Assembly: GCA_015075625.1 (NCBI GenBank)
Contig: JABTTZ010000001.1
Location: forward strand, 1,860,001 to 1,924,000
DNA from: Anaerolineales bacterium
GTDB taxonomy: Bacteria > Chloroflexota > Anaerolineae > Aggregatilineales > UBA2796
DNA: 64,000 nucleotides
Reading direction: 5' to 3'
Positions 1 through 64,000 of this stretch are shown piece by piece (position 1 is the first letter of the stretch; each line of letters begins with the position of its first letter). The notes under the pieces were generated by a model. It did not search any database. It was not told the origin of the DNA and worked only from the letters and a program-made list of their open reading frames with translations. Made by a program: the position numbers and the translations under genes.

Positions 1-885
1 GGCAAGGATAGGCAGCCGCGCCGCCATCGCCTCCAACAGAACTAGCCCGAATCCTTCCCACCGCGAGGGCATTACAAAGGCATCGAAGGCGGGCATCAGT
101 GCGGCGGCGTTCGCCCGCCAGCCCGCAAGGTGAACACGCTCCCTTAAACCGAGGGTGTCGATCTGCGTTTGCAGTTCATCGCGGAGTATCCCATCGCCTA
201 TGATTACATAATGGGCGAGTGGGTTTTCCCCGACCAGCGATCCAAAGGCAGTAACCGCATGGTCAAGCCCCTTTTGTTCAATCAGACGGCAGACCGAACC
301 AAAGACGAACGCTTCCGGGGGAATTCCCAATTCGCGGCGGAAAATTCCCCGTATACGGGGGGATTCATCGGTGGGATCAAAGCCATAGTGAATCGTGTGT
401 GTTTTGCGTGGCGGGGCAAACTCAACCTTCACCATAAACTGCCGCACCGCTTCGCTAATGGCAATGCCCGCCGTCACCCGCTGCCAAAGGTACGCCTGAA
501 TCAGGCGTATCGCCAGACGGCGACGGAATGGATCGTCGTTATGCCCCGACCAATAAATCCGTTTCACCTTCGCCCGCCGTGCCGCAATCACCCCGTGCCA
601 ATCGGCGTGAATCAGATGGGTGTGAACAGCACTCGGCTGTATATCACGGATCAACGCCGTCAAATCACGGATCAGCGGGAAATCAACATCCTTCTGAATC
701 ACGCGCTGGATGGTAGGGACGCCGCGCCCGGTCATCTCCTCCACATAAGCATCCATTGGCTTATCTGGCTCAACAAGGATCACCAAGTGCGGGTCAACCC
801 CCGCCTGCCTGAGCGCTGGAAGAAGCGTCAGAAGGTGGTTTTCCGTGCCAGCAACCCCGGTCATTTTCGCAATATGGAGAATCAT
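1..885 (-). CDS. GT4-family glycosyltransferase, partial (C-terminus beyond left edge)
   Basis: Retaining glycosyltransferase of the GT4 (glycosyl transferases group 1) family, expected to add a sugar from a nucleotide-sugar donor during envelope polysaccharide synthesis at the cytoplasmic membrane. Reading the minus strand gives MILHIAKMTGVAGTENHLL at the N-terminus (the GT4 glycine-rich acceptor-side start). Near the window edge it reads MPSRWEGFGLVLLEAMAA, the donor-binding E-x7-E motif typical of the family. The frame is open to base 1, so the protein is cut by the window. The ATG overlaps the stop of the upstream epimerase as ATGA, so the two are translationally coupled in one operon with the WecA-like transferase. 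Donor and acceptor cannot be told from sequence. Confidence 0.9.
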   Translation of the reverse strand, partial: MILHIAKMTGVAGTENHLLTLLPALRQAGVDPHLVILVEPDKPMDAYVEEMTGRGVPTIQRVIQKDVDFPLIRDLTALIRDIQPSAVHTHLIHADWHGVIAARRAKVKRIYWSGHNDDPFRRRLAIRLIQAYLWQRVTAGIAISEAVRQFMVKVEFAPPRKTHTIHYGFDPTDESPRIRGIFRRELGIPPEAFVFGSVCRLIEQKGLDHAVTAFGSLVGENPLAHYVIIGDGILRDELQTQIDTLGLRERVHLAGWRANAAALMPAFDAFVMPSRWEGFGLVLLEAMAARLPILA

Positions 886-1838
886 GCCAGTGTCAGCCGC
901 TGCTGAAACCATGCCAATGTCCGTCCTAACCCCTCTGCCAACCCAACCTGTGGTTCATAGCCAAGCCGATCCCCGGCACGGCGAATATCAGCACAGGAAT
1001 GTTTGATGTCGCCGGGGCGCTCTGCGGCAAAAATAGGCGTGATCGCCGTCCCCAACAAGCCGTTCAGGTGGGCAATCAGATCAAGCAGGCTGATCGGTGA
1101 TCCGCCAGCAAGGTTATACGCCGCGCCCGCCGCGCTTGGCTCGGCATGGCACGCTCGCAGGTTGCCCGCCACAATATCAGCAACATGAACAAAATCGCGG
1201 GTTTGTGTCCCATCCCCATAGATCGTCGGGCGTTCGCCACGCAGCATAGCGCGGATAAAAAGCGGGATCACCGCCGCATACGGGGAATCGGGGTCTTGCC
1301 GTTCGCCAAAGACATTGAAATAGCGTAAGGCGACGGTTTCTAAGCCATAGACGGCGGTGAACGTCCGACAATAGTATTCGCCCGCCAGTTTTGCCGCCGC
1401 GTAAGGGGAGAGCGTCTGAGGAAGCATCGTCTCCATCTTGTAGTCGCCCGGGAGATCGCCGTACACCGCAGAAGACGAGGCATAGATAAGCCGCTTGACG
1501 CCGGCATCCCGTGCGGCAATCAGGATATTCAAGGTACCAGTGGCGCACACCTCATGCGTTTCGAGCGGGTCCGCCACAGAACGGGGAACGGAAGGGAGCG
1601 CTGCCTGATGAAGGACGTAATCAACGCCCGCCATCACCTCGCGCACCAGCGCCGCATCGGTGATGCTCCCCTCGTGAATGGTCAGATCGCCCCCAATCTC
1701 CCGCAGCAGTGCCAAATGATCGCGCTTGCCCGTGCTGAAGTTATCGAGGATGCGCACGCGCTCCCCCCGCCGAAGCAGCGTTTCGGCAAGGTGCGAGCCA
1801 ATGAACCCCGCCCCACCCGTGATCAGGTAAACAGTCAC
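882..1838 (-). CDS. NAD-dependent UDP-sugar 4-epimerase (WbpP/TviC-like SDR)
   Basis: Extended short-chain dehydrogenase of 318 aa, predicted to epimerise C4 of a UDP-hexose (UDP-GlcNAc or UDP-glucose type) through a 4-keto intermediate, supplying sugars for the neighbouring glycosyltransferase. Visible: the Rossmann motif TGGAGFIGS at residues 7-15, catalytic Ser around 122-123, and the YxxxK pair Y146/K150. The segment ERQDPDSPYAAVIPLF resembles the WbpP/TviC UDP-GlcNAc epimerase group more than galactose GalE. The start is GTG, overlapping the stop of the upstream WecA-like gene as GTGA, and the stop overlaps the next gene as ATGA, so three genes form a tight operon. Exact substrate is inferred, not shown. 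Confidence 0.88.
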   Translation of the reverse strand: MTVYLITGGAGFIGSHLAETLLRRGERVRILDNFSTGKRDHLALLREIGGDLTIHEGSITDAALVREVMAGVDYVLHQAALPSVPRSVADPLETHEVCATGTLNILIAARDAGVKRLIYASSSAVYGDLPGDYKMETMLPQTLSPYAAAKLAGEYYCRTFTAVYGLETVALRYFNVFGERQDPDSPYAAVIPLFIRAMLRGERPTIYGDGTQTRDFVHVADIVAGNLRACHAEPSAAGAAYNLAGGSPISLLDLIAHLNGLLGTAITPIFAAERPGDIKHSCADIRRAGDRLGYEPQVGLAEGLGRTLAWFQQRLTLA

Positions 1839-2881
1839 ACGCCCCCCTTCTCATGATGTTGCGCCGCGAATTCCTTTCGCCGCTGCTGAACGCGGACGTA
1901 TTCCAAAATGAGGAAACACCCCCCCGCCGCGATCACGATTCCCGCTCCAACAATCAGGGCAGGTTCTAAGGGTACCTGGCTGATGATCAATGCTCCACAG
2001 CCCAAAAGAGCGCCCGCCACATAGATGGTGATCACCGCCACGCGGGGATGCAACCCCATTGCCACAAGACGATGGCTGGTGTGATCTTTCCCCCCTTGCG
2101 CCGGAGAACGTCCCTCTCGCAGGCGGGTGAAAGTGACCAGAGTCGTATCGAAAATGGGCATCCCCAACACAAGGACGGGAATCATCCACGAGGCAAGGGT
2201 CACTTGCGTTTGAAAGCGGAGTTTGATCCCCAAAACGGCGAGAAGAAAGCCGATTACCAGAGCGCCCATATCGCCCATGAAGGTGCGTGCCGGGTTGAAA
2301 TTATAGACAAGGAAGCCAAGCAGCGCCCCGCACAGCGCCGCCGAAAGCGTGCTGACCAACTCTTGCCCTTGCGAAGACGCCAAAATGAATAAGAAAAAGG
2401 CGGCAATGGCGCTGACACCCGCCGCCAAGCCATCCATGTTGTCCATTAGGTTGACCGCATTGATGATCCCTACAAACCACAACAGGGTGAGGGGAATATC
2501 CAAAAACCATATCCCAAACAGATCGACCCGAATCCCCGCCGCCATGACGCCGAACGCAGCTACCGCCGAGGCAAGGTATTTCTGGCTTGGTTTCAGTTCA
2601 TAGCGGTCATCCCAGAAGCCGACGACGGCGAGGAAGGTCGCCCCTAGTAAGATCGCCCCTAATTCCATCAGATGTTTGGGGAGCGGGATAAAAACGACCA
2701 ACGTGATCAAAAAGGCGAGGTAGATCGCCAGCCCACCCATCAGTGGAATCGGCTTGCGGTGGACTTTGCGAGCGTTCGGTTTATCAACCATCCCAATACG
2801 CAGGGCAAGCCGCCGTGTCAGCGGCGTCAACCCCACAGAGGCAGCGATTCCCACCGCAAAGATAGGCATGTAATCAGGCAC
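1835..2881 (-). CDS. WecA/MraY-family undecaprenyl-phosphate sugar-1-phosphate transferase
   Basis: Integral membrane polyprenyl-phosphate GlcNAc-1-phosphate transferase (WecA/TagO/MraY superfamily), which starts lipid-linked glycan assembly on undecaprenyl phosphate. Visible: about ten hydrophobic segments, the early DKPNARKVHRKPIPLMGG motif, the metal-binding NLMDNMDGLAAG motif around residue 145-157, and FMGDMGALVIG further on. Length near 350 aa fits WecA. The GTG at 2881 is chosen because a GAGGA Shine-Dalgarno lies six bases upstream; TTG at 2887 and ATG at 2869 are alternatives. First gene of a minus operon with the epimerase and GT4 enzyme. MraY itself is less likely because there is no mur cluster nearby. 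Confidence 0.88.
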   Translation of the reverse strand: MPDYMPIFAVGIAASVGLTPLTRRLALRIGMVDKPNARKVHRKPIPLMGGLAIYLAFLITLVVFIPLPKHLMELGAILLGATFLAVVGFWDDRYELKPSQKYLASAVAAFGVMAAGIRVDLFGIWFLDIPLTLLWFVGIINAVNLMDNMDGLAAGVSAIAAFFLFILASSQGQELVSTLSAALCGALLGFLVYNFNPARTFMGDMGALVIGFLLAVLGIKLRFQTQVTLASWMIPVLVLGMPIFDTTLVTFTRLREGRSPAQGGKDHTSHRLVAMGLHPRVAVITIYVAGALLGCGALIISQVPLEPALIVGAGIVIAAGGCFLILEYVRVQQRRKEFAAQHHEKGGV

Positions 2882-2914
2882 GGGCAATCCTCAGACAGAC
2901 ATACTTAGTGGGTA

Positions 2915-2943
2915 AGTATAGCGCGGCACAAGCCTGGCGTGAA
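2915..2943 (-). promoter_or_regulatory. Predicted sigma70 promoter of the wecA-like operon
   Basis: On the minus strand TTCACG (2943-2938) is followed after 17 bp by TATACT (2920-2915), about 30 bp ahead of the GTG start. The -10 and spacing are good, the -35 is a 4/6 match. Prediction from sequence only. Confidence 0.5.
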
Positions 2944-2965
2944 GGTGCGGTGTCTTTGATATCAA

Positions 2966-2985
2966 AAGCGGACGATAGTCCGCTT
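2966..2985. repeat. Perfect 8-bp inverted repeat with GATA loop
   Basis: AAGCGGAC, loop GATA, GTCCGCTT between the divergent wecA-like and yceI genes. A smaller related inverted repeat (GGACT-aca-GTCC) sits at about 3052-3063, close to the yceI start. It could be a regulator site or a leader hairpin; no T-run follows, so it is not a standard terminator. Confidence 0.45.
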
Positions 2986-3112
2986 CTCATCTGACACTCA
3001 TCTTTCTTCGGTAAGGGAAGGGGAAGGTTGCCTCATCTGTCTTACCGTAAACGGACTACAGTCCACTTTGGTGAACAGAAGCACCCATACAATACAGAGG
3101 AGCAGTCCAATC

Positions 3113-3664
3113 ATGGCAACCTATACCTTTGAGAGCGGTCACACCCGTGCCAATTTCAGCGTCCGCCACATGATGATCACGAATGTACGCGGACAGTTCG
3201 AGGATGTCACCGGAACGCTTGAATTTGATGCGGAAAATCCCGCCAACAGCCGTGTTGAGGCGCAGATTCACGCTAATAGCATCAACACCGGCAGCGACCA
3301 GCGCGACGGGCATTTGCGCAGCCCTGACTTTTTCGATGTGGCAAACTACCCTGTGATCACCTTCAAAAGCACGCGGGTTGAACCGACAGGAAAAGACTCA
3401 GCAAAGATTCATGGGGAGTTGACCATTCGGGCAAAGACTCTCCCCGTCGTCCTCGATGCCGAATTCCTCGGTGAGACAATCAATCCCTTTGGGGGTGATA
3501 AGCGGCTTGGCTTCACTGGAAAGACGAAAATCAACCGTGAGGACTACGGGCTGACATGGAATGTGGCCTTGGAAACGGGCGGTTGGTTGGTGGGCAAAGA
3601 GATCACCATTGAACTCGATGTCGAGGTCATGCCCATCACCCAAGAGGCACTAGCGACGGCGTAA
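3113..3664 (+). CDS. YceI family isoprenoid/lipid-binding protein
   Basis: YceI-family single-domain protein of 183 aa, a lipocalin-like beta-barrel known in the family to hold polyisoprenoids or amphipathic ligands. Visible: the N-terminal TYTFESGHTRANFSVRHMM, the middle DQRDGHLRSPDFFDVANYPVITFKS and the C-terminal GLTWNVALETGGWLVGKEITI blocks that define the family. No signal peptide is present, so this copy is probably cytoplasmic, unlike the membrane-anchored YceI at 41026-41994. The ATG at 3113 is preferred over the upstream start at 3068 because AGAGGAG lies ten bases upstream and the family begins here. Stands alone; physiological ligand unknown. Confidence 0.93.
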   Translation: MATYTFESGHTRANFSVRHMMITNVRGQFEDVTGTLEFDAENPANSRVEAQIHANSINTGSDQRDGHLRSPDFFDVANYPVITFKSTRVEPTGKDSAKIHGELTIRAKTLPVVLDAEFLGETINPFGGDKRLGFTGKTKINREDYGLTWNVALETGGWLVGKEITIELDVEVMPITQEALATA

Positions 3665-4039
3665 GGATTGGGGCGGGACGGGACGGGCGATCCCGTGTGG
3701 TCGCCCGCCGCTAAAGCAGCGGGCTGAAAGCAACCGCCCCTTCGGGGCTTGAAAACCCTAACCCCACCCCGTACACAGGGAAAGGCAAGACATTCTGGGA
3801 GTCAAGGGGTGAGGGGGAAGCCCCCTCAAAGACATGATTCCCCCTTCTCCCACAGGCAGAAGGGGGTTAAAGGGGATGAGGGCTGTCTCTTTCTATGGTT
3901 GCCTTCTGGATCGACGACTAGCTCCCTCCCCCACCCCGCAAAGAGGCGACGAGGGGGAAAACGCCTTTTGCGAAGCGGAGAAGCCAACAGACGTTTGCCA
4001 AGAAGCTCATACCTCACAGCCGAATTTACGGATAGGCGC
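3665..4039. other. Intergenic stretch with repeat copies
   Basis: This 375-bp gap between convergent yceI and the DUF4397 gene holds one copy of the double-hairpin repeat (3703-3753) and a diverged relative (about 3813-3887) of the core of the 144-bp inverted-repeat element found at 35398 and 40865. Open frames here are low-complexity repeat translations and are not credible genes. Confidence 0.6.
3703..3753 (+). repeat. Double-hairpin interspersed repeat, copy 1
   Basis: Starts GCCCGCCGCTAAAGCAGCGG and ends CCCCTTCGGGGCTT. The left half folds into a GCCCGC/GCGGGC stem and the right half into a CCCC/GGGG stem with a UUCG loop. Three more copies lie at 14643, 14808 and 47163. It sits just behind yceI. 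Confidence 0.85.
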
Positions 4040-5323
4040 TTAGTCGCCGCGCAGGGTGGTGAAGGGATTGGCAAAGAAACGCAAGACATCCACCCCGCCA
4101 TTTTCACCGGGAAGGGCAATCACCCAATGGAGTTTGCCATCCTTCAATTCATAACCCGGGAGGTCAATCAGGACATTTGAAGTGTTGTCGGCATCGACCA
4201 CCTGAATGTTGTACTTTTGCGCTGGACCAGATGCCGAGCCAATATCCTCGTAGGCAAGGGGATCAATAACGGTATTGCCACTCTCCAAAACGACGATTTT
4301 ATTCCCTTTGGGCAAGGCATGGATCACATTTAGCCCAGAACGCCCAGCGGGGACAATCGGATCGCCCCAATAGGCATTGATCCGTAAGCGATCTTCTTCC
4401 GTTCGCCCATCGAGCTTGCCCATGATCACGAAGTTGGCGGCAACCCCACCGGGAACGGCGATGAACGTTTCATAAATCGGTTTGCTATCAGCGGCAGCGC
4501 CATGTTCGCGCAGCGCCACACTATAGCGCTTGCCAGCAATGCTATACAGATCGCTGAAATTCTTGAATTCAACATTCTCGAACTGGAGTTCCCCGTTTAG
4601 ATAGATATCGATGGGCGGCGTATTCGGGGAGGCATTGATCGCCCCGGCAAAGAGAACACCATCCACGATGCGCACCAACGACGCGCCGTTCTTATCTGCC
4701 ACCAGGATATAGGTGTAGATCATCTCTTTGACGATCCCAATCGTCCCGAAATCGTAAAGGGTTTCGCCTTTGGCATTGACGGCTAAGGCATAGACACCCT
4801 CATCTGCCGGAAGGCTTCGCAGTGTGCCAAATTCGACGCCCTTTGTGACCGGTGATCCGCCAGCGGTGAGATCAACAGGGGTATTTTCGTCAATGGTGTT
4901 CACCAATTGGATCAGCGCCTTACCGGTAGGGGGTGTTTCTGTGGTCTGGTACATGCCCACCCCAAAATTCTGCCCCGGCACGCCTTGAGCTACGACGGTA
5001 TTCACTGAATCGGCAGCGATGGTGACTGTTGCGCTAAAAAGGGGTTTCGCCGTCTCTGGGTCATCATCAAGGCGAATATCAACCTGATACTCCCCCTCGT
5101 CGGCGTTCACATAGTTTGAATATGTGCCATATGCCATACTGTCGAAAAAAAGCGACCCGTCAATATACACATCAACACGCGGCGCTTGTGCCGAGGCATG
5201 AACTACGCGCACCCGTCCCGCTCCGGCAGCACGAGCCGGCGTTTGGGCAGCACCAATAAAGGTGAGCGCCAAGATAAGGATGAGGGTCACTAACGTGCGG
5301 CGAGGTGGAAAATGAGTGATCAC
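4040..5323 (-). CDS. Secreted DUF4397-domain protein
   Basis: Exported protein of 427 aa with an N-terminal signal sequence (residues 1 to about 33: basic start, hydrophobic TLILILALTFIGAA core, cleavage after ARA). Two or more copies of the DUF4397 beta-sandwich follow; the first begins at RVRVVHASAQAPRVDVYIDG (residue 37 on), the second near residue 225 with FAGAINASPNTPPIDIYLNG. DUF4397 proteins are cell-surface or secreted and have no established function; they are common in Chloroflexota and Actinobacteria. The start is GTG, picked because a strong AAAGGAGG lies seven bases upstream (5331-5339). Monocistronic, convergent with yceI. Confidence 0.85.
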   Translation of the reverse strand: MITHFPPRRTLVTLILILALTFIGAAQTPARAAGAGRVRVVHASAQAPRVDVYIDGSLFFDSMAYGTYSNYVNADEGEYQVDIRLDDDPETAKPLFSATVTIAADSVNTVVAQGVPGQNFGVGMYQTTETPPTGKALIQLVNTIDENTPVDLTAGGSPVTKGVEFGTLRSLPADEGVYALAVNAKGETLYDFGTIGIVKEMIYTYILVADKNGASLVRIVDGVLFAGAINASPNTPPIDIYLNGELQFENVEFKNFSDLYSIAGKRYSVALREHGAAADSKPIYETFIAVPGGVAANFVIMGKLDGRTEEDRLRINAYWGDPIVPAGRSGLNVIHALPKGNKIVVLESGNTVIDPLAYEDIGSASGPAQKYNIQVVDADNTSNVLIDLPGYELKDGKLHWVIALPGENGGVDVLRFFANPFTTLRGD

Positions 5324-5541
5324 GACGAAACCTCCTTTGCAATCGGAACATATACTTACAATTGTAGGGATTCTGGGTCAATGGGCAACTGATCTCAACT
5401 CGGCGTGCTATCCCCACTAGCCTAGTTATGGCAAGGCTTTCCCCCTTTCACCCTGAAAAAATTCTCCTGCCGCGCTATACTGATCAGCGTAAAGATCGCC
5501 ATTATTTTGCGCGTACACCTTACGCCACAGGAGAACACTGG

Positions 5542-7110
5542 ATGTCGTCTGCCCTCCCTCCCTTTACGAACGAACCCCTTACAGATTTTTCCGTAGAGAG
5601 CAACCGCACCGCCTTCCGCGAGGCGCTGGAACTCGTCCGCTCCCAGCTTGGGACGCATTATCCCCTCGTCATTGGTGACGAGCGGATTGAGACGAAGGAC
5701 ACCCTTCCTTCGATCAATCCCGCCCGCCCGAAGGAAGTCGTCGGGGTTATGGCGGAAGCGACGAAAGCCGATGCCGCCCGTGCTATTGAGATCGCTCATG
5801 AAGCGTTTTTGAAGTGGCAGCATGTGGATGCCCACGAACGCGCCCGCTATTTGCTCCGGGCTGCGGCTGAGATGCGCAAACGGAAGCATGAATTCAGCGC
5901 GTGGATGGTCTTTGAGATTGGCAAAAGTTGGGCGGAAGCCGATGCCGACACCGCCGAGGCGATTGATTTCATGGACTATTACGCCCGCCAAGCCATCCGC
6001 CTGACCACTGCCAGCGAACAGCTTGTCCAAGCGCCGGGTGAACAGTTGGCATTACAGTACATTGGGTTGGGTGTTTGTGCGGTGATCCCTCCATGGAACT
6101 TCCCCAATGCAATCATGGCGGGGATGACCAGCGCGGCTATTGTCTCTGGGAACAGTGTTGTTCTCAAGCCCGCCGGAATCACACCGATCATTGCCTACAA
6201 ATTATGCGAACTGTTCTGGAAACAGGGCTTACCGCCCGGCGTCTTGAACTTTGTTCCCGGTCCCGGTGCAGAGATCGGGGATACGATGGTCGATCATCCT
6301 AAGACGCGCTTCATTGCCTTCACCGGCAGCAAAGAGGTCGGGATGCGTATTTTTGAACGCGCCGCACGAGTTCATCCGGGGCAGCTTTGGCTAAAACGGA
6401 CGATCTTGGAGATGGGCGGGAAAGATGCGGTGATTGTTGATGAAACGGCTGACTTGAACGCTGCGGCGGAAGGCATTGTTGCCAGCGCCTTCGGCTTTCA
6501 GGGGCAAAAATGCTCTGCTGGTTCGCGGGCGATCATCGTTAAGAGCGTCTATGAAACGGTTGCCAAGCGTGTTGTTGAGCGGACGAAAAAACTTCGGCAA
6601 GACGCTCCCGATAAAGGCGCAGACGTTCACCAAGGACCGGTCTCTGACGAGCGGGCGTTTAAGAAGATCATGAAGTACATCGAGATCGGCGCACAGGAGG
6701 GAACACTTCTGTGTGGCGGAAAGGTGAAAGAAACGCCGGATGATGGGTACTTCATTGAGCCTACCATCTTTGGCGATGTCCCCGGCGATGCCCGCATTGC
6801 ACAGGAGGAAATTTTTGGTCCCGTCTTGGCGCTGATTCCAGTGGCAGATTTTGATGAGGCGCTGGCAGTTGCCAACAGCACCGAATTCGGCTTGACAGGC
6901 GCAGTCTACAGCCAAAACCGCGAACGGCTTGAACGGGCGCGGCGCGAATACCACGTAGGGAATTTGTATTTCAACCGGAAATGCACCGGTGCGCTGGTTG
7001 GGGTGAATCCCTTCGGCGGGTTCAATATGTCAGGGACGGATAGCAAGGCGGGCGGACCGGATTACCTGCTGCTGTTCACACAGGCAAAATCAATTGCCGA
7101 GAAATTGTAG
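5542..7110 (+). CDS. pruA: L-glutamate gamma-semialdehyde (1-pyrroline-5-carboxylate) dehydrogenase
   Basis: Aldehyde dehydrogenase of 522 aa, RocA/PruA type, oxidising glutamate-5-semialdehyde (from proline or arginine breakdown) to glutamate with NAD+. Visible: general base E290 in LEMGGKDAVIV, catalytic C324 in GFQGQKCSAGSRA, and the family C-terminus GGFNMSGTDSKAGGPDYLLLF. Length matches Bacillus RocA (about 515 aa). The ATG at 5542 is chosen over 5428 because CAGGAGA lies eight bases upstream and homologues start here. No proline dehydrogenase is adjacent, so the first step of the pathway must be encoded elsewhere. Confidence 0.92.
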   Translation: MSSALPPFTNEPLTDFSVESNRTAFREALELVRSQLGTHYPLVIGDERIETKDTLPSINPARPKEVVGVMAEATKADAARAIEIAHEAFLKWQHVDAHERARYLLRAAAEMRKRKHEFSAWMVFEIGKSWAEADADTAEAIDFMDYYARQAIRLTTASEQLVQAPGEQLALQYIGLGVCAVIPPWNFPNAIMAGMTSAAIVSGNSVVLKPAGITPIIAYKLCELFWKQGLPPGVLNFVPGPGAEIGDTMVDHPKTRFIAFTGSKEVGMRIFERAARVHPGQLWLKRTILEMGGKDAVIVDETADLNAAAEGIVASAFGFQGQKCSAGSRAIIVKSVYETVAKRVVERTKKLRQDAPDKGADVHQGPVSDERAFKKIMKYIEIGAQEGTLLCGGKVKETPDDGYFIEPTIFGDVPGDARIAQEEIFGPVLALIPVADFDEALAVANSTEFGLTGAVYSQNRERLERARREYHVGNLYFNRKCTGALVGVNPFGGFNMSGTDSKAGGPDYLLLFTQAKSIAEKL

Positions 7111-7245
7111 AGCATTGATACCTCATCCCCTTTTCTTCGTATAGTGTTCTATACACTGCAAAGGGGATGGGATTCCGAGGCAGTTTAGGGCCCCCACAGG
7201 ATGTGTGTTGGGTGGGTGCCGTTGAGGAATGAGGCATCGAGACGT

Positions 7246-7716
7246 ATGGGACGATTGCTGACGATTCATCCTTGCCCAGTGTGCAACTACCATATTGAGG
7301 ATGTACTCCACGAGGGGGGGAGTGGGATTGATACCTCCTTGCTCCGTAATCACTATGTGTTAGGGGTCTGTCAAACGTGCCACGAGGTCGTTTCGCTGCT
7401 GATCCCAAACACAGCCGAGGAGACGCTCGATGCTTTGAAAACGGCGCGGTACGCCCTCACCCAGATGGAAGCCGATGCGGTCATTGGCGATCTTCAAGCG
7501 CGGGATATGCTCCCGTTTTTCCGGCAAGCACTGGATACCTTTGATGAAAATGTCCCTCTCGCTGAGACAAGCTGCACAAACTGCGGAAGCACAGCGGTGA
7601 GGGTGTTGATTCTGGAAGGGACGGGCTTAGCTGGCAAAAGCGATGAAACATGGATCACCTGCCCTCGTTGTGATGAGGGGCGCTTGTTTGTGGAAGTAAC
7701 CGGACGGTGGGATTAG
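7246..7716 (+). CDS. Zinc-ribbon protein of unknown function
   Basis: Unrecognised protein of about 156 aa. Two probable zinc-binding ribbons frame it: CPVC and CQTC near the N-terminus (residues about 10-13 and 44-47), CTNC and CPRC near the C-terminus. The middle is helical and acidic. It lies 13 bp ahead of the FAD monooxygenase and probably shares its transcript. The start is uncertain: ATG at 7246 puts the first CxxC close to the N-terminus as expected, while 7201 gives 15 extra residues with no ribosome site. Function cannot be assigned; a metal-binding or CpXC-like role is only a guess. Confidence 0.7.
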   Translation: MGRLLTIHPCPVCNYHIEDVLHEGGSGIDTSLLRNHYVLGVCQTCHEVVSLLIPNTAEETLDALKTARYALTQMEADAVIGDLQARDMLPFFRQALDTFDENVPLAETSCTNCGSTAVRVLILEGTGLAGKSDETWITCPRCDEGRLFVEVTGRWD

Positions 7717-7729
7717 GAAGGTAGTGACT

Positions 7730-9148
7730 ATGCAGGCAGCTTCTCAGGCAGTTGTCATTGGTGGGAGTATGGCGGGTCTGTTCACGGCGCGTGTTCTCAG
7801 CGATCACTTCGCCCGCGTCATCGTGATCGAACGCGATTCGTTCCCTGATACCGCTGAGTTTCGGAATGGCGTCCCGCAAGCACGGCACGTTCATGCCCTT
7901 CTTGCGCGTGGGCAGCGCATTATGGAAGATATGTTCCCCGGACTTGCCGAGGATTTCAAAGAGATCGGCGCTCCGCGCATTGAGTGGGGAACGGATACGG
8001 CATTTCTGACGCCCGGGGGGTGGGTCAAGCGCTTTGCCACCGGCTACCAAACAAACCTCATCTCGCGCATTGCCTTAGAACACCTCATCCGCAAGCGACT
8101 GGCGCTGCGCCGAAACGTTGAATTCCTGCCCGAAACAGACGTGCTTGACCTCATCGCCAGCGAGGATAAGGGGACGGTAGTGGGCGTGAATGTCCAATCG
8201 CGGCGCGATAAAAGCGAGGCGGGGCATTACCCAATCATGGGCGATATGGTTGTGGACGCCAGCGGACGGAATTCCAAAGCCCCGGAGTGGTTGACCGCCC
8301 TCGGCTATGATGCGCCGTCAGTGTCCACCGTCTATGCCTACATTGGCTATGCTACGCGCTGGTATGAAGCGCCGGCTGGGAAACACGATTGGAAAGTTCT
8401 GTTCATCAACGCCCGCCCCGAACAAGGCTTGAAGCGCGGGGCAGGCATCTTCGAGGTGGAAGGCGGACAGTGGGTGGCAACGCTTGGCGGGCTGAATCGC
8501 GATTATCCCCCAACGGACGAGGCGGGCTTTTTGGCGTATGCCAAGACGGTTGCCACACCCGCCTTCTATGAGGCGATCAAAGACGCCAAACCCATTTCTC
8601 CCATCTATGGCTACCGCTATGATGGAAACCGGCTGCGCCATTACGAAAAAATGACCCGCCGCCCAGAAAACTTCCTCGTCATTGGCGATGCGGTGTGTGG
8701 CTTTAATCCACTCTATGGACAGGGGATGACTGTTGCCGCGCTGGAAGCGCTGCGCCTCGGTGAATTGATCACCGCGCACAAGATGAGGAGCGGATCGTTG
8801 AAGGGGTTGGCGGGCAGCTTTCAAAAAGCGCTGGCGGGGGCAGTGCGCAACCCCTGGCTGATGGCGACAGGGGAGGACATGCGCTATCCAGAGACCGAAG
8901 GTCCGAAGCCAAACGCTTTTTCTCGCCTCGTCCAGCGGTATATCAATCAGGTGAATCGGGCAATGCCCAACGACGAACAACTCTCCTTAGCATTCATCGA
9001 GACCTCGAACCTTACCCGTCCTCCCACTGGCTTGCTTTCCCCTCGCTTGGTGCTGCGTGTTTTGGGGCATATGGTTAGAGGAAAAAAGGCGAGTGCTACT
9101 GAGCAAAACGCCATTCCCATTCGTCCGGTTGGTGCTGTTCAAGGCTAG
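7730..9148 (+). CDS. FAD-dependent monooxygenase/oxidoreductase
   Basis: Flavoprotein of 472 aa of the PHBH/geranylgeranyl-reductase-like fold. Visible: N-terminal dinucleotide motif VVIGGSMAGLFTARVL (GxGxxG variant GGSMAG), a central MVVDASGRNS strand, and the FAD-ribityl GD motif VIGDAVCGFNPLYGQGMTVA. Such enzymes hydroxylate, epoxidise or reduce hydrophobic substrates using NAD(P)H and O2; the substrate is not evident. The ATG at 7730 is preferred over GTG 7724 because AGGAAGG lies eight bases upstream. Follows the zinc-ribbon gene closely; DinB gene follows after 40 bp. Confidence 0.85.
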   Translation: MQAASQAVVIGGSMAGLFTARVLSDHFARVIVIERDSFPDTAEFRNGVPQARHVHALLARGQRIMEDMFPGLAEDFKEIGAPRIEWGTDTAFLTPGGWVKRFATGYQTNLISRIALEHLIRKRLALRRNVEFLPETDVLDLIASEDKGTVVGVNVQSRRDKSEAGHYPIMGDMVVDASGRNSKAPEWLTALGYDAPSVSTVYAYIGYATRWYEAPAGKHDWKVLFINARPEQGLKRGAGIFEVEGGQWVATLGGLNRDYPPTDEAGFLAYAKTVATPAFYEAIKDAKPISPIYGYRYDGNRLRHYEKMTRRPENFLVIGDAVCGFNPLYGQGMTVAALEALRLGELITAHKMRSGSLKGLAGSFQKALAGAVRNPWLMATGEDMRYPETEGPKPNAFSRLVQRYINQVNRAMPNDEQLSLAFIETSNLTRPPTGLLSPRLVLRVLGHMVRGKKASATEQNAIPIRPVGAVQG

Positions 9149-9188
9149 AAATCCGCACTAAAGAATAAGGGCAGAATAAAGGCTTGGT

Positions 9189-9674
9189 ATGTTCGCTAAA
9201 ACAACCTTTCAAACCCAGTTTGCTTATCACTGGCATACCGTTCGTCACCTGATGGACTTCGCGGCAAAGCTCCCCGACGCCGAATACCGTGAAGATGCTG
9301 GTTACGGGCATGGCTCGATCCACAGCATCTTGTTTCACATTCTCCGTGCCGATGAGGGCTGGCGGCGGGCATTAGAGACAGGATCGCGCCAAGAGCCGCT
9401 GACACCCGAACTATACCCCGATCTTGCCGCGCTCCGCGAGGGGTATGCCCGTGAACAAGCGGCGTGGGACTCCTACCTGAACGGATTGAGCGTGGCGCAC
9501 ATTGAGGGAAAAATAACCCTCACTTCGCCACGTGGCGAGGCAACCTATGATCTAGCACGTATCCTTCAGCATCTTATCATTCATGGGATGCAGCATCACT
9601 CAGAGATTGCTGCTTTGCTGACCCGTAAAGGACATTCACCAGGAAATCTTGATTTTCTGTTTTTCACGGGCTAG
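9189..9674 (+). CDS. DinB-family metal-dependent protein
   Basis: Four-helix DinB/YfiT-like protein of 161 aa. The three histidines that normally bind the divalent metal are present: H50 in SILFHILRADEGWRR, then H132 and H136 in IIHGMQHHSEIAALL. Members include bacillithiol and mycothiol transferases and many uncharacterised detoxification proteins; the family name comes from a damage-inducible Bacillus gene and does not mean DNA polymerase IV. Lies 40 bp behind the FAD monooxygenase on the same strand and may be co-transcribed. Exact reaction unknown. Confidence 0.88.
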   Translation: MFAKTTFQTQFAYHWHTVRHLMDFAAKLPDAEYREDAGYGHGSIHSILFHILRADEGWRRALETGSRQEPLTPELYPDLAALREGYAREQAAWDSYLNGLSVAHIEGKITLTSPRGEATYDLARILQHLIIHGMQHHSEIAALLTRKGHSPGNLDFLFFTG

Positions 9675-9903
9675 ATATGGGCTACCTGAAGTAGATGCTG
9701 TACGCAAGCCTTGAGCCTTGTTATAATCACGCATTTGTGTTCGGGGCAATTTTCACAAGCCGTTTGAGGATCGTTATCATCACGTGAGAATCATCCCTTT
9801 GAACTTATGTGGTCTTATCAGACATCGCCCTAACTGGTGCTATGCCGTATAGCAACGCATCATAAGGGGGGGCGACTATAGACAGTAAGGGCGTGCTGCG
9901 TTT

Positions 9904-11382
9904 ATGTGGCTGCTGACGATTCTTCTCGTTGTCATCTATTTTCCTGTGTTCGCGTTGTTGGTCATCTACGGCGCGAACCTCTATATCTTGATTCTGATCA
10001 CCTTCTGGCGGCGAAAGCGTCTAGATGCTACCCCCTCAGAGGTGACGCCGTTTGTCACCGTACAAGTCCCGCTCTATAACGAGCAGCACGTCAGTGAACG
10101 GGTTATTGATGCGGTTGCCCACCTAGATTACCCTTTGGATTGCCTCCAAATTCAAATCTTGGACGATTCCACCGACGAAACGCGGGACATTGTGGCGGCA
10201 CGGGTCGGCTATTGGCAAGCGCAGGGGCTAGACATTGAGCATTGCCATCGGGTAGATCGCAGCGGGTACAAAGCGGGGGCGTTGGCAAAGGCATTCCCCA
10301 CCGCCAGGGGTGAATACATTGCCATTTTTGACGCCGATTTTCTTCCTCATGCGAATTTCCTGCGGGAGACAATACCCTTTCTTCAGCATGACCCCCACGC
10401 CGCCTTCATCCAATCGCGGTGGGAGCATCTCAACCTAACCGCCTCATGGCTAACGCGCCTACAAGGGGTTGCCCTTGACAGCCATTTCATGATAGAGCAG
10501 TACGCCCGCTCACGGGGGGGGTTTGCCTTCGGGTTTAATGGGACGGCGGGGGTTTGGCGGCGCACGGCAATCATAGATGCTGGTGGGTGGCGAGACAGCA
10601 CCCTAACGGAAGACCTCGATCTGACGTACCGCGCATGGCTGCACGGCTGGCACGGGTTGTATCGCCAAGATGTTACCGCCCCGGCAGAACTACCACCGAC
10701 GATGACCGGCTTCCGTCGCCAACAAGCCCGCTGGCAGCGAGGCAGCATTGAAGTAGCGCGAATGCTTCTTCCCGATATTTGGCGGAGCGGCTATCCGCTG
10801 CTCGCCAAGATTGAGGCGACGATCCACCTCTTGGGTCCGTTGGTGACGCCGCTCATGGCGTTCTTGCTCATCTCCTACCCGTTTCTGCTTCTTCTGGGGC
10901 GGCTGATCCCGGGCTTTGTCATTCCCCCCAACAGCCTTGATTTCTTGGGTCCGATCACCCTTGCCCCGCCGCTTTTTTTCATCACCAGCCAAATCCTTGC
11001 CAGACGTTCTACCCTGAACGCCGTTGTGGGGGTGGTGCTTTGCCAAATTATTGGCGCGGGCATGGCGATGAACACCCTGCGGGCGGTCATAAAAGCCCTT
11101 CTTGGACAGCATGGCGAATTCCTTCGCACGCCGAAATTTGGCGATAAAAAGGAGACCGTATGGCAAAGCAAGTACCATGTCCGCGCCGATCCCGGGATTG
11201 CCCTTGATATTGTTTGGGGCTTTTTTGCCCTTCTTGCCGCAATTTTGGGGCTGATTCATGGGCATAACTTTGTGACGCTGTATGGATTCGTCTCGTGCTT
11301 GGGCAGTTGGTGGGTGGCTGGTTGGACGATCCTACCCGACATTCGAGCGGCGTTTCGGGCGAAACGTTTGGCAGTAGCGTAA
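9904..11382 (+). CDS. Processive GT2-family membrane glycosyltransferase (BcsA/mannan-synthase-like)
   Basis: Membrane glycosyltransferase of 492 aa, GT2 family, polymerising or transferring sugars from a nucleotide donor across the membrane. Visible: N-terminal membrane segment (1-34), cytoplasmic GT-A domain with VQVPLYNE (54-61), DDSTD (87-91), DADF (143-146), TEDLDLTYRAWLHGW and the processive QxxRW motif as QQARWQRGS, then four hydrophobic C-terminal segments. This architecture matches cellulose or glucomannan synthase-like proteins rather than single-sugar transferases. No PilZ domain is visible. A 2TM-domain gene follows 26 bp downstream. A TATAAT at 9722-9727 with a long leader could be its promoter. 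Confidence 0.88.
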   Translation: MWLLTILLVVIYFPVFALLVIYGANLYILILITFWRRKRLDATPSEVTPFVTVQVPLYNEQHVSERVIDAVAHLDYPLDCLQIQILDDSTDETRDIVAARVGYWQAQGLDIEHCHRVDRSGYKAGALAKAFPTARGEYIAIFDADFLPHANFLRETIPFLQHDPHAAFIQSRWEHLNLTASWLTRLQGVALDSHFMIEQYARSRGGFAFGFNGTAGVWRRTAIIDAGGWRDSTLTEDLDLTYRAWLHGWHGLYRQDVTAPAELPPTMTGFRRQQARWQRGSIEVARMLLPDIWRSGYPLLAKIEATIHLLGPLVTPLMAFLLISYPFLLLLGRLIPGFVIPPNSLDFLGPITLAPPLFFITSQILARRSTLNAVVGVVLCQIIGAGMAMNTLRAVIKALLGQHGEFLRTPKFGDKKETVWQSKYHVRADPGIALDIVWGFFALLAAILGLIHGHNFVTLYGFVSCLGSWWVAGWTILPDIRAAFRAKRLAVA

Positions 11383-11408
11383 CGTACTAAAAGCAAAAAG
11401 GACGTGCC

Positions 11409-11870
11409 ATGAGCGATATTGACCATGAAGCCATCCGCCGGCGGGTGGAAAAGCGGATGAAACAGCGCCAAGAGTTCTTCATCCATTTCGCCATCTACAT
11501 TGCCATCAACCTGGTTCTGTGGGTGGTTTACCTTTTCAACCTTGTCGATCCCTTCACCATGTTCGACATTAACGAATTTCGCTTTCCCTACCCGCTGTTA
11601 GTTATGATTGCCTGGGGCATTGGTCTCCTCAGCCATGGTTTGGATACCTATTTCAAAACAAGCGATAGGCTGGTAAACCGCCGTGAGGATGCTATCCAGC
11701 GTGAGATTGAGCGCGAACGCGCCCGTCTTGGCTTAGCCCCCGCTGAATTTCAAAAATCAAAACGTCGCGCCCGCCTCGGTGAAGATGGCGAGCTTGTCTA
11801 CGATGATGAGCGCGATCCAGTCGATGACGACAACGCTGTACCAGCCCGAACACAACGCTCAGAACGCTAG
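11409..11870 (+). CDS. 2TM-domain small membrane protein
   Basis: Protein of 153 aa with the 2TM domain: a basic N-terminus (IRRRVEKRMKQRQEFFIHF), two hydrophobic helices (about 24-43 and 60-77), then RLVNRREDAIQREIERERARLG and a charged C-terminal tail. In the family this domain is found alone or fused to histidine kinases; the function is unknown. AAAAAGGA lies seven bases ahead of the ATG. Probably the second gene of a pair with the GT2 enzyme. Confidence 0.85.
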   Translation: MSDIDHEAIRRRVEKRMKQRQEFFIHFAIYIAINLVLWVVYLFNLVDPFTMFDINEFRFPYPLLVMIAWGIGLLSHGLDTYFKTSDRLVNRREDAIQREIERERARLGLAPAEFQKSKRRARLGEDGELVYDDERDPVDDDNAVPARTQRSER

Positions 11871-11899
11871 AGTTCACCATACCCTACGATCACCGATGA

Positions 11900-12247
11900 C
11901 GCGCCGCTCGCTCTCTTGACTGCCTTCGTCCGCGCTTGCCAGCGCTCTTTCCGAAAGACCCTACTTGGCGCACCTTTAACGCTCGTTTAGAGGCGCATTT
12001 TCCGGCGCGTATGGCGGTGTGGCTTGATGCAGCTCAGGCGGGGGTGATTGCCCTTGAGCGCACGCATGGCGGCGAAGTAATCCTCATCTTAGCAAATGTT
12101 ACCGAGGCGGAAGTGACCCTTGATGGACGCTACTTGCCGCCCATCAACCCGCGTGGGGTGTACACCGACCCGCTCAGTGGTGAAAGCCTCCGTCCAGGGA
12201 CGATCACCCTGAACGCTTATGGGATGGTCTGGTTGCAATACCCCTAA
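11900..12247 (+). pseudogene. C-terminal remnant of a GH13 (sucrose-phosphorylase/amylosucrase-like) enzyme
   Basis: The frame is open from 11900 to the stop at 12245-12247 and has no ATG; TTG at 11936 is the first start-like codon. The translation (LRPRLPALFPKDPTWR, then GVIALERTHGGEVILILANV, then LNAYGMVWLQY) matches the last helix and the C-terminal beta domain of GH13 sugar phosphorylases, without the catalytic barrel. The upstream neighbour is a complete 2TM gene, so the rest of the enzyme has been deleted. Could be expressed as a short protein, but a decayed fragment is more likely. Confidence 0.55.
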
Positions 12248-12359
12248 AGATCACTTGCCTTCAAACAAGGTAATTCTAGTACAAAGAAAAAATCGGTTGG
12301 CGAATAAGGGAAAAGTAGCGAACTTCCCCTTTCAGATCGATCCTTATGCCCCTTCCGTC

Positions 12360-12365
12360 TATAAT
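12360..12365 (+). promoter_or_regulatory. Consensus -10 box ahead of pcrA
   Basis: A perfect TATAAT lies about 30 bp ahead of the TTG start at 12396, with the GGAGAG ribosome site between them. No good -35 is visible. Its place argues that the long upstream extension of the frame (from 12219) is not translated. Confidence 0.5.
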
Positions 12366-12395
12366 CTTTCCCACGAACGACAACGGAGAGTCCTC

Positions 12396-14603
12396 TTGTC
12401 CACAAATGCTATTTTGGATGGGCTGAACGATGCCCAACGTGCCGCTGTCTCCACACCGGCGGGGGCAACCCTGGTTGTTGCCGGACCCGGCAGCGGCAAA
12501 ACTCGCGTCCTGACACGGCGGGTTGCCTATCTGATCACCGAGATGGGCGTTTACCCCGAAGAAATCATGGCAGTGACGTTTACGAATAAAGCCGCCGGGG
12601 AAATGCGCGTGCGCATCGAAAAGATTTTAGGGCGAACGATGCGCGGGCTTGCCGTTGGGACATTTCACGCCCTGTGCGCCCGCATCTTGCGCCGCGAGGC
12701 AGCCCATATTGCCCTGCGCCCCGACTTTTTAATTTATGACACCGAGGATCAACTTGCCACGATGAAGGTGGCAATTGAAGACCTCAATCTCGACTCGGAT
12801 AAATTCAAACCACGCAGCATTCTAAGCGCCGTCTCTGCAGCAAAAAACGAACTGATCACGCCCGATACCTATCCAGACACCAGTCAGGGGGATCGCCTTG
12901 TCGCTAAGCTCTACCGTCGCTACGATGAGATTCTGCGGGCGTCCAACGCGCTGGACTTCGACGATCTTCTCATGCTGACGGTGTTTCTCTTTCGACGAGC
13001 GCCGGCTGTGATTGCGGATTATCGATCCCTGTATAAACATATCCTTGTCGATGAATTTCAGGATACAAACGCCGCACAATATGCTTTACTGAGGCTTTTG
13101 GAGGGGGATACCGAACCCCAAAATAGCCTTTTTTGTGTGGGCGACCCCGACCAGAGCATCTATGCTTTTCGCGGGGCAGACTATCGGAATGTGACGCGCT
13201 TTCAAGCCGATCATCCCCATGTGCGGGTGATTCTTTTGGAGGAAAATTACCGCTCGCATCAGGCGATCCTTGATGCGGCGATGGCGATCATTGACCGCAA
13301 CCCGAACCGCATCAAGAAAAACCTGACCACCCCGCGCACCGACAGCCGTCCAATCATGGCGAAACAACTCAGCGATGACCGTGACGAGGCGGATTATGTG
13401 GCATGGACGATCCGCGAATACCAACGGATGGGTCACCCCCTGCGGGATTGCGCCATTATGTACCGCACGAACGCGCAATCCCGCACCCTTGAAGAATCGT
13501 TCCGCCGTCTCAAACTTCCCTACCGGCTGATTGGGGGCGTGCGGTTTTATGGGCGTAAGGAAGTCAAAGATGTCCTTGCTTACCTCCGTCTGATTGTGAA
13601 TCCCGATGATTCGATCAGCCTGAAGCGGATTATCAATATCCCCCGTCGGGGGATTGGGGCGACAACGATCAGCCAGTTGGAAGGGTATGCGGGGGCGCGG
13701 GGGATGAGCGTCTATGCCGCGCTCTTAGCGCTTCCCCATGCCGCTGATTCGCCGTTTAACAGCAAGGCAAAGAAACTGCTTGGCGAATTCACGGAGATGA
13801 TTGAACGTTGGCGCAGCATGGTGGCGACAACCAGCGTCAGCGATCTGGTGCGGGATATTCTGGAAACGACGCACTACATCGATTCGATCAACGATGGCTC
13901 GGAAGAAGGGAAAGACCGCGCCCAAAACGTCCAAGAGCTTTACAACGCGACGAAAGAAGCAGGCGAGATCACGCTCTCCCAATATTTGCAGGATGTCTCC
14001 CTTGTTGCCGATGTCGATAATTACGACGAGGATGCCGAAGGGGTCGTCTTGCTGACGTTGCACAGCGCCAAAGGGTTAGAATTTCCCATCGTTTTCATTG
14101 TGGGGTTGGAAGATGGTGTCTTGCCCCACCAAAATAGTTCCGACGATCCTGAAAAACTGTCCGAAGAACGCCGCCTTCTCTATGTGGGCATCACCCGTGC
14201 CGAGGAACACCTCCACCTGACATGGAAGCGCCGCCGTGCCGGATATGGTGGGTCGCCGGGGGAGTTTGCCATTCCTTCGCGGTTTTTGGCAGATTTGCCA
14301 GAACGCCTCGTCACTGGATCGCCCCTGCCCGGGAGTGCCGCTCGTGAGGTAGAACGCCGTCGCGCTGAACTGTGGACGCCCTCCCCCGCACCTGTCCACC
14401 GCCCGCCAACGCCGCGCCCGCAATCGAATGTCCAATCCTTCTATAAATCAGGGCAGCGGGTGCGCCATGAACGCTTTGGCGATGGGACGATTTTAGGGAG
14501 CGTTGTTCGCGGCGAGGAGGAAGAAATTACGGTGAAGTTTGATCGCGTGGGGATTAAGCGCCTCGCCGCCTCCGTCGCCCCGCTGACGCTTTTGGAGGAA
14601 TAA
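12396..14603 (+). CDS. pcrA: ATP-dependent DNA helicase, UvrD/PcrA (superfamily 1A)
   Basis: 3'-5' SF1A helicase of 735 aa used in excision repair, removal of recombinase and clearing transcription-replication conflicts. Visible: Q motif LNDAQRAAV, Walker A AGPGSGKT, motif II DEFQDTN, motif III GDPDQSIYAFRGA, motif IV ENYRS, motif V TLHSAKGLEFP, motif VI YVGITRAEEHLHL. The C-terminus carries the PcrA-type tail with a VRHERFGDGTIL Tudor-like segment that binds RNA polymerase in the family. TTG at 12396 is chosen: CGGAGAG five bases upstream, a TATAAT 30 bases upstream, and length matching PcrA; the longer frame from 12219 adds unrelated residues. Confidence 0.92.
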   Translation: MSTNAILDGLNDAQRAAVSTPAGATLVVAGPGSGKTRVLTRRVAYLITEMGVYPEEIMAVTFTNKAAGEMRVRIEKILGRTMRGLAVGTFHALCARILRREAAHIALRPDFLIYDTEDQLATMKVAIEDLNLDSDKFKPRSILSAVSAAKNELITPDTYPDTSQGDRLVAKLYRRYDEILRASNALDFDDLLMLTVFLFRRAPAVIADYRSLYKHILVDEFQDTNAAQYALLRLLEGDTEPQNSLFCVGDPDQSIYAFRGADYRNVTRFQADHPHVRVILLEENYRSHQAILDAAMAIIDRNPNRIKKNLTTPRTDSRPIMAKQLSDDRDEADYVAWTIREYQRMGHPLRDCAIMYRTNAQSRTLEESFRRLKLPYRLIGGVRFYGRKEVKDVLAYLRLIVNPDDSISLKRIINIPRRGIGATTISQLEGYAGARGMSVYAALLALPHAADSPFNSKAKKLLGEFTEMIERWRSMVATTSVSDLVRDILETTHYIDSINDGSEEGKDRAQNVQELYNATKEAGEITLSQYLQDVSLVADVDNYDEDAEGVVLLTLHSAKGLEFPIVFIVGLEDGVLPHQNSSDDPEKLSEERRLLYVGITRAEEHLHLTWKRRRAGYGGSPGEFAIPSRFLADLPERLVTGSPLPGSAAREVERRRAELWTPSPAPVHRPPTPRPQSNVQSFYKSGQRVRHERFGDGTILGSVVRGEEEEITVKFDRVGIKRLAASVAPLTLLEE

Positions 14604-14642
14604 AAGCACTGTAATGCCTGTCCGGTAACTAAGGTCTGTTGT

Positions 14643-14692
14643 GCGCCCGCCGCTAAAGCAGCGGGCTAGAAGTAACCACCCCTTCGGGGCTT
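14643..14692 (+). repeat. Double-hairpin interspersed repeat, copy 2
   Basis: Same left hairpin as copy 1, followed by AGAAGTAACCA and CCCCTTCGGGGCTT. Lies 40 bp behind pcrA. Confidence 0.85.
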
Positions 14693-14807
14693 GGAAATCA
14701 AAAAGCCGTACCGTGCCTTCCGTTTTAAGCCCCAACGGGGTGATCATGCCTAGCGCGTGAGCTTCAGCCCTGCGCCCCTGTAAGGGCGACCCCTGGGGTG
14801 TCCGTGT

Positions 14808-14857
14808 GCGCCCGCCGCTAAAGCAGTGGGCTAGAAGTAACCACCCCTCGGGGCTTA
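14808..14857 (+). repeat. Double-hairpin interspersed repeat, copy 3
   Basis: Differs from copy 2 by one base in the left stem (GTGGGC for GCGGGC, giving a G-T pair) and by one missing base in the right loop. It lies 165 bp from copy 2 in the same direction. Confidence 0.83.
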
Positions 14858-15106
14858 AAAGGCAAAAGACGCCGTTCGTCTTTCCCCCTTTCCCTGTCTA
14901 CGGGAAAAGGCGATTGCTGCGCAGTAACCGGGGGGGATAGGGGTTCTGACCCAAAACCGTCAACACAGTCTAGCTGCGGACACGCCTTGTAATACCCGCT
15001 GAGGCATTGAAACCAAGTCTCAAAATAAGATTGTGACAAACGATACTATGTCTTAGTTACGACACTCTAACGAAAATGGCTGTAGAATCATTCTAAGGAG
15101 GATCGG

Positions 15107-17092
15107 ATGATTCACACACTCGAAACAAAACATGAAGTCATTAGCACGACCTCATCTGAGGTTGTAAGCTGCTGTGAACCGAAGCGCGTTCCCCTCCATG
15201 AGGAGCAGGGGTTTTTCGCCAAACGTGAAGTGATCATGGTTATTCTTACCGCCCTCGGGTTGGGCGGGAGTATCGTCTTGGGCTGGGTGGGGGCGTCGCC
15301 CACCCTTGTGGGGATTGCTTTACTGGTCGCCTATGTCAATGGTGGCTATATGGGGTTGGTAGAGGGATGGGCAAGCCTGCGCAAGAGGCAGATCAACGTT
15401 GATGTCCTGATGATCTTGGCGGCATTTGGGGCAGCACTTGTCAATCAGGCACAGGAAGGGGCGCTGTTACTCTTTCTGTTCTTATTGAGCAATGTGTTGC
15501 AGCACTATGCGATGGAACGCAGCCGCAACGCCATACGCGCCCTGATGAAACTGCGCCCGAATGAAGCCTCCGTGCGGCGCGATGGGGAGATCGTTGTTGC
15601 CCCAGTGGAATCCCTTCAGATTGGTGAAATTGTCGTGATTCGCCCTGGCGAACGCCTGCCTGTCGATGGTGAGGTGATCGAAGGAATGAGTGCCGTTGAT
15701 CAAGCCTCGATCACCGGGGAATCGATGCCCGTGACGAAAGGGCTAGGCGACACGGTATTTGCCGGCACGGTGAATGGCGCTGGCGGGTTGGAAGTGCGGA
15801 CGACGCGCACCGTATCGGATACCACGCTTGCCCGAATCATTAAGATGGTGGAGGAAGCCCAAGATCAACGCGCCCCAACGCAGCGATTTATGGCAGCTTT
15901 CGAGCAAACCTATGCCAAGATCGTGATCCTCGTTGTTGCGCTCTACATTATCCTTCCGCCGTTGGTGTTGGGTGTAGCCTTCAGCGGGAATTTTTACCGA
16001 GCGATGGTGCTGCTGACGGCGCTTTCACCCTGTGCGCTGATCATTAGCACGCCCGCCGCGATTCTCGCGGCGATTGCCCATGCCGCCCGCCGAGGGGTGT
16101 TGTTCAAAGGCGGCGCCTACCTTGAGATGATGGCAACCTTGAAGGTGGTTGCTTTTGATAAGACGGGGACGATTACAGCCGGACGCCCTGTGGTGACGGA
16201 CGTAGTGCCCTTTGGGGAGACAGATCGCCACAGCCTTCTGGCGCTGACCGCCGCCCTCGAAGCACGGTCTGAGCATCCCATTGCCCTAGCGATCTTGACA
16301 CAGGCAAAAATAGATGGAATCACCCTCCCCGAACCAACCGCATTTGAGGCGATCTTGGGACGCGGGGTTTCCGGGCTGATTGATGGTGTGTTGGTGCGCG
16401 TTGGCACAATGCGCCTGATGGCAGAGAGCAGGCTAACTGTCCCGCCAGAGATTGCCGCCCTTCGCGAACGTTTTGAGGCAGCCGGAAAAACGGTAGTGAT
16501 TGCCCACCACGAGAAGGCTGGTTGGCTAGGGGTGATTGCCGTTGCCGATGAGCCGCGCCCAAACGCGAAGGCAGTGATTGCCCGTTTGCGCCGCGAGGGA
16601 ATCAAGCGGATCGTCATGTTGACCGGGGATAACGCCCGTGCCGCCGCCGAGATCGCCACCCAGGTGGGGGTGGATGACGTTCGCGCTGATCTCTTGCCGG
16701 GCGAAAAGCTGACGATTATTCGTGAGCTTCAAGGGCAATATGGCAAGGTGGCGATGATTGGGGATGGGGTGAATGATGCTCCGGCGCTGGCTGCGGCAAC
16801 GATTGGCATGGCGATGGGCGCAGCGGGGACGGACGTTGCCTTAGAGACGGCGGATGTCGTCCTCATGGCGGACGATCTGAACGGGATTGCCGATGTTATA
16901 GCGCTCAGCCACCGGACGCGCCGCGTGATGATCCAGAACATCAGCTTTGCCTTAGGGGTGATTGTCGTTTTGGTCATTGGGACGTTGGGCTTCAATTTGC
17001 CGCTTCCGCTTGGTGTCATTGGGCATGAGGGCAGCACGCTGATCGTCGTCCTGAATTCGCTGAAATTGCTGAGCATAAGGCGGCAAAGCTGA
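15107..17092 (+). CDS. P1B-4-type heavy-metal-translocating ATPase (Co/Zn/Fe/Ni class)
   Basis: Metal-exporting P-type ATPase of 661 aa in the cytoplasmic membrane. Visible: actuator motif TGES, transmembrane SPC at residues 307-309 in place of CPC, phosphorylation motif DKTGT with D351, GDGVNDAPAL hinge, and HEGST from H640 in the last helix. SPC plus HEGS/T defines subgroup P1B-4 (CoaT/CtpD/PfeT-like), whose members export Co2+, Fe2+, Zn2+ or Ni2+. There is no N-terminal MBD, only a CC pair at about residue 23-24 that might bind metal. Strong AAGGAGG five bases ahead of the ATG. Monocistronic. Metal specificity is not decided by sequence. Confidence 0.93.
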   Translation: MIHTLETKHEVISTTSSEVVSCCEPKRVPLHEEQGFFAKREVIMVILTALGLGGSIVLGWVGASPTLVGIALLVAYVNGGYMGLVEGWASLRKRQINVDVLMILAAFGAALVNQAQEGALLLFLFLLSNVLQHYAMERSRNAIRALMKLRPNEASVRRDGEIVVAPVESLQIGEIVVIRPGERLPVDGEVIEGMSAVDQASITGESMPVTKGLGDTVFAGTVNGAGGLEVRTTRTVSDTTLARIIKMVEEAQDQRAPTQRFMAAFEQTYAKIVILVVALYIILPPLVLGVAFSGNFYRAMVLLTALSPCALIISTPAAILAAIAHAARRGVLFKGGAYLEMMATLKVVAFDKTGTITAGRPVVTDVVPFGETDRHSLLALTAALEARSEHPIALAILTQAKIDGITLPEPTAFEAILGRGVSGLIDGVLVRVGTMRLMAESRLTVPPEIAALRERFEAAGKTVVIAHHEKAGWLGVIAVADEPRPNAKAVIARLRREGIKRIVMLTGDNARAAAEIATQVGVDDVRADLLPGEKLTIIRELQGQYGKVAMIGDGVNDAPALAAATIGMAMGAAGTDVALETADVVLMADDLNGIADVIALSHRTRRVMIQNISFALGVIVVLVIGTLGFNLPLPLGVIGHEGSTLIVVLNSLKLLSIRRQS

Positions 17093-17134
17093 GTGTAAGC
17101 GTGCCGCCTGATTTCAAGCCGTACCGCACAGCGA

Positions 17135-17635
17135 TCACAAGACACCGGTCAATTCCAGCAAATAAAGCGTGATCTCAACGAGATGATCCCGAAACGGGGG
17201 GGTGATTGCCGGCGCACTCTCCCCCCGATAGAGGATCACCCGATGGAGTCGTGGGCGCAGCACATCCCCCCAATCAAAATCGATCTGGACAATATCGGCG
17301 GCGCGATAGGCAACATATTGGGCATCATCACTGCCTAGCCGCCACCCCACCCCCCCCGCCGCTGTAGGCTGGCTGACAAGGCTGTGAAAGGGGTATTTTT
17401 TCAGGATCGCTTGCAATGCCTCACCATGCTCAGGGCTGGCGGTGTAGTAACGGTGGCGTATTCGAGCAGCGTCCACATCAGCAAGGATGCGTTGAACAGC
17501 GCTGGAGGCATCTGCCCCCAATGTGGCAAGGTGACGATCTAGCCGCCCTTCGTCAAGGTCGTAAAGACGAGCGATGTCGGCGGGGGCAAGCCCCATATCT
17601 TCGGCAATCTGTGCCTTCACCAAATCACTATTCAT
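17135..17635 (-). CDS. Hypothetical protein, 166 aa
   Basis: Not recognised. The N-terminal half is helical and acidic (AEDMGLAPADIARLYDLDEGRLDRHL, with a look of a helix-turn-helix), the C-terminal half is beta-rich with several aromatic residues (YVAYRAADIVQIDFDW, HRVILYRGES). Lies nine bases behind trmD on the same strand, its ribosome site falling just after the trmD stop, so it is probably co-transcribed with trmD. No function can be given. Confidence 0.65.
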   Translation of the reverse strand: MNSDLVKAQIAEDMGLAPADIARLYDLDEGRLDRHLATLGADASSAVQRILADVDAARIRHRYYTASPEHGEALQAILKKYPFHSLVSQPTAAGGVGWRLGSDDAQYVAYRAADIVQIDFDWGDVLRPRLHRVILYRGESAPAITPPFRDHLVEITLYLLELTGVL

Positions 17636-17644
17636 ACTGATTGA

Positions 17645-18409
17645 TCATCCTTTCCCCCGCGTCCGTACCCACTGCAAAGCAAGGTCGGCAAGGGCGTAAC
17701 GCTCCTTCTCGCTTAACTTTGCCCGCAACAACATATCGGGGCGCTGCTCCCACGTCCGCCGGAGCGCATCCGCCCGCCGCCATGCCATAATTGCCCGATG
17801 ATCACCGCCCTGTAAAACCGCCGGAACGGTTAGCCCACGAAAGTCCACTGGGCGGGTGTAGTGAGCATATTCTAACAACCCCGTTGCATGGGAGTCTTGA
17901 GCGGCGGCGTTGGCATCGCCCAAAACTCCGGGAATATGCCGCGCAAGGGCATCGATCATGATCATGGCGGGAAGTTCCCCTCCGGTCAAGACGAAATCGC
18001 CAATGCTGATCTCATCGGTAATCACCAGGTCTCGAACGCGCTCATCAACCCCTTCGTACCGCCCACAGAGAATCACAAGGCGCGGATACTGTGCCAGTTC
18101 TGCCGCCAGCGCTTGGTTAAAGACGCGCCCTTTGGGCGTGGTCAGAATGACCGGAACCCCCGCCGCCCCATCAAGAATGTGTTCTACAGCGTGAACAATC
18201 GGATCAACACGCATGACCATCCCCCCGCCGCCGCCATAGGGGGGTTCGTCGGTGACATGGTGTTTATCTGTGGTGTAATCGCGGATGTTATGCAGGCGCA
18301 CATCGAGAAGGTTCGCCGCTTGCGCCCGTTTGAGAATGCTCTCCGTGAGCGGACCCTCGAACATTGCCGGAAAAAGGGTCAGAACATCAATACGAAGTGG
18401 TGTCGCCAT
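17645..18409 (-). CDS. trmD: tRNA (guanine-N1)-methyltransferase
   Basis: TrmD of 254 aa, the SPOUT-class enzyme that methylates N1 of G37 next to the anticodon using S-adenosylmethionine, preventing +1 frameshifts. Visible: [19 protein letters not shown] at the N-terminus, [24 protein letters not shown], the knotted cofactor motif [10 protein letters not shown]-like segment, [12 protein letters not shown], and [16 protein letters not shown]. The ATG at 18409 is chosen because the family starts there; the open frame continues upstream to 18805 but overlaps the alpha/beta hydrolase. Not in the usual rpsP-rimM-rplS cluster. An extended -10 box lies directly ahead, suggesting an own, possibly leaderless, transcript. 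Confidence 0.94.
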
Positions 18410-18416
18410 AAGGGAG

Positions 18417-18426
18417 ACTATAGCAT
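18417..18426 (-). promoter_or_regulatory. Extended -10 promoter immediately ahead of trmD
   Basis: On the minus strand TGcTATAGT ends eight bases before the trmD ATG, so transcription would begin at or within a base or two of the start codon. No Shine-Dalgarno is present in the short gap (CTCCCTT). Confidence 0.45.
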
Positions 18427-18459
18427 AGCTGGCTAGGAATCCGCGTATCGTTTTTACGC

Positions 18460-19314
18460 CTACTTGTAGCCCTCCAACCACGCTTGAATGAGTGCCGCTG
18501 TTTCCTCTGGGTGGGTCTGGGGGAACAAATGCCCCTTTCCCTGTAACTCGACAAAGTGCGCCTCTGGGAGTGCTTGGCGGGTTAATGCTGCCGCATCGGG
18601 AAAAAACGTGTCGCTCGCCGTCCCGCGCACAATCAAGGTAGGCAAACGTCCGCGCAGTTTGGGGACGGTGCGCCATGTTTGCCCAAATATTCCGAAGAAA
18701 TACTGCGCCTCCCATTCGGGCGTCCATGTGAGTGTCACCCCCGGTCCGTCCTCTTTCGGGCGTGATCCGTAATGCGCATAGGCATGGAGCGCCTCTGGCG
18801 TCCAATCGCTAAAAATCTTCCGCGTGCGAAGGTACTCGTAGAATGCCTCCTGACTGCTGAAATCCCGCCGCCGCTGAAGTGCCTTTTTTGCGGGCGGCAT
18901 AAGTTGAATCAAGCCTAAGGCGCGAACAACACGCAGCGGGCGCAGCAAGCGCGGTGGAAGAAAGGTTGGATCAAGAAGTACCAATGCCCGGAAGCGCTGC
19001 GGTTCTTTTAACACCGCCAACATGGAGGCAACACCGCCCATCGAATGACCAATGGCGATCACGTCGCTCAGGGCTTCAGCACGCAAACAGGCAAGAATAT
19101 CCTCCGCCATAACATCCCATGTTTGGGCAGTCTTGAGGGGCGGGGAAGGTGTCCACAGCGCACGGGGGAGCGTTCCGATCACGCGGTGTGCTGCGGTCAA
19201 TGGGCGCAGCAAGGGAGTATAGGTTTGGGACGGGAAGCCATTGGCAATTGCCATGTGGATGACGGGCGTGCCAGAGCCGCCAAAGGCATGGATGGGCGGA
19301 GGGAGTGCGCTCAT
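18460..19314 (-). CDS. Alpha/beta hydrolase
   Basis: Soluble alpha/beta-hydrolase of 284 aa. Visible: nucleophile elbow AIGHSMGG with S91, acid segment [16 protein letters not shown], and catalytic His in [15 protein letters not shown]. Members include esterases, lipases and haloperoxidase-like enzymes; the substrate is not evident. ATG overlaps the stop of the upstream membrane glycosyltransferase-like gene as ATGA, so the two are coupled. No signal peptide. Confidence 0.88.
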
Positions 19315-21815
19315 GGGCGTTTTAAAACCTCGAAAACATGGATGAGAACATAATCGGTTGTGTCTTCAACGCCCTCTACGGGGAGGCGTTTTCCGCTGGT
19401 TGGTTCAAACAGCCCAACACGCAGTTCGTAGCGCCCTGGCGAAGCATCAAGGGGAATGCGCACCTTCCATTCATCCTTAATTAGTTCGCCTGCCTGCCAC
19501 AAGCGTGTTGGATAGGGGACACTGAAATGCGCACCCTCCACGCCCTGCCAAACGGTGAACGCCCCTTCAACGGGCTGTCCGCCCCATGCCGCAACCAACC
19601 GCCCGGCGGCAGCATCATAGAGGTGAATGAAAACGCTGTAATCACCATCGGCGGGGCGCACCGCCCGCCACCAATTTGTGATGTACAGGTTTTCGCCGGG
19701 GAACTGCTGAAGGGTACTGAGGTCTGTTTGCAACAGGATGGCAACATCCCCCACAGCGGCATTGGTTCGCCCCTCAAAAGGCTCGAAGCGTGCGGCATTG
19801 TTGATGCGATAGGCAGAAAATCGGAAGTTTCCGTCGTCTACAGTGTAAAGGCGTACCATGAAGGGTTCACGGGTGAGCGACGCCAAAATCTGGTTGAACA
19901 GCGTCCCTTGAAAGAAATACAGTTTTTGCCCCACCGAGCTATCGACAAAGATATCACTATCGGCAATCTCATCTAAGTGTGTGGGATAAACATCCCCGCG
20001 AATGTCATCGCCGGGGAAGAAGAAATTCAGGCGAAGTTCCCCCGGTGCTATCACGCGCAGCGGTCTACCTAACCGTTGTCGTTCCTCGCGGAGGAAATTG
20101 ACCAAGCCCATCAGGGCGCGGTTGCCGGCGGCAATCTTTGCTTCATCAGTGGGGAGGGTATGGCTAAGCGCGGGTTCAAGCCCGCTGAGGACGCCATACC
20201 AACCGGGGAGGGATGTGGCGACGATAACCACCGACAAGGCGATGCGACGCACCCGATTGAGGGGAATTGATGCCGCAATTCGCTCTATCCCCGCCGCCAA
20301 AACAACAATCATCAAGGGAACGATGGCAAAACTGAGGCGGTAATGATAGGAATACGACCAAAACCATGTCACCCCATAGGGCAGCGTAAAGGCAGCGAGA
20401 AGCAGGAATATACCGCGTCGGGTGGGACTCCATGCCCGCCATGTGGGGAGCGCCCCCCAGAGAATTAACCCGCTGCCGAGGATGAGCAGCGCATAGTCGG
20501 AGAGGTTAAACGTCCGAGGGGTGATCGTCGTGACAATCTGCCCCACCGCCGCCAAGCGCAGTTCATCGAAGGTGGGCAGCCGTCCCCCAAAAGCGGAGAG
20601 CAAAATACCCCCCGCACACACCGTATAACCAGCCAACAGCGCGATCAAGTGGCGATCACGGGGAGGGCGGAGAACCCGCCAAAGAACAAAAACGGTAGCG
20701 ATGAGCAGCGGGAAACCCAGTTCTTGCCCAGAGCGTTGGGCTGCCTCTTGCCAATAACCCGGGGGGAGCGTCACCGCAGGGTGTCCATAAAGGACATTGC
20801 GCACATACCACAGCCCGCCGAGAGGAACAGCACAAGCAAGGGTGACCAGCGGCGCAAGCGCCTCAAAGGGTAGGCGCTTGCGGGAGGTTCCCCTCAGCCG
20901 ACCATTGGCAAGAATAGGAAGAATCGCCCCTCCCCCGATGAGCGCCAAACTCTGCACAAGGGCGGCGGCTGTTGGCTTTGTCCACAGCGCTGCCCCCATG
21001 GTTATTCCGGCAAGGGCGAGATAGCGCCACCGATACCGTCCCTCTTGCTCTCGCCAAGCGGCAATAAAAAAGGCGGCTGTCCCTGTCATATAGAAGGTGA
21101 CCGTCACTTCTAAATCGCCAAACTGACTCCACACGGCATGATGAGGATAAAGCGCCCAAAGCGCCGCCGCCAGCAAGCCCACCCGCCAATTAAACGCGAA
21201 CGTCCCTAGCAGGTATGCCATGATAACGCTGCCTAGTGCAATATAAGGGAGGACAACCCGCGCCGCGTGATCGTTGATCGTCCCCCAAAGGAACTGCATG
21301 GCGGTATATGCCAACGGGATGTGCTGCGGATAGTAGCCAATGGTCGGCGGGATGCGCCCTTCAAGAAAAAAGACCTTCGCATTGTAGGCATAGACCCACA
21401 GGGCATCGTAGGTGGTGAAATTCCAATAGGCGATGTTCCAGAATCGTAAGAGGAGGGCAACCGCCGTCACCGCCACCAAGACCCACGTGAGGAGGGTTGC
21501 CTTGTCTGGTGTTGGTGCTGTGTGGGGGAGAAGCGAGAGGGAATAGCGTTGGCGGCGGGCAAACAGCCATCCCGTGAGGGCAATCACGCCCGTCATAAGA
21601 AGGATGGTTGCGGCGTTAAACGTCCCGAACGTCCCCAAGAGGAACATGCCCACAGTGACCAGGGCGGGGCTAAGGGCTAAGGTTGCCCCGATGCGCGTCA
21701 TTCGTGCGGCGGTTGGGGGAAGGAGTACCCCTACCCAGTGCCACCCCACCCCGAAAAAGACCCACAACGCAGCAGGGGCAAGAGCAAGGGTAGGAAACAG
21801 CCAGTCAGGGATCAT
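19311..21815 (-). CDS. GT39-like polytopic membrane glycosyltransferase with C-terminal extracytoplasmic domain
   Basis: Large membrane protein of 834 aa. Residues 1 to about 530 hold some thirteen hydrophobic helices in the style of GT-C fold dolichyl/undecaprenyl-phosphate-sugar glycosyltransferases (PMT/ArnT, GT39), with FTTYDALWVYAYNAKVFF as the probable catalytic acidic loop after an early helix. Residues from about 560 to 834 form a soluble beta-rich domain outside the membrane (PADGDYSVFIHLYDAAAGR, SPGRYELRVGLFEPTSGKRLPV), typical of the Chloroflexota versions. Likely modifies surface glycans. First gene of a pair with the alpha/beta hydrolase. Donor and acceptor unknown. Confidence 0.8.
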   Translation of the reverse strand: MIPDWLFPTLALAPAALWVFFGVGWHWVGVLLPPTAARMTRIGATLALSPALVTVGMFLLGTFGTFNAATILLMTGVIALTGWLFARRQRYSLSLLPHTAPTPDKATLLTWVLVAVTAVALLLRFWNIAYWNFTTYDALWVYAYNAKVFFLEGRIPPTIGYYPQHIPLAYTAMQFLWGTINDHAARVVLPYIALGSVIMAYLLGTFAFNWRVGLLAAALWALYPHHAVWSQFGDLEVTVTFYMTGTAAFFIAAWREQEGRYRWRYLALAGITMGAALWTKPTAAALVQSLALIGGGAILPILANGRLRGTSRKRLPFEALAPLVTLACAVPLGGLWYVRNVLYGHPAVTLPPGYWQEAAQRSGQELGFPLLIATVFVLWRVLRPPRDRHLIALLAGYTVCAGGILLSAFGGRLPTFDELRLAAVGQIVTTITPRTFNLSDYALLILGSGLILWGALPTWRAWSPTRRGIFLLLAAFTLPYGVTWFWSYSYHYRLSFAIVPLMIVVLAAGIERIAASIPLNRVRRIALSVVIVATSLPGWYGVLSGLEPALSHTLPTDEAKIAAGNRALMGLVNFLREERQRLGRPLRVIAPGELRLNFFFPGDDIRGDVYPTHLDEIADSDIFVDSSVGQKLYFFQGTLFNQILASLTREPFMVRLYTVDDGNFRFSAYRINNAARFEPFEGRTNAAVGDVAILLQTDLSTLQQFPGENLYITNWWRAVRPADGDYSVFIHLYDAAAGRLVAAWGGQPVEGAFTVWQGVEGAHFSVPYPTRLWQAGELIKDEWKVRIPLDASPGRYELRVGLFEPTSGKRLPVEGVEDTTDYVLIHVFEVLKRP

Positions 21816-21861
21816 GGGCGTAGATTAAGGGATGGACGACTGGCGTTAGAGCGCAAACACG

Positions 21862-22530
21862 CTAAAACTTGACCTTGATCCGCAAATGACCTAACCGTAG
21901 TTCGTCGCCGCTGCGCAGTAAGCGCTCCCCTTCAGGGATCAATTTTCGCCCGTTCAGAAGCGTCCCGTTTGTGCTGCGCAAATCAGCTACGTAAAGGAGC
22001 GTCCCATTCCGTCGAATACGGATATGTTTCCGTGATACGCCCAACTCGCCCGCCTTGAAGGGCGTCAAATCGACATCCGGCGAGGGATCATTGGGGTGTT
22101 CACTACCACGCCCAATGACGATTTTCTCTAGGGGAGGAAGGCGTACTTCGCTGTTTTCGATCTCAAAGGTGATCGGGCGCTCGGCAAGCGCATCGCCCGT
22201 TATGTAATGGCGTTTTTCTTGGGGAAGGGTGTCTTCCACTTTGTTCGTCTTGCCTGCGGCATTGAAAATGAAGCCGCAGTTTGTACAGACCAATTCGCCT
22301 ACGCGATATTCTTTGTTGCACGATGGGCAGGTATGAATCTCCGGTGTGCGGGGTTTGACCGGATCGGGCGCGGGTGGCTCATCGGCTGCGTTTTGAGGGG
22401 GCAGCCCTCCCGATGTAGAAACTGGATTTGTCCGATCCCGTAGATCGGACAGTTTGATCCGTACCGTCGGCTTATCGTCGGGATGCTCCAACGGATTTGT
22501 TTGCTTGTTAGGGGCGTTTTCGTCCGCCAT
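21862..22530 (-). CDS. FHA-domain protein with N-terminal zinc ribbon
   Basis: Cytoplasmic protein of 222 aa. A low-complexity, proline-rich N-terminal third is followed by a zinc ribbon (HTCPSCNKEYRVGELVCTNCGF) and a C-terminal forkhead-associated domain (KIVIGRGSEHPNDPSPDVDL, GVSRKHIRIRRNG, LRSTNGTLLNGRKL). FHA domains bind phosphothreonine, so it is probably a reader of Ser/Thr kinase signalling; no kinase is adjacent. The ATG at 22530 has GGAG eight bases upstream; the start at 22554 lacks one. Confidence 0.88.
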   Translation of the reverse strand: MADENAPNKQTNPLEHPDDKPTVRIKLSDLRDRTNPVSTSGGLPPQNAADEPPAPDPVKPRTPEIHTCPSCNKEYRVGELVCTNCGFIFNAAGKTNKVEDTLPQEKRHYITGDALAERPITFEIENSEVRLPPLEKIVIGRGSEHPNDPSPDVDLTPFKAGELGVSRKHIRIRRNGTLLYVADLRSTNGTLLNGRKLIPEGERLLRSGDELRLGHLRIKVKF

Positions 22531-22623
22531 ACCCGCGACTCCGATTTCCAACACTACAACAAGAAAAGATGATGAGGCAATGTAGTCAGATGTGGACGCA
22601 AAGTGATTCTGTTACATGTGGGT

Positions 22624-22652
22624 AGTATATAATGTCTACCGCACGTATGCAA
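22624..22652 (-). promoter_or_regulatory. Predicted sigma70 promoter of the FHA gene
   Basis: On the minus strand TTGCAT (22652-22647), 17 bp, then TATACT (22629-22624), about 95 bp before the start at 22530. The -10 is flanked by a short GGTAG/CTACC inverted repeat. Prediction only. Confidence 0.45.
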
Positions 22653-22723
22653 TAAAAAACGCCTTTTTATCCCATTTCAAACCATCTAGACAGCATGTTG
22701 ACAACCCCGCTGCGTAGGGGAGG

Positions 22724-23626
22724 TTAATCAACGCACCGCGCCGATCCTTGATCTCGGTAGGTGAAGCCCGCCGCCGGAACAAACTCCCATACATACCGAT
22801 CCGCGTATAAGGTGAAGACAATGACGCCTAAGGAAGTCTTGTCGTATGCCTCGCTATAGGGTTTTCGTTTGTTCAGGATGTTCCGCGAACGGCTGGCGCC
22901 ACCCGTTCCCACAATGAATTGGCGTATCCCCCGCGCCCGATCCAGAGTCCCCATTGGGTCTAGCGGGGCAAAGCGTTCGTAATTATGAACATGCCCATTG
23001 ACAATGACATCGACCCCATAGTCGTAAAGAACCTCCCAAAGGGCTGGAATATCGCGAGGGCGGTCTGAATACGTCCCCCCCACCGAAGCAAGCAGCGGGT
23101 GGTGCCAAATCGCCATTGTGCAGCGGCGTGGATTTTTTTCGAGCGTCTCGCGCAGCCACTTGCCTTGAATGGAAACATCCTTACGGGCGTCGATGTTGCT
23201 GTTGAGCATCAGAATCAACCATTCGCCGTGTGTAAAACTGTAGAAGCTGTACCCTTCAGGGCGGGCGATTTTCTCCCCGAAATAGGTAAAATATCCCTCT
23301 GCTCCCCTTGTCCCATACTCGTGGTTGCCCAAGACGGGGCGCGTATAGCGTTTGAACCGTCCCCAAGAGGGGTGATAGCAGGTCTGGAATTCCTCCAGAG
23401 TTCCCTTTTGATAGACGTTATCCCCCGCCGTAAACACGAGATCGCGGGTGGGATCAAGGAGGGATTCGACAAGGTTGGCGGTGGCTTCATCGCCCACATC
23501 AGAACAAACGGCAATATCACCCGCGCCAATCAGACGGGGCGGCAAGACGTCTTGGGCGGCGACAGGCAGCCCTCCCACAACGAAGACGACTAACAGCAAA
23601 AGGATTAAACGGCAAAGGTAGTTCAT
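22724..23626 (-). CDS. Secreted calcineurin-like metallophosphoesterase
   Basis: Exported phosphoesterase of 300 aa, purple-acid-phosphatase-like. A signal peptide fills residues 1-24 (CRLILLLLVVFVVGGLPVAA). The dinuclear metal motifs are present: GAGDIAVC, FTAGDNVYQKG, LGNHEYG, WHHPLLAS and VNGHVHNYERFAP. Acts outside the membrane on phosphate monoesters or diesters; exact substrate unknown. The ATG at 23626 starts directly at the signal peptide; the open frame begins eight codons earlier. Stands alone, divergent from the GH57 gene. Confidence 0.88.
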   Translation of the reverse strand: MNYLCRLILLLLVVFVVGGLPVAAQDVLPPRLIGAGDIAVCSDVGDEATANLVESLLDPTRDLVFTAGDNVYQKGTLEEFQTCYHPSWGRFKRYTRPVLGNHEYGTRGAEGYFTYFGEKIARPEGYSFYSFTHGEWLILMLNSNIDARKDVSIQGKWLRETLEKNPRRCTMAIWHHPLLASVGGTYSDRPRDIPALWEVLYDYGVDVIVNGHVHNYERFAPLDPMGTLDRARGIRQFIVGTGGASRSRNILNKRKPYSEAYDKTSLGVIVFTLYADRYVWEFVPAAGFTYRDQGSARCVD

Positions 23627-23673
23627 TATGGAGATTGTAACGCCTGACACAAGGCAGCCGAAGATGCACTCGC

Positions 23674-23679
23674 TATAAT
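23674..23679 (+). promoter_or_regulatory. Consensus -10 box ahead of the GH57 gene
   Basis: TATAAT 45 bp before the start at 23725, in the gap to the divergent phosphatase. No convincing -35 at 16-18 bp. Confidence 0.4.
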
Positions 23680-23724
23680 TGACCTCACCTATTCATCTCA
23701 CCCTGCAAAAGGCATGGGGGCGTC

Positions 23725-25902
23725 ATGACTGCGCCGATTTTTCTCTCACTTGTCTTTCATAACCATCAGCCCATTGGGCAGTTCGACTATGTGACCGAAC
23801 ATGCCACCCATGTCAGCTATTTGCCTTTGATTGAAGCATTGGAGCGCTTTCGCCATGTGAAAGTAGCTATGCACTTCAGCGGGGCGCTGCTTGATTGGGT
23901 GCAGCACCACCAACACGATTTGATTGAACGGCTGCGGGCGCTTGTCACACGGGGACAGGTTGAACTTCTCTCCGGGGGGTATTATGAACCTGCTCTAATC
24001 GCTATCCCTGATGAAGACAAAATTGGGCAGATCGAGAAACTGAACACCACCCTTCTCAATATGTTCGGAACTCCACCAGAGGGCTTATGGCTGGCAGAAC
24101 GTATTTGGGAGCCACATCTTGCCCGCCCAATTGCCCAAGCAGCCATCAAGTACGCTATTTTGGACGACACCCATTTTGAGCGCGTCGGCTTTGATAAAGA
24201 ACGTGATCTCTTTGGCTATTACATGACCGAAGAGCAAGGGGCGTCGTTGGCAGTGTTTCCTAGTTTGACCTACCTTCGCTATGCGATTCCCTATGCGCCG
24301 GTGGAAACCCTCTTTGATTGGCTGCGGGCAAACGCGATCACGCCGGAGGGGGGGCGTCCGCCGCGCTTGGCGATGATGGCGGACGACAGCGCCAAGTTCG
24401 GCATGTTCCCCGGCACATACGAATATTGCTGGGGCGATGGCAAATACATTGAGGAATTATTCACCTCCTTCGAGATGAACCGCGAATGGCTGCGGACGAT
24501 CACCCCAGGTGAATATCGACGGACATTTGCCCCGCTTGGTCGGGCATACCTCCCCGCCGAAAGCTATATGGAGATGGGCGTTTGGTCACTCTTGCCCGAT
24601 GACTCCGCCCGTTTGGGGGATGTCCGCCGCCGCTTGGAACGGGAACGCCGCCCAGAGGTGATTCGCTTTCTTGGGGGGGGGTTGTGGCGAAACTTCATGG
24701 TGAAGTATGAGGAGATCAACCACCTTCACAAGCGGATGCTGCTTGTCAGCAAGAAAGTTCACGCTATGCGCCGAGGGCGAAAACGAGATCGGGCGTTGGA
24801 ACTGCTTTGGGCATCACAGGGGAACGATCCCTATTGGCATGGGCTGTATGGTGGCGCTTATCTGTTCAATATTCGGGTGGCGAACTACACCAATATCATT
24901 GCCGCAGAAGAAGCGGCAGAGAGTGAAGAGTTGATGATCGCCCTTGACCAGCGCGATTTTGATACGGATGGACACGAGGAATTGATCATCACCAGTCAGG
25001 GGTTGAATGCCATCTGCGCTCCGGCGCAAGGAGGGGCGATCCTTGAGCTTGATTACCGCCCGGCGCATTACAACCTGTACAATGTCATGACGCGCCGCAA
25101 AGAAGGCTATCACTCGGTGTTGGAGCAAGCCGCCGCTGAGGGCAAAGTAATCACCCCCGACTCCCCCAACTATCAAGACACGCTGCCACCGGATGCGGTG
25201 CGCTCCAAAGAGCCGGGCTTGGAGAAACGCCTTGTCTATGATTGGCACCGGCGGACAGGGTACATAGATCATTTCCTCGGCGCAACAACCACATTTTCAG
25301 AATTTGCCCGCGCCACTTATGCCGAACAAGGGGATTTTGTCAACCAACCCTACAAACTTGCCGAAGTCCAGCGCGATGATACCTCCGTGTACGTTGCCTT
25401 AGAGCGGGACGGGCATGTTTGGATCGGGGAGATACACCGCCCGGTGCGTATTCGTAAATCGTTTGTGATTCAGTTCAACGATCCGACGCTCTATGTGAAA
25501 TACACGATTACGCAGGGCAGTGAATCGCCCATTTTCCTTCGGTTTGGCATGGAAACTGTCATTGGCTTTGACGATGGGCATGATCTTCGCTACTGTGCGC
25601 TCCATGTCAACGAGGATGGCGAACGGCGCTCTTTAGCCTTGCCCTCTGAATTTGAGGGGGTGAACGCCCATACAACCGATTCAAACCTGAAAAACCTCAC
25701 CGTGCGCACAGAATTGAGCCGTCCAGCATTTTTATGGTCTTTCCCCTTAGAGACCATCACGTGTTCGGAATCAGGATTTGAAAGCACCTATCAAGGGACG
25801 GTCTTTCTGCACCTGTGGCATATTCACCTGAACCCGGGCGAACGTTGGGAGGTCAATGTTACACAAACGGTGCAGCAGACGGCGACGCGCCCAGGGGTGT
25901 AA
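23725..25902 (+). CDS. GH57 4-alpha-glucanotransferase / alpha-amylase
   Basis: Glycoside hydrolase family 57 enzyme of 725 aa that cleaves and transfers alpha-1,4-glucan chains in glycogen or maltodextrin metabolism, cytoplasmic. Five GH57 motifs are visible: HNHQP (12-16), GGYYEP (84-89), WLAERIWEP (122-130, nucleophile E125), MADDSAKFG (218-226, acid D221 by analogy with the Thermococcus enzyme) and a later YLPAESYMEMGVW. The DUF1925 and DUF1926 beta domains follow, as in 4-alpha-glucanotransferase; the extra DUF1926 favours transferase over plain amylase. Monocistronic, followed by a GC-rich hairpin. Confidence 0.9.
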   Translation: MTAPIFLSLVFHNHQPIGQFDYVTEHATHVSYLPLIEALERFRHVKVAMHFSGALLDWVQHHQHDLIERLRALVTRGQVELLSGGYYEPALIAIPDEDKIGQIEKLNTTLLNMFGTPPEGLWLAERIWEPHLARPIAQAAIKYAILDDTHFERVGFDKERDLFGYYMTEEQGASLAVFPSLTYLRYAIPYAPVETLFDWLRANAITPEGGRPPRLAMMADDSAKFGMFPGTYEYCWGDGKYIEELFTSFEMNREWLRTITPGEYRRTFAPLGRAYLPAESYMEMGVWSLLPDDSARLGDVRRRLERERRPEVIRFLGGGLWRNFMVKYEEINHLHKRMLLVSKKVHAMRRGRKRDRALELLWASQGNDPYWHGLYGGAYLFNIRVANYTNIIAAEEAAESEELMIALDQRDFDTDGHEELIITSQGLNAICAPAQGGAILELDYRPAHYNLYNVMTRRKEGYHSVLEQAAAEGKVITPDSPNYQDTLPPDAVRSKEPGLEKRLVYDWHRRTGYIDHFLGATTTFSEFARATYAEQGDFVNQPYKLAEVQRDDTSVYVALERDGHVWIGEIHRPVRIRKSFVIQFNDPTLYVKYTITQGSESPIFLRFGMETVIGFDDGHDLRYCALHVNEDGERRSLALPSEFEGVNAHTTDSNLKNLTVRTELSRPAFLWSFPLETITCSESGFESTYQGTVFLHLWHIHLNPGERWEVNVTQTVQQTATRPGV

Positions 25903-25974
25903 TAGCTGCACCCCTTACGGGCGAGGAAGGTCAGGCGGTGAAGAAATCTTACCCTCTGCAACCCATCATCAGCA

Positions 25975-26002
25975 GCGAGGGGGGACAAATATGCCCCCTC
26001 GC
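25975..26002 (+). terminator. Strong hairpin behind the GH57 gene
   Basis: GCGAGGGGG, ten-base loop, CCCCCTCGC: a perfect 9-bp stem 70 bp behind the stop. It is followed only by GTTT, so a classical intrinsic terminator is possible but not ideal. Confidence 0.4.
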
Positions 26003-26129
26003 CGTTTCCAGCGAGGGGACTAGGTGCATCTTTTCTTTATTGTCTTTCTCCCCATTCTCTCAGGCATTCCAACACCGTTCTTATAGCCATCTCACAGCGC
26101 TTGCTGTATAGTTGTTCGGTGAGGATGCC

Positions 26130-27446
26130 ATGCTCGAATTACATGAACAACCTTATACGCCCCATCTGCCGTATCTAGAGGAAACGCCCTTCAGTGCCGA
26201 CCACTGCCTGAAATGCAACATCTGCACACAAGCGTGTCCCGTTGCTGCTGTGACGCCATTGTTTCCGGGTCCAAAAACGGTGGGTCCCCAAGCACAGCGT
26301 TTCCGTAATGGCGATCTGCCTTCGGTGGATAATTCGCTTGATTACTGTTCAAGCTGCGGCATTTGCACCCTTGTCTGCCCGCATGGGGTGCGCGTCATGG
26401 AGATCAACACACAGGCGAAGGCGCACCTTGCCGAGGCACAGCCTTTTGGTGTGAAGAAGTTCCGCAACTGGATTTTGGGGCGTAATGCATGGTGGGGGCT
26501 TTTAGGGACGCCCTTTGCCGCGCTTTTGAACTGGCTGTTTACCTTCAAACCCTTTCGCTGGGCGTTGGAAAAAACAATAGGCGTCTCGCAGCGGGCAGCG
26601 TTTCCAAAGTGGGCGGGGTACACCTTTCGGGGGTGGTGGCGGCGGCGTGAACGGGCGGCAAAAAGTACCCCGATCACCGCGCCTACCGTCGTTTATTATC
26701 ATGGTTGCAGCACAAACACCTACGAGCCGCACATCGGAAAACTTGCCGTCCAAATTTTGGAGAAAAATGGTTTCCGCGTGATCGTTCCAGAGCAAGCGTG
26801 CTGCGGGCTGCCGATGCAATCGAACGGGGATTTTCCCGCAGCGCGGCGCTTCGCTGCAAAGAATACAGAGGCGTTGGCAGGCTATGTGCGGCAGGGGATT
26901 CCCATTGTTGGCACATCGGCAAGTTGCATTATGGCGCTGAAAGGGGATTACCAGCATGTTCTCGGCATGGATGATGAGGACACGCGCACGCTGGCAGGTG
27001 GCATTTACGATATGTCGGAATTCCTGTATCGCCTTCATGGGGAGGGAAAACTGAACACGGCGTTTCGTCCGGTGGGAGACTTTTCCCCTGACCTACGGGC
27101 GATGGCAGCCGAACGGCGCGTCCCCTACCACGCCCCATGTCAGTTAAAAGCACACGGTATGGGACGTCCTGCCCTTGATCTGCTTGATCTGATTCCCGGC
27201 ATGAATACCCTTGAGATGGACGCTGAATGTTGTGGCGTTGCCGGCACCTATGCTTACAAAGTGGAAAAGCGTCAGATTGCAGAGGATGTGGGAGCGCCCC
27301 TCTTTAACCGGATCAAGGAATTAGGCGCACCACTTGCCATATGCGATACGGAAACCTGCCGCTGGCACATTGCCCAGTTAAGCGGGGTAAAAGTTGTCCA
27401 TCCAATCGAAATTCTCGCTGAGGCATACGGGATCAGCGCCGACTGA
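26130..27446 (+). CDS. GlpC-like iron-sulfur subunit (anaerobic glycerol-3-phosphate dehydrogenase subunit C family)
   Basis: Iron-sulfur protein of 438 aa. Two 4Fe-4S ferredoxin motifs lie at the N-terminus (CLKCNICTQACP and CSSCGICTLVCP), and two cysteine-rich CCG domains follow (EQACCGLPMQSNGD and DAECCGVAGTY), with CQLKAHGMG between. This is the GlpC/heterodisulfide reductase-D-like layout, which passes electrons from a flavoprotein dehydrogenase to the quinone pool at the membrane. No glpA or glpB is adjacent, so the partner is unknown. ATG at 26130 has GAGG five bases upstream; TTG at 26112 is the other option. Confidence 0.85.
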   Translation: MLELHEQPYTPHLPYLEETPFSADHCLKCNICTQACPVAAVTPLFPGPKTVGPQAQRFRNGDLPSVDNSLDYCSSCGICTLVCPHGVRVMEINTQAKAHLAEAQPFGVKKFRNWILGRNAWWGLLGTPFAALLNWLFTFKPFRWALEKTIGVSQRAAFPKWAGYTFRGWWRRRERAAKSTPITAPTVVYYHGCSTNTYEPHIGKLAVQILEKNGFRVIVPEQACCGLPMQSNGDFPAARRFAAKNTEALAGYVRQGIPIVGTSASCIMALKGDYQHVLGMDDEDTRTLAGGIYDMSEFLYRLHGEGKLNTAFRPVGDFSPDLRAMAAERRVPYHAPCQLKAHGMGRPALDLLDLIPGMNTLEMDAECCGVAGTYAYKVEKRQIAEDVGAPLFNRIKELGAPLAICDTETCRWHIAQLSGVKVVHPIEILAEAYGISAD

Positions 27447-27497
27447 GCGCCTCGTTGTGCAGCCTCTCCCGACCAAATCATCGGAGTTGGAAAGTCT

Positions 27498-29465
27498 ATG
27501 TCGAACATGCAAAAGCCTCCCCAAAACGGCAGCGACCCGAATGGGGGCGGTAATCCTAACAACAACAAACCCACCCCGCCGCGTTTGCCCATCCCCATGT
27601 GGATGATTGTCATTTTTGGTGGTGGGCTGCTCTTTCTCTTGCTGATGCGGGCGCTCTCACCAAACGATCCCTTCGGAGGGAACACGGTGGAAGTGGCGTA
27701 CTCCTTCTTCCGCAACCAAGTGGATACAGGAAATGTCAAAATCGTGGCGATTACCGGTACAACGGTGCGCGGCGAATTCAAAACGGCGGTGCGCTACCCA
27801 GAGCCGAACTCCCCAGAAGCCTTGGGGACGACCTCGGTGATGACTTCTACCTTCAGCGTCACGCTCCCGCCCTTGCAAGACAGCGCCCTTTTGCCTGATC
27901 TAAACAAGCAGGGCGTCACGGTCATTGCCAACGATTCATCGCCTTCGACGCTGCTGTACATTATTGTCCAATGGCTGCCAGTGATCCTCATTGGGCTGCT
28001 CATCTTTTGGACGTTCAGCCGCGCCCGAACACAGCAAAACGGGATTTTTGGTTTTGGGCAAAGCCGTGCGCGGCAATACAACGAGGAACACCCCCAAGTG
28101 ACCTTTGTCGATGTCGCGGGTGAAGATGCGGCGAAGGAAGAACTCACCGAGATGGTGGACTTCCTCAAAGACCCCGATAAATACATCCGCTTAGGGGCGC
28201 GTATCCCGCGTGGGGTGCTGTTGGTTGGTCCCCCCGGAACGGGAAAGACACTCCTTGCCCGTGCGGTGGCTGGCGAGGCGAAAGTGCCCTTTTTCTCCCT
28301 TTCTGCCTCGGAATTTGTCGAGATGTTTGTTGGCGTGGGGGCGTCTCGCGTGCGCGATTTGTTCACCCGTGCGAAGGCAGCCGCGCCGAGCATCGTCTTT
28401 ATTGACGAGATTGACGCCGTTGGGCGGCAGCGTGGGGCGGGCTTGGGCGGCGGCAACGACGAGCGCGAGCAGACGTTGAACCAGCTTCTTGTGGAGATGG
28501 ATGGTTTTGATCAGCGCGAGACGGTCATTGTCATGGCGGCGACGAACCGTCCCGATGTGCTTGATCCAGCCCTTCTCCGTCCGGGGCGCTTTGACCGCCA
28601 AGTAACGGTTGATTTGCCGGATCGCAAAGGGCGTGAGGATATCCTGAAGGTTCACACACGGGATATTCCGCTCTCACGGGATGTTGACTTGGCGATGTTG
28701 GCGGGCGGGACAATCGGCTTTTCTGGCGCAGATCTGGAAAACCTTGCCAATGAAGCAGCGCTCTCAGCGGCACGCAACCGCCGCGACAAAGTGACCATGC
28801 GCGATTTCCAACTGGCGTTGGATCGGATCATGCTTGGCTCGACACGCCCACCGCTCTCCAACGAGCATGAGCGAAAGGTTGTTGCCTATCACGAGGCGGG
28901 TCACGCATTGGTGGCGATTATGACGCCGGAAGCAGACCCGGTGGTGAAGGTAACCATTGTCCCACGCGGACGGGCGTTGGGCGTCACCCAATACATGCCT
29001 GCTGATGATCGCCGGAACTACTCGAAGGATTACCTCATGGCGATGCTCTACTACATTATGGGTGGGCGCAGCGCGGAGGAAACCGTCTTTAATCAGATCA
29101 CCACTGGCGCAGAGAATGACCTGCGCCAGGCGACAAATCTTGCCCGCAGCATGGTGTCTCAATGGGGCATGAATGAGGAAGTTGGTCCTGTCAATTACGG
29201 GGACAATGATCGCCAGCCCTTCTTAGGCTACAGCCTTGCTCAGACTCGGCAGTATAGCGATGCCACCGCTGCGCTCATTGACAAAGAGACAAAGCGCCTT
29301 GTGGAGCAAGCGCACCAGCACGCCCGCCATGTCCTGCGTGATAATCGGGACAAGTTGGATGCGCTGGCGAAGGAACTGTTAGACGTTGAGGTGATTGATC
29401 AGGCGAGGGTCTATGAAATTTGTGGTATGCCCTTGAACGAGGCATCGCCCATGTCGAATCCGTAG
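27498..29465 (+). CDS. ftsH: ATP-dependent zinc metalloprotease FtsH
   Basis: Membrane-bound AAA+ protease of 655 aa that degrades misfolded membrane proteins and regulatory proteins. Visible: a proline-rich N-terminal tail, first membrane helix (about 34-51), extracytoplasmic domain to about 150, second helix (about 155-175), Walker A GPPGTGKT near 244-251, Walker [12 protein letters not shown], second region of homology [22 protein letters not shown], and zinc motif HEAGH at 465-469 in the M41 domain. Length and order match FtsH. Stands alone, convergent with htrA across a shared hairpin. Confidence 0.97.
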
Positions 29466-29583
29466 TACGTTGTCCCAGTATTTCTAGAAAAACCCTGTCC
29501 CCCTACCCCCTTTCCCCGCACGCGGAGAAAGGGGACGAATTTCTTCCCCCTTTCTGTTTACAGAGGGATAGGGGGGTGGGACA

Positions 29584-29611
29584 ACCCCACGACCTCTCTT
29601 TATCGTGGGGT
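29584..29611. terminator. Bidirectional hairpin between ftsH and htrA
   Basis: ACCCCACGA, ten-base loop, TCGTGGGGT: a perfect 9-bp stem between two convergent genes. It has no long T-run, but the position fits a shared transcription end. Confidence 0.5.
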
Positions 29612-29631
29612 ACTAGTCACTTCCCTTTGGC

Positions 29632-30780
29632 TTAAGGTTGGTTCGGACGGGCTGAGAGCGTCGCCTCAAGTTGGATTGTTTCGCCGTTGCGGTGGATGGT
29701 CAGCGTTACCTTATCCCCGGGCTTGGTGCGGGTGAACAAATAGCCAAGCAAATCCTCGAAAACGCGAATCTCTTGCTCATTCACTTTGGTAATAATGTCC
29801 CCACCAATCGGAACGTCTTGCCCATCAACCACTGTTGTCCGTGTACTGCCCCGCAACCCTGCCTGATCCGCCGGACCGCCGCGCATAATGCTGCTGACCA
29901 AAACCCCCCGAAAGTTGATGTCCAGCCCGATCAGTTCGTTGAGGTCTGTGGTCAGGGTGCTGCCGGTGATCCCCAAATAGGAAATGGCGATCTTGCCATT
30001 TTGGATGAGGGCGTCAGCGATCTGTTTGACAATGCGTGCTGGCACAGCGAAACCTAAACCGGCGGATTGGCGTACTTGGGAACGAATGGCGGTGTTCACG
30101 CCGATCACTTCCCCTTTGATGTTCAAAAGCGGTCCGCCGCTGTTGCCTGGGTTGATCGCGGCATCGGTCTGGATGATATAGGGGATGCGAAATTGTGACT
30201 GCGGCAGGGAACGATTCAGGGCGCTGATGATTCCCTCCGTCATCGTATTTGCCAAACCAAAGGGGTTGCCCATTGCCACCGCCCGCTGTCCAACCTTCAG
30301 CAAATCTGAGTCTCCTATACTGAGGGGGAAGAACTTGGCGCGGGGATCATCAACCTTGATCACCGCAAGGTCGGCGTCCGTAGACATCCCGACAATCGTC
30401 GCGGCAAAGGTCATACCGTCAGCAAAGGTGACGAAAATCTGTTTGGCGTTTTCCACGACATGCGCGTTCGTCACAAGATGCCCGGCGCTATCATAGACGA
30501 AGCCAGCCCCTTGTGCGGTGATTAACTGACCAGGCGGAATGGCTTGTGGGTCTTGGTCAAAGGGCAAGAGATCGCCCGCCAAGTCTGCCGGCACGCTGAC
30601 ATCAATCGCCACCACACCGGGGTTGACCATATCGTAAAGGCGTTCCAAAAGATCGGACTGCTGGTCGGTGAAGTCCTCACCTTGCACCCGTAGTGGGGCA
30701 ATACTGCTGCCAAGAAAGACCCCTGTGATCAAGGTGATGATCAGAGCAGTGGGAAAAAGCGTTCGCTTCAAAAGTCGCAT
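29632..30780 (-). CDS. HtrA/DegP-family serine protease with PDZ domain
   Basis: Envelope quality-control protease of 382 aa, S1C family. An N-terminal hydrophobic segment (about 7-29) works as signal anchor or signal peptide. The catalytic triad is visible as H107 (LVTNAHVVENA), D137 (DADLAVIKV) and S214 (PGNSGGPLLN). One PDZ domain fills the C-terminal third (GLDINFRGVLVSSIMRGGPA, GGDIITKVNEQEI). Single-PDZ layout resembles DegS/HtrA of Gram-positive and Chloroflexota bacteria. Monocistronic. Confidence 0.93.
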   Translation of the reverse strand: MRLLKRTLFPTALIITLITGVFLGSSIAPLRVQGEDFTDQQSDLLERLYDMVNPGVVAIDVSVPADLAGDLLPFDQDPQAIPPGQLITAQGAGFVYDSAGHLVTNAHVVENAKQIFVTFADGMTFAATIVGMSTDADLAVIKVDDPRAKFFPLSIGDSDLLKVGQRAVAMGNPFGLANTMTEGIISALNRSLPQSQFRIPYIIQTDAAINPGNSGGPLLNIKGEVIGVNTAIRSQVRQSAGLGFAVPARIVKQIADALIQNGKIAISYLGITGSTLTTDLNELIGLDINFRGVLVSSIMRGGPADQAGLRGSTRTTVVDGQDVPIGGDIITKVNEQEIRVFEDLLGYLFTRTKPGDKVTLTIHRNGETIQLEATLSARPNQP

Positions 30781-30872
30781 GAGAGTGTTCCTTACTCTAG
30801 GCTAGAAAATACCTATGCTGTAGGTTATAGAGAGAGTCTATTCAAAAGCTATGAATTGTGCATAAGTTCCCC

Positions 30873-31739
30873 ATGAGCGTAATAATTATCCGCCAACCGG
30901 CGCCATTGATTGTTCTTTTTACAAACCATGCCGATGCATGGGGGGTGACCTTCATCCTATCCAGCGTCTGTATCTGGTTGGGTGGGGGGTTTTCGCTTGG
31001 GGGGCTTCTCTTGGCGGGGAACATCGCCGCCACCGCCTGGTTCACCTTTGCCCTTAACGATTTGTTCGATGCCCCCTCTGATGCTGCCGACGAGGCAAAA
31101 CGCCAGCGCAATGCCTTTATCGGGCGGGCTTCGGCGTGGTGGGTGCGGGGCGGGATGGGCGTCGTTGGCATGGGCATTGGATTGCTTTTCGCTCGTTATG
31201 GGCAGCAGGGGATGGCTATCTTTGCCGGGGCGCTTCTGATTGGGTGGGCATATTCCGCCCCCCCAATTCGCCTCAAGCGGCGTCCCGGGCTTGATCTTTT
31301 GACACATGCCCTGGGTGTTCAAACCCTCCCTTATGTGGCAACCCTCCTCCTCTGCGGGCGGGGCGTGATTGGCGCGGACATCGCCATGATTGGGGTGTTG
31401 GTCTTAAACTCTTTAGGAGCGCAAATAGAGCAGCAGCTTCGTGATTATGAAGTGGATCGGCGCACCGAGGGAAACTTCACCATTTGGGTGGGGCGGGCGC
31501 GGGCGCGGCGCGTCCTCTATGCGGCAACGGTAGGGATCGGGCTGATAGCCCTTTGGCACGCCTCGCAGGGGATGTTTCCGGCTTACCTTGCCCCCTTTGC
31601 CCTTGCTGGATTGCCCCTTTTGCTTCATCGCTTCACACGCTCGTTGGAAACACCGCGCTCCGAAGGGGGCGTCCGTGTGGCGGTGGGCATCGCCCTTCTT
31701 TACGCAGCGGGCGTATGGGTTGTCTTAAGCCGCATGTGA
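30873..31739 (+). CDS. UbiA-family prenyltransferase
   Basis: Integral membrane prenyltransferase of about 288 aa that joins a polyprenyl chain to an acceptor (for example in menaquinone, haem O or archaeal-type lipid synthesis). The first aspartate motif reads NDLFDAPSDAADEAKRQRN and the second RDYEVDRRTEG; about eight hydrophobic helices surround them. The acceptor cannot be told; homologues in Chloroflexota are annotated both as MenA-like and as uncharacterised UbiA. The start is unsure: ATG 30873 or GTG 30858, neither with a clear ribosome site. Stands alone. Confidence 0.82.
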   Translation: MSVIIIRQPAPLIVLFTNHADAWGVTFILSSVCIWLGGGFSLGGLLLAGNIAATAWFTFALNDLFDAPSDAADEAKRQRNAFIGRASAWWVRGGMGVVGMGIGLLFARYGQQGMAIFAGALLIGWAYSAPPIRLKRRPGLDLLTHALGVQTLPYVATLLLCGRGVIGADIAMIGVLVLNSLGAQIEQQLRDYEVDRRTEGNFTIWVGRARARRVLYAATVGIGLIALWHASQGMFPAYLAPFALAGLPLLLHRFTRSLETPRSEGGVRVAVGIALLYAAGVWVVLSRM

Positions 31740-31778
31740 GGGACGGCATATGGGCTAAACTTCGCTATACTCTAGTAA

Positions 31779-31946
31779 TTATTGCAGTACCCTCACTGGT
31801 TGGGCTGCAACCAGCCTTCTTACAAGAAGGGCGGGCGTCGTTCGTTTACCCTTTAGATCACCATCGCCTAGCCCATCAGTAAGTATATCGTGATAAGCGG
31901 GGCTGTCAACCACGAAGGGGGCAATCTCCTTGAAAAATGCTGTAGG
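31779..31946 (-). repeat. 168-bp duplicated intergenic element, copy A (candidate small RNA gene)
   Basis: Matches 48669-48835. The left 73 bp (31779-31851) differ from the other copy by a single base; the right half is about 75-80 percent alike. Two hairpins are in the conserved part: CTGGTTG/CAACCAG and CCTTCT-taca-AGAAGG. A sigma70-like promoter on the minus strand drives transcription through the conserved half. It lies 80 bp ahead of the MFS-fusion gene. Confidence 0.85.
31882..31909 (-). promoter_or_regulatory. Promoter inside duplicated element, copy A
   Basis: On the minus strand a perfect TTGACA (31909-31904), 16 bp, then TATACT (31887-31882). A transcript would start near 31875 and run leftwards through the conserved hairpins, towards the convergent UbiA-like gene. 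Confidence 0.6.
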
Positions 31947-32025
31947 GATGATTCCCTCATATAAGGGGCATTGTTGGGGGTATTTTCCAAGCAGAACCAG
32001 CAAAGGATCGCACTAAAGGATCAGT

Positions 32026-35000
32026 ATGCCACGCCCAACAGCGAAACCGCCTAATCTCTGGCTCACCTTTGTTTTGATCTGCACACCGATTCTGATCGGG
32101 TCAATCGATCTGACGGCGATTGTCGTCGTCTTGCCGCAGGCAACGCTCGATATTTTGGGTCCGCGTGGGTTAGAACGGGCAGATGCTGCGCTCTGGACGG
32201 TGACCGCCTACCTTCTTGCCTATACGATTAGCCTTGCCGTGATGGGACGCCTGAGCGATGTCCTCCCCCGCCGTCGTGTGTTCCTCGCTTGCATCGTGAT
32301 CTTCATTATTGGGGCGCTGTGGGCGGGAACAGCGACCGGTTTTCCCCTACAGGTGATCAGCACACTCCCCTTTTTCCCAGATCGAGACATGCTCCCGCTC
32401 ATTTCCTTGATCATCGGGCGGGTCATTCAAGCCATCGGCGCGGGGGCGAGTGTTTCGGTGGGCATGGCGCTGGTTGGCGATCTGTTTCCCCCAGAGCGCC
32501 GCGCCCGCCCGATTAGTTTGATCGGCGCTGTTGATTCGATGGGCTGGGTGATTGGCAATCTCTACGCCGGGCTGCTGCTGCAAATCCTTCCCTCGTGGCG
32601 CTGGTTGTTCCTCATTAACGCTGGCATCGCACTGATCGCCCTCATTCTGACCGTGATCGCCTTGCGTGGTTACCCCGAACAGCCCCTCCCATCGACAACC
32701 AGCAGCATCCCGCTGCGGGGGGTGCGCCATTTCGATTGGGGCGGGGCGTTCTTTTTTGCCGCCGCCCTGATCACGCTCACGCTTGGCGCAGAATCGATTG
32801 GAAAAGCGGCGTCGCTCCCCTTTCTCCTCAGCAGTGCGATTTTGTTCGTGATTTTTTTCCTGTTGCAAGCCCGTTTGAAAAGCGCTCTGATCGACTTGCG
32901 ATTCATCTTTGGGCGGCGGGTGCGTGCTGCGCTGGTGGTGAATCTGATCATCGGCTTGTCGTTGATCCTCTTTGTGGCGGGCGTCCCGCTGATGATCAAT
33001 CTGCGCGTTGTGTTCCTTAAGGGGGAAGGGCTGCTGAGTGGGGCGCTGCAAGCCGGATTGATGCTCTCCGCCCTGACGATTCCCCTGGTTGCCGGCGTTA
33101 TCGTTGGGGAACGGCGCTATCATCGTGTTGGAGCGGCAATCCCTATCGCCCTCGGCTTACTCTTGACGATCATCGGGTTTTGCCTGACCACATTTTGGAC
33201 ATACACCGCCCCGACAATCCTCATTGCCATCCCTCTGGCGATTGCCGGAGCGGGGTTAGGGCTGACGATGGGTCCGCTCAGTTTGATCGTCATTGACAAG
33301 GCAAAAGAATCTGAGCGAGGCTTGGCGTCCTCTATCGTCCTCGTCATGCGCTTGTTGGGGATGACCATCGGGACGCCGCTTGCAGCCACCCTGACCCTGA
33401 GCCATGCGGGAACATGGGCGTGGGAACGGGCAGCCATTCTCAACCCCATTTTTCAGCCTGTTGCCCGTTCAATGCTCGTCCCGCCTATGGCGGTGGAAGC
33501 GCTTATGCAAGTCCTCTTGATCGGGGCGCTTGTTTGCACCGTTGGCTTGGTATTGTTCTACCTACTTCAGGCATTATGGAATATCTTGGTGCATGGGGTG
33601 GGCGTCTTGCTGACGGGGATGCTCCCAGTGGTGGGAATGGTTGCCCTGGTCGTGGTCATTGCGGCGGTAAGTACCCTTGCCGCGCCAGCCGTTGTGCCGA
33701 ATCCCGTTGCCCGCCAACTTCCGGCTGATGTTGAACTTTACATTGGGGTGAATATCCAGCAAGTCTTTTTGTTGAACAGCAAACGCCCGCTGGATGCTGT
33801 GGTGAACACACTGGAGGGGATCATTGCCTCGGCAAACCCCGCCCCCGCCAGCGCCGCCCCTCCCGAAAAGTCATCTCCCGATGGAGAAACCCCTACTGGC
33901 GTTGAGGGCGGGCAAGATACTCCCCCCCTCCCTGACCAACCACCTGACACCCCAACCGATATTATTGTGAAATTCCTGTTCCAACCGCGCCGCTGGCAGC
34001 AGGGAGATTATGCGCCATTCTGCCCACCCGGAATTCCAGAGGGCGATTACCAATGGTGTTTCAACAACAGCCTGTTAAGCTGGATTGGACCGCAAGCGGC
34101 GTTCGCCTTATTTCCTACCCCTAGCGAAACGGGCGGCGCGGACACCATCGGCGCCGCCAACCGTGACTATCTTTTCGCCTTCCAAGCCACAAATCGCAAC
34201 AATGCGGTGAAGTTCATCGCGGCATTGGCGGAAGCGCTCCGTGAATCGCCGCCAGTGGAACTTCGCCCCAACGTTCACCTGCTGGCGATCAATGTGGGGA
34301 GGGCGCAAGCGCGATCTGTGGCGGTGACCGATGCTTATGTCCTGATTGGTACACCGGGGGCAATTCAGCGGACGCTCGAACGGACACAGCCAACGCTTGC
34401 CGAACAGTCGCAATACAAAGAGGTGATTGGCGAGTTGCCCACAGACGGGTTCGCCACGCTCTTTTATCGTGCAGAGTCGATCCTTGCCAGTATGCGTCCG
34501 GTGTTGTTCACTGCGCTCCCCTCAGAGCGCGTGGCGGCGTTGATCCGCCTTCTGACACAGCTTTCACCGCCCATCTTCGCCGTCAATGCGTCCGATCCAA
34601 TACGGGTGGGGGTTGCTTTGCGGGTGAACGAAACGCGCCTGATGCTGACAACCTCGGCACACTTTCCCTTTGACCTAACATGGATTCAGAAATCAGCCGT
34701 CCCACTTGGGCGGCTAAACCTTGTCTCGGACGATGCGCGGGCGTGGATTGCCTTCCACCTCAATCTTGCTCAGATGGTCAAAGACGCTGATATTGGCGCG
34801 TTCTTAGAGATGATCGCCCGCGAAAGCGGCGATGCTACCTTGCAAGGGGCATTGAGCAACCCCTTGATTCGCACCCCAATCCTGAACTTTGTGCGGACGA
34901 TGCAGGGTGTCTTTGTCCATGCCGAAGGGACGACGATTCTTTCCGTTCAGCCCGATGGGGCAACCCTGATCGCACCGCTGCTTGATACCGCCGAGGAAAG

Positions 35001-35397
35001 CGCAGCGGTGGCGGTGCGCCGTCTGCTGCCGATGCTCCAACTGACCGCGCAGGTGGCGAGTGTGGCGGGCATACCCGTAACAATCAGCGAGACACCCCTG
35101 CCTGAGGGTGGAACTGTCGTGACGCTCAGCGGGGCGTTACTGCCCGTGACGCTTCATTACACGTTGACGGTAGATAATCTCTTAGTTGTCAGGTTGGGGG
35201 GCACTCCGGCAGCGGTGCGCATCATCCCAGGCACGTTGGGGGTTGGGCGTGTCAAACAAGCCTTTGGTGAGGCGTTGACACGTGGGTTGTATGGCTTTAT
35301 TACGCCGCCTTCCAGCGCAGCCCCTGCCCCACTTTTGTTCGGCGGCTCAATACGCGGGCGCACGGTGCGTATTGACGCTGTATTGGTAACTGATTAA
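32026..35397 (+). CDS. MFS (DHA2-like) transporter fused to DUF3352-type extracytoplasmic domain
   Basis: Unusual protein of 1123 aa. Residues 1 to about 550 form a major-facilitator transporter of the 14-helix drug:H+ antiporter-2 style (motif A as GRLSDVLPRRRVF). A last helix (about 540-560) is followed by a large domain beginning LPADVELYIGVNIQQ (about 565), interrupted by a proline-rich linker (about 604-647), and resembling DUF3352 in its opening and repeated beta/alpha pattern. The C-terminal 550 residues would lie outside the membrane. Transport substrate unknown. The stop codon lies in a 7-bp repeat flanking the 144-bp element that follows. Confidence 0.82.
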   Translation: MPRPTAKPPNLWLTFVLICTPILIGSIDLTAIVVVLPQATLDILGPRGLERADAALWTVTAYLLAYTISLAVMGRLSDVLPRRRVFLACIVIFIIGALWAGTATGFPLQVISTLPFFPDRDMLPLISLIIGRVIQAIGAGASVSVGMALVGDLFPPERRARPISLIGAVDSMGWVIGNLYAGLLLQILPSWRWLFLINAGIALIALILTVIALRGYPEQPLPSTTSSIPLRGVRHFDWGGAFFFAAALITLTLGAESIGKAASLPFLLSSAILFVIFFLLQARLKSALIDLRFIFGRRVRAALVVNLIIGLSLILFVAGVPLMINLRVVFLKGEGLLSGALQAGLMLSALTIPLVAGVIVGERRYHRVGAAIPIALGLLLTIIGFCLTTFWTYTAPTILIAIPLAIAGAGLGLTMGPLSLIVIDKAKESERGLASSIVLVMRLLGMTIGTPLAATLTLSHAGTWAWERAAILNPIFQPVARSMLVPPMAVEALMQVLLIGALVCTVGLVLFYLLQALWNILVHGVGVLLTGMLPVVGMVALVVVIAAVSTLAAPAVVPNPVARQLPADVELYIGVNIQQVFLLNSKRPLDAVVNTLEGIIASANPAPASAAPPEKSSPDGETPTGVEGGQDTPPLPDQPPDTPTDIIVKFLFQPRRWQQGDYAPFCPPGIPEGDYQWCFNNSLLSWIGPQAAFALFPTPSETGGADTIGAANRDYLFAFQATNRNNAVKFIAALAEALRESPPVELRPNVHLLAINVGRAQARSVAVTDAYVLIGTPGAIQRTLERTQPTLAEQSQYKEVIGELPTDGFATLFYRAESILASMRPVLFTALPSERVAALIRLLTQLSPPIFAVNASDPIRVGVALRVNETRLMLTTSAHFPFDLTWIQKSAVPLGRLNLVSDDARAWIAFHLNLAQMVKDADIGAFLEMIARESGDATLQGALSNPLIRTPILNFVRTMQGVFVHAEGTTILSVQPDGATLIAPLLDTAEESAAVAVRRLLPMLQLTAQVASVAGIPVTISETPLPEGGTVVTLSGALLPVTLHYTLTVDNLLVVRLGGTPAAVRIIPGTLGVGRVKQAFGEALTRGLYGFITPPSSAAPAPLLFGGSIRGRTVRIDAVLVTD

Positions 35398-35541
35398 CTC
35401 ACCTTACGCAGTTGGGTTTGTTCACCCCGTATTCGTCGAAAGGGGCAGTTTGAGGGGGCTTCCCCCTCAAAAAAGTGCATTCCCCCTCTCCCGCCACGCG
35501 GGAGGGGGGGTTAGGGGGTGAGGGTCTGTGCCTAAGGTGAG
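35398..35541. mobile_element. 144-bp MITE-like element, copy 1
   Basis: Begins CTCACCTTACGCA and ends TGCCTAAGGTGAG: terminal inverted repeats matching at 12 of 13 bases. Inside are two nested hairpins (TTTGAGGGG/CCCCTCAAA and a CCCTCTCCCGC/GCGGGAGGG-type stem). TGATTAA lies on both sides (35391-35397 and 35542-35548), a likely 7-bp target duplication. It has no coding capacity. About 94 percent alike to 40865-41007. Confidence 0.75.
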
Positions 35542-35573
35542 TGATTAATCAAACGAAAATCAGGAGGTTGTTC

Positions 35574-36809
35574 ATGAAAGCAGATATAGACCGTTGGATG
35601 GGCGAATATGCCCTCGATGCAATCATCGTTTATGGCGACGAATCGCCTAACACAATGCGCGAATACCTGACAAACCGCGCCAAAGCGGGTGGGATGGTCA
35701 TCAAAAAACGGGGTGAAGCGCCGCTTTACATCGTTAACCCCATGGAGATTGACGAGGCGGCAAAGAGCGGGCTGACGGTAAAAACGTTCAACGATTTCAA
35801 TTTTCCCCAGATTTATCGGAAACATCTCGGTGATATGAGCGCCTATCGCCGCGAATCGTGGGAGACTCTCTTGCGCATGGCGGGCATTAGTGGGCGGGTT
35901 GGCTTTTACGGCGTTGGGGAGGTGAACACAGTCACCGAAATCATCCTCAACCTGATCGATAGCGATTTAGGGATTGAGGTCGTCGCCGGAGGGGATGCCG
36001 GGGCGCTTTTTGGCAAACTCTACGAGACGAAGGACGAACAGGAGGTTGCCGCCCTACGAGAGACGGCGAGTTTAGCCAACGAGGTTGTGCGGCGTGTGTG
36101 GGAGTTCATCGCCGGACACAAGGCGGAGATGGTTTACGATGCGCCGCTGACAAATGCTGCGGGTGAACCCCTGACCATTGGGGCGGTCAAGGCATTCATG
36201 AAAGCGCAAGAGATTGCGCTTGGGTTGGAAAATCCCGATGGGGCGATCTTTGCACAGGGGCGCGATGCCGCCATTCCGCACAGCCATGGCGAGGACGCGG
36301 AGGTTCTCCGTGTTGGACGGACGATTGTCTATGATTACTTCCCTCGCGGGGCAGAAAATGGCTATTTTCATGACATGACTCGCACGTGGTGCATTGGTAT
36401 GGCAACAGAGGAAGTGACCACCGCCTACGATGAGGTGATGCACATTTTACGGGAAAGCACCGCCGCCCTAAAGTTGGGAACACCCATGTCTACCTACCAA
36501 GTGATGACCTGTGATTTTTTCGAGGCGCGGGGACACAAAACAGCACGGTCACACCCGGGCACCATGGAAGGGTACGTCCATAGTCTAGGGCATGGCATTG
36601 GCTTAAATGTCCATGAGTCGCCCTCGCTGCGGGAAGGCTCAAAGAACATTGTTGAGGCAGGGAATATCCTGACCATTGAACCCGGACTGTACTATCCTGA
36701 GAAAGGATGGGGTATCCGTGTCGAAGATACCGTCTATATTGATGAGGCAGGTATGATCCACAACTTGACGCCCTTTCGCTATGATTTGGTGCTGCCCCTG
36801 AAGGGGTAA
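35574..36809 (+). CDS. M24-family Xaa-Pro aminopeptidase-like metallopeptidase
   Basis: Cytoplasmic peptidase of 411 aa with the creatinase/prolidase fold: an N-terminal domain (to about 150) and a C-terminal pita-bread domain. The five metal ligands are visible: Asp in VYDYFPRG, Asp in FHDMTRTW, His in SLGHGIGLNVHE, Glu in LTIEPGLYY and Glu in IRVEDTVY. Removes N-terminal residues ahead of proline or cuts dipeptides. The ATG at 35574 is chosen for the AGGAGG seven bases upstream; the open frame starts 11 codons earlier. Heads an apparent operon with the esterase, mutS and a GNAT gene. Confidence 0.9.
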   Translation: MKADIDRWMGEYALDAIIVYGDESPNTMREYLTNRAKAGGMVIKKRGEAPLYIVNPMEIDEAAKSGLTVKTFNDFNFPQIYRKHLGDMSAYRRESWETLLRMAGISGRVGFYGVGEVNTVTEIILNLIDSDLGIEVVAGGDAGALFGKLYETKDEQEVAALRETASLANEVVRRVWEFIAGHKAEMVYDAPLTNAAGEPLTIGAVKAFMKAQEIALGLENPDGAIFAQGRDAAIPHSHGEDAEVLRVGRTIVYDYFPRGAENGYFHDMTRTWCIGMATEEVTTAYDEVMHILRESTAALKLGTPMSTYQVMTCDFFEARGHKTARSHPGTMEGYVHSLGHGIGLNVHESPSLREGSKNIVEAGNILTIEPGLYYPEKGWGIRVEDTVYIDEAGMIHNLTPFRYDLVLPLKG

Positions 36810-36818
36810 AGGGGATAT

Positions 36819-37511
36819 ATGACACCATCCGACCTCATTCACGAGAATCAACCCGTGATGACCTTTCCCGAAGGGGATGCTGTGTGGGAGACAGCGCAAG
36901 GGGCGTTGATCTTGCTGCACGGGCGGGGATCAGACCCGATGGATATCTTGGGTTTGGCAGACTATATCACCGCCCCCCTCTTGGTTTACCTTGCCCCCTT
37001 TGCGGCAGGGCGGGAATGGTATCCGAATCGCTTCATCATGCCCATCGAAACGAACGAACCACACCTCACCTCTGCCTTGCGGACGGTGGGGAATATCGTT
37101 GCCAGCGTTCAGAAAAAGGGGATTCCCGCAGAACGGATTGGATTTCTCGGTTTTTCACAGGGGGCGTGCCTCGCCGCCGAGTTCGTCGCCCGTAACCCGC
37201 ACCGTTATGCCGGATTGTTCGTCCTCAGTGGCGGGCTGATTGGCGCACCGGGGACGGTGTTCAGTTACCCTGGGGCGCTGGCGGAAACTCCTGTGTTTCT
37301 TGGTTGCAGCGATAGTGACCCACACATCCCCCTATGGCGCGTCCAAGAGAGTACGGCGGCGTTCAAGGCGCTTGGCGGGGCGGTCACAGAACGCATCTAT
37401 CCCCGCATGGGGCATACGATCAATGACGATGAAATCAGCATGGTGAATCAGCTTTTGGGTGGGCTTGCCCTGCCCTCTGCACAGGGGAAGGATACCCCCA
37501 CACCACCATGA
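36819..37511 (+). CDS. Phospholipase/carboxylesterase-type alpha/beta hydrolase
   Basis: Small serine hydrolase of 230 aa of the phospholipase/carboxylesterase family. Visible: oxyanion segment LLHGRGSDPMD, nucleophile GFSQGACLA with S113, acid in GCSDSDPHIP and His in RMGHTINDDE. Lies nine bases behind the M24 gene, with AAAGGGGA ahead of its ATG, and its stop overlaps the mutS start as ATGA. Substrate unknown. Confidence 0.9.
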   Translation: MTPSDLIHENQPVMTFPEGDAVWETAQGALILLHGRGSDPMDILGLADYITAPLLVYLAPFAAGREWYPNRFIMPIETNEPHLTSALRTVGNIVASVQKKGIPAERIGFLGFSQGACLAAEFVARNPHRYAGLFVLSGGLIGAPGTVFSYPGALAETPVFLGCSDSDPHIPLWRVQESTAAFKALGGAVTERIYPRMGHTINDDEISMVNQLLGGLALPSAQGKDTPTPP

Positions 37512-40156
37512 GTGACGATCTCACGCCGATGCGCCAGCAGTATCTCGATATTAAGGGGCAGTACCCCGATAAACTGCTCCTCTTTCGCTTGGGCGACTTT
37601 TATGAGGCATTCGATGGCGATGCCGAGATCATCGCCCGCGAACTTGATCTGACGCTCACCGCCCGCCCGAACAAGAACGGCAAAATCCCTATGGCGGGTG
37701 TCCCCCATCACGCCGTAGATGGGTACATTGCCCGCTTGGTGGAAAAAGGATTTCATGTTGTTGTTGCCGACCAAATGGAGCCGCCCGGCAAAAAACTGGT
37801 GCGCCGCGAGGTGACTCGCGTGATCACCCCCGGTACGGTGGTTGCTCCAGAGATGTTGGAGCAGCGGCGGAACAACTACCTGCTTGCCCTCTACCCAGAG
37901 GCAGATACCGAGGGGAAAACATGGACGCGGGTGGGCATTGCCTACTGTGACATTACAACGGGCGAATTCGCCGCCACCCAGATCGGCGGACGTGATCCTA
38001 AAACGGGGGGCGGGCAAGAAGCAACGGTTAGTGTCCTTGAGGAACTTGCCCGTCTAGCGCCTCGCGAAGTGCTGCTCCCCAAAGTGTGGGTAGAGGCGGG
38101 CGTTTCGCTCCCCGCCGGCGCATTCCTCACCGCACAACCCGATCAGCGGTTTCTTCTCCCCTTTGCCCAAAAGACGATTCTCACCCACTTTGCCGCCCGC
38201 ACGCTGGACGGCTTTGGCTTGGGCGATAAACCCCTCGCGGTAGGGGCGGCGGGCGCGATCCTTGCCTACATTGGCGAGACGATGAAGGCAAGCCTCCCCA
38301 CGATCACGGCGCTGCGTGCCTACGATACCTCTGGTTACATGGTTTTAGATGCCAACACACGCCGCAACCTTGAACTGACCGAAACGATGCGCACCGGGAA
38401 AGTGCGCGGATCGCTCTTAGGGATTTTGGATCGCACGGCTACCCCTATGGGCGGGCGTTTGCTGCGGACATGGATTGCTCAGCCTCTCTTGGATGTGGGA
38501 CGGCTGAATGCCCGTTTGGACGCTGTGACGTGTTTGTTTGAGGAAGGTCGCCGTCGCGCCGAGGTGATCGAGGCATTGAAGCCCATCGCGGATATCGAAC
38601 GGCTGACCAGCCGCATCCTGAGCAAAATCGCCACCCCCCGCGATCTCTTGGCGTTACAGGGAAGTTTGGGATGTGTTCCAGACTTAAAGCAAGCTATTTT
38701 CGATGCGCCAGCGCTCTATAACCTCCGGGATCGCCTTGACCATGTGCCGCACGTCGCCGCACTCATTGAGGCGGCGATCAGTGAGAATCCGCCGAACGTT
38801 CTGAATGAGCGGGTGGGGGTAATCCGCCCGGGTTACAGCCCAGAACTCGATCAAATCACGGCGAACACCCGCCATGCCCGCGATTGGATTGCCGATTTGG
38901 AAGGGCAGGAACGCCAGCGGACGGGGATTAAATCGCTGAAAGTAGGATTCAACAAGGTCACGGGCTACTACATTGAGGTCAGCCACGCCAACGCCGAGCG
39001 CGTGCCGGCGGATTATATCCGCAAGCAAACCCTGACGAATGCCGAACGGTATATCACCCCCGACCTGAAGGACTACGAAACCCTTGTCTTGAACGCCGAA
39101 GAACGTATGATCGCGCTGGAGGCGGAACTTTTTCACGCCCTTTGTGCAGAGATCGCCCGCGCCGCCCCCGCCCTACTGATGACAGCGCGGGCGGTGGCGC
39201 ACCTTGACGCCTTTGCCGCCCTTGCCGAGGTTGCCGTTCGAGAAGGCTACTCTCGCCCAGAGATCACAACGGACGATGTGCTAATCATACAGGATGGGCG
39301 TCATCCCGTCGTTGAAAAACTCTTAGAAGGTGCGCCCTACATCCCCAACGATCATCATTTTGACCCCGAACAGCGCGTCCACCTGATCACGGGTCCGAAC
39401 ATGGCCGGAAAATCTACCGCTATTCGGCAGGTGGCTGTGATCACCCTTATGGCACAGGTGGGCAGTTATGTGCCGGCACGGGTGGCGCGGATCGGCATTG
39501 TGGATCGCATTTTCACCCGAATCGGGGCGCAAGATGAAATCCACGCTGGGCGCTCTACCTTCATGGTTGAAATGACGGAGACAGCGGCGCTGCTTGCCGC
39601 TGCTACATCCCGCAGCTTGCTCATTTTGGACGAAATTGGGCGCGGCACAAGCACCTATGATGGGCTGGCAATCGCCCGCGCCGTCATTGAGTTCATCCAC
39701 AACCATCCTCGGCTGAATGCTAAAACACTCTTTGCCACACACTACCATGAACTCACGGAGTTAGAGGCAATCCTCCCCCGTGTGCGCAATTACAACGTTG
39801 CCGTGCTAGAAGAAGGTGATCATGTGGTATTCTTGCACAAGCTCGTCCCCGGCGGGGCGGATCGCAGCTACGGGATTCACGTTGCACAGCTTGCCGGGAT
39901 GCCCAAAGCAGTGGTTTCGCGGGCGCGTGAGATTTTAAAGGACTTGGAATCTGGGGGGAGCGATTTCGCCTTGCCCACCCTTCACCCTTCGCCGCCGCCG
40001 CGACCAAAGGGCATCTCGCCTAATCAAATGGCGCTCATCCCCGAAACAGACCATCCCCTTGTGGCAATGGTCAAAGCGCTGCGTGTAGAGGAGATGAGTC
40101 CGCTGGAGGCAATGACGAAATTGTACGAGTTGCAACGCATGGCACGCGGCGGATAG
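37508..40156 (+). CDS. mutS: DNA mismatch repair protein MutS
   Basis: Mismatch-recognition ATPase of 882 aa that scans DNA for mispairs and starts repair with MutL. Visible: mismatch-wedge Phe-x-Glu motif as LGDFYEAF (27-34), connector and lever domains, KVGFNKVTGYYIEV, Walker A GPNMAGKST at about 629-637, and DEIGRGTSTYDG with the following ATHYHELTELE. The full MutS1 set of domains is present, including a C-terminal tail with a proline-rich linker. ATG overlaps the esterase stop. No mutL is in the window. Confidence 0.97.
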   Translation: MSDDLTPMRQQYLDIKGQYPDKLLLFRLGDFYEAFDGDAEIIARELDLTLTARPNKNGKIPMAGVPHHAVDGYIARLVEKGFHVVVADQMEPPGKKLVRREVTRVITPGTVVAPEMLEQRRNNYLLALYPEADTEGKTWTRVGIAYCDITTGEFAATQIGGRDPKTGGGQEATVSVLEELARLAPREVLLPKVWVEAGVSLPAGAFLTAQPDQRFLLPFAQKTILTHFAARTLDGFGLGDKPLAVGAAGAILAYIGETMKASLPTITALRAYDTSGYMVLDANTRRNLELTETMRTGKVRGSLLGILDRTATPMGGRLLRTWIAQPLLDVGRLNARLDAVTCLFEEGRRRAEVIEALKPIADIERLTSRILSKIATPRDLLALQGSLGCVPDLKQAIFDAPALYNLRDRLDHVPHVAALIEAAISENPPNVLNERVGVIRPGYSPELDQITANTRHARDWIADLEGQERQRTGIKSLKVGFNKVTGYYIEVSHANAERVPADYIRKQTLTNAERYITPDLKDYETLVLNAEERMIALEAELFHALCAEIARAAPALLMTARAVAHLDAFAALAEVAVREGYSRPEITTDDVLIIQDGRHPVVEKLLEGAPYIPNDHHFDPEQRVHLITGPNMAGKSTAIRQVAVITLMAQVGSYVPARVARIGIVDRIFTRIGAQDEIHAGRSTFMVEMTETAALLAAATSRSLLILDEIGRGTSTYDGLAIARAVIEFIHNHPRLNAKTLFATHYHELTELEAILPRVRNYNVAVLEEGDHVVFLHKLVPGGADRSYGIHVAQLAGMPKAVVSRAREILKDLESGGSDFALPTLHPSPPPRPKGISPNQMALIPETDHPLVAMVKALRVEEMSPLEAMTKLYELQRMARGG

Positions 40157-40166
40157 GAGCAAACAA

Positions 40167-40724
40167 ATGCGTTTTGATGATTTATTTCACGGCACATTGG
40201 TCAGGCTGGCGGCAATGCGTCCCGAAGATCGGGAGCATTTTGCCCGTTGGAGCAACGACGTAGAGTACATGCGCTTGCTTGATGATGAGCCAATGCGCCC
40301 ACGCAACCCTGATTATTTCCAGTTGCCCAGAGTGGAGGATGAGCAAAACAGTGCCTTCTTCAGCATCCGCACGATTGAGGAAGATCGACTGATTGGGTTC
40401 TGCTCGCTATTCCTCATTGAGTGGAAAAACCGCTCTTGCTTTATGGGGGTGGGGATCGGGGAGCGCGGCTATTGGGGGCAAGGCTTCGGCTCAGAGGCGG
40501 TTGATCTGCTGGTTGGGTATGCCTTTCGAGAGTTGAACTTGAACCGCGTGGGGCTGTATGTGTTTGATCACAATGTTCGGGCGCGAAGGGCATACGAGAA
40601 GGTTGGGTTCACCCAAGAGGCAACCTTACGGGAGAGCGCTTTCCGTGATGGAGAGCGTTACGATATTCACATTATGGGTATTTTGTATCGGGAGTGGGTG
40701 ACAAAGCGCCGGACAGAAGGGTAA
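40167..40724 (+). CDS. GNAT acetyltransferase (RimJ/RimL type)
   Basis: Acetyl-CoA-dependent N-acetyltransferase of 185 aa. Visible: GVGIGERGYWGQGFGSEAVDLLVGYAF holds the acetyl-CoA pyrophosphate loop (Q/RxxGxG/A as GQGFGS), then LNRVGLYVFDHNVRARRAYEKVGF, the usual end of the domain. Related enzymes acetylate ribosomal protein N-termini, spermidine or antibiotics; the target here is unknown. Ten bases behind mutS with GGAG ahead of the ATG, so probably in the same operon. Confidence 0.9.
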   Translation: MRFDDLFHGTLVRLAAMRPEDREHFARWSNDVEYMRLLDDEPMRPRNPDYFQLPRVEDEQNSAFFSIRTIEEDRLIGFCSLFLIEWKNRSCFMGVGIGERGYWGQGFGSEAVDLLVGYAFRELNLNRVGLYVFDHNVRARRAYEKVGFTQEATLRESAFRDGERYDIHIMGILYREWVTKRRTEG

Positions 40725-40777
40725 ATACAAACGAAAAACCAGCAGGCAGATGCTCCCTGAGGTGCGGGCGGGGGGCA

Positions 40778-40791
40778 CACATGTACATGTG
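40778..40791. repeat. Perfect 14-bp palindrome
   Basis: CACATGTACATGTG, flanked by further imperfect symmetry (GGGGCA on the left, GTGCGCC on the right). It sits 54 bp behind the GNAT gene and could be a transcription-end hairpin. Confidence 0.5.
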
Positions 40792-40864
40792 GGTGCGCCA
40801 GAAGGGAAAAATGCGTCTTCCTCTGTTTTCAGCCCCGTGCTAAAGCTCTTTAACAAATTAGTCA

Positions 40865-41007
40865 CTCACCTTACGCAGTTGGGGTTGTTCACCCCGTATT
40901 CGTCGAAAGGGGCAGTTTGAGGGGGCTTCCCCCTCAAAAAGTGCCTTCCCCCTCTCCCGCCACGCGGAAGAGGGGGTGAGGGGGTGAGGGTCTGTGCGTA
41001 AGGTGAG
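40865..41007. mobile_element. 143-bp MITE-like element, copy 2
   Basis: Perfect 13-bp terminal inverted repeats CTCACCTTACGCA and TGCGTAAGGTGAG, with the same internal hairpins as the copy at 35398. No clear target duplication is seen here. It has no open frame of its own. Confidence 0.75.
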
Positions 41008-41025
41008 TTACAATGTCAACAGAAC

Positions 41026-41994
41026 CTAGTTGATGACGCGGGCAACAAGGTTCAAAACGATTCGCATGTCGTCATCCACCGTGACAAACCCCGCCATGTT
41101 CGGCGCATCAAACTTCCAATCGCTCATTTTCACATCACTCACCGCCCGCACCACCAGTACATCGCCCGTTAGAGCGGCTGTCGCCTCAAAGGTGGTTGGC
41201 ACAGCCACCTCGCGGATGGTCAACTCCCCGGTGAGGGTGAAGCTCAGCGTCTCCCCATCGATATAGGGGCGTGTTGGCAAGCCTTCAGCCTCAATATTGG
41301 CAAAGGTGGCGATTGGGTAGCGGTTTGTCTCTAACCAGCGGCTTTGGATTGCCGCATCGCGCCGCCCTTCGTCGGAGCGGAATTCGCTGATGTTGATCAC
41401 GATGTCGCCAACCAAGCTGTTCGCCACATTGCCGCGATCAATCTCGATCTCCCCACCAATGGAACGGGTAATGCCCACCGCCACGCGGAACTCACCCACT
41501 CCGGCGAAGACCTCTCCCACTTGGTAGCACGCCTCCGATTCCGACCCAACAATCGCCAGCCGAATCAAATCTGGGGCGGCGGGCGTTCCAGCAGCCTCTA
41601 CCGTAGCGGCAGCCGTTGCCTCTGCCGTCGGCTCAACGGTGGCGGGGCGCTCCCGCGCCCGAAGGCGATCTTCTGTGCAAGAGACATAAAGCGGCGCGTC
41701 TTGCTGCGGCTTGCCAAAGCGGGAAATGGGCGCTTGATAGGCGATGAGGGCGATCCCTTCAGGGTTTTCCCCGACAGGGGCATAACTATTCCCAGGGGGA
41801 GCAGCCGTCTTTGTTTGGGCTTGGGCGGTGCGGCGGGCGTCAATCGAATTGATGGCTTCCGTGGGAACGCCCGTCACTGAAGGGGCATAGTTATTCGGAA
41901 AGAGCCGATCAAAGATAAGGTAGCCAATGAGGGCGGCGGCGGCAAGGGCAAATGCCCCTATCAACACCAAGCGCGAGCGATTCTTATTCTTCAT
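41026..41994 (-). CDS. Membrane-anchored YceI family protein
   Basis: YceI-domain protein of 322 aa with an N-terminal anchor helix (about 9-27) and a low-complexity linker (about 100-145, rich in Ala, Thr and Glu). The domain is extracytoplasmic, from about 150 to the end. Visible: EFRVAVGITRSIGGEIEIDRG, FRSDEGRRDAAIQSRWLETNRYPIATF and SDWKFDAPNMAGFVTVDDDMRIVL. Members bind isoprenoid-like ligands. It differs from the short, signal-less YceI at 3113, giving one cytoplasmic and one surface copy in this window. Monocistronic. Confidence 0.88.
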   Translation of the reverse strand: MKNKNRSRLVLIGAFALAAAALIGYLIFDRLFPNNYAPSVTGVPTEAINSIDARRTAQAQTKTAAPPGNSYAPVGENPEGIALIAYQAPISRFGKPQQDAPLYVSCTEDRLRARERPATVEPTAEATAAATVEAAGTPAAPDLIRLAIVGSESEACYQVGEVFAGVGEFRVAVGITRSIGGEIEIDRGNVANSLVGDIVINISEFRSDEGRRDAAIQSRWLETNRYPIATFANIEAEGLPTRPYIDGETLSFTLTGELTIREVAVPTTFEATAALTGDVLVVRAVSDVKMSDWKFDAPNMAGFVTVDDDMRIVLNLVARVIN

Positions 41995-42150
41995 ACAGAG
42001 TATTTCCTCACCGTGATTTCATCGGTTTGATCCGAAATGGATTCGGAGACGATCATAGCAGCAGAGAAGCGGATGAGTGTCTTAATTTTGGTGAGAGTTT
42101 TTTCATCTCTCGCCTTTTCATCTCATATTCCGCCGCCGCTTGGAGCGTGC

Positions 42151-42156
42151 TATACT
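42151..42156 (+). promoter_or_regulatory. -10 box ahead of the HTH/HD/CHAD-like gene
   Basis: TATACT about 58 bp before the start at 42215, preceded by GTGC; no good -35. Its place argues for the start at 42215 and against the longer frame from 42140. Confidence 0.35.
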
Positions 42157-42214
42157 CATCTATCCTAAACGCTCGTTCATTTACGGTTCATTTTCCGTTT
42201 TTTCGGAGAGACTC

Positions 42215-43993
42215 ATGGCAAAAGGTAATCGCGGGCTGCTGCCTCCTGACGACGAACGACGCTTGCAGCAGATCGCTGAGACAGAGACGGGGACACTTCG
42301 CCAACGCGCTCAGGCGTTGCTTGCCCTTAACGATGGGCAAACCAGTGGTGATGCCGCACGACGTTCCCGCCTCAGTGTGAATCAAATCAATTATGTGCTG
42401 CGCCAATACAAACGCAAGGGACTCGATTTATTTCTGACCGAGGATGAACCCGTCGAAGGGCAATCCCCCACCACCGACCCCGAACCGCCGTCTGTTCCAG
42501 AGATCGCTGACACCGCGATCACCCTTGAGGCGCTCTGCGCCCCCTACCGCATTGACATGGCACATGCCCGCCATGTTGCCGCCTGCGCCCTTCAGATTTT
42601 TGATGCGACGGCAAACATTCACCGCCTGCCGGGAAGCCTGCGTCCTCTCCTAGAGGCAGCGGCTATTGTCCACAACATTGCTTATGAGATTGACCAGCCC
42701 AACCACCACCTGCGCGGGCGGGATATTCTGATGGCGCAGCCCATTCAGGGCTTTAGCGATGATGAGCGGCGTATCCTTGCCTGCACAACCTCCTTCCACC
42801 GCAAAAAGGTGCGCCCAGAGGCAGAACCTGTCTACGTGGAACTCCCCCCCGATCTGCGACGGGATGCCCTTGGCTTGGCGGCGATTTTGCGCGTGGGCGA
42901 TGGCTTCGATCACTCCATGACCCAAACGGTCACGATCAGCGAGATCGCCGTCACCGCTGATGAGGTCACCATTGAGTTAGAGGGGCTTAACGCCGCCGAA
43001 AACGCCGAACAATCGATGAAAAAAGCAGACCTTTGGGCGCGTACCTTCAATGTCCCTGTGCGCATCAGCGCAGCACAACCCGCCCCACTCAGCGGCGAGG
43101 AACGGGCTATCTTCCGCCTGCCAGCACTTTTCCCAGAGGTGCAAAGCACGATGAGCCTCGAACGCGCCGGACGTGCCTTCGCCCTCCATTCTGTCAACCG
43201 TGTTGAGGCACTTTTGCGCCGCGTTGTCGCCGGAGAACTCAGCCTACTCCCTTCACTGGATCGGGAGGTCAGCCGCTTGGGGACGGCGCTTGAACTCGCC
43301 CACCTTGAGGGCAACCTGAGCAGCAATGATTTGCTGTGGTTGGCGGAATCCGTCGGACGCGCTCACATTCTCGCGGTCTTAGCCGCACGCGGCGGCGCTC
43401 TTGCCGATGATTTAAACGATGAAAAACTCTTGACAAAAGCGAACGCTTGGGATGTTGAGGCGCACAAAACCGTGCAAGGTCTGGACAGCGCTCGCTTTGC
43501 GACGACTGCCCGCGCCCTACGCGAGACGATCCAAAGCGCGAACCAGCAGCAAGAAACCAGCCATGTTGCCTATTACGTGGCGGCGATGCTCTGGGAGCGC
43601 TTGGCGGAACTGCGGCAGACGATGGAACACGGCGAGAGCGTTCACGATGCAGTGGCAAAAACACGCCGCTTGCAAGATCACCTCGTCGCCTTTCGTGATC
43701 TGCTCGGTGCGGAATCGGGGCAAGCGTTGGATATGCTGACGCCCCTCGAAAATTACCTCAACGAAATCCTGATTACCCAAGCGGTCATGGTTGCCGTGGA
43801 GCAAGATTCGGCAAAACCCCGCCGAGGACGCAAGCCGACCACCCCTCGCCCGCCGGATACAAGCATCGAAACCATGCGCAGCGCCCAAACCGCCCGCTTA
43901 AGCGCCCTTGCCGATGCGCTTCCGGCGGTCTGGACCAGCGTGAACAGCCTGATCTTTCGGCGCATTTTGGCGCTGGCGGTGGCAAACCCATAA
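42215..43993 (+). CDS. Three-domain HTH / degenerate-HD / CHAD-like protein
   Basis: Protein of 592 aa with an unusual layout. Residues about 10-75 look like a helix-turn-helix (GDAARRSRLSVNQINYVLRQYKRKG). Residues about 105-285 resemble the C-terminal HD domain of Ppx/GppA exopolyphosphatases (ARHVAACALQIFD, LLEAAAIVHNIAYEIDQPNHHLRGRDIL, ALGLAAILRVGDGFD). The key HD pair reads H153-N154, so one metal ligand is altered. Residues about 320-560 are helical and CHAD-like (HSVNRVEALLRRVV, VHDAVAKTRRLQDHLVAFRDLLG), a domain that binds polyphosphate. A polyphosphate-linked regulator is a reasonable inference, not shown. ATG has GGAGAG four bases upstream. Confidence 0.75.
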   Translation: MAKGNRGLLPPDDERRLQQIAETETGTLRQRAQALLALNDGQTSGDAARRSRLSVNQINYVLRQYKRKGLDLFLTEDEPVEGQSPTTDPEPPSVPEIADTAITLEALCAPYRIDMAHARHVAACALQIFDATANIHRLPGSLRPLLEAAAIVHNIAYEIDQPNHHLRGRDILMAQPIQGFSDDERRILACTTSFHRKKVRPEAEPVYVELPPDLRRDALGLAAILRVGDGFDHSMTQTVTISEIAVTADEVTIELEGLNAAENAEQSMKKADLWARTFNVPVRISAAQPAPLSGEERAIFRLPALFPEVQSTMSLERAGRAFALHSVNRVEALLRRVVAGELSLLPSLDREVSRLGTALELAHLEGNLSSNDLLWLAESVGRAHILAVLAARGGALADDLNDEKLLTKANAWDVEAHKTVQGLDSARFATTARALRETIQSANQQQETSHVAYYVAAMLWERLAELRQTMEHGESVHDAVAKTRRLQDHLVAFRDLLGAESGQALDMLTPLENYLNEILITQAVMVAVEQDSAKPRRGRKPTTPRPPDTSIETMRSAQTARLSALADALPAVWTSVNSLIFRRILALAVANP

Positions 43994-44003
43994 AACGTCC
44001 TAT

Positions 44004-44035
44004 CCCCCTTCCTTTTACCCTAAATAGGAAGGGGG
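44004..44035 (+). terminator. Hairpin behind the HTH/HD/CHAD-like gene
   Basis: CCCCCTTCCT, twelve-base loop, AGGAAGGGGG: a perfect 10-bp stem ten bases behind the stop, followed by GT-rich sequence and not by a T-run. Related pyrimidine/purine hairpins occur at 3840, 29505 and 52293. Confidence 0.4.
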
Positions 44036-44053
44036 TGGGGGTTTAAGGTCATC

Positions 44054-45607
44054 ATGAAACGCGCAGCAGACTCGACACTGACCCTTCTTTGTCTTATTCT
44101 CGCCATCCTCGGTATGGCGCTTTACACCCTCAGCGCGGCGCGGACGGGTGGCGTTGGCTTCCCCCTTGACGATTCATGGATTCACCAAACCTATGCTCGT
44201 CACCTTGCCCAAACCGGCACATGGGCATTCACGCCGGGCATTCCTAGTGCTGGCTCAACCTCCCCCCTCTATACCGTCCTCTTGAGCCTCGGTTACCGTC
44301 TGAACGTCCCTTACTTTCTCTGGGCAATGGCGCTTGGCGCGGCTGCACTGACGCTTGGCGCGGTGGTCGGCGGACGTATGGCGCGGCGACTCTTTCCTGA
44401 GTTGCCTGCCGTCAGCCTATGGACGGGCGCGGCGCTGGCGCTGGGTTGGCATCTCGTTTGGGCGGCGGCATCCAGCATGGAGACGATGCTCTTTGCCGCC
44501 CTCGCCCTCCTCGTAATCGCCCTCGCCCTGAGCCAAACCGACCCCGCCGCCGAACGCCAGCGCTTCCTTGCCGGATTTCTCTTTGGCGTCATTGGCGCGG
44601 CGTGTGTGGCAACCCGTCCAGAGGGGTTGGTCTGCGTTGGGCTTTCTGGTTTGGCAATGCTGATCGCCCGCCCCCAACGGACGTTGAGGGAACTCGGCTT
44701 TTGGCTGGTGGGGGGGGCGCTTGGTGGGCTGATCGGTTTGGCGCCCTATTTTGCCCTGAATCTCAGCCTGACCGGATCACCCTTTCCCAACACGTTGGAT
44801 GCCAAACTGGTGGGGAACGCGCCACTGCTTCAGCTTGGTTTTTTCCGCAACCTTGCGGCGATGATTGAACCCCTGACGGCGGGCGGGCAGTTTTTGCTGA
44901 TTCCCGGTCTGTTGTGGGCGTGTGCGGTGCTTGCCCGCCGCCTGACGCCGCGCCGCGTCGCGCTTCATGCCTTGCCGTTGGTTTGGTCAGCGGCGCTCAT
45001 TTTGCTCTATGTGGTGCGGATGCCCGCTCCCTTTCATCACGGGCGCTATGTGATTCCTGCCCTGCCGCCGATTTTTGTCTTGGGCATTGGGGGGACATTC
45101 CTCTTGATGCGGTGGGCGTCGGCGCGGCGGCGATCTTTGCCCGTGCGGGTGGTGGGGCGTGTGTTGGGCATTGGTGCAGCGGCGCTGATTGTCGTCTTTT
45201 GGGGCGTCGGGGCAAGTGTCTATGGGGTAGATGTGTGGCGCATCAACTCGGATATGGTCGTCGCCGCGCAGTGGGTTCAGGCGAACGTCCCCCCCGATCA
45301 CTTATTAGCAGTGAATGATATAGGGGCGATTGGCTTTTTCGCCAACAGCGTCGAAGCGCCGCGCCCCATCCTTGATCTGGCTGGCTTGGTCAGCCCGGAA
45401 GTGATTCCCCTCTTGCGCAACCCCGAAGGGCTGACGGCGCTGATGCGGGCGCGGGGCGTTCGTTATGTGATGCTGCTGCCCACCCAATGGCTCGATTTCT
45501 GGAACGGCAACCCCGCCCCCTATGAGGGCGATTTCTGCCTGCGTTTTGACGCCAAAGGCGGCATGGGCGGGATGCGCCTCTATGAATACCGCCCCGGCGG
45601 GTGTTAG
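44054..45607 (+). CDS. GT39/GT87-like polytopic membrane glycosyltransferase
   Basis: Membrane protein of 517 aa with about eleven hydrophobic helices, GT-C fold. After the first helix comes FPLDDSWIHQTYARHLA, whose acidic pair is the expected catalytic loop, and then WAFTPGIPSAGSTSPLYTVLL, typical of bacterial homologues. The extracytoplasmic C-terminal domain contains VPPDHLLAVNDIGAIGFFAN and PILDLAGLVSPEVIPLL. Likely transfers a sugar from a polyprenyl-phosphate donor to a surface glycan or protein. A related-fold gene follows after about 150 bp. Confidence 0.82.
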   Translation: MKRAADSTLTLLCLILAILGMALYTLSAARTGGVGFPLDDSWIHQTYARHLAQTGTWAFTPGIPSAGSTSPLYTVLLSLGYRLNVPYFLWAMALGAAALTLGAVVGGRMARRLFPELPAVSLWTGAALALGWHLVWAAASSMETMLFAALALLVIALALSQTDPAAERQRFLAGFLFGVIGAACVATRPEGLVCVGLSGLAMLIARPQRTLRELGFWLVGGALGGLIGLAPYFALNLSLTGSPFPNTLDAKLVGNAPLLQLGFFRNLAAMIEPLTAGGQFLLIPGLLWACAVLARRLTPRRVALHALPLVWSAALILLYVVRMPAPFHHGRYVIPALPPIFVLGIGGTFLLMRWASARRRSLPVRVVGRVLGIGAAALIVVFWGVGASVYGVDVWRINSDMVVAAQWVQANVPPDHLLAVNDIGAIGFFANSVEAPRPILDLAGLVSPEVIPLLRNPEGLTALMRARGVRYVMLLPTQWLDFWNGNPAPYEGDFCLRFDAKGGMGGMRLYEYRPGGC

Positions 45608-45755
45608 CGGCGATTTTTTAACCCGAGTCGTAACGAGGTTGCTTCCCTTCGTGCAAGGCAGCGCAGATGAAAGCTGCCTCTCTGCACCCCCTCCACTACC
45701 CCCACGAGTACCAACCGCCCTATAATGAACCACCAAACGATCCCATAGGAGACAC

Positions 45756-47078
45756 ATGATCCGCCGCCTGCTGCCCCTTTTCACAATTCTGGCTACCTAC
45801 CTCATCATCGGGGCGCTTTATGCCCTCTACACTCCGGCATGGCAAGCGCCTGATGAACCCGCTCACTACAACTACATCCGCCAGATCGTGCAGGGCTGCT
45901 GTCCGTTCATCGCGGCGGGGGATTGGGACAGCGCCTATCTGGAACGGATCAAGGCGGCAAAATTTGCCCCAGACGCGCTGGAGGATCGCCTTGATTCTAT
46001 GCAGTACGAAGATCACCAGCCACCGCTCTATTACGCCCTTCTGACGCCCGTTTTTGCCCTCGCCGGCGGCAGCCTTGCGGCGCTCCGGTTGGCGTCACTC
46101 ATCCTCGGCACGGGAGGGGTGATCGCCGCATGGGTGGGGGGGCGGATCGTCTTTCCGGCGGGGCGCTGGCTGGCGATCCTCGCCGCTGGCTTCGTCGCTT
46201 TTCTCCCGCAATACCTGGCGATCATGGGCAGCGTCAACAACGATTCGCTCGCCGTCGCCCTTTCTGGGGGGATGCTGGTTTGGGCGCTGCGCCGTCTTTT
46301 GCAGCCGGAAGCTCCCTCTCGGTGGTGGATTGCGGCGCTGTTGGCGGGTGCGGCGTGCCTGACGAAATTGACGATTTACCCCATCGTAATCATCCTCGGC
46401 GTGGCGGCAGTTCTCGCCGCATGGCGGGAGGGACGGCGCGGACTTGCCCTCTTGAGAGAGGCACTCCCCATCGCCCTGATCACCGTCCTGATTGCCGCTC
46501 CCTTCTGGCTGACAAACCTCAGCCGTTACGGGTTTCCCGATGTGTTGGCGCAAGCGGCACATGATCGCATTGTCGTGGGGCAGCCACAGACGGCGGATTA
46601 CATTGCCGCACACGGAGGGATGGGCTGGCTGGCAGACCTAACGAAAACGACCTTCCAAAGTTTTTGGGGACAGTTCGGCTGGATGGGCATTCCCATGACA
46701 GAGACGATTTATGGGGGACTGTTGGCGCTGACTGGGATCGCCTACGTCGGCGGCGTGACGGGACTGATCGTGTTCAAGGCGGCGCGGCGGCGGATTGCCC
46801 CGGCGCTGTTCGTCATGGGGGGGGCGCTGCTGGTGACGGCAGCAGCCTTTGCCTATTACAACACAAAATTTGTCCAGTTTCAGGGGCGCTACCTCTATCC
46901 GGCGCTTGTGCCGTTGGCGTTGGTGTTTGCGGGCGGGGTGGGAACGTGGATCGCCCTCCTCAGCGGGCGGTGGAGGGGTGGGCGCGTGGTGGTGGCAAGC
47001 CTCTTGGTGGTGGGGTTGGCAGCCTTTGCCCTCTATGTCTTGCTGCGCATCGTCTTGCCTGGGCTAAGGGTGAATTAG
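45756..47078 (+). CDS. GT39/DUF2142-like membrane glycosyltransferase
   Basis: Polytopic membrane protein of 440 aa, about eleven helices. Directly after the first helix it reads WQAPDEPAHYNYIRQIVQG, the PDE/H acidic loop of GT-C transferases related to GT39 and DUF2142; a second conserved YEDHQPPLYYALLTPV lies near residue 90. Ends in a short cytoplasmic tail without a soluble domain. GGAG lies six bases ahead of the ATG. With the preceding gene it forms a probable surface-glycosylation pair. Confidence 0.82.
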   Translation: MIRRLLPLFTILATYLIIGALYALYTPAWQAPDEPAHYNYIRQIVQGCCPFIAAGDWDSAYLERIKAAKFAPDALEDRLDSMQYEDHQPPLYYALLTPVFALAGGSLAALRLASLILGTGGVIAAWVGGRIVFPAGRWLAILAAGFVAFLPQYLAIMGSVNNDSLAVALSGGMLVWALRRLLQPEAPSRWWIAALLAGAACLTKLTIYPIVIILGVAAVLAAWREGRRGLALLREALPIALITVLIAAPFWLTNLSRYGFPDVLAQAAHDRIVVGQPQTADYIAAHGGMGWLADLTKTTFQSFWGQFGWMGIPMTETIYGGLLALTGIAYVGGVTGLIVFKAARRRIAPALFVMGGALLVTAAAFAYYNTKFVQFQGRYLYPALVPLALVFAGGVGTWIALLSGRWRGGRVVVASLLVVGLAAFALYVLLRIVLPGLRVN

Positions 47079-47162
47079 TGGTTGATGACAAGGGGTTCTA
47101 AGATTTCTAAAGAACCCTTATCCCCCCTGCCCCCCTCCCCCGTAGGGATGACCCTATGGGGT

Positions 47163-47212
47163 CGCCCGCCGCTAAAGCAGCGGGCTGAGTGCGATCACCC
47201 CTACGGGGCTTG
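47163..47212 (+). repeat. Double-hairpin interspersed repeat, copy 4
   Basis: The left hairpin is identical to copy 1; the right half is ACCCCTACGGGGCTT with a UACG loop. It lies between convergent genes, 85 bp behind the membrane glycosyltransferase. Confidence 0.85.
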
Positions 47213-47283
47213 GAAGGCAAAAAACGCCATTGCCTATCCCGCATGTTCATTATGGTGGTACTTGGGTACAGACACCGTGACCA

Positions 47284-48090
47284 TTATTCTTCCCCACCTT
47301 CGCCAATCAGGTGATCGAGTCGTTCCGCCTCAGCGACAATCTGGGTGAGGAATTGGGCGGCATCTTCCCCCAAGCGCCCCTCTCGCGCCAATTTTGTCTC
47401 TAAGAGGCGTGCCAAACCCAAGATGGTGTGCAGCGGTGTTCGCAGTTCATGCCGCCGCGTCGCCCCGGGTTTGGGCAGTTCGCGAAGGGTCTGCGCCGCC
47501 TTCACCGCCGCCTCGCGGGTGGTCACCTGCAACTTGCTGTAGATATTCGAAATGTGGTTGCGCACCGTGCCATCGGAGATCGTCAGGGCGACGGCAATTT
47601 CCGGGTTGGAGCGCCCCTCAGCAGCAAGGCGCAGAATGGCTCGTTCACGGGGGGTGAGGGTGAAGCGCCGCCGCGTGCGTGTCAACGCCTCGGCTGCTGT
47701 TGGGGAGAGGAACGGGCGACCTTCGGCAACAGCGCGAATTGCCTCTACCAAGCGCAGCGATAGATCGTCACTTTTGACCACATAGCCCGCTGCCCCCGCG
47801 TGCAAAAGTTCCTCCACCCAGATCGGATCATCTTGGGCGGTGAGGATCAGGATTGCCATTGCCGCAAAGCGTGAGCGCAGATCGCGCACCGTTCCGGCGG
47901 GGTCAAAGGCATTACCGGCAAAGGTGAGATCAAGGACGAGGACATCAGGCGTCTGGCGGGTGATTGCTGAAAGAAGGTGATCAACCGCTTCCACCCCCCA
48001 AATTACTTGCACATCCAGCGCCCGATCCACTTCCTGCCGTAAGATTTTCAAGATGAGCGGGTGATCATCGGCAAAGGCAACGCGAATCAT
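47284..48090 (-). CDS. NarL/LuxR-type response regulator with a C-terminal histidine-kinase H-box segment
   Basis: Protein of 268 aa. Residues 1-120 form a receiver domain (acidic ADDH at 7-10, phosphoacceptor D54 in LVLDLTF, switch T84, K106). Residues 142-202 form a LuxR DNA-binding domain (LTPRERAILRLAAEGRSNPEIA, VRNHISNIYSKLQV). The last 60 residues read RRHELRTPLHTILGLARLL followed by a second helix, as in the HisKA dimerisation domain with H214, but there is no HATPase domain behind it. The ATG at 48090 is chosen because GGAGGT lies seven bases upstream. Divergent from smpB. Confidence 0.88.
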   Translation of the reverse strand: MIRVAFADDHPLILKILRQEVDRALDVQVIWGVEAVDHLLSAITRQTPDVLVLDLTFAGNAFDPAGTVRDLRSRFAAMAILILTAQDDPIWVEELLHAGAAGYVVKSDDLSLRLVEAIRAVAEGRPFLSPTAAEALTRTRRRFTLTPRERAILRLAAEGRSNPEIAVALTISDGTVRNHISNIYSKLQVTTREAAVKAAQTLRELPKPGATRRHELRTPLHTILGLARLLETKLAREGRLGEDAAQFLTQIVAEAERLDHLIGEGGEE

Positions 48091-48172
48091 AGAGTACACC
48101 TCCCTCTCCTTCTTTCATTGTAGTGGGGAGACGGCTCTACACAAAACAGCGGAAAGTGCATACAATGAGGGT

Positions 48173-48649
48173 ATGGCAAAAACGACGAATGATCACGAAA
48201 CCGTCGCCACCAACCGGAAGGCGGGGTTTAACTACTTTCTTGAAGACCGTCTTGAAGCGGGGCTGGTTCTGATCGGCTCAGAAATCAAGGCGATTCGCGC
48301 TCACAAGGTGAACCTGAGTGAGGGGTTTATTGAGGAACGTGGCGGTGAACTGTGGTTGATGGATGTCCATATTTCGGAGTACAAAGAAGCGGCGCAGTTT
48401 GGGCATAAGCCGACTCGTCCGCGCAAGCTGCTGCTGAAGAAAAAAGAGATCAACCGCCTGATGGGGCGCGTCCGCGAAAAAGGCTACACGATCATCCCCA
48501 CCGTGATGTACCTCAAAAATGGGCGGGCAAAGGTGGAGATCGCCCTTGCCAAAGGGAAGAAACAGTACGACAAACGCGATAGCATTGCCGAACGGGAGAC
48601 GGGGCGCGTTTTGAAGCGGGCGCTCAAAGAGGGGCGCTACGAAGATTAG
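48173..48649 (+). CDS. smpB: SsrA-binding protein SmpB
   Basis: tmRNA-binding protein of 158 aa needed for trans-translation and rescue of stalled ribosomes. Visible: ATNRKAGFNYFLEDRLEAGLVLIGSEIKAIR, LWLMDVHISEYK, RPRKLLLKKKEI, GRAKVEIALAKGKKQYDKRDSIAER and the basic C-terminal tail. Length is typical. A TACAAT lies only seven bases ahead of the ATG, so the transcript may have little or no leader; GAGG is two bases from the ATG. No tmRNA gene was found in the window. Confidence 0.95.
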   Translation: MAKTTNDHETVATNRKAGFNYFLEDRLEAGLVLIGSEIKAIRAHKVNLSEGFIEERGGELWLMDVHISEYKEAAQFGHKPTRPRKLLLKKKEINRLMGRVREKGYTIIPTVMYLKNGRAKVEIALAKGKKQYDKRDSIAERETGRVLKRALKEGRYED

Positions 48650-48668
48650 ACAACGGGGAAACTAAGCG

Positions 48669-48835
48669 TTATTGCAGTACCCTCACTGGTTGGTCTGCAA
48701 CCAGCCTTCTTACAAGAAGGGCGGGCGTCGTTCGTTTACCCCGTGATCACCACTGCCTAACCCATTGGTAATTATATCGTGATACGTGGGGCTGTCAACC
48801 ATTAAGGGGTCAATCTCCTTGAAAAATACTGTAGG
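48669..48835 (-). repeat. 167-bp duplicated intergenic element, copy B (candidate small RNA gene)
   Basis: Second copy of the element at 31779-31946. It lies 20 bp behind smpB and 30 bp ahead of kdpD. The conserved 73 bp hold the two hairpins; the single base change from copy A falls in the loop of the first hairpin, so both stems are kept. Confidence 0.85.
48771..48798 (-). promoter_or_regulatory. Consensus promoter inside duplicated element, copy B
   Basis: On the minus strand TTGACA (48798-48793), 16 bp, then TATAAT (48776-48771): both hexamers are perfect. It points away from kdpD and towards the smpB 3' end. Transcript start expected near 48764. Confidence 0.65.
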
Positions 48836-48864
48836 TCAAGAAATTTTCTAAAGAACCCCTCTCC

Positions 48865-51558
48865 ATGACAAACGATGATGCTCGCCCCGACCCCGATTAC
48901 CTTCTTGCTGCCATTCAAAAGACAACCGTCCGTAAAGGGCGCGGCAAGCTAAAACTTTTTCTGGGTATGGCGGCAGGGGTGGGCAAAACCTACGCAATGC
49001 TCGATTCTGCCCAACGCCTCCATACAGAAGGCATCGATGTCGTTGTGGGCTATGTGGAAACGCACCGCCGCCCCGAAACCGACGCCCTTCTAGTGGGTCT
49101 TTCCGCCCTCCCCCGCCGCCAGATTGATTATCGGGGGGCAAGGCTGGAGGAAATGGACATTGATGCGATCCTCGCCCGCCGCCCAGAGATCGTCCTTGTC
49201 GATGAATTGGCGCACACAAATGCCCCAGAATCACGGCATGTAAAGCGCTATCAGGATGTGATCGAACTGCTTGAGGCGGGAATCACCGTCTACACGACAA
49301 TGAACGTCCAGCATTTCGAGAGTCGCGTCGATGCCGTCCGCCAGATCACCGGAATCACCGTTCACGAAACCGTCCCCGATTCAATCCTTGATTACGTGAC
49401 CGAAATCGAACTCATCGACCTTTCCCCAGAAGACCTTCGTAAGCGGCTTGCTGAGGGGAGGGTTTATGTCCCAGACAAGGTGGAAACGGCGATCACGAAC
49501 TTTTTCCGCACAGGGAACTTGACCGCCCTGCGCGAAATGGCGCTGCGCCTGACCGCCGAACATGTCGATCATCAACTGCAAGACTATATGGAAGTCAAGC
49601 GGATTGCCGGTCCATGGAAATCTGGTGAACGTCTTATGGTTGCTGTCAGCCCAAGCCCCTTTGCCGAAAAACTCATTCGTTGGACGCGCCGCATCGCCTA
49701 CAACCTTGAGGCGCCATGGCTTGCCGTTTATGTGCAGTCCTCGCGGGCGCTGACAGCAAAAGAAAACGCAGGGTTGGCGCAAAACTTGGCGTTGGCGCGG
49801 GAATTGGGGGCAGAGGTAATCACCGCCGCTGGAGAGGATGTGGTGGGAACGCTTGTCCGTCTTGCCCAACAGCAAAACGTGACGCAGATCGTTGTCGGAA
49901 AGCCGCTCCAAAACCGCTGGCAAACGCTGTTACGGGGCGGTTCATTGGTGGACGCGCTCTTGCGGCGCAGTGGGAATATCGATATTTATGTAATCACGGG
50001 CGACGAAACGGCGAATCCTACTGCTCCGACGGTGATTTTACCCCTCTCGCCGCGCCATTCCACCCCACGCCAATACGTTCTTGCCCTTGCCATTGTGATT
50101 GGAATCGCCGCCGTCGATTACCTGCTGCGCGATTACATTGGGTATTTCACGGTGGGGCTGACGGAGATTCTGGCTGTCTTGCTGATCGCCATTTATATTG
50201 GGCGCGGTCCCGCCTTCCTTGCCGCCATGATTAGCGCAATCTCTTGGAATTTTCTATTCATCGAGCCGCGCTTTACCTTTATCATCTCTCAACAGCAAGA
50301 TGTCTTGTTGGTAAGCCTCTACTTCATTATTGCGCTGTTCGCCGGAAACATGACCGCCCGCCTACGCCTTCAGGAACGCCAAGCGCGGTACAACGCCGAA
50401 CGAACGATGGCGCTCTATGCGCTGGCGCACGAAACCGCCACCGCTGTCAATATGGCGGATGTCCTGCGAACAGCAATTGACCAAATTGGGCGGGTGTTCA
50501 CTGCGGAGGTGGCAATTTTGCTTCCCGAAGGGGGAATCCTCCCCCGCACACCGCACCCGCTCAGCACCTTACCAATTGACGATAAAGAATTTGGCGTTGC
50601 TCTGTGGAGCTTCGAGAAAGGCAAGCCCGCCGGACGCTTCACCGACACCTTACCCTTTTCCTCAGCCGTCTATATGCCGCTGCGGACGCCAAACCGCACC
50701 GTTGGCGTCATTGGCATTCGCACCCGTCAAACAGATCGACTCAGCTTTGATCAAGAGGTTTTGCTGGAAACGTTCATCAGCCAAGTGGCGCTGGTTGTAG
50801 AGCGCGAACTTCTCGATGAAGCTGCTGCCCAAGCCGCCATGCTCCAAGAATCAGAGCGGCTTTACACAACGCTGCTCAATTCGATCTCTCACGAATTGCG
50901 CACACCACTCGCCACGATTAGCGGGGCGGCAAGTGGGTTAAGTGACCCCCAAACAAGCCATAATGAACACGCCCACAGCACACTGATCAATGACATTCAA
51001 GAGGCGGCGGATCGGTTGAACCATTTGGTGGAAAATCTGCTCGACATGTCTCGCTTGGACTCCGGCAAACTGCACCTAAAACGCGAGTGGTGCGATCTCA
51101 ATGAGGTGATCGGCGTCGCGCTCCAGCGGATGGCACGGCGTCTGGCACGTCATCCATTGACGCTCAAGCTCTCTCCCACTTTGCCCTTGATTCAACTTGA
51201 TTTTGTCTTGATGGAACAGGTCTTTGTGAACCTACTGAACAATCTTTGCAACTACACCCCTGAAGGGACGGCAGCAGACATTACGACCAGCATTGATGGC
51301 AGCGCCCTGCTCACAACGCTCCGCGATTATGGGCGTGGTGTTCCAGAGGGCGCCCTCGGCAAACTTTTTGAAAAGTTTTACCGCGTCCCGGGCACGGCAA
51401 CAGGCGGCAGCGGATTAGGATTGTCAATCTCTCAGGGCATTGTTGAGGCACATGAGGGGACACTCACCGCTCGCAATGCCACGATGGGAGGTCTCGAACT
51501 AACCATCCGCCTGCCCCTTGGGGGGGATGCGCCGCCCGTTCGGGAGGCTGCTCTATGA
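48865..51558 (+). CDS. kdpD: Sensor histidine kinase KdpD
   Basis: Membrane sensor kinase of 897 aa that responds to potassium limitation or salt stress and phosphorylates KdpE. Visible: KdpD domain with Walker A GMAAGVGKT (34-42) and LVDELAHTNAPESRH, a USP-like domain to about 385, four membrane helices (DUF4118, about 405-500), a GAF-like segment, H-box SISHELRTP, and an HATPase domain with LLNNLCNY (N box), DYGRGVPEG and GGSGLGLSI. Start ATG lacks a clear ribosome site. The stop overlaps kdpE as ATGA. The kdpFABC pump genes are not in this window. Confidence 0.93.
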   Translation: MTNDDARPDPDYLLAAIQKTTVRKGRGKLKLFLGMAAGVGKTYAMLDSAQRLHTEGIDVVVGYVETHRRPETDALLVGLSALPRRQIDYRGARLEEMDIDAILARRPEIVLVDELAHTNAPESRHVKRYQDVIELLEAGITVYTTMNVQHFESRVDAVRQITGITVHETVPDSILDYVTEIELIDLSPEDLRKRLAEGRVYVPDKVETAITNFFRTGNLTALREMALRLTAEHVDHQLQDYMEVKRIAGPWKSGERLMVAVSPSPFAEKLIRWTRRIAYNLEAPWLAVYVQSSRALTAKENAGLAQNLALARELGAEVITAAGEDVVGTLVRLAQQQNVTQIVVGKPLQNRWQTLLRGGSLVDALLRRSGNIDIYVITGDETANPTAPTVILPLSPRHSTPRQYVLALAIVIGIAAVDYLLRDYIGYFTVGLTEILAVLLIAIYIGRGPAFLAAMISAISWNFLFIEPRFTFIISQQQDVLLVSLYFIIALFAGNMTARLRLQERQARYNAERTMALYALAHETATAVNMADVLRTAIDQIGRVFTAEVAILLPEGGILPRTPHPLSTLPIDDKEFGVALWSFEKGKPAGRFTDTLPFSSAVYMPLRTPNRTVGVIGIRTRQTDRLSFDQEVLLETFISQVALVVERELLDEAAAQAAMLQESERLYTTLLNSISHELRTPLATISGAASGLSDPQTSHNEHAHSTLINDIQEAADRLNHLVENLLDMSRLDSGKLHLKREWCDLNEVIGVALQRMARRLARHPLTLKLSPTLPLIQLDFVLMEQVFVNLLNNLCNYTPEGTAADITTSIDGSALLTTLRDYGRGVPEGALGKLFEKFYRVPGTATGGSGLGLSISQGIVEAHEGTLTARNATMGGLELTIRLPLGGDAPPVREAAL

Positions 51559-52259
51559 ACGCGGTATCCCCCTCCGGCGGGGCGCATATCTTGATTGCCG
51601 ATGATGAAATACAAATCCGGCGGTTTTTGCGGATCACGCTTGAGGCAAACGGGTATCACGTTCAGGAGGTCACCAATGGGCAAGATGCGCTGGTGAAAGC
51701 TGCGCAAGGGCGCCCCGATGTGATCATTTTGGATTTGGGGCTGCCCGATATGGATGGCTTGGAGGTTTTGCGGCGCTTGCGGGAATGGACAAAGACGCCA
51801 ACGATCATCCTTTCGGCACGAGAGGCAGACCGCGACAAAGTGATCGCCCTTGATGCTGGCGCTGATGATTACCTGACCAAACCTTTCAGTGTCGATGAAC
51901 TCATGGCGCGGATTCGCGTGGCGCTGCGGCACGCCGGACCCCTATCCGGCGATCCGGTTTACATCATTGGCGGCTTGCGGATTGATCTCGCCCGTCACAC
52001 CGTGACACGCGATGGTGAAGCGGTTAAGCTGACCCCCACAGAATTCGCCCTGCTGCGGCTTTTGGCGCAACATGCCGGAAAAGTTCTGACCCATACCCAG
52101 ATACTTCGGGAGGTGTGGGGTCCTGAGTATGTGAACGAAACACATTATTTGCGTGTGTATTTTGCCCAACTGCGCGGAAAGCTGGAAGAAACGCCTGCCT
52201 TGCCGCGATACATCCTCACTGAACCCGGCGTGGGCTACCGTTTGGCGATGGAGGGGTAA
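51555..52259 (+). CDS. kdpE: OmpR-family response regulator KdpE
   Basis: DNA-binding response regulator of 234 aa. The receiver domain has IADDEIQIRRFL, phosphoacceptor Asp in VIILDLGLPDMDG and Lys in DDYLTKPFSVDEL; a winged-helix OmpR domain follows (LTPTEFALLRLLAQHAGKVLTHTQIL, YLRVYFAQLRGKLEE, ILTEPGVGYRL). Coupled to kdpD by a 4-bp overlap, so it should be the cognate regulator of kdp-type potassium uptake genes located elsewhere. Confidence 0.94.
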   Translation: MNAVSPSGGAHILIADDEIQIRRFLRITLEANGYHVQEVTNGQDALVKAAQGRPDVIILDLGLPDMDGLEVLRRLREWTKTPTIILSAREADRDKVIALDAGADDYLTKPFSVDELMARIRVALRHAGPLSGDPVYIIGGLRIDLARHTVTRDGEAVKLTPTEFALLRLLAQHAGKVLTHTQILREVWGPEYVNETHYLRVYFAQLRGKLEETPALPRYILTEPGVGYRLAMEG

Positions 52260-52292
52260 GATCAGACGGCAATGAAACATACTATAGTAAAA

Positions 52293-52313
52293 CTCCCCCC
52301 CCTACCGGGGAGG
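52293..52313 (+). repeat. C-rich/G-rich hairpin between kdpE and copA
   Basis: CTCCCC and GGGGAG pair around a nine-base loop 33 bp behind kdpE and 30 bp ahead of copA. It may end the kdpDE transcript; no T-run is present. Confidence 0.35.
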
Positions 52314-52343
52314 GGTTAACCGATTTGGCTGAGGAATAAATGT

Positions 52344-54689
52344 ATGACAAACCAACCAACAGCAGAAACACTCCCCATCATCGGGATGACCTGTGCCAAC
52401 TGCGCGGCAACCATTGAACGCAACGTCCGCAAATTAAGCGGGATCGTCAGCGCCGAGGTCAACCTTGCCAGCGAACGCCTGACGGTCAATTATGATCCTG
52501 CACTTCTGAGCCATGATGAAATTGTGGCGCGGGTACGTAAGGCGGGCTACGACGTACCAGAGGTAAAAGCGGGTGAAACAGCAGAAGATGCAGAGGCAGC
52601 AGCGCGTGCGGCAGAAATCGCACACCAAGAACGCCGCTTGTTGATTGGTGCAATGTTCACTGTGCCGTTGTTCATCCTGAGTATGGGGCGCGATTTGGGC
52701 ATTTTTGGCGCGTGGGCATGGCAACCGGGGGTGAACATCCTCTTTTGGGCGCTGGCGACGCCCGTTCAGTTTTATGTAGGGTGGGATTACTACCTCGGTG
52801 CATACCGCGCCCTCCGTGCCGGCAGCGCCAACATGGATGTTTTGGTGGCGTTGGGGTCGTCCGTTGCCTACCTTTACAGTGTGGTGATCACGCTTCTGCT
52901 GTTGAATCCCACGAGTGCGATGCCGCTTCATAGGGTGGGGGCGCATCATGTCTATTTCGAGACCGCCGCCGTGATCATCACGCTGATCGTCCTCGGCAAG
53001 CTGCTGGAAGTGCGGGCGAAGGGGCGCACCAGCGCGGCAATTAAAAAACTGCTTAACCTGCGCCCCAAAACGGCACGGGTTGTTCGTAATGGACAGGAGC
53101 TTGATCTCCCGATTGCCCATGTCATCGTTGGCGATACGGTGATCGTCCGCCCAGGCGAAAGTATTCCGGTAGATGGGACCGTTGTGGAGGGGTATAGCGC
53201 CGTTGACCAAAGCATGATCACGGGCGAGAGTTTGCCCGTGACGCGGACGGTTGGCGAGACGGTGATCGGGGCAACGCTGAACAAACAAGGGTTTCTCAAA
53301 ATCAGCGCAACGCGCATCGGGCGCGATTCTGCGCTGGCACAAATCATTCGGCTTGTGGAGGAAGCGCAAGGCTCGAAAGCGCCCATCCAACGCATCGTTG
53401 ATCAGGTGTCGGCTGTCTTTGTTCCAGCCGTGATCGGGATTGCCGTCCTCACTTTTGCCTTGTGGCTGATCGGCGGGGCGGGGCTGACCAGCAGTCTGCT
53501 GCGTATGGTCGCTGTCCTCGTCATTGCCTGCCCCTGTGCGATGGGCTTGGCGACGCCCACAGCGATCATGGTCGGGGTGGGCAAGGGCGCAGAACAAGGG
53601 ATTTTGTTCAAGAACAGCGCCGCCCTCGAAAAAGCCTATCAAATCAATGCCATCATTCTGGATAAAACGGGGACGATCACGCGGGGTGAGCCAGCCGTGC
53701 GGGAAGTCGTCATGGCGGGCGCTTGGGAAGGCAAAAGTGAAACCCTGTTGCGTCTTGCCGCCTCTGCTGAGCGGGGCAGCGAACACCCGCTTGGGGCTGC
53801 CGTTGTCGATGCGGCGCGGCGCATGGGGTTTGCCCTTGAAGAACCAACGAGGGTGGAAGCCTTTGCCGGACAAGGAATTCGGGCGGTTGTTGGCGGAGAA
53901 ACCATCCTGATTGGCAACCAGCGCTGGCTAGACACCGAGGGGGTCGCCCTTAACGGGCTTGAAGGGGACGCCGAACGTCTTCAAGGCGAGGCGCAGACCG
54001 TTCTTTGGGTGGCGGTAGGGGGCGAGGCACGTGGGCTGATCGGGGTTGCCGATACGGTGAAGGAGACCTCTGCCGAGGCGATTCGGGCGCTGCACACAGC
54101 GGGCTTGCAAGTCATCATGATCACCGGTGACAACGCTGCAACCGCGAATGCCATTGCCCGTGAGGTGGGCGTGGATCGCGTCATGGCGGAGGTTTTGCCC
54201 GCCGATAAAGTAGCCGCAGTCAAGCGCCTTCAGGCGGAAGGACTGGTTGTGGCGATGGTCGGTGATGGAATCAACGACTCGCCCGCGCTGGCACAAGCTG
54301 ATGTGGGCATGGCAATCGGGACAGGGACGGACGTGGCAATCGCGGCGGCTGATGTTACGCTGATGAGCGGCGATCTGCGCGGGGTGGCGAAGGCGATCCG
54401 CCTCTCGCGGGCGACGATGCGCGTGATTCGGCAAAATCTGGGGTGGGCGTTCGGCTATAACGTGGCGCTGATCCCCGTAGCGATGGGAGTCTTTGCCCTG
54501 ATCCCCGCTGCTCCAGACTTCCTCCGCCAGTTGAGTCCGATGTTGGCGGCGGGCGCTATGGCGGTGAGCAGTGTGAGTGTCGTGACGAATTCGTTAAAAT
54601 TAAAAACGGCATCGTTCCCGCCGCTGAAGGATTTCGCTCAAGATAATCCGAAATCCGCTCACCATCTTCCAACTGTCCAGTCTCAGTAA
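52344..54689 (+). CDS. copA: Copper-translocating P-type ATPase CopA with island-derived C-terminal tail
   Basis: P1B-1 copper exporter of 781 aa. Visible: one N-terminal HMA domain with GMTCANC (C17, C20), TGES, transmembrane CPC at 396-398 ([11 protein letters not shown]), phosphorylation D440 in DKTGT, GEHPLG-type HP motif as SEHPLG, and [16 protein letters not shown]. Homologues end shortly after the last-helix VVTNSLKL motif; here about 25 residues follow ([12 protein letters not shown] onwards) that are encoded by the antisense strand of the recombinase gene. The tail is therefore probably acquired by insertion of the island, leaving the catalytic part intact. Confidence 0.93.
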
Positions 54690-56835
54690 CCATTGAGCTA
54701 TCCCCATGAAGCTGCACAATCTTCTTGCGGATAGCTTCCCAACTTCTGACGGGCAATGCAGCAGAAATCTCAAGTTGCGTTGCCTGTCTCTGAAGCAATT
54801 CTTCCAATACCTCAAGCTCATCATTTCGCCAGCGATTTCCACTCGTCCGGTTGGCTTTCTCGCCATCCCGTTCTAAACGTTCAAGATAATCCTCGTACTT
54901 TTCTTCATCACGGATAGGCTTGGGCGAAATGTGGAAGTTTCGTTTGCCGATAATTTCGTAGGCTTTCAATCGAATAGCGTGCCAGTTCCGATTTGGAAGA
55001 GCCTCAGCAATCTTCACTTGGTCTGCTTGCTCATCAATCAACTTAGTGAGTGTCTCCACTTCATCTGGAAACCAAATGGTTGAACCATCCGCACGATAGG
55101 CAACATGAATCGTGTCTGTGGTGTTATCGCGCCAGTGGATTTCGACGTTGACCACGCGATACTTCCCAATTGGATTGACAACAATACGGGAAATAAACCC
55201 CTGAGCGACACCCTGTTTTGCATCAGTGTCCAACTCATCCCACGTCTCAAGAACCTGCCGTGCTTGCTTTGCGAGTGCTAGAAGTGCGTCTTGGTGTTTA
55301 CTTCGACGGTCTAGGTCTGCAAGTTTGTTCCCTAGACGTTCCTTCTCGTGATCGAGGTTGGTGTACTCAAGCTCTAATGCCTTGAGGTAAGACTCAGATT
55401 GGACAAAACTGGAGTTTCCTAGAATTGCCTGCATTTTCTGCTCAACTGATGCACGCTGATGCAGAAGGACGCGGCGCTCTGTCTCAAAGTCCTCACCTGT
55501 TGTTGAGAGAACTTCCTCCCACACGCTTTTATCAAACGTGAGCTTAAGTTTCTTGTGAAGCATCACCGTGAGGGCATTGTCGAAATACTCACATCGCCGT
55601 GACCATAAGAGATGCTGGTTATCCGCCAAATCCATGTAATGGCAAACATAGGCATACCCTTCAATGGATTTTTCCCAAGCCACTGTTGCTCCACGCCATT
55701 TGCCTTCATGATACGAACCAACTAATCCAGTGTAGATAGCAGGCGGGGCAACCCGTTCTTTTTTCTTGGTTGAATGAACACGCCCTAAGCGTGGTGCATA
55801 ATCGGGATTGGGTTTGCCTTCAAGGGTATACGGGGAAAGGTAATTGAAGGCTTTGTAAAAGAGGTCTTCAGGAACAATGGGTGGGTGATTATTCCAGACC
55901 ACAATATGTCCTTTGTGCATCCAGTGACCTAGATAGACAGGATTGGTCATCATGTTTGTCAGGGCAAGACTACCAGGCATATAAATGTGACCACGTTTGA
56001 GCATTCGCACGGGCTTCCCGAAAATGTACCCTCGTGACACGAGGCGTTGGAGGTCTGGATCATCAAAATCAGGAAAGTGAGGACCGTGTTCAAAAATGTG
56101 GCGAAGTGTTCCGCGAATATTGCCACCACACTCTACAAATAGCTCGAACAATTCCACCACAACTTCGGCACATGGTAGGAATGGCTCAAACTTGCGCCAC
56201 TGTGGATTAGGCACACCACTTGAGAGGTTTTTTCGGTCATCTACCATAAACCCCAAATTGATGTTCCCACCCATCCACATACCTTGCAGAAGCATTCGTT
56301 CTTTGGCTGCCATAAGGCGACCACGCACATATGAGTTGAGGTAATCGGCTGCCTGCTCTGCACGCATACGGAAGAGTAAACGGTGATATGACCCTTCATA
56401 CTTATCCGCAAAGTTGTACTTAAAGTAGGGGGTAATCACACGAACGTCGCTTTTGACACACGCATCAATGAACACATTGACCTGAATTTGTGTCTCGTCA
56501 CGAAAGAGGCGGTCTTCTGCTTGTACTGCAACTGTGCCAATGCCACAGGTGATAATCAGGTTATACAGACGACTCATGCCTTTGCGCTCATCAATACGCT
56601 TTGCCCCACTCACACCCTCATCTTCATCAATGAGCATAATTTGGTCTTCCTGCCAACCTAACGACTTCACGTAACGAGGCAAGTCAATTTGCTGCATGTC
56701 GGTAGAGATATTCCCTACCTGCTTCATCGAAGATTGGCGGTAGTACACCGCAACTCCTCGATCCAGTGGGAGTGCGCCGGGAATGGCTGGCGTTTCAGAC
56801 TTGTGTTGCGCTTGATAAGTACGTTTTGCTGCCAT
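54556..56835 (-). CDS. Large serine recombinase with tandem Myb/SANT-like C-terminal repeats
   Basis: Site-specific recombinase of 759 aa, predicted to insert and excise the island. Residues about 25-180 form the resolvase catalytic domain (VYYRQSS with S35, [19 protein letters not shown]). A recombinase domain ([26 protein letters not shown]) and a coiled-coil (about 465-530) follow. Two similar repeats close the protein: 587-629 ([26 protein letters not shown]) and 668-709 ([27 protein letters not shown]), resembling Myb/SANT helix-turn-helix. The last 134 bp lie antisense within copA and the stop codon is in copA sequence. AAAGGA precedes the ATG. Lower GC than copA. Confidence 0.9.
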
Positions 56836-56841
56836 AGTAAA

Positions 56842-57018
56842 TTATCCTTTTTGTCTCTCTTCCAGTTCTTGCTCAGTGTCCTTCAAATGCTGTGATGTTT
56901 TTGCCCGTACAAAGCCTTTGATGAGCGCACGATAGGCATGATGAAAATCAATTCCGTTCTTTTCCTCTTTACGCTGGTGTACGTGAACTTGAAAAGGTGT
57001 GAATGGTTGGTCTGGCAT
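56842..57018 (-). CDS. Small basic ORF ahead of the recombinase (58 aa)
   Basis: Unrecognised 58-residue protein (starts MPDQPFTPFQVHVHQRKEEK, ends TEQELEERQKG), charged and helical in its second half. It stops six bases before the recombinase ATG, and the recombinase ribosome site lies in its last codons, so translation is coupled. AAAGGAG lies only two bases before the ATG, which is tight. By position a recombination directionality factor or regulator is possible, but no homology is seen. Confidence 0.5.
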   Translation of the reverse strand: MPDQPFTPFQVHVHQRKEEKNGIDFHHAYRALIKGFVRAKTSQHLKDTEQELEERQKG

Positions 57019-57042
57019 AACTCCTTTGCTACTGGTAGTAAA

Positions 57043-57078
57043 TAAAAAAGCCGTCAACGCCTATGAAGCATTGACGGC
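57043..57078 (-). terminator. Intrinsic terminator between promoter and recombinase operon
   Basis: On the minus strand GCCGTCAA (57078-57071), 13-base loop, TTGACGGC (57057-57050), then six T residues: a textbook intrinsic terminator. It points into the small ORF and recombinase, whose first codon is 25 bases downstream, so it acts as a leader terminator for them. Confidence 0.75.
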
Positions 57079-57184
57079 AAACGTCGCCCACGAAATAATT
57101 GCACGTTAGCCTTCGATGCTGTCTCTATCAGCGTCGCTGGTTAGCTCTCGGCGGGTGTTACCAGCACCTTCCGAGAGCGCAAAC
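57044..57184 (-). ncRNA. Candidate structured leader RNA / attenuator of the recombinase operon
   Basis: From a predicted start near 57184 to the T-run at 57044 the minus strand gives about 140 nt rich in pairing. An 8-bp stem GCTCTCGG/CCGAGAGC (57178-57171 with 57151-57144) encloses a GGTG/CACC hairpin whose loop CTGGT can pair with ACCAG just after the stem (a possible pseudoknot). Then come a GA-GCTG/CAGC-TC hairpin (about 57135-57115), an AACGT/ACGTT stem, and the terminator. It could be a stand-alone small RNA or an attenuator whose read-through turns on the recombinase. I do not recognise a known riboswitch class. Confidence 0.45.
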
Positions 57185-57221
57185 CTTAGAATTATATCAA
57201 TATTACCATAAAAATCTAAGG
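57184..57221 (-). promoter_or_regulatory. -10 box within a 7-bp inverted repeat (probable operator)
   Basis: TATAAT on the minus strand (57196-57191) lies between CCTTAGA (57184-57190) and TCTAAGG (57215-57221), a perfect 7-bp inverted repeat with a 24-base gap. The repeat covers the -35 place and the transcript start, as expected for a repressor operator. A second small inverted repeat CACCAA/TTGGTG is at 57228-57244. Confidence 0.5.
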
Positions 57222-57251
57222 CATAAACACCAAAGCTATTGGTGGGACGCA

Positions 57252-57602
57252 TTATCTATAGTAGGTTGCCGCGTAACCGCGCCTATATTTGTGTTTTGAT
57301 GTTGGGTTGAGCAAGTCACTAAGTCCAACCAAGAATTTCGCAAAGGAAGTAATGAACGGGGCGCGATGCTCATAGCGCCATAAGCGTTGTTCTTCTTGAA
57401 GGAGAAGATATTGGTACAGATTGCGTGGTTTAGCGAGGCGTTTTCTCTTTGCCCATCGCACAAGTTGAGCAAGATCATTGCGACGGTGCAATAAGTGACA
57501 CGCTGACCAATATGTATCTAGACTTGTTTGGAGGGAGTTGTAGTGCTGGTACTGCTTGAGAAGCGAATCTGGCATATCGAGTCTGAATCTAGCAGGACTC
57601 AT
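57252..57602 (-). CDS. Hypothetical island protein, 116 aa
   Basis: Unrecognised, basic, aromatic-rich helical protein (SLLKQYQHYNSLQTSLDTYW, WAKRKRLAKPRNLYQYLLLQ, AATYYR at the end). Lies 46 bp behind the xre gene on the same strand. Codon use and lower GC agree with the island. No function can be offered; no clear ribosome site. Confidence 0.55.
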   Translation of the reverse strand: MSPARFRLDMPDSLLKQYQHYNSLQTSLDTYWSACHLLHRRNDLAQLVRWAKRKRLAKPRNLYQYLLLQEEQRLWRYEHRAPFITSFAKFLVGLSDLLNPTSKHKYRRGYAATYYR

Positions 57603-57648
57603 TAAGAAGAGTCAACCAGCAGAATCGAGATAAGAACTATGCCCAAAA

Positions 57649-58008
57649 CTATTCTGAGGAGTGTCGCTTTATCGTATCTGAAATAAGCTGTACTGCTTGA
57701 ATAGCTGCCTGCTTATCCTCTTGGGTAGGAAGTGTATGAAACTCTTGGAGCAAGAGTTGGTCAAGATCATCTACCTGAAAGTCGCCTTCAAAAAAATATG
57801 AGACAGGCACACCTAATACACGAGCAAACGTTGGAAGTTCTGTGGCAGGTAACTTCCGTTTGCCGTTTTCGTACTCTGAGACTGCTTTTTGATCGCGCTT
57901 AACGGCCTCGGAGAATGACTCTTGAGACATGCCGATACGTTCGCGGGCGCGACGAATGCGTAAGCCTAATTCAACTTGATCCACAGACACAATATTCCAA
58001 TTTAACAT
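57649..58008 (-). CDS. XRE-family transcriptional regulator
   Basis: DNA-binding regulator of 119 aa. An N-terminal Cro/C1-type helix-turn-helix (about 13-70: LRIRRARERIGMSQESFSEAVKRDQKAVSEYENGKRKLPATEL, LARVLGV-like end) is followed by a short acidic helical tail. Probably represses island genes; the 29-bp palindrome at 58068-58096, 60 bp ahead of its start, is its likely site, and the inverted repeat at 57184-57221 is another candidate. Start ATG at 58008 has only a weak ribosome site. Confidence 0.88.
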   Translation of the reverse strand: MLNWNIVSVDQVELGLRIRRARERIGMSQESFSEAVKRDQKAVSEYENGKRKLPATELPTFARVLGVPVSYFFEGDFQVDDLDQLLLQEFHTLPTQEDKQAAIQAVQLISDTIKRHSSE

Positions 58009-58067
58009 AAAAACCTATTGCGAGAATACCAAGAATCCGCTAGACTGTTTATATCGTTTTCGCCATA

Positions 58068-58096
58068 GTTTCTTAGTTGAAATTCAACTAAGAAAC
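58068..58096. promoter_or_regulatory. 29-bp perfect palindrome, probable XRE operator
   Basis: GTTTCTTAGTTGAA, one central A, TTCAACTAAGAAAC: two perfect 14-bp arms. It lies between the minus-strand xre gene and a plus-strand mini-ORF, so a bound repressor could control both. The strongest inverted repeat of the island. Confidence 0.7.
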
Positions 58097-58135
58097 CTCG
58101 TCCTGTTCACTGAGTTGATATGAGGAGCGTGTGCA

Positions 58136-58168
58136 ATGGCACTCGATCACGGTGGCGGCGGTTCATAG
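58136..58168 (+). CDS. Ten-codon mini-ORF (MALDHGGGGS)
   Basis: ATG GCA CTC GAT CAC GGT GGC GGC GGT TCA TAG, with GAGGAG eight bases before the ATG, between the palindrome and an intrinsic terminator on the same strand. The layout of ribosome site, short frame and terminator suggests a real small transcript encoding a peptide, or a small RNA that only looks translated. Confidence 0.4.
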   Translation: MALDHGGGGS

Positions 58169-58195
58169 CACTTGTAACCGTCAGTAGTGGAAATG

Positions 58196-58223
58196 GGCAA
58201 CAGTCTTTGGCTGTTGCCTTTTT
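58196..58223 (+). terminator. Intrinsic terminator of a short plus-strand transcript
   Basis: GGCAACAG, loop TCTTTGG, CTGTTGCC, then TTTTT: a perfect 8-bp stem and U-tract on the plus strand. The only plus-strand content ahead of it is the mini-ORF region. It also falls just behind the minus-strand gene at 58226, but the T-run serves the plus strand. Confidence 0.75.
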
Positions 58224-58225
58224 AG

Positions 58226-58891
58226 TTACCACTCCCACTTAAAGATATAGCCTTCATATAAACGCGGTTTGTTGACTTCCCATGTATAGGAAATGCGTCC
58301 GTCAGGGAAATGTGTCTCGTGTTGCACCCCTAATTGATGTGAACGTTTTAGATTGTTTTCCACAATAGCTACGTTTCTTGGAAGACGATCTTTGGGGAAA
58401 ATAATCCTTGCGGTTAGTACCTTCATAGGATGGTCAACTTGAATTTGAAATGTCTCATTATTAGTCAAAAAACCATTTTCAATGGTGCGCTCGATGAAGA
58501 TTTCTTCCTCCATGCCTTTTCGATAGTTCTGGCGGAGGGATATAAGTACAAAATGACGATAGCCTTCTTGGTATATGTCTACTGGAAAACCGGGTGAACA
58601 TTTATAATCGGCAAAGATACTTCCATCGCCCCAAATCTGATCCTGAATAGCAAATACATCGTCGCGCAAAAATATCACCTTCTGGCGCTTAGTATGCACC
58701 GCAACTCTGCCCTGCGAATCAAGAAGCTCTAGGGTAGCTTCGTGATGATTAACTCGATACAGTCCGTGAAAACGCGATTCTCGCCAAAATCGCAAGACTT
58801 CGGCGAACACTAGGCGAACAAGCTCTGAATTCACAAGAACTGAGAGGAGGGAAAGATTTTCAGATGTTGATGAGGCGGGCGGTTGTGACAT
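58226..58891 (-). CDS. Hypothetical island protein, 221 aa, beta-rich
   Basis: Not recognised. A helical N-terminus (about 10-38) is followed by a long beta-rich part with many aromatic residues, ending SYTWEVNKPRLYEGYIFKWEW. Paired strands such as VQHETHFPDGRISYTWEV suggest a sandwich fold. It lies between the regulatory region and hsdM, divergent from hsdM by 98 bp. It may belong to the defence cargo, but that is only by position. Confidence 0.65.
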   Translation of the reverse strand: MSQPPASSTSENLSLLSVLVNSELVRLVFAEVLRFWRESRFHGLYRVNHHEATLELLDSQGRVAVHTKRQKVIFLRDDVFAIQDQIWGDGSIFADYKCSPGFPVDIYQEGYRHFVLISLRQNYRKGMEEEIFIERTIENGFLTNNETFQIQVDHPMKVLTARIIFPKDRLPRNVAIVENNLKRSHQLGVQHETHFPDGRISYTWEVNKPRLYEGYIFKWEW

Positions 58892-58989
58892 AGAACAAAT
58901 GTAATTATCTCATCCGAAAAAGGGCTAAGAAAGTACGAAGTTTCTCGGTATAATTTTGAACCTAATAAGCACGGCAAAGGCAAAGATGA

Positions 58990-60594
58990 ATGGAACTGTC
59001 AACGTTACAAAATTGGTTATGGAGAGCAGCTTGCTCCATTCGTGGAGCAGAAGATGCTGCTAAGTATAAAGACTATATTCTTCCCCTTATCTTCTTTAAG
59101 CGATTGAGCGACGTATTTGAAGATGAACTTGCAAAACTTGCCCGTCAATTAGACGTTGATATTCCAACTACAGAACTTCTGGTTGCTGATGATCGCAAAC
59201 TCATTCGGTTTTACCTATCGCCAGAAATGAGATGGAATGAGATTCGTAAGAACACAACCAATCTGGGCGAAACACTAACTGATATATTGCGGCAAATTGC
59301 AAGAGAAAATCCTAAACTACAAGGGGTAATTGATCGCCGTGACTTTAACGCTACGGAGCAAGGGCAACGTGTGCTGGATGATGATATTCTCGCTGGATTG
59401 ATAGAGATACTCAGTGAGTACCGCCTGGGTCTTAAAGATGTTGAACCTGACATCATCGGACGTGCTTACGAGTATCTTATTCGCAAGTTCGCCGAGCGTG
59501 GGAGTAGTGCGGGTGAATTTTTCACACCAACTGAGGTTGGTTTCTTGATCTCTCGTATACTCGATCCTCAGCCGGGTGACACGATTTATGATCCCGCTTC
59601 CGGTTCAGGGGGTTTGCTGATTAAAGCTCAGTTACGGCATAGAGAAAAACTAGCTACTGCATCCAGCAAGTCTATAGATGATCTAAGCCCAGAAGACGAC
59701 CCACTGCCTGTGCATCTTTATGGGCAGGAATACCAAGCGGATAACATCGCGGCTGCCCGAATGAACGCCTTTATTCACGACATGGACGCAGAAATTCTAC
59801 GCGGAGACACAATTCGTAATCCCCTGTTTTTGGATGGTGGTAGTTTGCGGAAATTTCATAAAGTTGCCGCAAACCCAATGTGGAATCAGAATAATTTCGC
59901 TGAAAGTGTCTATGAGAATGATACTTTTGGGCGTTTCATCAATGGTATTCCACCAATTAATAGTGCCGATTGGGGGTGGATTCAGCACATGTTTGCTAGT
60001 CTACTCCCAGGCGGGAAAATGGCTGTAGTTCTCGACACAGGAGCAGTAGCACGGGGAAGCGGCAACAAGGGAGCAAATCGTGAACGGGACATCCGCAAAG
60101 CCTTCATAGAAGCTGACAGGATAGATGCGGTAGTCCTTTTACCAGAAAATCTGTTTTTCAATACCAGTGCGCCAGGTGTAATTATGGTCATACATCGTAC
60201 TACAGTCGAAACACCTCGCGCTCATGCGGACGAAATTTTACTGATAAACGCCAATAAAATGTATGAAAAAGGCAATCCGAAAAATTTTATGACTGAGTTA
60301 CATATCAATCAAATTGGGGAAGTCTATCTTGAATGGAGAGAAGTTGAAAACCTCAGTAAAGCGGTCAAGCGAACGGAGGTGATTCGCAACGATTACAACG
60401 TATCGCCCTCGCGCTATGTTTCCCATTCGGATGTTGAACCAGCGCTCCCGCTTGAAGAGGCATTAGTCCGCTTACAGGAGGCAGAGGAAGCCCGAAAAGA
60501 GGCTGATAGGAAATTAGATTCAGTAATGGAAATATTAGGATTTGTAAATTGGCGTGAATTCGATAGCAAGGTAAACAACAATGATGCGGAATAA
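58990..60594 (+). CDS. hsdM: Type I restriction-modification methyltransferase subunit HsdM
   Basis: N6-adenine methyltransferase subunit of 534 aa that modifies host DNA together with HsdS and joins HsdR for cleavage. Visible: helical HsdM N-terminus (LWRAACSIRGAEDAAKYKDYILPLIFFKRLSD), FFTPTEVGFLISRIL, motif I DPASGSGGLL (from about D201), and motif IV as NPMW near residue 295 in place of the usual NPPF/Y. LLPGGKMAVVLDTG and VVLLPENLFFNTSAPGVIMV follow, and a helical tail. Overlaps hsdS by 14 bp. Confidence 0.95.
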   Translation: MELSTLQNWLWRAACSIRGAEDAAKYKDYILPLIFFKRLSDVFEDELAKLARQLDVDIPTTELLVADDRKLIRFYLSPEMRWNEIRKNTTNLGETLTDILRQIARENPKLQGVIDRRDFNATEQGQRVLDDDILAGLIEILSEYRLGLKDVEPDIIGRAYEYLIRKFAERGSSAGEFFTPTEVGFLISRILDPQPGDTIYDPASGSGGLLIKAQLRHREKLATASSKSIDDLSPEDDPLPVHLYGQEYQADNIAAARMNAFIHDMDAEILRGDTIRNPLFLDGGSLRKFHKVAANPMWNQNNFAESVYENDTFGRFINGIPPINSADWGWIQHMFASLLPGGKMAVVLDTGAVARGSGNKGANRERDIRKAFIEADRIDAVVLLPENLFFNTSAPGVIMVIHRTTVETPRAHADEILLINANKMYEKGNPKNFMTELHINQIGEVYLEWREVENLSKAVKRTEVIRNDYNVSPSRYVSHSDVEPALPLEEALVRLQEAEEARKEADRKLDSVMEILGFVNWREFDSKVNNNDAE

Positions 60595-61906
60595 CCCCCC
60601 CTTGACACAGTTCAAGGAGACAGAAATTGGTCAGCTTCCCTCAGATTGGAATGTCGCCGCTATAAAGAATTGCGTCACTTTTTCTCGAAAGCCTAAGAGC
60701 TTGAATTTATCTCAATTTGAACTCATCCCTTTTGTACCTATGGAACTCATTTCTGAGCAAGGAATATATGCAAATCAGTTTGAACTTAGAAGTCCAACTG
60801 AAATAAATAGCGGAAACTACTGTGAACGTGGCGACCTTCTAGTTGCGAAAATAACACCTTCTTTCGAGAACGGCAAGCAAGGTATTCTAATTGACATTCC
60901 TCTTGATTTTGCATATGCAACAACAGAAATTTACGCCCTTAAGCCTATCCCTGAAGTTCTCAACCCAATTTTTCTCTTTGGATACCTTAAAATTCAAGAT
61001 ATTCGCATGGACATAGCGGGGAAAATGGAAGGGACGACAGGGCGACAGCGCGTTCCAAAAAGCATCATTGAAAATTGGATGATTCCACTTCCACCCCTAC
61101 CAGAACAACGTCGCATAGCCGCTGTCCTAAAGGTTATACAGGAGGAAATTTCCGCTCAAGAGGATATTGTCAGCGAAATGCGAGAGTTCAAGCGAAGTAC
61201 AATGGCACATCTATTTACTTTCGGGATTTACAAATCTCCTGTTGAACTTGTCGAGACCGAAATAGGGAAGTTTCCTAGCCATTGGAAATTCTATCCGATT
61301 GGTCAGTTAGTTGACATCAAATATGGCTATCAGACTTCTATTCCAAAAGCAGCTTTATCAACAGGTGTAGACATCATTAGCACTGCCGAGATAAAGAATG
61401 AAGGCTATCTTGATTTAACAAGAATTCGGAAGATAGATATTGATCTTTCGTCTGTTGAGCAATATTTGATTCGCAAGAACGATATTCTATTTAATTGGCG
61501 TAATGCTCAAGAGCATGTTGGGAAAACTGCTCTTGTCGATGTTGAATTATCAGAGCCAACGATCTTTGCCTCTTTTATCCTTCGGCTTCGACCAGTTCAA
61601 CACGTCAGCTATAATTTTGTTCACTACCTTCTGAGTTTCTTGCGAAATCAAGGCGTTTTTTTTCGTCTTTCACGACGCGCGGTCAATCAAGCTAATTTCA
61701 ATGCCAACCAGTTAAGTAATTTGGTTGTACCTGTTCCATCGCCTGAGGATCAAGATGCGATAACAGAGCTTTTGAAAGATATTGATGAAAAAATAGCGGC
61801 TGAGGAAGATCGAAAAGCTGCGCTTCAAGAACTTTTCCGCAGTCTACTTCACCAGTTAATGACTGGACAAATTCGCCTCCTATCAGACGAAGGATTGCCT
61901 TTATGA
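60581..61906 (+). CDS. hsdS: Type I restriction-modification specificity subunit HsdS
   Basis: DNA-recognition subunit of 441 aa. Two target-recognition domains are visible (about 10-170 and 225-390), each opened by the E-IG-(L/F)PS-W motif (KETEIGQLPSDW and VETEIGKFPSHW), joined by conserved helices (PLPPLPEQRRIAAVLKVIQEEI and SPEDQDAITELLKDIDEKI). The two halves set the two parts of a bipartite recognition sequence. Starts inside the hsdM end and its stop overlaps the hsdR ATG as ATGA. Confidence 0.95.
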   Translation: MMRNNPPLTQFKETEIGQLPSDWNVAAIKNCVTFSRKPKSLNLSQFELIPFVPMELISEQGIYANQFELRSPTEINSGNYCERGDLLVAKITPSFENGKQGILIDIPLDFAYATTEIYALKPIPEVLNPIFLFGYLKIQDIRMDIAGKMEGTTGRQRVPKSIIENWMIPLPPLPEQRRIAAVLKVIQEEISAQEDIVSEMREFKRSTMAHLFTFGIYKSPVELVETEIGKFPSHWKFYPIGQLVDIKYGYQTSIPKAALSTGVDIISTAEIKNEGYLDLTRIRKIDIDLSSVEQYLIRKNDILFNWRNAQEHVGKTALVDVELSEPTIFASFILRLRPVQHVSYNFVHYLLSFLRNQGVFFRLSRRAVNQANFNANQLSNLVVPVPSPEDQDAITELLKDIDEKIAAEEDRKAALQELFRSLLHQLMTGQIRLLSDEGLPL

Positions 61907-64000
61907 GCCGTATCAGTGAGCAACGGGATGTTCAAGACCGCCTTGTAAATTACCTTCAAGGAAACGCTTGGCAATATCTCCCGCCGTTTGATAGCAACCT
62001 TGCCCGACAAAATAACGAACGAAATCCCTTCTTAGTTGAAACCTTGACAACACAATTCGCCATGCTAAATAGCTGGCAAGTTGGTGATGCTCGAATTGAG
62101 GACGTGGTTCGTCGGCTGCGGCTACTTCCGGCGAATATTGAGGGTAATGAGCAGTTCCTCAAAGGGTTACGTGGACAGTGGACGGCGTATGACCCTACAC
62201 AGCAACGTGAACTCAATGTCAACCTGATTGACTATGAACATCCTGAGCGCAATACCTTTCACTTCACTCAAGAAATGTGGTTTGAGGATCGGGATCGCCG
62301 TCGAATGGACATGGTGCTATTCATCAATGGCTTGCCTGTCGTCCTCATCGAAAACAAAGCACCCACATTGCCCGATGCCGGAGAGCAGGGTTTTCGACAA
62401 GTCCAAGAAACATATACTGCCCAAATCCCAGAGTTTCTCAAGTTTCCAATTCCATTTGCCGTCTGTGCGCGGGGTGTAGAGTATGGCGCAACGTGGAATC
62501 CGCGCATGACTGCATTCTACACATGGAAATTACACACTAGCGCAACTGGACTGGAAGCTCTTGGTAAATCGTTCTTTGATCGTCAAAACGTACTCAATAT
62601 CCTTCGTGACTACACCATTTTTTATCGAAGCGAAGATACATTACAGAAATACCTGATGCGCCCTCATCAGATGCGGACGGTGGAAAAGATTGTTGAACGT
62701 GTCATCGAAGGAATTCATGGCGCGGAAGCGAATACAGGGCTTGAGTGGCACACACAAGGTAGCGGCAAAACCCTGACGATGATCGTGGCGGCACACTTGC
62801 TCCGTCGTCAGCGTGAATTAGAAAACCCAACACTCCTCATCGTAGTAGACCGAATTGAACTTGAAACCCAGATGCAGCAAAACCTTGAAGCGTTCGGTTT
62901 TGCTGGTGTGACACGCGCAGAGAGTAGAGAACACCTGCGGCAACTGCTGAACAATGATTATCGTGGTTTGATTGTGACGACCATCCATAAGTTTGACCGC
63001 ATGAATGCTGATGCCTGCACTCGAAAAAATGTTATCTTGCTAATTGATGAAGCACATCGTTCTCAGGAAGGCGATTTAGGTGTGTACTTGAATGCTGCCC
63101 TGCCAAATGCCTTCAAGTTCGGGTTTACTGGAACACCGATTGATAAGGGTAAAGTAGGAAAAGGCACATTTAAACTCTTCGGACAGTTTGATGCTGAAGG
63201 GTATCATGACAAATACAGCATCAATGAGAGCATTGAAGACGGTACAACTGTCCCACTGTACTACACACTTGCACCATCAAAAGTTTGGCTTGATAAAGAG
63301 CAACTTGAGACAGAATTTCACGAACTCCGTGATGAATTCTTTAACGAACTTGATGAGGAAGGCGCGGAAAGTCAAGAAGCCCTTTCCCGTCTACTCCAAC
63401 GCGCTGATAAATTGATGGCTGTTCTGAAGTCTCCATCTCGTATTACAGCCATAGCGGAACATATCGCGCAACACTTCCAAGAAGCTGTGCTGCCGCTCGG
63501 TCTCAAAGCATTGGTCGTTGCTCCTGATCGTGAAGCCTGTGCGCTCTATAAGCAAGCACTCGACCAATTGTTGCCCACAGAATGGAGTGTAGTAGTCTAT
63601 AGTCCAGACCATAAAGATATTGGGCTACTGCGTGAATACCACCTTGATGATGATAGTGAAAAGCAGGTGCGCCGTGCATTCCGTGACCCTGCGAGAGACC
63701 CAAAAATCCTAATTGTGACAGAAAAATTGCTGACGGGGTATGATGCTCCGGTTGCCTATGCAATGTACTTGGATAAGCCACTCAAAGACCATACGCTGCT
63801 TCAAGCAATAGCACGAGTGAATCGCCCCTATCCAAACAAGAAAAGCGGTTTGATTGTTGATTATCAAGCGATTTTTGAAGATTTGCAGCGGGCATTAGCA
63901 TTCGACCAAGCCAGCATCACAAAAGGTCTCATTGACCTTGAAAAGCTCAAAACTCGGTTTGGCGAACTCCTCACAAGCGCAGAAGGCATTGTTGCCCCGA
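61903..64000 (+). CDS. hsdR: Type I restriction endonuclease subunit HsdR, partial (C-terminus beyond right edge)
   Basis: Motor and nuclease subunit of the type I system; 699 codons are in the window with no stop. Visible: PD-(D/E)xK-type nuclease with D136 and E150-N-K152 (VVLIENKAP), Walker A WHTQGSGKT (about 282-290), DEAHRS (about 382), motif III FTGTPI, and later VTEKLLTGYDAP and LLQAIARVNRPYP. It translocates DNA using ATP and cuts unmodified DNA. ATG overlaps the hsdS stop, completing an hsdM-hsdS-hsdR operon. Confidence 0.95.
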   Translation, partial: MSRISEQRDVQDRLVNYLQGNAWQYLPPFDSNLARQNNERNPFLVETLTTQFAMLNSWQVGDARIEDVVRRLRLLPANIEGNEQFLKGLRGQWTAYDPTQQRELNVNLIDYEHPERNTFHFTQEMWFEDRDRRRMDMVLFINGLPVVLIENKAPTLPDAGEQGFRQVQETYTAQIPEFLKFPIPFAVCARGVEYGATWNPRMTAFYTWKLHTSATGLEALGKSFFDRQNVLNILRDYTIFYRSEDTLQKYLMRPHQMRTVEKIVERVIEGIHGAEANTGLEWHTQGSGKTLTMIVAAHLLRRQRELENPTLLIVVDRIELETQMQQNLEAFGFAGVTRAESREHLRQLLNNDYRGLIVTTIHKFDRMNADACTRKNVILLIDEAHRSQEGDLGVYLNAALPNAFKFGFTGTPIDKGKVGKGTFKLFGQFDAEGYHDKYSINESIEDGTTVPLYYTLAPSKVWLDKEQLETEFHELRDEFFNELDEEGAESQEALSRLLQRADKLMAVLKSPSRITAIAEHIAQHFQEAVLPLGLKALVVAPDREACALYKQALDQLLPTEWSVVVYSPDHKDIGLLREYHLDDDSEKQVRRAFRDPARDPKILIVTEKLLTGYDAPVAYAMYLDKPLKDHTLLQAIARVNRPYPNKKSGLIVDYQAIFEDLQRALAFDQASITKGLIDLEKLKTRFGELLTSAEGIVAP

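Follow-up and report, generated by a model that had tools for sequence, protein, structure and literature searches.

The window (the whole stretch of DNA analysed, 64,000 nucleotides) holds on its minus strand a predicted leader RNA of about 140 nt, located at about 57184-57042. The features of the locus are collected in Table 1. In agreement with a preliminary description, the RNA is placed ahead of a recombinase operon, and is followed by ORF B and then by the gene of a 759-aa large serine recombinase. The ATG of ORF B, at 57018, lies 24 nt past the U-run of the terminator that ends the RNA; this gap, which includes an AAGGAG ahead of the ATG, leaves no room for another promoter, as had been noted before. 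The ORF B pattern is also kept before several recombinases, RNA-less ones included. On the other side of the RNA, ORF A has basic and aromatic positions that are conserved. AlphaFold2 predicts a helical protein (mean pLDDT 87), and this model has no significant structural match in the PDB. Further upstream, at 57649-58891, are an XRE-type HTH gene and a gene for a 221-aa protein without Pfam match; several relatives also have both of them close to the RNA.

Table 1. Features of the leader RNA locus and its neighbouring genes (window coordinates).
Feature	Position	Strand	Description or evidence
Promoter region: TATAAT -10 within inverted repeat CCTTAGA/TCTAAGG, weak -35 CTTAGA	57184..57221	-	Sequence; family-level promoter statistics
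P1: GCUCUCGG/CCGAGAGC stem around hairpin GGUG-CUGGUAA-CACC	57144..57178	-	Fold; covariation in Chloroflexota and phage sets
Conserved UAACC (URACC), 5' strand of the P2-closing helix	57139..57143	-	Family alignment; covariation
P2 and closing helix URACC/GGCUR with conserved A.C wobble position	57107..57143	-	Covariation; phage-only model match 57106-57179
Antiterminator 5' strand: P2 3' half and GGCU	57108..57124	-	Alternative partner of terminator 5' arm (57078-57064)
P3 region, inside antiterminator loop	57079..57106	-	Most homologues have loop motif AUUnUAnCA, from which the window diverges
Intrinsic terminator: 13-pair stem, 3-nt loop, U-run	57042..57078	-	Sequence and fold
ORF B, 58 aa, first ORF of the regulated operon	56842..57018	-	Family pattern IDxxxAYxALIxG
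Large serine recombinase, 759 aa	54556..56835	-	Resolvase PF00239 and Recombinase PF07508
ORF A, 116 aa, basic helical protein, just upstream of the RNA	57252..57602	-	Upstream in 24/91 homologous loci

The recombinase gene overlaps a convergent copA-type P-ATPase gene by 134 bp (54556-54689). The closest recombinases (L004-L007, 64-68% identity) likewise end against a P-type ATPase gene, which suggests that this recombinase group integrates at the copA 3' end, with the att site within its own 3' coding end. The loci of these four recombinases are without the RNA. They carry an HTH ORF ('SPAQAAEIAGCH') between ORF B and the recombinase (around 2500-3000; 200-720 in L005), as though the RNA had given way to a protein regulator.

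The promoter of the window RNA has a TATAAT -10 box at 57196-57191 (minus strand), flanked by CCTTAGA (57221-57215) and TCTAAGG (57190-57184), so that the 7-bp inverted repeat previously described around this box is indeed present. Sequence comparison showed that this repeat is not kept in the nearest homologues. The -35 box, CTTAGA, is weak and separated from the -10 box by 18 nt, and the position of the promoter predicts an RNA start near 57184. From 5' to 3', the RNA comprises P1, a URACC/GGCUR helix closing P2, a small P3 and a strong intrinsic terminator. Its minimum free energy (MFE) is -59.9 kcal/mol (z = -4.2 against dinucleotide shuffles), and the stem enclosing a hairpin that had been recognised earlier was recovered in this fold. 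The terminator, GCCGUCAAUGC-UUC..GGCGUUGACGGC-UUUUUU, has the stem, U-run and proximity to the first ORF of the textbook terminator reported before. It is kept in homologues, or another terminator hairpin stands in its place. A housekeeping RNA was rejected as an explanation, as the RNA is present as a single copy in the genome of the window, on the mobile element.

We searched for homologues of this RNA in related genomes. By blastn, two relatives with 90% and 70% identity were found in 101 related genomes, and no relative was found by this method among phages and plasmids. A covariance model built from three sequences (R1) matched at least 26 of the 154 genomes of the order, with up to three matches per genome. 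A second model, built from 31 cores (R2), matched at least 60 of 396 class genomes and at least 24 of 400 genomes of the phylum; these counts are minima because few candidates were scored in each genome. About 90 homologues were found across Chloroflexota. R1 also gave weak matches at L088 and L091-L094, initially regarded as false positives; three of them (L088, L091 and L092) are also weakly matched by the phage model described below.

Within the order, all RNAs whose downstream sequence is long enough are followed on the same strand by a large serine recombinase, within 0-400 nt or after one small ORF. These recombinases belong to clearly different subfamilies. Over the 91 loci, a serine recombinase was found at most 4 kb downstream in 62 and a tyrosine recombinase nearby in 13, while other loci have ParM-like or Bro-N-like genes. 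Since the downstream recombinases come from several subfamilies and other genes also occur in this position, the RNA does not track one enzyme. Five loci with the RNA directly upstream of ParM/actin-like genes and a serine recombinase farther downstream (L142, L152, L167, L179 and L182) are integrative plasmid-like elements. Four phylum-level copies (L198, L204, L207 and L209) stand ahead of Bro-N/antirepressor-like ORFs; no clear terminator was found at these four, and none is evident in several phylum-level copies. At three loci of one genus (L172, L173 and L177), a tRNA gene lies about 150 nt after the RNA, and in two of them a tyrosine integrase is located upstream of it.

A sigma-70-type promoter scoring at least 9/12 was detected just upstream of 54 of the 91 homologous RNAs, compared with 11.5% of shuffles. 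The first start preceded by a Shine-Dalgarno sequence is found at a median of about 33 nt past the RNA over the family, and most members have their start codon about 13-45 nt past the terminator. This arrangement, with promoters upstream of the RNA and a start codon close after the terminator, indicates that the downstream genes are read through the terminator. At five loci (L065, L071, L072, L078 and L084) a small GGGCnnnnGCCC-like hairpin is found between the terminator U-run and the Shine-Dalgarno sequence GAAAGGAG. This hairpin, which is only weak or missing in the window, may stabilise the 5' end or contribute to the control.

The consensus of the family consists of P1 (about 8 pairs) around a hairpin GUGC....AACAC, then URACC, P2, GGCUR, a small P3 and the terminator; the P3 loop motif AUUnUAnCA occurs in 78 of 85 homologues. 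A test for compensatory changes in homologues had been called for, a lack of covariation being named as what would refute the reading; the test was passed, as both P1 and P2 covary strongly. In the 31 cores, two-sided changes were observed at 20 of 31 pairs, and 90.6% of the cells were paired, against 84.1% in shuffled alignments (0/500) and 26-53% in slid controls. Pairs 2-7 of P1 reached p=0.0005 in the Chloroflexota set and in the phage set alike. In the URACC/GGCUR helix that closes P2, an A.C wobble is nearly invariant, with replacement by G.U in two members and by A-U in three. In the phage set, covariation is also seen at the pair next to ACC/GGC (80% paired versus 54% after shuffling, p=0.0005; A-U 44, C-G 10, G-C 4). 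The nucleotides GUGC...AACAC, URACC, GGCUR and UnUAnC, unpaired or apical, are conserved across phyla and platforms. The 5' leader therefore contains a structured, covarying core with conserved nucleotides, as does a riboswitch. One element of the preliminary fold was lost in this comparison: the loop-3' pseudoknot CUGGU/ACCAG was rejected because the loop varies without compensation (CUGGAAA, CUUCCAA, UUGUGAG and CUACGAA among homologues) while ACC is nearly invariant.

Complementarity of the terminator 5' arm to the rest of the leader was measured against shuffles in 62 non-redundant RNAs. It exceeded shuffles for P2 (Fisher 8e-8 and 6e-11), whereas P1 and P3, taken as internal controls, gave no complementarity beyond shuffles (p about 1). 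An antiterminator made from P1 or P3 was thus rejected. The signal for P2 was separately significant in the order (1e-8; p<0.05 for the window itself) and in the class (7e-5), all P values given here being indicative only, as the members of the family are related. The partner of the terminator arm is the P2 3' half with GGCU in most order-level members. In members with unrelated terminators, it is the P2 5' half with the loop, for instance CGCUGUGGGC against GCCCACAGCG in L172, and in L172, L173 and L177 the terminator 5' arm is perfectly complementary to P2 over 10 bp. When the window transcript was ended before the terminator 3' arm, the antiterminator hairpin appeared in the MFE structure (-44 kcal/mol); the full transcript favours P2 and the terminator (-56.7 kcal/mol). 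The P2:terminator pairing was absent from the MFE of the truncated RNA in some members (e.g. L137, L152, L155 and L167).

As the terminator arm is complementary to P2, the structure with P2 and terminator and the structure with antiterminator are mutually exclusive. The leader thus combines the parts of a transcription attenuator, namely a promoter, a terminator before the first gene and a competing antiterminator. The attenuation or riboswitch-like control of the recombinase proposed in the preliminary description is backed by covariation and by a statistically supported antiterminator derived from P2, which is seen in the truncated MFE.

We also looked for the RNA in viral contigs. A first pattern, GCTAACCANCNACGCTG, matched unrelated coding sequence only. 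A pattern limited to the P1 hairpin and CURACC matched more than 120 IMG/VR contigs; false matches in lambdoid tail genes were filtered out and P1 pairing was required, leaving 108 non-identical phage copies. The motif GGCU, which was not in the search pattern, was found 14-44 nt after CURACC in 81% of 103 phage representatives, versus 11% after shuffling. It lies within the start codon (AUGGCU or GUGGCU) in 53 of 83 phage copies. The closing helix of the phage RNAs, URACC(A)/(U)GGCUR, buries the start codon, and the Shine-Dalgarno sequence is located in or beside P2. An expression platform exclusive with the core structure, as in riboswitches, was thus found computationally in a terminator version and in a start-codon version.

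The genes after the phage RNAs mostly encode HNH, NUMOD, GIY-YIG or AP2 homing endonucleases, with single cases of a Bro-N, an MT-A70 and a regulator gene. The RNA is therefore not specific to recombinases, being common to the leaders of phage homing endonucleases. Among the cultured carriers are mycobacteriophage Che8 (NC_004680, leader at about 46410-46475; host M. smegmatis mc2 155), some 90 of its relatives on M. smegmatis, Arthrobacter phage Phrank15 (PQ362680, leader at about 42075-42150), where the RNA stands directly before the annotated HNH endonuclease gp79, and Rhodococcus phage ReT1v-1. A plasmid copy was found on Streptomyces plasmid p-XQ-29-C (L417, 1201-1276; 39.6 bits), just before a gene with an FtsK/SpoIIIE domain; two other plasmid matches (L418 and L419) did not hold up.

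With the Chloroflexota-only model R2, nearly all of 62 phage loci gave a score at the position of the motif, these loci having been preselected by the P1 pattern. Conversely, a phage-only model (R3) recovered most of the Chloroflexota RNAs. This reciprocal test is free of the preselection bias. R3 found nothing in the recombinase loci without RNA (L004-L007), and its only significant match in the 4.68-Mb genome of the window was at 57106-57179 (52.4 bits, E=5e-8). A second match in this genome (L421, G000:C1:1289241-1289336) was insignificant (E=0.06). Each model thus finds the other set, R2 doing so on phage loci preselected by P1, and the Chloroflexota and phage RNAs are one class, with a shared core and two expression platforms.

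The phage copies bear directly on the earlier suggestion that the RNA might instead be a small RNA gene of the element. A stand-alone, trans-acting small RNA would end at the terminator and serve, for example, element transfer or copy number, the recombinase being expressed by leak or from elsewhere. The RNA does have its own promoter and a strong terminator, which predict a discrete 140-nt transcript, and a few loci have no recombinase after it (L172, L173 and L177, where a tRNA follows and the integrase, where present, is upstream). However, the start codon follows the terminator so closely in most members that there is no room for a promoter, the complementarity of the terminator arm is specific to P2, and the phage copies overlap ribosome-binding sites and start codons, which makes sense in cis only. 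We therefore consider a pure small RNA gene improbable, and less likely than a cis-acting leader. It could also be argued that the conserved sequence acts as DNA (an attachment or homing site, or a cruciform), as it is located in mobile elements and contains inverted repeats. Its fixed orientation to the gene, the promoter upstream and the terminator or start codon downstream, and the antiterminator complementarity make this highly improbable. Furthermore, it is the recombinase 3' end, not the RNA, that abuts the chromosomal gene in the window and in some relatives.

The window, Chloroflexota loci and phage loci were compared with Rfam 15. No family scored above its gathering score, in line with the earlier remark that the RNA matches no known class, and permissive scans gave only a sub-threshold match to Teg23, which for the window arises from the terminator hairpin of the alignment. 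A T-box leader was rejected, as no Rfam T-box matched and the P2 sequence is not conserved as UGGN. A search of the open literature, with subscription papers and supplements outside its scope, found no paper describing this RNA. The leader RNA is a previously uncatalogued class.

The closest functional parallel is found in T-even phages, which hide the ribosome-binding sites of homing endonucleases in simple hairpins (I-TevI, segB, Aeh1 mobE; PMC2988022). The phage copies of the new RNA also mask the ribosome-binding site of homing endonucleases. However, the T-even hairpins are individual, unrelated and relieved by promoter choice (PMC2988022), whereas the new RNA is one covarying core with fixed motifs, present in many phages and integrative elements and also in a terminator version. 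The closest catalogued RNAs near integrases are Lacto-int and STAXI, both of them candidates for structured RNAs that occur, in phages and mobile elements, beside integrase or DNA-handling genes. As far as their accessible description goes (Weinberg 2010, PMC2864571), STAXI consists of tandem pseudoknots and Lacto-int is restricted to Lactobacillales and phages. Both differ by that description from the RNA reported here, being without a P1-URACC-P2-GGCU core or a terminator/start-codon duality.

The new RNA resembles riboswitch classes with dual platforms in having a conserved leader core with either a terminator and antiterminator or a sequestered start, and in being, by prediction, OFF when the core helix forms. 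It differs from them in that its targets are mobile-DNA enzymes rather than metabolic genes and that it has no Rfam match; it is an orphan candidate. Attenuators in which the structure of a leader RNA decides terminator read-through include the put RNA of phage HK022, which acts directly on RNA polymerase, and the RAT of BglG-LicT, a short protein site. The new RNA is like them in this respect, yet its core, genes and platform switching differ.

Conserved structure, mutually exclusive pairings and a core shared by two platforms are all computational observations. On this basis, we consider it likely (probability of roughly 0.8) that the region is the 5' leader of the ORF B-recombinase operon and that it acts in cis as a transcription attenuator, one that belongs to a new RNA class. 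The transcript would begin near 57184; P1 would fold, then P2, closed by UAACC/GGCUA. If P2 stays folded, the terminator hairpin would form and halt RNA polymerase 24 nt ahead of ORF B (OFF). Otherwise, the 3' half of P2 with GGCU (57124-57108) would pair with the terminator 5' arm (57078-57064), which would prevent the terminator from forming, and the recombinase would be transcribed (ON). In phages, the P1-URACC-P2-GGCU core would be fused to the ribosome-binding site, with GGCU in AUGGCU or abutting the Shine-Dalgarno sequence, folded P2 again being OFF. A ligand or factor on the conserved nucleotides of P1 and P2 may stabilise or release P2, presumably in the OFF-with-ligand direction. The synthesis of recombinase or endonuclease would thereby be limited until an inducing condition. 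Most likely, then, this is a riboswitch-like leader, OFF with P2 folded, that restrains enzymes which cut or recombine DNA.

A leader of this kind might do without any sensor, either as a constitutive brake that lets toxic enzymes of DNA cutting or recombination be made at a low, leaky level, or as a plain RNA thermometer. The targets are potentially harmful enzymes, and the simple masking hairpins of T-even phages (PMC2988022) offer a precedent. A brake, however, would need neither the unpaired and apical nucleotides conserved across phyla and platforms nor the competing antiterminator that is maintained, and we regard it as unlikely. A sensed ligand or factor is favoured because of these conserved unpaired nucleotides and the two platforms. 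The factor could be the ORF A protein, which would bind P1 or P2 and tip the attenuator in the manner of a translational repressor or of an antiterminator that binds RAT. Of the 91 loci, 24 have ORF A directly upstream of the RNA, nearly all of these being in the order of the window, and the conserved basic and aromatic positions fit such a role. However, one would expect a dedicated partner to accompany the RNA, and ORF A is absent from most class- and phylum-level copies and from all phage copies inspected; nor does its model have a significant structural match. Control by ORF A is unlikely in general, and this protein is a possible partner only in the window's order.

We tentatively propose, at somewhat less than even odds, that the RNA is a large riboswitch-like class, in phages and in integrative elements of several phyla. 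It would sense one shared signal of the host or of infection and gate DNA-cutting or recombining enzymes (serine and tyrosine integrases, HNH and GIY-YIG homing endonucleases) at transcription or translation. The silencing and switching of the integrases of phages and islands and of homing endonucleases have largely been worked out for a few protein-repressor systems only. If the proposal is true, the class would be a new orphan riboswitch-like one with cultured carriers (Che8 and Phrank15), in which the question of the ligand is directly testable, and it may provide a natural control element for the large serine recombinases used as tools. One RNA core before both enzyme types, with two platforms, would then constitute a general RNA checkpoint for mobile DNA.
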